IMG/VR virus record: IMGVR_UViG_3300046733_001533 | Coordinates: 1 to 26,755 of that record | Direction: 5' to 3' (one strand) | DNA from: a virus | Length of the DNA: 26,755 bases | In this document: positions 1 through 26,755 of the stretch, one piece after another | How the letters are laid out: each line of letters opens with the position of its first letter | How positions within the stretch are numbered: position 1 is the first letter of the stretch | Position numbers and translations under genes: made by a program | Notes under the pieces: generated by a model | Told to the model about the DNA's origin: nothing | What the model saw: only the letters and a program-made list of their open reading frames with translations | Databases searched by the model: none

Positions 1-2283
1 ACCAATTCCTTCTCTTTGACCACTACCACCTGTGATAACCCCTCTAAATTTAAAAAATACCATGTGTTGTGGAGGAACATCTAATGTTCTACTTAGCGTT
101 GATCTAACAGGCCAAGTGTTTGCTTGGGCATCGGTTCCTCCTGTTCGGGCCCCATGGCTCTCGCTAACCAGGGTTACTAATGATCCACCAACAGTTGTAT
201 CAAGGGGATTTGCGGTTGATTTAAATCTATATTGCAGATGAAATACATTTCCATCATCAGTATCACTGATAAATTGCCAATCTATATCAATTTTCATCGA
301 TTTTGTAGGATGGCTATTATGTACTCTTGCAAATGTTTCTTTATTATCACTAAAATTCTGAGCATTGAATTTATAACTGGTAGTTGAACCGCGTCCGCTA
401 CCTGAAGTCACCGTATAGCCATTACCGTGAATCCACCCCTGACTATCCATGCTTCCGCTACTTAGGGCCCCAAGTTTGTCAGAAGTATAATATCTTAGTA
501 CCGCTATATACGATCCACTTGGTGATATTCTAGACATACTATATCCTAATTGACCAATCGCTTCAAGTGCGATATTACTATCAGCAACTTTTGTATCTAC
601 ATAATTTTTAACAGCCTTTGCAGATACAACGGTATCATGGCTTGCGTTGACCGTTGATAAATCGTCGTCGATATAAATTTTCTGAGGACTTCCAGTAGTC
701 TGTCCATGACCCTTACCTAAGACATATCCCGGAGGTATATTCTGAATATTATCTAATGCAACTGTTTTTAATTCAAGTAGACCAGAATTATTGAATTTAA
801 AGTGATTTGTATTTACCTTTACATTTATCGATGTACTAAATAGATCAAGTGTAGTTGTATCTTGATTGCTTGCATTTTTAACATTAATACCATTACCAGC
901 CGTAATAGAAACCTGTTGAACATCGTCTGGAAGAACCTTAATGATATACTGTGTAGTGACATAAGGTTGATAATTGGAAATACTGGTAGAACCAGAGAAA
1001 CTATGAGAGTGTGGTTGGTTACCACCTGTGTCAGCTGTTAAATTGTAGTTAACTTTATTATGAGTACCAGACCAGTTATACCACGGTAGTAAGGTTGAAG
1101 TTGCACCGTGAGGCCAATTATTATTATATGACAAATTATAACCGTTTAGGTTATGACGATGGTTTGGCATTTGATCAATTGTTATTGCTGTACCTCCAGT
1201 CGTTCCACTAATAGATACATTATTGCTACCAGAACCGCCAATATTTCCAACACTAAACGTGCCCCCTGCACCTAAAGGAACTCTGCCGCCAAGATTTGGC
1301 AACTTTGTCTTGCCGCTTGATGCAGATCCGTATTTAGTACCCAACAATGAGGCAAGCTGTGGATAAGTTGCATTTGAAACTTGAGCACCATCACAAAACT
1401 TCCATTTACCATCAGAAGGTAAAGAAGTACCAGCCCAAGGCATGATTGTACCGACAGGAACAATGTCATTGAAAACCAATGTACTTAGATTTACACTACC
1501 TGATCCACCTGCAACTTCTTCCCAAGTTAGATTACCTTGAGAATCTGTTCGTAAATATCTACCTGCACTATACGATGAAGGCCAAGTATAATCCTGGTTA
1601 CGTAATTTCATCCTACCCGATTGGACCGTAAGTTTATTGCTTAAAGCAGAACCCGTAATATTAACATTAGCAGCACTAATAGTAGAATCAGCAGTAATAG
1701 TACCATCATCTATTACCACACGTTTATTATCACTGCCATCTTTATTTCTAAATATGTGTAACTCCGCATCATAATAGATATTATTACGAGCACCTGCTTC
1801 CTCCGCGGTATTTGAGTATAATTCAATATTAGCACCGTCTGTCGTATTGAGATATAAAGGACCAGATCCCCTTTGAGTTATTTCAAACATGCCATTGCCA
1901 TACGGGTTCCCATTAGACCATCGGATTATCCGTGCATCATAATCATCGTTTCCCCCTCCTTGAAAATCAATAAATGATTGCACGTCGCCAGTTTTATCTA
2001 AACCAAGTTCGATAGCGCAATGTGTGATTCCTTCCGCAATATAAGAAGTAACAATAGATCCATTCAAATCCACACCTCCAGTGAATATCGAGTTTCCACT
2101 AAATGTCTTATTACCACTTATAGTCTGAGCGGTTGATATGGTAACGAAATCAGATAAATCAATATTAGCAATATCTTCTTCAACCTGTGCCTCAAAGGCA
2201 ATAAAATCAGAACCAAGTTGATTTGTTTTAACTCTCCACTGATCAAAAGTATCAGTTACTTCTACGTTTGTAAAATCTGCCAT
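1..2283 (-). CDS. Tail fibre / short-tail-fibre-like protein with phage collar domain (3' end cut by window)
   Basis: Reading leftwards from the ATG at 2283 the frame is open for 761 codons to the window edge, so the C-terminus is missing. The N-terminus (MADFTNVEVTDTFDQWRVKT) is of a type I associate with marine T4-like fibre proteins that attach to the baseplate. Residues about 100-147 carry an IDF...DYDAR module that recurs in the second fibre of this window. Residues about 265-340 form a phage tail collar domain (VPVGTIMPWAG, then FCDGA and LPNLGGRVPLGAGG), the family of T4 gp12. Downstream H-x-H pairs (HRHN near 373, HSHSF near 425) resemble the metal-binding histidines of gp12-like receptor-binding heads. 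Likely role: host-surface binding on the outside of the virion. Seen: collar domain and histidines. Inferred: receptor-binding function; which T4 fibre it replaces is uncertain. Confidence 0.85.
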   Translation of the reverse strand, partial: MADFTNVEVTDTFDQWRVKTNQLGSDFIAFEAQVEEDIANIDLSDFVTISTAQTISGNKTFSGNSIFTGGVDLNGSIVTSYIAEGITHCAIELGLDKTGDVQSFIDFQGGGNDDYDARIIRWSNGNPYGNGMFEITQRGSGPLYLNTTDGANIELYSNTAEEAGARNNIYYDAELHIFRNKDGSDNKRVVIDDGTITADSTISAANVNITGSALSNKLTVQSGRMKLRNQDYTWPSSYSAGRYLRTDSQGNLTWEEVAGGSGSVNLSTLVFNDIVPVGTIMPWAGTSLPSDGKWKFCDGAQVSNATYPQLASLLGTKYGSASSGKTKLPNLGGRVPLGAGGTFSVGNIGGSGSNNVSISGTTGGTAITIDQMPNHRHNLNGYNLSYNNNWPHGATSTLLPWYNWSGTHNKVNYNLTADTGGNQPHSHSFSGSTSISNYQPYVTTQYIIKVLPDDVQQVSITAGNGINVKNASNQDTTTLDLFSTSINVKVNTNHFKFNNSGLLELKTVALDNIQNIPPGYVLGKGHGQTTGSPQKIYIDDDLSTVNASHDTVVSAKAVKNYVDTKVADSNIALEAIGQLGYSMSRISPSGSYIAVLRYYTSDKLGALSSGSMDSQGWIHGNGYTVTSGSGRGSTTSYKFNAQNFSDNKETFARVHNSHPTKSMKIDIDWQFISDTDDGNVFHLQYRFKSTANPLDTTVGGSLVTLVSESHGARTGGTDAQANTWPVRSTLSRTLDVPPQHMVFFKFRGVITGGSGQREGIG

Positions 2284-2287
2284 ACTC

Positions 2288-2500
2288 TTATTTATCTATT
2301 TTCTTAGTTAATGTTTTAACTAAAGATGTTAATTCTAAAACCTGTGATTTCAGATCTTGTAGTTCGGTTTCCTTTTGTTTACGAAGATGTTTACGTCTCA
2401 CGGCCTGCTTATAAGCATTACGATCACGGTTCAATATTGCTCCAGTAAACATATCTTTTTCAAGATTGGTATTCTCTTTTACTATCTTTTTTCGTGGCAT
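2288..2500 (-). CDS. Small basic coiled-coil protein, unknown function
   Basis: Seventy residues starting at the ATG at 2500 (MPRKKIVKENTN). A TTG three codons upstream is in frame, but the ATG is preferred because it lies one base after the stop of the preceding 1673-aa gene, which suits translational coupling. The middle is very basic (NAYKQAVRRKHLRKQKET) and the C-terminal half (residues 45-70) has leucine/valine heptad spacing expected of a short coiled coil. I do not recognise a family. Its place between a large baseplate structural gene and a tail fibre suggests a small structural or fibre-assembly factor, but this is inference. Confidence 0.7.
   Translation of the reverse strand: MPRKKIVKENTNLEKDMFTGAILNRDRNAYKQAVRRKHLRKQKETELQDLKSQVLELTSLVKTLTKKIDK
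2289..2296 (-). promoter_or_regulatory. Late-promoter-like box GATAAATA
   Basis: On the minus strand GATAAATA lies 5 nt before the fibre ATG at 2283, the same 5-nt spacing as the perfect TATAAATA boxes before gp8 and the second fibre. It differs from the T4 late consensus at the first base. It overlaps the stop codon of the 70-aa gene. Confidence 0.5.
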
Positions 2501-2501
2501 A

Positions 2502-5500
2502 TTAATCAAATGTTGCTATTGCTCTAAAGTCTTGTACTGTTGGTACGTTAATAATGTCTGTTGATGTTAATACGATCTTAACAGCAAAGGCTGTAAATTC
2601 AAGTTCATAACGTGAATCTCCACTATCTAAAACGCTAGAATCAAAATCATATTCAATCTCAGAATATTTTCCATCAGAGTTAACAGGGATATTCTTAGTT
2701 GGTTTAATTTCATACCAATTAACATCATCATAATCAGAATCATCTGATTTTAATTTAACAAGTACACGAATGTTGGAATCAGATGATGGACGATTGCCAA
2801 GAAGATATATATTCAATCTATCTGCAGGATCATTAAGTGTTACAGTCCTTGTAATATATTGAACATCTGCTGTACTTGAATCATCAAGATATGAAAAATC
2901 ATCGCCCTCGCGAGTATCATTCACATCAGTAATTTGGCTCAACGTTGGATTATTAATAATATTACTTATTCCTAATAATGATAATCGAGAAAAATCAAGT
3001 AATGGTGATATGTATTCAGATGTCGTTGATATAGTTGCAGTAAGTTCAATATCGCTTGCATTAGCGATAGTAACAGGGACATCTAAATACTCGGTATTAT
3101 TAGCATTTATCGATCTTGAAGGATCATTTGATGCAAACTTAATCTCCCAATCAATATTAGTCTTTGGAAGGGTAATATTAGATGAGAAAACATTAAAATT
3201 GGATATTGTGAAGTTTGATGCAGTGCCCAATCCATCAAATGTAATAGTTCTTGTAGAAGCTGTATCATATTGTGTTCTATAGATCGTAAATTTGAAATCA
3301 CGATTCTGATCTGGTGTCCAAGTCGATGCATTCTGTGATTTGAATGATACACCTGCATAAGGATTCTTATCGATTCTACCTTGACCAGATACATCATCTC
3401 CACCAGTCTCTGCCATCCATAGGCGATAATCAGGTGAATTGGACATAACTACAATCGCATATTCAACACCAGGTTGTAAGTAAACAGGAGCATCAAATTC
3501 AAATGATGTGGCAACTGAGGCGTCTTCTGTAACATTGATCGTATCAATAGTAGGATTCTTAACAACCTTACTGAATGGTACAACGTTTTGTGTTGGAATA
3601 CCATTTTCAACTGTTACTAAATGAACTGTTACTGGAATACTAGCGTGGATCTTTTGGAAAAATAGATCGACCTTAGTAACAGAAGTACCAGTAGAAATTT
3701 CACCAATCACAAAAGACTGTGCAAGTGGATCATAGTATCTAACATTTACATCTCTATCGACATCAGTAAGAGTACGTTCCTGCGATAATCTCTGTTGATC
3801 GAATTGAGGAATCCTTGTAGAAAGAATAGTCGATTCTTTCGTTTCAATTAATCCAGTTGCGGTGTATGTTGCGAATGAATATGTTGTAGCCTCGGTGATA
3901 GAATTTTTAGGTGAATCTGTAAGAATAACATTTCTCTCTCCAGTCTTAAATCTAATACTAGCATTATTTGGAATGAAACATTCAATAACAATATTGCCAG
4001 CATCATCAGTGATCAAATCTTGTCTAGTAATTCCACGACCCGCTAATATTGCATCCGAATCTTCATTTAAATGGATTTGTGTTGCAGCAGCTTTAGCAGA
4101 ATACGGAGTGGAAGAACTTGTTTTGCTGCAATAATCACTGATATCAACACCATCAAAGAATACATACATCTTTGTGTTTGGCTTGAACATTGTACCCTGT
4201 ATCTCAATTCTGCGTGAGCGAATGAAAGGTACAAAAGAAACATCAACAACTCTTTCGCCAAGATTTTCCTGTTGCTCTCTAAAGCTCATGGTAGTTCTAA
4301 TACCATTTCGAGATTCTTCAGTTGTTGTACTTGTAGTTGTAATATTACCTCTAACTGGTCTCCAATTATTCGAACCCGTTAATTCTTGCTTAGCAGCAAG
4401 GTTAGCTGCGCGAGTTGCAGCACTACCTTTATCACTACGACCAATTCTAATATTTTCTCTTTGAACATCAACACCAACCCAATCGGTCTCCCATTCATTC
4501 CACTTGGTACCAATGGCACCTGATTGATCAGCAAGGAATTGAATTGCATCTGATGCACCACTTGAATTAACAATCACATCAGGTCTTATTCTCGTCTCTT
4601 TCCATTCGTCTGTTGAAGGCTCAAGCTTAATAACTCCAAGCCATGCAGCAAGATCAAAGGGATTTACACTTTCCGAAACACTTGCATAAGGTTGTGTGAT
4701 CAAAGGAACTTCAGTGTAATCAAGAGAAACTGTTTCTTGTGATCTGTATGCACTTTCTACACCAAATGGTATATTAGTTGTACTATAGCTTGGACGTAGA
4801 ACACCGAGAGAAGGATCAATCGCGCATTTATAATCAGAATCAAATGGATTACCAATATTATGGCCGATGAAACTATCTACAAGAATACCATTCTTAAATC
4901 TCTCTTCTCCACCAGTTGTGAAAATTTTCTTTTCGGAGGCTTCTTGCTCAAGTAATGAAAGAGAAGTGTAATACTCTAAATTCTTTACTCTCTTCTCAAT
5001 TGTACCAATATCTCTCATTGTATATCGACGATTGTCAATATATTTTGTAGTAATTTCACTAGCATCAAAGGTATAAGCTGGAACAAATAATTCATAAAGA
5101 GACATTGAATCTCCAGGCGTTGGTGGGACATTTGGGTTAAGAGTCGGAGTACCTTTTACAACACTAAAGTCGCCAACATTTGAAACAACTATTTTATCAT
5201 ATCTTGGAAGATAAACATTTAGTGCACTGAGTTCTATAACTGAATCTGGATCAAGTTTATTTTTACTGTTGTTAGCATGTTTATATGGTCTAAAATCTAA
5301 AACATCTGCAAGGAAGAAATTATTATATACTGGAATCTCATTATATTCAATATTAGTATAACTATTTACTGAAAAGAAATCTCCTTCGGTGACGCCCCAA
5401 TTGAAATAACGATATTCAATCTCTAATGTTTGATCAGTTATATCATCCGATCCATTATAAGTAATCTTACCATCTTGATAGTAATTATCTCTCTGACCAT

Positions 5501-7523
5501 TATCTAATGTAAATTGATCAGTAATATCTTCACCGGGGCTTTCGCTTTCTGTTGTGTTAGTAATACTTACAATATCATAGATGTCATGATGATCTAACTC
5601 AATGGTGCCACCAGTTACTAGAGTGAGAGAGGTTTCAGTTTGTGTGACAGTTGTTCGTGTCTTGGTACCTGATACTGGATTTGTTTTTTGTATTGGCGCA
5701 ATAATTGATGTAACATTTCCATCAAATTGAAGCTGGCGACTTGTAGTGCCAGCTGGCGGCGTTGCTTCTAAATTTCTAACAGTTCCATCAGAATCAAGGC
5801 CAATATAATCTGAGGTGGCACCTGAATAGAAAACATGACCAGTTGGTGAATTAATAGTGGGTGATGACCCAGTTACAGTATGTTTATGTTTATAGTTCAC
5901 ATAATTTACTGATACAGATTCTACAGTGTTATATGGAAGTGGAAATAATAAACTATTATCATTAGATTCTAATAACTCAAATGTAGAATCAGTAAGAGGT
6001 TCAAACTGAAATGTTCCAGTAGAAATCGAACTAGCCTGGTTAAGATATCCGCTAACGATATTCACATCATAGATATACAAATGATAAATATCACTGCTTA
6101 TCTTTTCAATCGAACGAACCTTACAGGTTCCTGTTGTCACACCATTAATAGTAATAGCATAATCAATAGTTTGATTAGCGAAGTCTGGTAGTGCGTCGGT
6201 GCCGCTGGCATCCGCGAAGGTGCCAACAATGTAATTTCCTAGAGCCAGAGTAGTATAAACTTCGCCCAATGATTCAATATCTCTCGCCTTCTCTACTTGA
6301 ATTTCTTTCTTATTCTGAAGATCAACTCTATATCCTTGAACATAAGCTACAGATGGCTCAAGACCAATACTGTAATGTTTCTCACCATAAACTGCAGGCG
6401 TTTCGCCGCCTAAATCAATCTTTCCAATTGAATCTAAATCTGTAATATCAGAAGCTGTGTATCTACCTCTGTTACCTTCTGTATCATTTAGATATTCACG
6501 AAGGTCAAGTTTGAAAGGCTTAAGGCAATAGTCACCACTTTCTTCAAATGTACGATTAGCGAATTTTCGATCAAGTTGTGTATATTCGGTACGAGCTGGT
6601 TTTACAACAACATCTAAATCTGTAATAAATAGAGTTATATAAGATTGAACATCATCGATGAAAGAAACACCAGTATTATTCGCGACCAGATCATCATCAT
6701 TATCACTTAAAAAGGAAAGTTGAAAATCAATTTTATAACGATCTGCACCAGGAGCAGTTTCATTAGGTGTTCCCGTTGCATTATCTAATAGTAAAGGATC
6801 TGTGATATAAGTGACAATCGTGTCTGTTACAACAAAAGCGACCTTACCATTTAGTGTATAATTTTCAGAAGGTTTAGCAATGTAAAGTTCTTCGGCATCA
6901 TTATAAACAAATTCACCGTTGATAAAATAAACACCCGCATCTGTTTTTGCTACAGCGCCATAACCAGTTGCAGTAACTTCAGAAAATTCTGTTCCACTAT
7001 TAACTACATCATTATTCGTTAATGGATTAATAATGGGCGCATCTAATTCAATTGAATCTGATGTAACATATTCCTGCACGTTCTCTCCATCAACATCTTG
7101 CACAGATGAGTCATATCGAATAAAGAATCTATATGTATTTTCATCTTCTAAGACTTCATAATGGAGAACCGAAGCCTGCAAACCATTATTTGTTTTAATC
7201 TTTTTAATCTGATTAATATATGTAATAATTGTTGCTGGTACCGCGGTACCTGTGCCATTCAAAAGAATATCAATATATTTTACACTATTGTCAAGATTAG
7301 CTTGACCATCTAAGATAGGTCCCTCTTTATAAATACTTTGCCCAAACTTATCAATCTGAGATTGCAGAATAGACTGCATCTGATTCAATTCACGAACCTG
7401 AACAGATCGACCGGGTCTAAAGAGAATTCTTAAATAATTTTTTCCTTCGGCTCCAGTAAACTGAACGCTATTAGAATTAAAATCATCATTATATGGAGCG
7501 TCGTTGTATGTCTTAATTGCCAT
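2502..7523 (-). CDS. Large virion structural protein, DUF4815-type baseplate/tail component
   Basis: A 1673-residue protein whose ATG at 7523 overlaps the gp8 stop (TAATG), so translation is coupled to gp8. The N-terminus (FTGAEGKNY, then RILFRPGRSVQVRELNQMQS at about residues 32-51) matches, from memory, the start of DUF4815 proteins, which are common in T4-like marine phages next to gp8. The rest is mostly beta-rich, with a short acidic/coiled segment near 'LEYYTSLSLLEQEASEKK' and a second recognisable block near residue 1262 (DPLAQSFVIGE). No signal peptide or membrane segment is evident. Its place after gp8 is where T4 encodes gp9, gp10 and gp11, which are absent as separate genes here, so it may do part of their work of connecting fibres to the baseplate periphery. 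That role is inferred. Confidence 0.8.
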   Translation of the reverse strand: MAIKTYNDAPYNDDFNSNSVQFTGAEGKNYLRILFRPGRSVQVRELNQMQSILQSQIDKFGQSIYKEGPILDGQANLDNSVKYIDILLNGTGTAVPATIITYINQIKKIKTNNGLQASVLHYEVLEDENTYRFFIRYDSSVQDVDGENVQEYVTSDSIELDAPIINPLTNNDVVNSGTEFSEVTATGYGAVAKTDAGVYFINGEFVYNDAEELYIAKPSENYTLNGKVAFVVTDTIVTYITDPLLLDNATGTPNETAPGADRYKIDFQLSFLSDNDDDLVANNTGVSFIDDVQSYITLFITDLDVVVKPARTEYTQLDRKFANRTFEESGDYCLKPFKLDLREYLNDTEGNRGRYTASDITDLDSIGKIDLGGETPAVYGEKHYSIGLEPSVAYVQGYRVDLQNKKEIQVEKARDIESLGEVYTTLALGNYIVGTFADASGTDALPDFANQTIDYAITINGVTTGTCKVRSIEKISSDIYHLYIYDVNIVSGYLNQASSISTGTFQFEPLTDSTFELLESNDNSLLFPLPYNTVESVSVNYVNYKHKHTVTGSSPTINSPTGHVFYSGATSDYIGLDSDGTVRNLEATPPAGTTSRQLQFDGNVTSIIAPIQKTNPVSGTKTRTTVTQTETSLTLVTGGTIELDHHDIYDIVSITNTTESESPGEDITDQFTLDNGQRDNYYQDGKITYNGSDDITDQTLEIEYRYFNWGVTEGDFFSVNSYTNIEYNEIPVYNNFFLADVLDFRPYKHANNSKNKLDPDSVIELSALNVYLPRYDKIVVSNVGDFSVVKGTPTLNPNVPPTPGDSMSLYELFVPAYTFDASEITTKYIDNRRYTMRDIGTIEKRVKNLEYYTSLSLLEQEASEKKIFTTGGEERFKNGILVDSFIGHNIGNPFDSDYKCAIDPSLGVLRPSYSTTNIPFGVESAYRSQETVSLDYTEVPLITQPYASVSESVNPFDLAAWLGVIKLEPSTDEWKETRIRPDVIVNSSGASDAIQFLADQSGAIGTKWNEWETDWVGVDVQRENIRIGRSDKGSAATRAANLAAKQELTGSNNWRPVRGNITTTSTTTEESRNGIRTTMSFREQQENLGERVVDVSFVPFIRSRRIEIQGTMFKPNTKMYVFFDGVDISDYCSKTSSSTPYSAKAAATQIHLNEDSDAILAGRGITRQDLITDDAGNIVIECFIPNNASIRFKTGERNVILTDSPKNSITEATTYSFATYTATGLIETKESTILSTRIPQFDQQRLSQERTLTDVDRDVNVRYYDPLAQSFVIGEISTGTSVTKVDLFFQKIHASIPVTVHLVTVENGIPTQNVVPFSKVVKNPTIDTINVTEDASVATSFEFDAPVYLQPGVEYAIVVMSNSPDYRLWMAETGGDDVSGQGRIDKNPYAGVSFKSQNASTWTPDQNRDFKFTIYRTQYDTASTRTITFDGLGTASNFTISNFNVFSSNITLPKTNIDWEIKFASNDPSRSINANNTEYLDVPVTIANASDIELTATISTTSEYISPLLDFSRLSLLGISNIINNPTLSQITDVNDTREGDDFSYLDDSSTADVQYITRTVTLNDPADRLNIYLLGNRPSSDSNIRVLVKLKSDDSDYDDVNWYEIKPTKNIPVNSDGKYSEIEYDFDSSVLDSGDSRYELEFTAFAVKIVLTSTDIINVPTVQDFRAIATFD

Positions 7524-8932
7524 TAGAATTGGATAATTAGTTTAATATCTTCTTGCTGATTGCTATTTCTTAAAATTGCTTTTCTATTTTCGAGGAAAAT
7601 CGCTTCACCCGAACCTTGATCGTATTCACCTTGACCTAAAGCAGATACTGCAAAGTTTGCTGTAGTTGTTCCACCAGGTGCAGTAAATGTAACATTACCA
7701 GTTTCGAAAGGTTTCTTATTGATATCGCCATTTGAATTTTGGTGATAATAAACACGATTATTCGCCGCATCTATATAATCCAAATAACCTTTTGCGTCAT
7801 TCGTGGCGTGTTCAATGATTGTTCCCGCGTCTGTAGGAATACCTGATATAGATGAAAGCTGTAAATACTGAAGTGCATCATAGATATTTAATGTATCATT
7901 TACAGGCGTATCATTATCAGTACGAGTTGGTCCTTTAATAAGACTCACTTGTCTAAATCCGATATTAATAGGAGCTTCTCCTCCTTCTTCGCCGGAGTAT
8001 GAACCATAAAGACCCGCATAGAAAGTAGGTAAATCGCTTTTTGGAGAATAGCCAAACCCATTGATTGGTGCAATCAAGGGTTGAATATTCGTTTCATGCC
8101 CATCCACAATTATAGATGCTTCACTATATCCTGTTGGCCACGCGTTCGTCGTAAATACAATAGATGATATAACACCGTTTGTAATTGTTACGTCATACGG
8201 CGATTGGTCATTTGTTCCAATACGAATATCTACATCAGCTATCGCTAAACCACTTGAATCTTTTCCAACAAGTGTAATATCTACATCGTTAGAGACAGCA
8301 GTACCGCCATCAATAATTTTAAATCCATACACCAATCCGCCTGTAGCATTTAGTGCGGCTGTAATATCACCTGCATCAGTAATATCTACTGGAATATCAA
8401 TAAACTGATCAGTGTAAAAATTAGAATTAGTATCTACATCACAGACATAGGCCCAGACATAGTCATCAGTCAATATACTAGGATTTGTATATGTCGATGT
8501 TGTAATATTGGTAGTACTAGGATTATTGCTATTATTGTTTAAACATACAAAAATCTTATCGTTATGTGTCATATAACAAGGATAATATGCCACATTTCCC
8601 ACTGTCTCGTAATTGAAAACATTAGGATCATAAGGATCATATGTTTTATACACTCTTCCACTAGCCCATTCGTTTCGTGGAATAACAGAAAATGTTTCTT
8701 GTACCTTTAAAAGAGAAAATAGATTATTTAATACATCCTTCTTCTCATTAATTGTATTAGTTGGAAGTGGAACTGAATAGGAAATATCTGTTTCTTCAAC
8801 ATTATTGATTGCTGGCCAAGGTTCCGATTTTCCAATACCAATGAAATAATCATCAGTAGTAACATTTTCAATGTCATTAATGAATAACTCTCTTGAATTT
8901 TTTCTAAATTGATTTGTAATGATTGCTGACAT
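7523..8932 (-). CDS. 8: Baseplate wedge protein gp8
   Basis: A 469-residue protein with the gp8 N-terminal signature: ITNQFRKNSRELFIND, then YFIGIGKSEPWP, corresponding to the FGRSEPW motif of T4 gp8, followed by VIPRNEWASG (T4: VIPRRDWG). Gp8 dimers sit in the wedge between gp6, gp7 and gp10 in T4. It is clearly longer than T4 gp8 (334 aa); the extra length seems to come from a beta-rich insertion around residues 195-290 (GGLVYGFKIIDGG through SIIVDGHE). It is preceded by a late promoter only 5 nt from its ATG and followed without a gap by the 1673-aa gene. Confidence in the family is high from the motif order. Confidence 0.88.
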   Translation of the reverse strand: MSAIITNQFRKNSRELFINDIENVTTDDYFIGIGKSEPWPAINNVEETDISYSVPLPTNTINEKKDVLNNLFSLLKVQETFSVIPRNEWASGRVYKTYDPYDPNVFNYETVGNVAYYPCYMTHNDKIFVCLNNNSNNPSTTNITTSTYTNPSILTDDYVWAYVCDVDTNSNFYTDQFIDIPVDITDAGDITAALNATGGLVYGFKIIDGGTAVSNDVDITLVGKDSSGLAIADVDIRIGTNDQSPYDVTITNGVISSIVFTTNAWPTGYSEASIIVDGHETNIQPLIAPINGFGYSPKSDLPTFYAGLYGSYSGEEGGEAPINIGFRQVSLIKGPTRTDNDTPVNDTLNIYDALQYLQLSSISGIPTDAGTIIEHATNDAKGYLDYIDAANNRVYYHQNSNGDINKKPFETGNVTFTAPGGTTTANFAVSALGQGEYDQGSGEAIFLENRKAILRNSNQQEDIKLIIQF

Positions 8933-8937
8933 AATGT

Positions 8938-8945
8938 TATTTATA
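8938..8945 (-). promoter_or_regulatory. T4-type late promoter (TATAAATA) of gp8
   Basis: Perfect TATAAATA on the minus strand, with ACATT between it and the gp8 ATG at 8932. At T4 spacing the transcript would begin at or inside the start codon, so the mRNA may be leaderless. Confidence 0.75.
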
Positions 8946-8962
8946 AAGATTTAAGGAATGAT

Positions 8963-9367
8963 CTATAAGCTGAGGAGCCATTTTTTTATTGTATATTCTC
9001 CATGAAAATCTATAAGACTGACAACCAATTCTTGAGCCAGACGTGTATCCTTCGATATGACTTGATTCTCAAGACTATGAGCAAAACGAAAGAATGGCAA
9101 AACATCACTTACGTGTATTCCACTTTCAAATGTGTCCTTTACCATTTCATTCATTGATTCAACGCTTTGGTTGTTTGATTTTGCATGGAATTCTAATATT
9201 TTTTCTGGGGCACTTTGCAAAACATACCAGAACGATTCTGCAAGACCAACGGTCTTTATACATTCATCCATAGTCATTGATTCGCGATTTTCCAATGCCG
9301 ATAAAAATTTACTTAGACCATCGCCGCACGGGTTATGTGCAGTTGTTATATTTTTATATACTTTCAT
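8963..9367 (-). CDS. Unknown 134-aa helical protein downstream of tail fibre
   Basis: ATG at 9367, 17 nt after the stop of the 482-aa tail fibre, so probably cotranscribed with it. The sequence is mainly alpha-helical with no membrane segment or signal peptide; it has two cysteines (NPCGDG near the N-terminus, DECIKTVG near residue 35). I recognise no family. A small gene directly behind a tail fibre gene often encodes a fibre-assembly chaperone or adhesin (T4 gp38 and gp57A are precedents), and the pair sits as an insertion between gp7 and gp8. Function is therefore only suggested by position. The antisense frame at 9132-9401 is a shadow. Confidence 0.65.
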   Translation of the reverse strand: MKVYKNITTAHNPCGDGLSKFLSALENRESMTMDECIKTVGLAESFWYVLQSAPEKILEFHAKSNNQSVESMNEMVKDTFESGIHVSDVLPFFRFAHSLENQVISKDTRLAQELVVSLIDFHGEYTIKKWLLSL

Positions 9368-9384
9368 AGTTTTAAAATGTGATG

Positions 9385-10833
9385 TTACGCTGGTGGCGTA
9401 ACAGTGGCGCCGTTCGTAGTATTAAAGGCTTTATTAGCAGATAATTGATACAACCCAGAAGATGGAATGGTATAATTGGCTCTTGTAAATGTTCTAGTAA
9501 CACTAAAGTTGTTGTCGTTGCTGGCGACGTTCTCGGTGCGCGAGTAAAAGCTGGATACTGTGGTCGACCCCGTGGAAAGGTTTCTCAGAGCAATTGTAAT
9601 TGTTTCATCAAATTTACCACCTGTGCCAGACCAAACTCCTGTAAGAGACCCACTTATAACAGTACCTTGAAGATAGTATGCTGGGTAATTTGTACTCAAA
9701 GGTATACTTAACAAACCAGTTAAAGCTGAAGAATTGATAAGACTTTCAACATATTCCTTAGTAACAATTGATTTATCGTCAGTGATGTCAGCAATTTCTC
9801 GATCAACTGTTATAGGACCCGTTCCAATATTCGATAACTCAAATTTTCCGTTTGCACCTGGATATCTAAACAGTCGAGCATCGTAATCGCCTCCTGCCGA
9901 TGCTCCCGAAGAATGAAAATCAATATATGCATTACGATCACCACTTCCCCAATAATTGATTTCAATCCGTTCGCCATTTGTGAAAATATGACCTGTTGTA
10001 AGAGTTCCGTCTGCACCCCAATTCGGAGCGCCAGTACTCAGTTTTGCGGGTGTTACTGCACCATCTTCAATCTTAGTTTCGGTGATTGCATCAGTGGCGA
10101 TCTGTCCTTCTTGAATTGTTTTCAACGAAAGTGTATTATTTGCAAAAGTAAAGTGTGCCCCATTGATTTCAGTCTCGCCGATCTTACCATTCAATATGGT
10201 TTGTAAATTACTAATATTGCCAATTGAATGACCATGACCAAGTTGAGAATATCTATCATCATGAAGATGTGTATTCAATGAATATTGCGTGTGTGTATGA
10301 CCAGTATCAGATTTACCAGTGAGTGCAGTATCGATGTATCCTTTATTGACAAGTGATGTATCTGTATTTCCATTACTACTTAATGTAGTTGGCTTAAGCA
10401 GCTGAATACTATCATCGTATAGCTTAAGTACCGATGTTAAAGGTAGTGTACTTCCTGCAGTGACAGAACCTTTCAATTGAAAGTCCATTAGCTCTTGATT
10501 GCTATCAACACTTACTGCAATTCGTGCAGAAGAACCATTTACATCTGGAATACCATTAGTATTATTGAATGTAAGATTAGCATTACCGTAGCCATCGTTG
10601 ATCGTGAGAGCTACTCGACCATCATCATTCCCGCCCGCGATAATATCATGACCAGCGGTTAACACTCCATCAGTTGTCCATGTTGGAGCGCCAGTACTTA
10701 GATTATCTTCGAGTGCACTTGCCAAAGAATTGATTGTAGTCTTCTTTGTATCACCCGATTGTACAATAGCCAATACTTCTGTTCCTGCTGGAGTTGTGGC
10801 TGAGGTGAGTTGTGATATTTTAATTTCAGGCAT
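9385..10833 (-). CDS. Tail fibre protein with H-x-H repeats
   Basis: A 482-residue fibre. The N-terminus (MPEIKISQLTSATTPAGTEV) is of the kind seen on phage fibres that dock to the baseplate. Residues 45-62 and 265-282 are an internal repeat (LSTGAPTWTTDGVLTAGH and LSTGAPNWGADGTLTTGH). Residues 164-169 (KGYIDT) and 359-363 (KEYVE) are short segments of the kind that precede fibre repeats. Residues 177-202 are histidine-rich (GHTHTQY, THLHDD, GHGHS), as in trimeric phage fibres that bind metal along the axis. Residues 301-345 share the IDF...DYDAR module with the collar-domain fibre. The C-terminal ~100 residues are Ser/Thr/Asn-rich beta sequence, probably the receptor-contacting tip. It has its own late promoter. 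Confidence 0.82.
   Translation of the reverse strand: MPEIKISQLTSATTPAGTEVLAIVQSGDTKKTTINSLASALEDNLSTGAPTWTTDGVLTAGHDIIAGGNDDGRVALTINDGYGNANLTFNNTNGIPDVNGSSARIAVSVDSNQELMDFQLKGSVTAGSTLPLTSVLKLYDDSIQLLKPTTLSSNGNTDTSLVNKGYIDTALTGKSDTGHTHTQYSLNTHLHDDRYSQLGHGHSIGNISNLQTILNGKIGETEINGAHFTFANNTLSLKTIQEGQIATDAITETKIEDGAVTPAKLSTGAPNWGADGTLTTGHIFTNGERIEINYWGSGDRNAYIDFHSSGASAGGDYDARLFRYPGANGKFELSNIGTGPITVDREIADITDDKSIVTKEYVESLINSSALTGLLSIPLSTNYPAYYLQGTVISGSLTGVWSGTGGKFDETITIALRNLSTGSTTVSSFYSRTENVASNDNNFSVTRTFTRANYTIPSSGLYQLSANKAFNTTNGATVTPPA
9988..10041 (-). repeat. Second copy of internal 18-residue repeat in tail fibre
   Basis: Encodes residues 265-282 (LSTGAPNWGADGTLTTGH) and matches residues 45-62 encoded at 10648-10701 (LSTGAPTWTTDGVLTAGH); 13 of 18 positions are identical. 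Confidence 0.8.
10648..10701 (-). repeat. First copy of internal 18-residue repeat in tail fibre
   Basis: Encodes residues 45-62 of the 482-aa fibre; partner of the copy at 9988-10041. Each copy precedes a beta-rich segment, suggesting duplication of a fibre shaft module. Confidence 0.8.
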
Positions 10834-10838
10834 AGTTA

Positions 10839-10846
10839 TATTTATA
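10839..10846 (-). promoter_or_regulatory. T4-type late promoter (TATAAATA) of tail fibre
   Basis: Perfect TATAAATA on the minus strand, with TAACT between it and the fibre ATG at 10833. It lies in the 34-nt gap after the gp7-like gene, giving the inserted fibre and 134-aa gene their own transcription unit. Confidence 0.75.
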
Positions 10847-10867
10847 CGATTCTTTTATCTAAATTTA

Positions 10868-13651
10868 TTATTTTATTAAGTAGTCCTGATCATCTTCAGT
10901 TTCTATATCTTCAAGAATTTCAGTGTTCAAGCGAAGATTCTCTATGATTGATAGATCAATTAATGCTCCTAAATTATTAAAAATATTTGAATTATTAAAT
11001 ACGGCTTCTTCAAATATAGTATTCAGATATGGAGTGATTGGATTTTGATCTAAGAATTTTATATTCTCTAAGTAATCTTCTCTTGCAAAAGCATTTCTAT
11101 CCTTTGTTGATCTATGAAGAAGATGAAGAGTTGAAAGTACCATTCTTTGATACGCAGGATCATTAGGTCCAAGATCAAATTCAAACGCCTCAATAATCAA
11201 TTCAAGGAATCTTAAGTCTCCTGTTAACCATCCAGGTTGAAACAGTGGCATATGATAAGCATCGGCATCAGCATTTAATATCGAAGGCGGTGTCAATCCT
11301 TCCATCCATTTCAAATCAGTCAAAGGATCGTTAGTACGATAATTTCCTTTATATTGCGTTGGATCAAATGTATTCTTATATTGTCTTAATGCCTGATCAA
11401 ATTCAACCTTTGGGCCGATCCAATTATTATCAACATTAAGAATATATAAAACAGCAGCGAAGAATTTTAAGCCTGCGGGGTGAACCATTCTTATAAACTC
11501 GTTCTCCCACTGATTAGAAGATAATGCTACATTCACAACATACGAAAACTCTTGCCAGAAATCTCCATCGTGTAATTTATTCACATCAGAAGCAAAGCTT
11601 CGACGATCATTGTAACTTCCAACATCTTTAGCGCTATATACGTGTTGCACTTGATTGCCTGAAGTAAATAAATCTGATCTTAAATCACCCCACATAACCT
11701 TTTGTTTATCATTGGCAAATCCACTAGTATATGTCGCTTCAATTCTAATCGTGGGCCCAAATCCGGATTCATCCAGTGCTGGTTCATCAAATGTCCAAAA
11801 ACTATCAACGGTATGACCTGTTAGAAGATTGAGCGTATATGCTTGATCATTCTTCTCAATCAGTGTAGAACCATTAATAAAACTTCCATCTTGATTATCG
11901 AATTCTATTTGATAAAAGTTATAGGCAACAGCCAAATAATAATTATAAACTTGTAACACTTGAGCTGGTGTTAATGATGTATTATAATATTGAATATTCG
12001 ACATCACGCCTTTGAAAAAATATCTATTTCCAGTCCATCTACCAATATTGATAGGCGTTTGATCAGTAATATTCAAGTGTACACTCGTGTCACCTGAAAT
12101 AATAGTCTCCCAATCATTACCATCTACAGATACTTTAACATATCCGCCCTTTCTAGCTTTCTTACCCGTCATTGCAACGGTATAGTATTTGCCATTAGAT
12201 GGTACACTAGTATTATTCGCAAATATAAACCCATATTCATGTACAGGCGTATTTACAAATGCGTTTAATGTGGAATAATCGTTGAACCATTCTATATCAG
12301 CAGTAAAAACATCTTCACCTGTATCTTCTGAATAGCATAAAACTACACCCTCATCCCCAAAAACCTGACTCTCTATCGTGTATCTTCTTGCGCCTTTAAA
12401 TACCCATTTATTTCCATCGTAATAAATAACTGCGCATGGCCAATTATTTGGAGTGCCAAAGCCAGTATTTTCATCGAATAAGTAAGTATTATGTATGAAT
12501 GTTGTTCCATTAGTATAAAATACATTTGTATCTACATAAAATGGTTTACCGTTATACAAACCAGTGTTACTAGCGTAAGCGGTGTTTTTATAATATATAC
12601 CACTTAAATCTCCATAGAAATTTGTCGTAGTTTTAAAGTCTGAAACACTTATATTATCGCCAGACTCCTTAATCATAGGATTACCTATGTTATTCCACCA
12701 CCGACCAACTTTTCCATTTACTGCTTTTATGTATAATTCGTGTGCTTCAAACGGACTACCTTTTTCAGTTGCGCTGAATATATTTTGTCTACGATACCCA
12801 GAACTATCTTCTCTTCTTATCCTTGCAACAATCGTGTGTTCATCCGTAATAGGAATATCAGTTCCTCTATTTCCTATACTAATATAATCGTTGCTACCAT
12901 CAAATCTTATATCTTGTGTTTCAGATTGATATTCAAGACCATTTTCAAATGTACCGACCCAAGGATAATCAGAAATTGATATCCAATTAGTATTTGTAGT
13001 ATTTTGTTTAGAATCAAAACCCATTACCATACCGTCAGTAATGTTATCATAATCAAATTCTTTATCTACATTTACATAATTAGAAAGCTGCCCTTCTCCA
13101 AGTACAGTGTTAGAATCATCTTTGATTTGAAAAATTGTATTAAGCGATTCATTTGTCAATTTGCCAGATAGAAGATTGCCGACTAATTGCACCTCATCTT
13201 TAATATTAGAAGGTTCCCAATCGCCTTCAGAAAGTTTAAATAATTTTTCTTTAGGGTATGTCACAGTTGCGTATTCATCAAAGAAAATACGAAAGAACGC
13301 GTAAAGGCTATCTTCAGAACCTCGTATTGAATAGAATTTTACTATCTTCTTATATAGAGAAACTTGATCGAGCACCTTTGAGTTTGGTACATTCTTCGCA
13401 ATTTCGCTTCCGATGCTATCTAAGTACTTTGCTGAAACACGATCAATGTCGTGATTATCAACAATAAGATTTATTTCACGCGAAGGAAGCCCATTCGTAT
13501 TCAAATAATTGTAATAATCTTCAAGCAAATGAATAAGGCCGGAAGCCTTTTCTACAAGCTGCTCAGGTATGAGAGTGCTTGTACGAGTTGTCTCTCGATT
13601 ATGGTGTTCAGTGGCAGAGGTCGAGGCAGATGCAATTGCGATGTGAGACAT
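10868..13651 (-). CDS. 7: Baseplate wedge protein gp7-like, with inserted LamG/lectin-like domain
   Basis: A 927-residue protein two bases downstream of the gp6 stop. The N-terminus (residues 25-150: TLIPEQLVEKASGLIHLLED ... FYSIRGSEDSLYAFFRIFFD) and the C-terminal third (residues 665-800: DGDFWQEFSYVVNV, MVHPAGLKFFA) are what I know from gp7-like wedge proteins of marine T4-type phages. T4 gp7 (1032 aa) is the large protein linking wedge parts. Residues about 235-345 and 480-575 look like two halves of a concanavalin/LamG fold (FDGSNDYISIG; then SNIQYYNTSLTPAQVLQVYN). Between them, residues about 345-480 form a further small domain (GLYNGKPFYVD, VIYYDGNKWVFKG). The lectin-like part probably binds sugar or decorates the baseplate; this is inferred from fold-type motifs only. 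Confidence 0.75.
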   Translation of the reverse strand: MSHIAIASASTSATEHHNRETTRTSTLIPEQLVEKASGLIHLLEDYYNYLNTNGLPSREINLIVDNHDIDRVSAKYLDSIGSEIAKNVPNSKVLDQVSLYKKIVKFYSIRGSEDSLYAFFRIFFDEYATVTYPKEKLFKLSEGDWEPSNIKDEVQLVGNLLSGKLTNESLNTIFQIKDDSNTVLGEGQLSNYVNVDKEFDYDNITDGMVMGFDSKQNTTNTNWISISDYPWVGTFENGLEYQSETQDIRFDGSNDYISIGNRGTDIPITDEHTIVARIRREDSSGYRRQNIFSATEKGSPFEAHELYIKAVNGKVGRWWNNIGNPMIKESGDNISVSDFKTTTNFYGDLSGIYYKNTAYASNTGLYNGKPFYVDTNVFYTNGTTFIHNTYLFDENTGFGTPNNWPCAVIYYDGNKWVFKGARRYTIESQVFGDEGVVLCYSEDTGEDVFTADIEWFNDYSTLNAFVNTPVHEYGFIFANNTSVPSNGKYYTVAMTGKKARKGGYVKVSVDGNDWETIISGDTSVHLNITDQTPINIGRWTGNRYFFKGVMSNIQYYNTSLTPAQVLQVYNYYLAVAYNFYQIEFDNQDGSFINGSTLIEKNDQAYTLNLLTGHTVDSFWTFDEPALDESGFGPTIRIEATYTSGFANDKQKVMWGDLRSDLFTSGNQVQHVYSAKDVGSYNDRRSFASDVNKLHDGDFWQEFSYVVNVALSSNQWENEFIRMVHPAGLKFFAAVLYILNVDNNWIGPKVEFDQALRQYKNTFDPTQYKGNYRTNDPLTDLKWMEGLTPPSILNADADAYHMPLFQPGWLTGDLRFLELIIEAFEFDLGPNDPAYQRMVLSTLHLLHRSTKDRNAFAREDYLENIKFLDQNPITPYLNTIFEEAVFNNSNIFNNLGALIDLSIIENLRLNTEILEDIETEDDQDYLIK

Positions 13652-13653
13652 TC

Positions 13654-15495
13654 TTAGCGGTTTCTATTAAAGGTTTTATAGTCAATTGCACCAGAAGAAC
13701 CAGCGACAGATATTGTATCAACATCTGCGCTTACAAGTGTTTTCTGAATATCGATCGAAAGTAGATTATTACGTTTTGAAACAATGTCGTTTGATGCAGG
13801 TGAAACATAAATATTAATTGATTCATTTTGCTCAACAGGAAGTGGATTGACTTTTACGGTACCCTCTTTCAAGAATAGTGTACCAATTGATTTGTATACC
13901 TTTATTCTTTCACCTGAACTCGTTTCTCGATATGCAAAAATGTTTCTTTCATCCAATGATCCATTCTTAGTTTCATCTGCGAGTTTGTATGTTACACCAC
14001 CAAATGACCAAGAATCAGAACTAATAATAGATTCTTTTTCGTCGATATCTCCGTCAAGTTCCATATCAAATTTGAGTTCGACCGGAGCAAGATTAGCATA
14101 AGAGACGTTTAACGTTTTATAGACAAACACCCGAATAACTGAGTTAAGAATTGAAAAGTCTACGTTATCGATAAGTGAAAGCATTTGCGAAGAACGGAAG
14201 ACGCCATCAAAGCGCTGTAGTTCTTCAGTGTTGAATTCTTCAATCGCGTTCCGCACCTTTGTTTTGAGTTGTCCTTGAGATAAGCTTGTACGGTTTGAGT
14301 CATACTTAAATAAAACATCAAAGTATAAGTACGTATAAGTTGGATCAACTATCTTTGGTAGAATAGCAATAATCTTTTTATTCTTAAGTAAATCTGTAAT
14401 ATCGTTTTTTGTTTGTTCACTGAGCACTTCAGCATCAACAGGCTTAGCACTAATAAACACTTTTCCAAATTCTGGAGGATTATTGTCTTGCCCACCCCAA
14501 ACTGAAAGTGATTGGAGGCCTGTGATGTTTTGACCAATAATTGACTTGTAGTCGTCAATTGTCACTGTTCTATTTTGAGCTATAAACGAAAGAGGAGCAT
14601 TAAATCGAATTGATTCGATCCCTTCACGCGAAGTACCTCCTGATGCTTTTGAAATTGTTGTGATCGATGGAGGAGCTCCAACGTTTGCCCATGTAAAGAT
14701 CGTTGCGTTATTTGCATCAGCACCAAGCGTGCTTAAGTATTTAAAATCAATAATGTTAAGAGCATCAGGCTTTTTACCAAAAACACCATCACCAAAAGAA
14801 ATCTCATAATGGTTATCATAATTTTCTTGAATAAAGTAGACCGCGGAGTCAGGTCCAACCTCTCCAATCTGATCAAATCTCGTATATGCTTGAAACGCAC
14901 TTGTTCTGTTATTATCGTATACGTCAACACTCAATTGAGATATATCAATTGTTGTATCGTTAATCTCGAAATTTTGGTGGAAGGAAGCCTCATCTACAAC
15001 GTACTTGTTGTGCTTAATTCTCCCTTGATAAATTTCAACCGCGGGAAAAACATATTCGTCGGCGATCGGATCAAGCTGTGTAGTATAATCTTCAATCGTC
15101 ACGAATGTATATGTTATATCGTCGACCGTGGTCGTAAATTTAAGGCCGGCAGAAATCGAATAAGAATCCTGATTATCATTTATACTCGAAGGAAACGTAA
15201 GTGAAAGAGTCGCCTTCGCCGCGCTTGCACTCCTTGGTACATAACCAAGCAGCTTCGCACGTGAAACAACATTACTTCGTATCTGTGCCGAATCAATAAA
15301 CGACTCGTTCATAGTGTTATGTGCGAGGATAGCGTTATAGTGAGTATTATACGCTAGAATATCGAGTAATTGATTTAAACCTGAACCTTCAAAGTCCCAG
15401 TCTTGATAAGCTCCTCCAGGAAGCTCTTTCAAGTATTCCTTTAGATTATTTTTAATCTTGTCGAAATCGAGTTCGGTTACGTTCAGTTGCTTCAT
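13654..15495 (-). CDS. 6: Baseplate wedge protein gp6 (Baseplate_J family)
   Basis: A 613-residue protein, near T4 gp6 in size (660 aa), immediately after gp25. The N-terminus has the baseplate-J signature seen in contractile injection systems: DWDFEGSGLNQLLDILAYNT, then NESFIDSAQIRSNVVSRAKL and LGYVPRSASAAKATL. The middle has the second family block, RTVTIDDYKSIIGQ followed by VWGGQDNNPPEFGKVFIS. In T4, gp6 dimers form the inner ring of the baseplate that clamps the wedges round the hub and opens on contraction. The order gp25-gp6-gp7-gp8 matches T4-type wedge operons. Antisense frames across it are shadows. Confidence 0.92.
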   Translation of the reverse strand: MKQLNVTELDFDKIKNNLKEYLKELPGGAYQDWDFEGSGLNQLLDILAYNTHYNAILAHNTMNESFIDSAQIRSNVVSRAKLLGYVPRSASAAKATLSLTFPSSINDNQDSYSISAGLKFTTTVDDITYTFVTIEDYTTQLDPIADEYVFPAVEIYQGRIKHNKYVVDEASFHQNFEINDTTIDISQLSVDVYDNNRTSAFQAYTRFDQIGEVGPDSAVYFIQENYDNHYEISFGDGVFGKKPDALNIIDFKYLSTLGADANNATIFTWANVGAPPSITTISKASGGTSREGIESIRFNAPLSFIAQNRTVTIDDYKSIIGQNITGLQSLSVWGGQDNNPPEFGKVFISAKPVDAEVLSEQTKNDITDLLKNKKIIAILPKIVDPTYTYLYFDVLFKYDSNRTSLSQGQLKTKVRNAIEEFNTEELQRFDGVFRSSQMLSLIDNVDFSILNSVIRVFVYKTLNVSYANLAPVELKFDMELDGDIDEKESIISSDSWSFGGVTYKLADETKNGSLDERNIFAYRETSSGERIKVYKSIGTLFLKEGTVKVNPLPVEQNESINIYVSPASNDIVSKRNNLLSIDIQKTLVSADVDTISVAGSSGAIDYKTFNRNR

Positions 15496-15497
15496 AT

Positions 15498-15932
15498 CTA
15501 TCTTAGTCGTTGTAAATAAAAGTTAATTTCTTCAGGAGTATCAGAAAAAATAATTTTAAACGCTATCGTAATTTGATAAGCGTTTCTATCAGAGTTATCG
15601 AAAACCTGCACATCAATATTAGTTACTCTTGGCTCATACTTCTTTAATACGGCAAGCACTTCTTTTTGAATAGCAACCGCGGTAAAGGTATCGGCAGGCT
15701 CGAAAAGTAAAGCAGTAATATTCGATCCAATCGCGGGCTGGAAAGGTCTCTCGCCCTGATTCGTTAAGATAAGATTACGGACAGACTGCTTCACCGCATC
15801 TATATCCTTTAACGCAATTACGTCCTCCAGATTCGGATGTACTTGAAGACCTAAAGGCAAGTCAGAATAAAGATCACGTTTAAGAACATTTGAAGACCTT
15901 TCCTTATTATAATCTGAAAGCACATTTGACAT
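15498..15932 (-). CDS. 25: Baseplate wedge protein gp25 (GPW/gp25 family)
   Basis: A 144-residue protein (T4 gp25: 132 aa). It has the family core: LPLGLQVHPN, then AVKQSVRNLILTNQGERPF and, near residue 110, the EPR motif (KKYEPRVTNIDVQV), which is the conserved salt-bridge core shared by T4 gp25 and type VI secretion TssE. It sits in the inner baseplate and anchors the first sheath ring. It is the first gene of the wedge operon, behind a late promoter whose TATAAATA ends 10 nt before its ATG. No Shine-Dalgarno is present. Confidence 0.93.
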   Translation of the reverse strand: MSNVLSDYNKERSSNVLKRDLYSDLPLGLQVHPNLEDVIALKDIDAVKQSVRNLILTNQGERPFQPAIGSNITALLFEPADTFTAVAIQKEVLAVLKKYEPRVTNIDVQVFDNSDRNAYQITIAFKIIFSDTPEEINFYLQRLR

Positions 15933-15942
15933 ATATATAATC

Positions 15943-15950
15943 TATTTATA
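15943..15950 (-). promoter_or_regulatory. T4-type late promoter (TATAAATA) of the gp25-gp6-gp7 operon
   Basis: Perfect TATAAATA on the minus strand, followed by GATTATATAT and the gp25 ATG at 15932. The same 17 bases (TATAAATAGATTATATA) precede the 195-aa gene at 22440 on the other strand. Confidence 0.8.
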
Positions 15951-16131
15951 CACCTCTCATGGTTTCAAAGCCGAAAAATCTCGCGCGTGTTTTCGAAGAC
16001 AATTACAATATGCACTGTTGAACTCTGAATCTATACTATATAATACTATATAACGCTGAATTTGTGCTGGGTGCTATACTCCGCCTGAACCACCATAGCC
16101 ATTTATCTCAAATAGTAATGGCCGGTAATGA
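15951..16131. other. Intergenic stretch between the 360-aa gene and gp25
   Basis: The only gap above 150 nt on the leftward side. It holds a 24-codon reading frame (stop at 16074-16076) that could extend the 360-aa protein by a +1 shift, a 10-bp tandem duplication (16034-16053), a 16-bp copy of gp5-like sequence (16115-16130), and a weak CGAAAA/TTTTCG hairpin (15972-15995). No tRNA or convincing terminator was seen. Confidence 0.6.
16034..16053. repeat. Two tandem copies of TACTATATAA
   Basis: TACTATATAA is repeated twice exactly, head to tail, in the gap upstream of gp25. Function unknown; it is AT-rich and may be slippage. Confidence 0.75.
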
Positions 16132-17214
16132 TTAAACTTTGTAATTTCTTAAATCGTTTATAGCATCCTGATGCCGAGTGGCAATCTCGGCATAGCCCTT
16201 TAATACTGCATCATGCCCACCCGGTGTTATAATCACAAGAGAATCGCCTTCTTCTTTCACTAGAGTTATTTTCTTATTCATGTATTCCGTTTGTTGTTGA
16301 GCTTCTTCAGCAAAAGACTGACCCGGGAAATAGGTAATTACGTGATTAAAGCGCATCATTTGCCCATTATACTCTTTAAACTTTGCCTCTTCCGATTTCG
16401 CAATAATATATTTCTTAAGAAGACTTCGTTCGAGCCTTTTCCCTTTACCAGAATTATAGTATTCAATATCACTCACACCTTCAAGTAGCGCTTTACTTTT
16501 CATTCTACCTACAATAGAATCTATAGATTGCCACGTACTGTCCATCGCGGTGCGAACTGCATCATGATCTTTTGCTCCTTGTGATAGAATCCTGAAAGCT
16601 TTTTTTGTGGCCTCGGTCTGCAAATCTTTATATGTCAATCGATATTCATTTAATTCACGTGATCTTAGATCCTTTGCCTTTTTAATATCTGCCGCGGATG
16701 TATCAACCTTAGGACTCACACTCGGCTCCTTCTCTTTCTCGATTACGGTAGGCTCTACGACCTCGACCTTCTTTGGTATATCAGCAGCTACGATAGGCTC
16801 TTCCGCCTTCACCTTGACCTGTTCTACCTTACCTTCAGGACTGACTTCCGGCGCTTCGATATTAGGTACATCCTTACAGAAATCGAACTCCGGCTCAGAC
16901 ACCTTATCCATAAGACCATCTATATCGATATCAGGTAGAGCATCACCCCACCTTTCTTCAAATGCTGCCTTCGCCTCTGCAAGCTCTTTACCTATCTTGC
17001 CTTTTATCTCTTCAAGTTCTTTTTTGAAGTTAGGAATTACGGGAGGCTCGGGAACCGCGGCAAGCAGAGCATCTTTCATTTCATCTGCTTTTGCCTGAAG
17101 ATCAGCCATAGCCCCAGCACCTAAAGCAGACAAATCGGCAACCTTCGCATTCAAAGCCTCCTTCTTTGCGTTGAGAGTATCAAGAAGAGCGTTACTGGAA
17201 CAATTAATAGCCAT
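16132..17214 (-). CDS. Unknown coiled-coil virion protein between gp5 and gp25
   Basis: A 360-residue protein starting 1 nt after the gp5-like stop. I do not recognise a family. Residues 1-100 are Ala/Lys/Glu-rich helix with coiled-coil character; residues about 118-175 are a Pro/Glu/Val/Lys-rich linker (IEAPEVSPEGKVEQVKVKAE and following) that looks extended or disordered; residues about 178-360 are helical, ending in a globular part (LVKEEGDSLVIITPGGHD). No membrane segment or signal peptide. Its place between hub and wedge genes suggests a baseplate or assembly protein. After its stop, the +1 frame encodes a sensible Gly-rich peptide (see findings). The 163-aa antisense frame is a composition shadow. 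Confidence 0.75.
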   Translation of the reverse strand: MAINCSSNALLDTLNAKKEALNAKVADLSALGAGAMADLQAKADEMKDALLAAVPEPPVIPNFKKELEEIKGKIGKELAEAKAAFEERWGDALPDIDIDGLMDKVSEPEFDFCKDVPNIEAPEVSPEGKVEQVKVKAEEPIVAADIPKKVEVVEPTVIEKEKEPSVSPKVDTSAADIKKAKDLRSRELNEYRLTYKDLQTEATKKAFRILSQGAKDHDAVRTAMDSTWQSIDSIVGRMKSKALLEGVSDIEYYNSGKGKRLERSLLKKYIIAKSEEAKFKEYNGQMMRFNHVITYFPGQSFAEEAQQQTEYMNKKITLVKEEGDSLVIITPGGHDAVLKGYAEIATRHQDAINDLRNYKV

Positions 17215-17215
17215 A

Positions 17216-18484
17216 TTAGTTTAAGTCAATTCGAGATCCATCTATATCTATAGCACCGGAACCTCCTGTTTTATTCGCGGATATCACGATATTATTTTTA
17301 GAATCAATGTCGATATCTGCATTCGTATCAATCTTAAAGGTAGAGTTCGACACAAGCGTCATATTACCAACAGAGTTTACAGTAAAGGTTCCGATCGCGG
17401 TTTGTGCAGTTGATCCGTTAACCACCGTCTTACTATCTAACACAATGTTCATATTGTAATGGCCGGTAATGTTAGTAGTACTATCGACGATTACATCCCT
17501 GATCTCGTTACCGCCGATCCGTGACGTGAAATTTTCTGCTACGTTAATACTACGCTCTTGATCAATTTCGATTAATTCATTCTGACCAATCTTACTCGTA
17601 CGTGTACCTTTAATATATTCTGTTTTGTCTCCCTCTACTTCGAGATGATAGTCACCCTTCACAAGAGTTTTCATATCACCATCAACTGTTAGATTTACGC
17701 TACCTTTCACATACATGTTCTTATTTCGAAAGGTAACCTCGTACTCATCACCAACAACAGTGACAGTTTTATCACCATTCGCTACAATCTCTTCATAAGT
17801 ACCAGAGGTATGATAGCGAGACAAGCGCTCGAGATCCGGCGTATCGTCGACTTCAATTACATGTCCCGATTGAGACTCTGTAACATGATTTGCAGGATAG
17901 ACTGGACCAATAATTTCTTTCAGCTTACGATTCTCCCAAGTACTTCTATTATAATAAGTATCGTCTTTATCCGGAGAGATTGATGTAACACGAGGAGGTA
18001 CCGCTGTTTCGATTGCTTCTTGTCGATTATCTTCTTTATTTGTATAAGGTTGAGCTACACTGTACTGCACACGCGATGGTCTTGGTGTATCAACTTCAGT
18101 GCCTACATACTCTGGTCGCGGATACACACCCTCAGGATCGTTAAATCCAGACTTTGTATCAGCAGTAAGACTACTTGTTGATGGTAACGTACCCATTATA
18201 AGAGGATCCTGAGCATTTGTACCATCACGAAAGAAGCCTACTACCCATGTTCCTTGTAATATACCAGTCGCTGATTGCCCTATACCAGTCATACTCGCTG
18301 AAGTAATTGGTAACATAACATGACTCCAAGGCAAATCTTCTGTAGAGATATGTTCCTTATTGTCAGTATGATAACCAAAACAACGAACCTTATATCGGCC
18401 CATCTCTTCTGGATCATGTATATCTTCGACCACACCAGTAAACCAGTGGAATCCTTTTCCGTATATAAAGTCTTCGCTATTCAT
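17216..18484 (-). CDS. 5: Baseplate hub / central spike protein gp5-like, without lysozyme domain
   Basis: A 422-residue protein (T4 gp5: 575 aa). Residues about 8-130 are the OB-fold domain seen in gp5 and VgrG (GKGFHWFTGVVEDIHDPEEM, LPWSHVMLPITSAS, GTWVVGFFRDG, DPLIMGTLPS). Residues about 205-422 are a needle-like beta-helix with short Val/Gly repeats (VVGDEYEV, YVKGSVNLTVDGD, LVKGDYHLEVEGD, YIKG). T4 gp5 has a lysozyme domain between these; here the connecting region (residues ~130-205) has no room for one and no visible catalytic motif. The trimeric needle punctures the outer membrane; a peptidoglycan-degrading activity must come from elsewhere. It follows gp27 by 2 nt, as expected for the (gp27-gp5)3 hub complex. 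Confidence 0.87.
   Translation of the reverse strand: MNSEDFIYGKGFHWFTGVVEDIHDPEEMGRYKVRCFGYHTDNKEHISTEDLPWSHVMLPITSASMTGIGQSATGILQGTWVVGFFRDGTNAQDPLIMGTLPSTSSLTADTKSGFNDPEGVYPRPEYVGTEVDTPRPSRVQYSVAQPYTNKEDNRQEAIETAVPPRVTSISPDKDDTYYNRSTWENRKLKEIIGPVYPANHVTESQSGHVIEVDDTPDLERLSRYHTSGTYEEIVANGDKTVTVVGDEYEVTFRNKNMYVKGSVNLTVDGDMKTLVKGDYHLEVEGDKTEYIKGTRTSKIGQNELIEIDQERSINVAENFTSRIGGNEIRDVIVDSTTNITGHYNMNIVLDSKTVVNGSTAQTAIGTFTVNSVGNMTLVSNSTFKIDTNADIDIDSKNNIVISANKTGGSGAIDIDGSRIDLN
17456..17471 (-). repeat. 16-bp exact repeat, copy inside gp5-like gene
   Basis: GTAATGGCCGGTAATG (plus strand) is repeated exactly at 16115-16130, just beyond the 360-aa gene stop. Here it encodes part of NITGHYN in the needle domain. 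Confidence 0.7.
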
Positions 18485-18486
18485 GT

Positions 18487-19839
18487 CTATATATTATCTA
18501 TATCGATCGAGAAAGAGTCACGCTTTACCTTAACATTCGTATAATACTTACCATCTTCGAATGTATGTATCGCTGAAGTGATTAAGTATTTACCTGATAA
18601 GTGCTCGTCCCATACATCTCGTGGATTCTTTTCGAGTAGATCTTGAAAGTTCTGAGGATCCATTGTACGCTGTAGCTTAAGCTCTATAACACGACCAGGA
18701 TTAAGACCCATGTCTCCGTGTAGTACTAATTCGTGCTGAGTCGTATCGAGTATCTCATGATATGCTCGTGTGACTCCTTGTGTCTGTGTACGTAAAGCAT
18801 TCATATTCTGTTGTGTACCATCGAATGCACCTGTATTCAGACTAATATACTCACTGTGAGCTTCTGCTAGCGTATCTATCTCCGTTGAGGCGGTTTGAAA
18901 GAAACGCGACAATACAGTCCCCTTTTCGAGACTATTGCTTTTACTCTTTAAATCTTTATTATAAGCATAATTATACTTCGTATATGTCTTATTCGTAAGA
19001 TCAAGAGAGTTATTATTCGATGCAAATGCTCCTGCTTGTCCCTGAAATACCTTACCAAGATTTAATTCTGAAGCGATTTCAAGTATCCGTGTACTTCTTT
19101 CAATATAATCTTGTTCTGTTTGAGCATTTTGACTGAAACCTGTAGTATGTATATAAGTTTCGTAGGGCTCTTGTGATATAAGGGATGTATATGAGGAGAG
19201 TTGTACCTTATTCCAGATCGTATGGAAGCAAAAGAATGGTGCAAGTGCTTCGTCGAAGGTTTTTGAAAGGAACCATGCCGCTGCTTTCAGAGGAGATTGT
19301 CTCGTAATGAGTCCTTTTGCGGTCGAAATAGGATCTCCGGTCAGCTGGAAGTTCTCTTCAGGCAGTTGACAGTCATTGACAAGGATCTTTCGAATCTCTT
19401 CCGAGGTTAATCCATTATATGATCGTGATATCTTACGAAAGGAGGATCCAAACGCGTGAGGAGCGATCGCTGAGAAGCTATACACCTGTGTATGCTGACC
19501 AGATCTTCCATAGACTGGATACTCCGTGACAAAGAATAGAAGATCAAGAGTTTCCGGTGCTTCGCTGTCTGTAAAGGTGGTCTTCCTTTCGACTTTAATC
19601 TGTACAGTCTCTTGACCAGTGATTGGAAATTTTTCGAAGAAGTTCGTTGAGTCTTTTACACTTAACTTTGCTATTACAGAGTGTGAATAAAGAGACTCGT
19701 TAAGGGAGAATTTCACTACGATTTGTTTAATATCGCGCTCTACACCAGCGTGATTTCGAAGTATGATCTCCTTACAGTTGAATCCCTCAGGAAACAGAGC
19801 CTCTTTTGTACCCTGTTCGAGTATATTTCGATTTGACAT
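18487..19839 (-). CDS. 27: Baseplate central hub protein gp27
   Basis: A 450-residue protein (T4 gp27: 391 aa) encoded directly between gp53 and the gp5-like gene. The N-terminal half has the tube-like beta features of hub proteins (VVKFSLNESLYSHSVIAKLS, FPITGQETVQIKVERK, FVTEYPVYGRSG). The middle carries the T4-type segment LTSEEIRKILVNDC and SPLKAAAWFLSKTFDEALAP. The C-terminus has HELVLHGDMGLNPGRVIELK and a YLITSAIHTFEDGKYYTNVK motif, common to gp27/GpD-type hubs, followed by KVKRDSF. Gp27 trimers join the tail tube to the gp5 spike. Its ATG lies 2 nt after the gp53 stop and lacks a Shine-Dalgarno, so it is probably coupled. Confidence 0.85.
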   Translation of the reverse strand: MSNRNILEQGTKEALFPEGFNCKEIILRNHAGVERDIKQIVVKFSLNESLYSHSVIAKLSVKDSTNFFEKFPITGQETVQIKVERKTTFTDSEAPETLDLLFFVTEYPVYGRSGQHTQVYSFSAIAPHAFGSSFRKISRSYNGLTSEEIRKILVNDCQLPEENFQLTGDPISTAKGLITRQSPLKAAAWFLSKTFDEALAPFFCFHTIWNKVQLSSYTSLISQEPYETYIHTTGFSQNAQTEQDYIERSTRILEIASELNLGKVFQGQAGAFASNNNSLDLTNKTYTKYNYAYNKDLKSKSNSLEKGTVLSRFFQTASTEIDTLAEAHSEYISLNTGAFDGTQQNMNALRTQTQGVTRAYHEILDTTQHELVLHGDMGLNPGRVIELKLQRTMDPQNFQDLLEKNPRDVWDEHLSGKYLITSAIHTFEDGKYYTNVKVKRDSFSIDIDNI

Positions 19840-19841
19840 AA

Positions 19842-20966
19842 TTAGGATTGAATAAGTTCTTTATACCTTTCAACAAACTCTTCAATGATGTTTGGACGTA
19901 TAATTCGTATTTTTCTTCTATCAAAGTTTAATTGCTCTTCGACTTCAATAATTGATACACTTGCTGATTGAGGATCAGGTCTATAAATTCCATAAGAGCC
20001 AGCCTCAAACGTATTACGATAAGTGTTTGAAATAAGATCGATTATATCGCCTTTCACAAAAGATCCACTATAATTAGGTGCATGATCTTCTAAACGGCCG
20101 CGGAAATAAGGTTCAATTTCTAATTCCGCAAGGTCATATTCTAAATTGAATGCCTGAAAGGCTGATATAATACTCTCTTCTTCGATATCAGCATCAAGGT
20201 AATATTTTGGAGCATTCTTTGCTTGAGCTATAACTTCTCGAGCATCAAACACAATATTTTGAAACTGGCTGGTGTAAAACAATTCATAATATTCAAGTGT
20301 GTCATATTGAATTTCTGTATCGCCCGCGTTAAAGTCTGTAAAGCGAATAAACGAGTCATACTGCAATGGTGCATGTCTTTCAGACCATTCGTATACTTCC
20401 TTATACCAGTTAAATTGATCAGATCCGGTGTAGCGCAATGTAAATTCTTCAGATTGAAAAAACGCAGGATTGCTTACGTCGTACAGCCAAAGCTGAAGAG
20501 TTTCGATATCATACTTGAGAATTTTAGCGCTGTTGCCATCTTTATCGACGATTTCAACATAGCTCAAATCTAAACCTGCTAAATAGTTTTTATGTTCAAT
20601 CTTGCTTTCGCCATTTACAAGCACTCTTGACTGGATTGGCACAATAATCGCAACAGAGTATTTACCATACTCCTGCTCAATCATCTCGCGAAACTGATTA
20701 TATTCGAGAGGCCACGAATTAAGACCTTCTTTAAGCGATTCATTTGCTACGAAGAATGTCCAATAATAATCAGGAGTACCATATAATCGACTTGAAACAG
20801 TGTCAGGTCTTTCACCATTCTTAATTTCGTAATAAGTATACGTTGAAGCATCATCGATTAGAACATCGTTTACATCGACATGACGATAGATATTTGTGAT
20901 ATCACTAATGACGCCATCACGAAGCGTATTATACTGAATCTTTGGAAACTGTTTAAAAAATGCCAT
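19842..20966 (-). CDS. 53: Baseplate wedge protein gp53
   Basis: A 374-residue protein. The N-terminus (FKQFPKIQYN) and a LysM-like segment at residues 46-77 (YEIKNGERPDTVSSRLYGTP, then DYYWTFFVANE) are the mark of gp53, which in T4 completes the wedge and lets wedges assemble round the hub. T4 gp53 is 196 aa, so this protein carries about 180 extra C-terminal residues (beta/acidic, ending FVERYKELIQS). Its ATG overlaps the end of the gp48-like gene by 1 nt and has the only strong Shine-Dalgarno in the window (AGGAGGAG, 5 nt upstream). Confidence 0.88.
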   Translation of the reverse strand: MAFFKQFPKIQYNTLRDGVISDITNIYRHVDVNDVLIDDASTYTYYEIKNGERPDTVSSRLYGTPDYYWTFFVANESLKEGLNSWPLEYNQFREMIEQEYGKYSVAIIVPIQSRVLVNGESKIEHKNYLAGLDLSYVEIVDKDGNSAKILKYDIETLQLWLYDVSNPAFFQSEEFTLRYTGSDQFNWYKEVYEWSERHAPLQYDSFIRFTDFNAGDTEIQYDTLEYYELFYTSQFQNIVFDAREVIAQAKNAPKYYLDADIEEESIISAFQAFNLEYDLAELEIEPYFRGRLEDHAPNYSGSFVKGDIIDLISNTYRNTFEAGSYGIYRPDPQSASVSIIEVEEQLNFDRRKIRIIRPNIIEEFVERYKELIQS

Positions 20967-21946
20967 TAATCTCCTCCTACGTTTTCTATATTTTTGCCAG
21001 CCGCGGCAGCTGGTGCGATTGTGCTCGGTTTACCATTTATAATTCCTCTTAAAGGATCGTCCTTTATAGTTAGCATATCATTTCGATTTAAAACTCTTGT
21101 CTCTTGGAATGATAAAGAAATGTCCACCTCAAGTGGAGCGTTATCACTAAAATACATATTCGCGCTTGAATTAAAGTTGGAATTGACAGCAGTTAAATAC
21201 GAAGACCAAATTCCAGGTATATAAGGATTCTCATCTCCGGTGCTCATATCGACAAACCGAACGGTCCATGGACATGGATAAGAAAGAAAGAGGTTTGAAG
21301 ATTCCGTATTTAAATCAGCATAAGAAAAATAACGGAATGTTTCGTGTATCTTTTGAATCATTTCAGCCTCTGGTTGGCTTTTTGCGATCAATTTAAAAGA
21401 GAATTCAAAGTTACGAATGCCATTGCCTTCAAAGCTTGTGTTAGTATTTGGATTGGATATCTTTCGTGATTTTAAAGAGGCGTAATCGCCGGCTGACGTA
21501 GGAGTAAGTTTTGCAGCAATCGCATCAATCGCATCCATAACACCACTTGCGCCAGAACTTAGCTTATCGGTTGCGGTTCCTCCACCTTCTGATACTTGTT
21601 GAGCTATTTTCGCGCCAATGCCTTCTAAGTTAATAGTGTTATAGCTCGATGTATCACCAATAGTAATACCCGATTGAACCGGAAGATATACTCGATGAAA
21701 ACCCGTGCCTGGTTTCTTTTTGCCATTTAGATTTCCAGGAGAAGGATTCCTTTCGTACGCGGTGAATTCAATAAGAGGTAAGTGGTCCGTTTGAGCTCTT
21801 ATATAAGGAGGGAATATTAAAGCAGCATTCCCTCCTCCTCCCGAACCTTGATCACTCGAACCTAAAAAATTGGTAAGAGTAGCTTTACCAGCTTTAAAAC
21901 CATCTTTAGCCCCACTTCGTATGTTTTTTATGATATCAATACTCAT
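20966..21946 (-). CDS. 48: Baseplate tail-tube cap/junction protein gp48-like
   Basis: A 326-residue protein (T4 gp48: 364 aa; gp54: 320 aa). It is the first gene of the leftward hub operon. A Gly-rich N-terminal segment is followed by IFPPYIRAQTDHLPLIEFTA and VYLPVQSGITIGDTSSYNTI. The C-terminal half (IRNFEFSFKLIAKSQPEAEM, SYPCPWTVRFVDM, LEVDISLSFQETRVLNR) has the tail-tube-like fold pattern shared by gp19, gp48 and gp54. In T4 gp48 sits on the gp27-gp29 hub and, with gp54, starts tube polymerisation. I prefer gp48 because a second tube-like protein is encoded on the other strand, but gp54 cannot be excluded. Its ATG lies 9 nt from a late promoter. Confidence 0.72.
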   Translation of the reverse strand: MSIDIIKNIRSGAKDGFKAGKATLTNFLGSSDQGSGGGGNAALIFPPYIRAQTDHLPLIEFTAYERNPSPGNLNGKKKPGTGFHRVYLPVQSGITIGDTSSYNTINLEGIGAKIAQQVSEGGGTATDKLSSGASGVMDAIDAIAAKLTPTSAGDYASLKSRKISNPNTNTSFEGNGIRNFEFSFKLIAKSQPEAEMIQKIHETFRYFSYADLNTESSNLFLSYPCPWTVRFVDMSTGDENPYIPGIWSSYLTAVNSNFNSSANMYFSDNAPLEVDISLSFQETRVLNRNDMLTIKDDPLRGIINGKPSTIAPAAAAGKNIENVGGD

Positions 21947-21954
21947 TATAAATA
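21947..21954 (+). promoter_or_regulatory. T4-type late promoter (TATAAATA), rightward, before gp4
   Basis: Perfect TATAAATA 20 nt before the gp4 ATG at 21975. With the leftward box it forms the palindrome TATAAATAGTATTTATA, so one site can start transcription in both directions. Confidence 0.8.
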
Positions 21955-21955
21955 G

Positions 21956-21963
21956 TATTTATA
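21956..21963 (-). promoter_or_regulatory. T4-type late promoter (TATAAATA), leftward, before gp48-like gene
   Basis: Perfect TATAAATA on the minus strand, one base from the rightward box, with CTATTTATA between it and the ATG at 21946. The expected transcript start is only a few nt before the start codon. Confidence 0.8.
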
Positions 21964-21974
21964 CAAATAAGTGC

Positions 21975-22421
21975 ATGAAATATTATAAAGGAAAATTTAA
22001 ACCTAAGAATTTGAAAAAGTACGAAGGAGATTTCTCTAACATAACGTATAGATCTCACTGGGAGAGACAGGCATTTAGGTGGTGCGACAATAATAAAGAT
22101 ATCGTTGGATGGAATAGTGAAGAGGTTATAGTTTCGTATAGATGTAAGACCGATGGAAAAATGCATAGGTATTTTATAGATCTTTTTATAAGGATGAAAG
22201 ACGGAAAGTGCTATTTAATAGAGATTAAACCGAAAAAACAAACTCAACCACCTAAAGAAAGATCACGTAAGACAAAAAAATACTTAAACGAAGTCATGAC
22301 TTACGTAAAAAACGTATCTAAATGGGAAGCAGCTACAGCTTGGGCATCGCGCAATGGAATGGCGTTTCAAGTGTGGAATGAAGATACTCTTAAATCGCTT
22401 GGTATAAAACTACTTACATAG
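21975..22421 (+). CDS. 4: Head completion nuclease gp4
   Basis: A 148-residue protein (T4 gp4: 150 aa), similar along its whole length to T4 gp4: YYKGKFKPKNLKKYEGDF (T4: YQGKFTPKNKQKYRGDW), YRSHWERQAFRWCD, WNSEEVIVSYRC, then the nuclease core. D69 (YFIDLFI), E83 and K85 (LIEIKPK) make a TnsA-like PD-(D/E)XK arrangement. A TPP-like KKQTQPP and a WNEDTLKSLGIK end complete the match. Gp4 acts on filled heads before tail joining. The ATG at 21975 is chosen because similarity begins there and it lies just after the late promoter; an in-frame TTG at 21870 lies inside the divergent gene. Confidence 0.95.
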   Translation: MKYYKGKFKPKNLKKYEGDFSNITYRSHWERQAFRWCDNNKDIVGWNSEEVIVSYRCKTDGKMHRYFIDLFIRMKDGKCYLIEIKPKKQTQPPKERSRKTKKYLNEVMTYVKNVSKWEAATAWASRNGMAFQVWNEDTLKSLGIKLLT

Positions 22422-22422
22422 T

Positions 22423-22430
22423 TATAAATA
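22423..22430 (+). promoter_or_regulatory. T4-type late promoter (TATAAATA) of the rightward tail operon
   Basis: Perfect TATAAATA beginning 1 nt after the gp4 stop, with GATTATATA before the ATG at 22440. It shares 17 identical bases with the gp25 promoter. Confidence 0.8.
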
Positions 22431-22439
22431 GATTATATA

Positions 22440-23027
22440 ATGGCAGTTTCATACATAGATAGATTACAAGCCCAGGCGTACAAGGCTGGAGTTGCAAAGA
22501 ATAGTGAGCAGTCTTTGGATTGGTTTAAACGCCAATTACAGGGCATGAAAACTATCAATCGTCAAAATCTTTTGAAGGATGATAATTTTAAGGCAAGAAC
22601 TCGTCCATTGTCTGGTCGTATGTTTCATTTTTTCTATGATCCCAAACACAAGAAAACACTTCCTTATTACGATAGATTCCCTTTAATTTTTATGGTAGAA
22701 AAGGCAAAAGGTGGTTTTTATGGATTAAACTTACACTATTTACCCCATAAACAACGCGCTCTTTTCTTTGATAGACTTACAGAGTATTCTACAAATAAAA
22801 AATACGATTTAACTACTCGCTTAAGACTATCGTATAATCTTTTAAAAGGTGCTTCTAAATTGAAGATGTTTGGCCCTTGTTTCAAACATTATTTAAGCGA
22901 GCATGTAAGATCACGTATGGTTGAGGTACCTGCCAGCGAATGGGAAACCGTTTTGTTTATGCCAACTGAAAACTTTAAGAAAAATAATAAGAATCAGGTT
23001 TGGTCTGATTCAAGGAAAGCAATCTAA
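22440..23027 (+). CDS. Conserved-looking 195-aa phage protein, function unknown
   Basis: A 195-residue basic protein in a tight operon with the tube-like gene (stop and next start overlap as TAATG). The middle has a distinctive block: MFHFFYDPKHKKTLPYYDRF, PLIFMVEKAKGGFYGLNLHY, LPHKQRALFFDRL. I associate this block with proteins found next to head-completion and tail genes in several large myophages, sometimes labelled DNA end protector (gp2), but I cannot confirm that name from the sequence. Aromatic, proline and histidine richness fits a compact virion or DNA-binding protein. T4 gp2 is longer (274 aa), and in T4 gene 2 lies next to gene 4, which is weak positional support. Confidence 0.75.
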   Translation: MAVSYIDRLQAQAYKAGVAKNSEQSLDWFKRQLQGMKTINRQNLLKDDNFKARTRPLSGRMFHFFYDPKHKKTLPYYDRFPLIFMVEKAKGGFYGLNLHYLPHKQRALFFDRLTEYSTNKKYDLTTRLRLSYNLLKGASKLKMFGPCFKHYLSEHVRSRMVEVPASEWETVLFMPTENFKKNNKNQVWSDSRKAI

Positions 23028-23710
23028 TGGGATTATTTACAGACATAGCATCAGCAGTTTCACCAGGATCAATCGATAGTTTTAAATCGACAATAGGTAA
23101 GCGTGGTGGATTAGCAAAAACAAATAGATTTGCGGTGTTTATGTCACCACCAGACCAGTCTTTGCTTAATATCGATTTACAAGACATTGCGATTAGCGCG
23201 ATCTCTGGCAATTTCAATGCTAAGTCATTAATAAATGACCCTCGCGATATTGGCTTATTGTGCGAAAGCTGTTCTATACCTGGAAGACAAATACAGACTA
23301 TGGAGCATTCGCACTTTAGGCAAGCGGTTAAAGTACCAAACAGCTATATTAATGAAGACGTGACCTTTTCGTTTCATTTAACAAATGACTATTATATGAA
23401 AAAGATGTTTGACAAATGGACTTCTTTAGTCATTAACCCTGACACTTTTAAAGTGAATTATGATTCTGTGTATAAAAGAGATGTTACAATACAGCAGCTA
23501 AACGAAAAAGATGTACCTGTCTATGGTATAACACTTAGAAACGCTTATCCCGTGACAGCAAATTCGATTGATTTGAATAATTCAAGTGAGAACACCACGC
23601 AGAAATTGTCAATCACTATGACGTATGAAGACTTTGTACCAGAAGGAGGATTGTCCTCATCTCTTTCTGGAATTAAAAACGCGATTGGAGGAATAACCAG
23701 ATTATTATAA
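23027..23710 (+). CDS. Tail-tube-like protein (gp19/gp54 family)
   Basis: A 227-residue protein with the tail-tube pattern: KTNRFAVFMSPP near residue 30, then LCESCSIPGRQIQTMEH, VTFSFHLTNDYYMKKMFDKW, a short loop (YDSVYKRDVTIQQLNEKDVP) and the C-terminal strand LSITMTYEDFVPEG. The tail after it (LSSSLSGIKNAIGGITRLL) resembles the extra end of T4 gp54. T4 gp19 has 163 aa and gp54 320 aa, so length does not decide. Its place in the hub assembly cluster beside the gp26-like and gp29-like genes favours a tube-initiator (gp54) role over the main tube subunit. An AAGGA about 10 nt before the ATG is a weak ribosome site. Confidence 0.8.
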   Translation: MGLFTDIASAVSPGSIDSFKSTIGKRGGLAKTNRFAVFMSPPDQSLLNIDLQDIAISAISGNFNAKSLINDPRDIGLLCESCSIPGRQIQTMEHSHFRQAVKVPNSYINEDVTFSFHLTNDYYMKKMFDKWTSLVINPDTFKVNYDSVYKRDVTIQQLNEKDVPVYGITLRNAYPVTANSIDLNNSSENTTQKLSITMTYEDFVPEGGLSSSLSGIKNAIGGITRLL

Positions 23711-23714
23711 TACT

Positions 23715-24422
23715 ATGCCATTACCAAAACTAGAAGCAAATAAATACCCGGCTGTAATACCATCAACAAATAAGACGATCGAGTTCCGTCCATTCCTCGT
23801 AAAAGAGGAAAAGATTCTTATGATTGCTCAAGAATCGAAGGATCCTTCGCAAATTTTTGAAGCGATGCAAGACATCATTAAAGCATGCACATTTGATAGT
23901 GTCGATGCAAGTGAATTAACCACGTATGATTTAGAATATCTTTTTCTTCAATTAAGAGCGAAGTCTGTAGGCGAAACTGCTAAGATTAAAATTAAATGTG
24001 AAGAGTGTGACGAGTATAACGAAGTTTCTATTAATTTACTTGATGCTAAGGTTGAATTTCCAGAAGATAAAGTAGATGAAAAGATTCAGCTAAGTGATAC
24101 CGTAGGAATTATTATGCGACCAATCACAATCGCTAAATCAGAATTTCTTTCAAAAAAAGGAGATGACGATACAGATGCACTTATTCACACAGTTATCGCT
24201 AGTATTGAATCAATATATGACGATAATGGTGTTTACCAAACGGATGATACATCTGAAGACGATTTAAAAGATTTTGTTGAGTCATTGTCTCGTGTACATT
24301 TAGAACTAATTCAAAAATACCTATCTGCGCAGCCTAAACTTAAGTTAAAAGTAGAATTTAAATGCAGCAAATGCGGACATGACAACGTTAGAATACTAGA
24401 AGGATTAGAGTCTTTTTTCTAA
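23715..24422 (+). CDS. 26: Baseplate hub assembly protein, gp26-like (T4_baseplate family)
   Basis: A 235-residue protein beginning FRPFLVKEEKILMIAQE at residues 24-40, followed by a helical part (SQIFEAMQDIIKACTF, LEYLFLQLRAKSVGE), as in the T4 baseplate-assembly (gp26-like) family. Two CxxC pairs (C95/C98 and C217/C220) suggest one zinc ribbon assembled from distant strands, each followed by a similar beta hairpin. These proteins help build the hub but are not major virion parts. The gene ends with TCT TTT TTC TAA, where the last bases are a -1 slippery heptamer; a fraction of ribosomes should continue into the -1 frame to 24607, giving a 297-aa product. The next gene is the tape measure. 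Confidence 0.82.
   Translation: MPLPKLEANKYPAVIPSTNKTIEFRPFLVKEEKILMIAQESKDPSQIFEAMQDIIKACTFDSVDASELTTYDLEYLFLQLRAKSVGETAKIKIKCEECDEYNEVSINLLDAKVEFPEDKVDEKIQLSDTVGIIMRPITIAKSEFLSKKGDDDTDALIHTVIASIESIYDDNGVYQTDDTSEDDLKDFVESLSRVHLELIQKYLSAQPKLKLKVEFKCSKCGHDNVRILEGLESFF
24413..24419 (+). promoter_or_regulatory. Canonical -1 slippery heptamer T TTT TTC
   Basis: Zero-frame codons are TCT TTT TTC followed by the TAA stop at 24420-24422. The heptamer fits X XXY YYZ exactly (X=Y=T, Z=C) in the right phase, and is followed after 5 nt by the start of a 13-bp stem. Both parts are as expected for programmed -1 frameshifting. Confidence 0.8.
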
Positions 24423-24607
24423 TCTGCCTTTCCCATGACTCTTTAGCCAACCACTATCAAACAAATTTTTCTATGATGCAACATCACCAATATAGTTTAA
24501 CAGAATTAGATAATATGATACCATGGGAAAGGCAAATATATGTATCACTCTTGCAAGATTACATTAAAAAAGAAAACGAACGCGTAAAGAATAATAGAAA
24601 TGGATAA
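24419..24607 (+). CDS. -1 frame extension of the gp26-like protein (gp51/GT-type), 62 codons
   Basis: From the slip site the -1 frame is open through CTA ATC TGC CTT ... to a TAA at 24605-24607. The peptide (LICLSHDSLANHYQTNFS, MMQHHQYSLTELDNMIPWER, QIYVSLLQDYIKKENERVK, NNRNG) looks like real protein: amphipathic helices, then a charged tail, and the MIPWERQIYVSLL segment resembles the C-terminal domain of frameshifted tail-assembly chaperones. It overlaps the tape-measure start by 8 nt. Two ATGs at 24473 and 24476 could also start a 43-45-aa free protein, but neither has a ribosome site, and the 18 open codons before them favour the fusion. In T4 the neighbouring function is gp51, a hub assembly factor; the equivalence is inference. 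Confidence 0.75.
   Translation, partial: LICLSHDSLANHYQTNFSMMQHHQYSLTELDNMIPWERQIYVSLLQDYIKKENERVKNNRNG
24425..24534 (+). promoter_or_regulatory. Long-range 13-bp stem downstream of slippery site (frameshift stimulator)
   Basis: TGCCTTTCCCATG (24425-24437) is exactly complementary to CATGGGAAAGGCA (24522-24534), enclosing an 84-nt loop. Both arms are inside the -1 frame coding sequence (encoding CLSH and PWERQ). Confidence 0.78.
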
Positions 24608-26363
24608 CCCAAACCAGCTCGAACTGCCAAAAGAACTTATTGAATCTCTTAAACAGGAGAAAGAGGACAACAAGAGGCGTGAAAATATCGAAAAGCTTAA
24701 TGTTGCGCTTGGTGATAAGCAAAATAATCTAAGTATAGATCAAACTAATCAGCTTCGAGCTTTAAGACAGTCACTCGAATCTGATACGATGCAAAGTCTT
24801 GAAGATAAGGCAGAAGCTAATAGTGTTGCAGAAGAAACGCTAGGGCTGTTAACAGATATTAAAGATAATACTGAAGACTTAAACTTTGAATTTTCAAATG
24901 GCACAAAAGGCATCGTTGAAAAAATACTTGTATTTGGAAGGGTGCTTTTTACATCGTTTATTGGAGGTTTTATATCTGGTGCGATGAAAATTTTTCAGTT
25001 TCCTACGCTGAAGAAACTTTTTAAAAGATTTGTGCTTCGTCCTTTAAAGGCAACAGTATTTAGGCCATTTATATTATTGTTTGAAACAATTCGTAACGTT
25101 TTTAGCGCTTTAGGCGATGTTTACAAAAAAGCAGGAACAGGCAAATTTCTAAAAGGAAACACCTATAAGATTCTTGGTGCTCGAGGTATCGCGTTCTTTG
25201 AGGCGATATTTAAACGAGTTAAAAGCGTTGTTGAATTTTTAAAGATGATTGGAGGAAAGATAAAGACATTCTTTATTACACTTAAAGGTATGGGCTCTAC
25301 ACTTTTAACACGATTGATAACGCCTTTTACTAATATAAAGAAAGCATTCTTGGATATAATTGCAAAACTTAAACCGCTAGGAGGCGCTAAGGCAGGGCCT
25401 CTTTCAAGAATAATAGGTTACGTAAAAAACCTGGGAGGATTAATGACCAGGTTCTCAGGATTATTTAGAGTGCTTGGATTTGCTATGGGTAAACTCCTTT
25501 GGCCTGTAATGATGGTTATTGATGCAATAAGAGGAATGATACACAGTTTTAAAACAACAGAGTTCACAAATCCAATAGCAAAAGGTATAGACATGATACT
25601 TACGGGAATTGGATTCGCGGTAGGTGGATTTATTGGTGGTATTGCTGACCTATTAAAAGGTATGGTGTCATGGGTCGCAGAAAAATTAGGATTTGAAGGT
25701 TTATCAGAGTGGTTAGATAGCTTTAGTATTAGAGAAATGATTGAAGAAGGTTTTGGCATGATGGCAGAATTTTTCTCGACGCTATTTACTGACTTTGTAC
25801 CAGCACTAATAGCTGGTATTAAAGCGGCGGCTATTCCTGGCGGAGATAGTTTTACTGACGCTTTCAACGAGAGACTGGCGCTAGGAGCTGAAGGATATAA
25901 AGAAGCGCTGGAGAAAAGCAAGCAGCCAGCAAATGAATTGAGCTCTGTAGAGCTTTTGAAAGAGAAGAGAGAACTTGAAGAGGAAATAGCACATCAAATA
26001 AGAGAGGTTAATAAAGGCGATGAGTTAGGTGGTCTTATTGGATTCCAATTTAATAGAAGAGAAAGAATAGCTGAACTTCGAAAAGAAATCGAAGGAATAG
26101 ATGTGCAAGTGGACGCCAACCTCGCCGCAATGGATGCGAGGACTGCTGAGATTAATACAGAGTCGTCTACAGTTGGTGCGCAAATGGAAGCAACTCAGAA
26201 TGATACGCTTGACGCGAAAGAGGCAAAGGTTAACATCACACCTGTAATTACTACGACTGACGCTTCAACAAATACTAGTAATATCGTAAGCACTTCAACT
26301 AATCAGAATTCACATATGGATAGAACGATGGGAATGGGATTAGGTAATATGCTTTTGCAATAA
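24600..26363 (+). CDS. 29: Tape measure / hub protein gp29-like
   Basis: A 587-residue protein, almost the length of T4 gp29 (590 aa), which sets tail length and forms part of the hub. Residues 1-100 are charged helix. Residues about 107-130 (LVFGRVLFTSFIGGFISGAM), 286-315 (FRVLGFAMGKLLWPVMMVID) and 328-355 (IDMILTGIGFAVGGFIGGIA) are strongly hydrophobic Gly-rich segments, typical of tape measures that enter the host membrane during ejection. Residues 445-525 are a charged coiled coil, and the C-terminus is Thr/Ser/Asn-rich. It follows directly on the frameshift extension, as lambda H follows G/T. The family is deduced from length, hydrophobic pattern and position, not a single motif. The 167-aa antisense frame is a shadow. 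Confidence 0.8.
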   Translation: MDNPNQLELPKELIESLKQEKEDNKRRENIEKLNVALGDKQNNLSIDQTNQLRALRQSLESDTMQSLEDKAEANSVAEETLGLLTDIKDNTEDLNFEFSNGTKGIVEKILVFGRVLFTSFIGGFISGAMKIFQFPTLKKLFKRFVLRPLKATVFRPFILLFETIRNVFSALGDVYKKAGTGKFLKGNTYKILGARGIAFFEAIFKRVKSVVEFLKMIGGKIKTFFITLKGMGSTLLTRLITPFTNIKKAFLDIIAKLKPLGGAKAGPLSRIIGYVKNLGGLMTRFSGLFRVLGFAMGKLLWPVMMVIDAIRGMIHSFKTTEFTNPIAKGIDMILTGIGFAVGGFIGGIADLLKGMVSWVAEKLGFEGLSEWLDSFSIREMIEEGFGMMAEFFSTLFTDFVPALIAGIKAAAIPGGDSFTDAFNERLALGAEGYKEALEKSKQPANELSSVELLKEKRELEEEIAHQIREVNKGDELGGLIGFQFNRRERIAELRKEIEGIDVQVDANLAAMDARTAEINTESSTVGAQMEATQNDTLDAKEAKVNITPVITTTDASTNTSNIVSTSTNQNSHMDRTMGMGLGNMLLQ

Positions 26364-26373
26364 ATATATAAAA

Positions 26374-26401
26374 AAGAGGTGGCCAATTAAGACCACCTCT
26401 T
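26374..26401 (-). terminator. Rho-independent terminator of the leftward gp32-like gene
   Basis: A perfect 9-bp stem (AAGAGGTGG with CCACCTCTT) around a 10-nt loop. On the minus strand it is followed by TTTTTTATATATTT, a good U-tract. On the plus strand there is no T-run after it, so it should chiefly stop leftward transcription before it enters the tape-measure gene. Confidence 0.85.
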
Positions 26402-26455
26402 GAACCGTTAGGAATTAGCTCACCCCTATTATCTTAGGACTTGCTTACCAGCGAA

Positions 26456-26755
26456 TTAACTTTGGGCGAGTTTTGCGAAGTACGATAACGTATCTTCATC
26501 AGATTCACCTGTATTACTTTCACTTGAGCTTGTCGGGGCTACTGCTTCCACCGAAGACTCAACCGAATTGGGCGTCACCGGTTCCTTAGTTGTATTCAAC
26601 TCAATATGTTGTTCGGTAGTAAATGTATTTGCTACATCTACTTCGCCAATTACTTCAAAGAGTTTCTTCTTCAAATCAGCGTATGACTTGTAGTTATCTG
26701 GATCAGTGAATTCACTAAGCTTATGAAGTTGGTTATATACCGCTTCAAGCTGTGC
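26456..26755 (-). CDS. 32: Single-stranded DNA-binding protein gp32-like, C-terminal part (5' end outside window)
   Basis: The frame is open from the window edge (first codon 26755-26753) for 99 residues to TAA at 26456. It starts AQLEAVYNQLHKLSEF, then YKSYADLKKKLFEVIGEVDV, then a Ser/Thr/Glu linker, and ends with an acidic tail plus aromatic end (ESDEDTLSYFAKLAQS in outline). A helical KS(Y/F)xxL block followed by a disordered acidic tail ending LSYF is what I recall for gp32 of marine T4-like phages; the acidic tail binds replication and repair partners. The DNA-binding core is outside the window, so the call rests on the tail alone. A TTG at 26674 is not the start, because the frame continues upstream. 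Confidence 0.65.
   Translation of the reverse strand, partial: AQLEAVYNQLHKLSEFTDPDNYKSYADLKKKLFEVIGEVDVANTFTTEQHIELNTTKEPVTPNSVESSVEAVAPTSSSESNTGESDEDTLSYFAKLAQS

Follow-up and report, generated by a model that had tools for sequence, protein, structure and literature searches.

A conserved candidate −1 frameshift site at the end of a gp26-type tail gene points to gp51 as the C-terminal domain of a longer product in relatives of phage T4

The closest described systems are the frameshifted tail-assembly chaperones of phages lambda (G/GT), P2 (E/E+E′) and HK97 (gp13), in which a short form and a frameshift-extended form with a shared N-terminus come from a gene ahead of the tape measure gene. 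The extended lambda protein connects the tape measure with the tube subunits, and a 2016 review names T4 as the exception ('except T4') to a tail frameshift that is otherwise conserved among long-tailed phages (PMC5009743). T4 gp51 is reported to be absent from the phage particle (PMC3004832), and the gp51 of cyanophages and vibriophages is treated as a separate or shortened gene (PMC3037559), also in databases. A first, sequence-only reading of the DNA studied here proposed a programmed frameshift in a gp26-type gene and knew of no such description for the T4-type gp26/gp51 genes, in agreement with the wording of the review (PMC5009743). We likewise found no earlier description in the open-access literature (subscription papers such as Xu et al., 2004 lay outside the search), and no phage or gene that we looked for is mentioned in the main text of the PRFect paper.

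The window, that is, the whole stretch of 26,755 nucleotides that was analysed (positions 1 to 26,755 of IMG/VR virus record IMGVR_UViG_3300046733_001533), contains one such gene just upstream of a probable tape measure gene (Table 1), with a predicted arrangement of shared-N-terminus short and long forms like that of lambda, P2 and HK97. Its 3′ end reads GAG TCT TTT TTC TAA, with TCT at 24411-24413, so that the slippery heptamer and stop are exactly, to the base, as first read. The lengths given then for the zero-frame and frameshifted products also match the ORF coordinates, as does a −1 frame that stays open for 62 codons (sense codons 24419-24604, stop 24605-24607) and reaches 8 nt into the next gene, which starts with the ATG at 24600. 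In P2 ribosomes shift by −1 on a U-run heptamer close to the 3′ end of a small tail gene that immediately precedes the tape measure gene; its E′ also overlaps the tape measure gene T by 8 nt, and its slip site, T TTT TTG, is exactly that of two relatives of the window, phiM9 and RL2RES. There are differences too: the gp26-type protein is larger than that of P2 (235 vs 91 aa) and has cysteine-pair motifs, the site in the window is followed by a covarying long-range stem, and the slip sites of lambda and HK97 are unlike the one found here.

Table 1. Features of the gp26-type locus and its neighbours, with positions in the window.
Feature	Position	Strand	Basis
DNA end protector, gp2-like	22440-23027		
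Tail-tube family protein	23027..23710	+	phrog_3629 E 1.7e-36, phrog_45 E 9e-33; synteny in L088, L089, L099
gp26-type zero-frame ORF, short product 235 aa	23715..24422	+	PF12322, phrog_150, AlphaFold2
Slippery heptamer T TTT TTC, in phase, abutting the zero-frame stop	24413..24419	+	Sequence; NNT TTT TTN in 235 loci
Zero-frame stop TAA	24420..24422	+	Sequence
−1 extension, 62 codons and stop, gp51 domain; predicted long product 297 aa	24419..24607	+	phrog_634, phrog_150, pN/pS
Putative stem, 5′ arm TGCCTTTCCCATG	24425..24437	+	5 nt after the heptamer; folding, covariation
Putative stem, 3′ arm CATGGGAAAGGCA, encoding P-W-E-R-Q in the −1 frame	24522..24534	+	Folding, three pairs with compensatory changes
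Probable tape measure protein, 587 aa	24600..26363	+	Position and composition; overlaps the −1 ORF by 8 nt

Profile searches place both parts of the gene in one family. The short product matches PF12322 (E 1.1e-60, 205 bits against a cut-off of 24.5) and phrog_150, 'baseplate hub' (E 8.2e-66, profile positions 5-232 of 282), and the −1 extension matches phrog_634, 'baseplate hub assembly catalyst', that is, gp51 (E 1.3e-27), as well as the C-terminal end of phrog_150 (E 2e-8). By these profiles (PF12322, phrog_150 and phrog_634) the gene belongs to the T4 gp26/gp51 protein family. In AlphaFold2 models, for which the two parts were folded as separate chains, the short product has a mean pLDDT of 93.9 and the extension one of 79.9, with helices at 11-24 and 37-63. 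In the expression scheme that we propose, most ribosomes would stop at the TAA that follows T TTT TTC, releasing the short gp26-type protein, while a fraction of them, held up by the downstream stem, would slip back by one nucleotide on U UUU UUC and go on to add the helical gp51 domain of 62 residues, giving a long protein that shares its first 235 residues with the short one. Both the synthesis of this fusion and its ratio to the short form are what we infer from the arrangement of the gene.

The heptamer alone is weak evidence, since 37 in-phase X XXY YYZ sites occur in the genes of this AT-rich window, and it was dropped as a stand-alone argument. The comparison with relatives carries more. 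Among the first 80 that were collected (43-100% identical over the best segment) all 80 have a T-ending codon, TTT TTY and a zero-frame stop, and in every one an open −1 frame encodes the same protein, so that both the heptamer and the open frame, which the sequence-only reading had proposed to look for at the same place in related phages, are kept. With P-SSM2-, KVP40-, phiM9- and T4-type searches and isolate genomes added to these, NNT TTT TTN is found in phase at the end of gp26 in 235 related loci, which form 125, 65, 43 and 27 groups at 95, 80, 65 and 50% amino acid identity; the loci without it are 15 of T4 type and two from Ackermannviridae. Between the heptamer and the zero-frame stop lie 0, 1 or 8 codons, all complete −1 extensions (231/231) are 58-73 codons long, and a PWER-type motif sits at the same codon of the extension in 58 of 65 representatives. 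The +1 frame after the site is usually closed within 8 codons.

Could the protein sequence account for the site? The residue before the two phenylalanines may be Ser (from two codon families), Asp, Asn, Ala or Tyr, yet the third base of its codon is T without exception, and the first Phe codon is TTT in all representatives, against a background elsewhere in the same genes of 42-47% T-ending Ser codons and 51-59% TTT among Phe codons. Elsewhere in gp26 the slip-site pattern occurs in only 4 of 14,338 codon triplets. From background codon use, the chance of the site in the 27 representatives, treated as independent, would be about 10^-15; since the representatives have ancestry in common, this figure is overstated and means no more than 'very small'. 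These comparisons indicate that the bases of the slip site are conserved beyond what the protein requires, with its synonymous positions constrained, and that the position and conservation of the heptamer are not due to chance.

A homopolymer at the break might suggest a sequencing or assembly error, or else a decayed gene. The same break occurs, however, at the same codon in 235 loci including isolate genomes of several phage families, an identical site is present in three contigs from other metagenomes (L005-L007), and the extension is under purifying selection. The comparative data thus refute this explanation, the probability of which we consider negligible.

The selection on the extension acts in the −1 frame only. 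In pairwise comparisons pN/pS is 0.16 in this frame, compared with 1.4 and 3.4 in the other two, so that the codon-conservation analysis proposed earlier bears out a coding role. The early part of the extension behaves in the same way (codons 3-20 alone, 0.18 in the −1 frame), and by this measure purifying selection includes a stretch that precedes any start codon. This bears directly on whether gp51 could be a small protein of its own, translated through re-initiation (coupled translation) once ribosomes have reached the gp26 stop, with the slippery run being incidental. An ATG does overlap the gp26 stop (TAATG or TGATG) in 13 of 65 representatives, and many annotated records draw gp51 as a CDS of its own. 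On the other side, ATG, GTG and TTG are all absent from the first 20 codons of the conserved extension in the window and 30 other representatives (31/65, about half), and in Desulfovibrio phage 7757 from the whole extension; translation of the conserved stretch in such cases cannot be put down to re-initiation at an ordinary start codon. The synonymous positions of the heptamer are conserved as well, and T4 gp51 has both domains in one chain. Taken together, re-initiation appears very improbable as the general explanation, even if a short stand-alone gp51 may also be made in those 13 lineages with a stop-overlapping ATG. The comparisons support instead that the 'gp51' part belongs to the long product, as its C-terminal domain, and is no short gene of its own.

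In the two Ackermannviridae loci a −1 overlapping ORF with an MPWH-type motif is found (EP75, L093, 2570-2750; Vibrio phage 1.244.A, L095, 2495-2690), and the gp26 of both lacks a canonical slippery heptamer. One of the two has a TAATG overlap, and another recoding site or re-initiation may operate there.

The sequence-only reading had also noted a stable stem 5 nt after the heptamer. A stem is indeed predicted at this position, but it is long-range and not a simple hairpin: its two arms form 13 bp with no mismatch and enclose a loop of 84 nt. The fold energy in the window is −26.9 kcal/mol versus −15.1 kcal/mol in synonymous shuffles, which preserve the −1 protein (z −3.3, p 0.01). Against such shuffles z falls below −2 in 28 of the 42 representatives folded (mean −2.8), with a significant fold absent in some distant lineages among them. 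In an ungapped alignment of 54 sequences the 13-bp stem contains 47 double-change cells, as compared with 25 after column shuffling and 7-23 in versions slid along the alignment. The compensatory changes are confined to three pairs (GC/CG/UG, CG/UA and CG/UA). In the P-SSM2 group a local hairpin takes the place of the long-range stem. From these predictions, the stem is a putative stimulator and the exact stimulator differs by lineage. An upstream Shine-Dalgarno-like signal, an optional further stimulator, shows a slight excess over the synonymous expectation across representatives (Wilcoxon p 3e-4), a weak group trend, and none in the window (p 0.62). A search of Rfam with the locus gave no match.

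We also observed that residue 5 of the extension (Gly/Cys/Ser vs Ala/Ser) varies together with the Gln or Glu that follows PWER, apparently because their two codons pair in the RNA stem; this may be a case in which the structure of the RNA shapes the protein sequence.

The stem also matters for another possible origin of the fused frames, transcriptional slippage on the T run, in which a U would be added to part of the mRNA. The run is six T or longer, reaching eight in some relatives, which makes the idea worth considering. At most sites, though, it stops at six T, with C or G as the next base, and a run of six is short for polymerase slippage; moreover, the stem lies at the spacing expected for ribosomal stimulation, about 5-9 nt, and is conserved and covarying. 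Slippage of the polymerase is, in our estimate, slightly less probable still than re-initiation. Judged on the conserved site, the selection on the extension and the predicted stem together, it is very probable indeed that the gene is expressed via programmed −1 ribosomal frameshifting at this conserved site.

How does this relate to T4 itself? PF12322 is matched from end to end by both T4 gp26 (208 aa, E 8.8e-64) and T4 gp51 (249 aa, E 3.9e-52). T4 gp51 in addition matches phrog_150 (13-280) and phrog_634, and a profile built from marine −1 extensions finds its C-terminus (E 5.6e-11). It runs through the junction in a single frame, while T4 gp26 ends in ...GLKEFFELL, compared with ...GLESFF in the short product. 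By these matches T4 gp26 and gp51 are paralogues, gp26 corresponding to the short product and gp51 to the frameshifted long one. T4 has two paralogous genes, divergently transcribed and with no frameshift, in contrast to the one probably frameshifting gene of the window. A frameshift is not needed in T4 and its near relatives, because the two genes give both products.

Twenty isolate genomes were compared in this respect: T4, avDM4 and KARL-1 have two PF12322 genes each, and the other 17 have one. The frameshift site is also present in phages that their records place alongside T4 in Straboviridae, namely the KVP40-type phage V09, Aeromonas phage Ahp1 and Vibrio phage EniLVp02. A tree of the shared domain resolves the frameshift genes, T4 gp26 and T4 gp51 into one group each, but it has no root and long branches are joined in it, so that by itself it does not show the ancestral state. 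Read most simply, the distribution has one frameshifting gene as the older and widespread condition, with its products split into genes 26 and 51 by a duplication in the T4 lineage. We think that this is probably what happened; the reverse order, with two genes older than the frameshift, appears less likely. It would explain why T4 is called the exception to tail-gene frameshifting, as two genes replace the frameshift there, and T4 would then be an exception in gene layout only and not in function. The data suggest that relatives of T4, including cyanophages, pelagiphages, vibriophages and rhizobiophages, use a tail frameshift which T4 replaced by two genes, and this offers a natural comparison between frameshifting and gene duplication as routes to two related proteins.

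What would the two products do, then? We propose that the short and long forms are a tail-assembly (tape-measure) chaperone pair, the counterpart in the T4 superfamily of the frameshifted chaperones described above. This appears likely to us by analogy, and the claim is that the pair works like the lambda and P2 chaperones, not that it is a member of their family. If it is true, the essential gp51 of T4 would be the long, rarer chaperone form. Comparison of the gp26 and extension profiles with P2 E, P2 E′ and the HK97 chaperones gave no score above those of shuffles, and no known chaperone family is among the matches of the Pfam and PHROGs scan. Neither a sequence search of solved structures (no credible match) nor a PDB fold search (nothing significant) identified a relative. 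The HK97 chaperone 2ob9 is among the weak PDB fold matches of gp26, with E-values of 0.66 and 1.8 and probabilities of 0.21 and 0.30, which are not significant; it is the only listed gp26 match with a probability above 0.2.

Alternatively, the frameshift is real but its products serve baseplate-hub assembly only, which would be consistent with the placement of T4 gp26 and gp51 in hub assembly (PMC3004832) and with the lack of detected homology to known tail-assembly chaperones. Against this restriction stand the position of the gene between the tail-tube and probable tape-measure genes with two products sharing an N-terminus, as in lambda and P2, and the overlap, of identical length, of E′ with T in P2. 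In T4 the hub proteins include the tape measure gp29 itself (PMC3004832), so the hub and chaperone roles need not conflict. An exclusively hub-related role seems rather unlikely to us, and we prefer the chaperone pair.

By eye, an SL.EL..M..E-like motif can be seen in the extensions of the P2/HK97 proteins and of the gp26-type gene, with profile scores not above shuffles. Clear predicted-structure matches of the gp26 fold were found in many distant phages, among them Bacillus phage SP-15, Campylobacter phage CP220, large phages and a siphovirus, some of these matches lying within proteins of 400-670 aa.

The upstream tail-tube family protein is labelled gp54, tail tube initiator, in several relatives. 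The downstream protein has no Pfam or NCBIfam family match and matches only an unnamed PHROG, but its charged, coil-like N-terminus is followed by long hydrophobic segments and its length is similar to that of annotated T4 gp29, so it is probably the tape measure.

In cyanophages and vibriophages, what is annotated as 'gp51 baseplate hub assembly catalyst' is the same sequence as the −1 extension. Cyanophage gp51 has been reported as 'missing ~200 aa', which would be explained if the gp51 domain is a frameshift extension. Among the public records examined none has a joined CDS for these genes, and several omit gp51. The gp51 frame is omitted in cyanophage records (S-WAM1, ACG-2014j, ACG-2014b, P-RSM1, S-H9-1), among them L003, L254, L255, L256 and L257, while records of other phages start gp51 at varying internal codons, thereby losing conserved residues. 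Probably, gp51 is drawn wrongly or is missing in many public genomes.

Two further observations concern genes on the minus strand of the window. The product of 17216-18484 matches phrog_430, 'baseplate hub subunit and tail lysozyme', with 422 aa as compared with a profile length of 868, and the lysozyme part may be missing or encoded elsewhere. In the 927-aa protein encoded at 10868-13651, the matches at the start are to baseplate wedge and head-closure families and those around residues 673-735 to very large virion structural proteins, which suggests that it is a mosaic.
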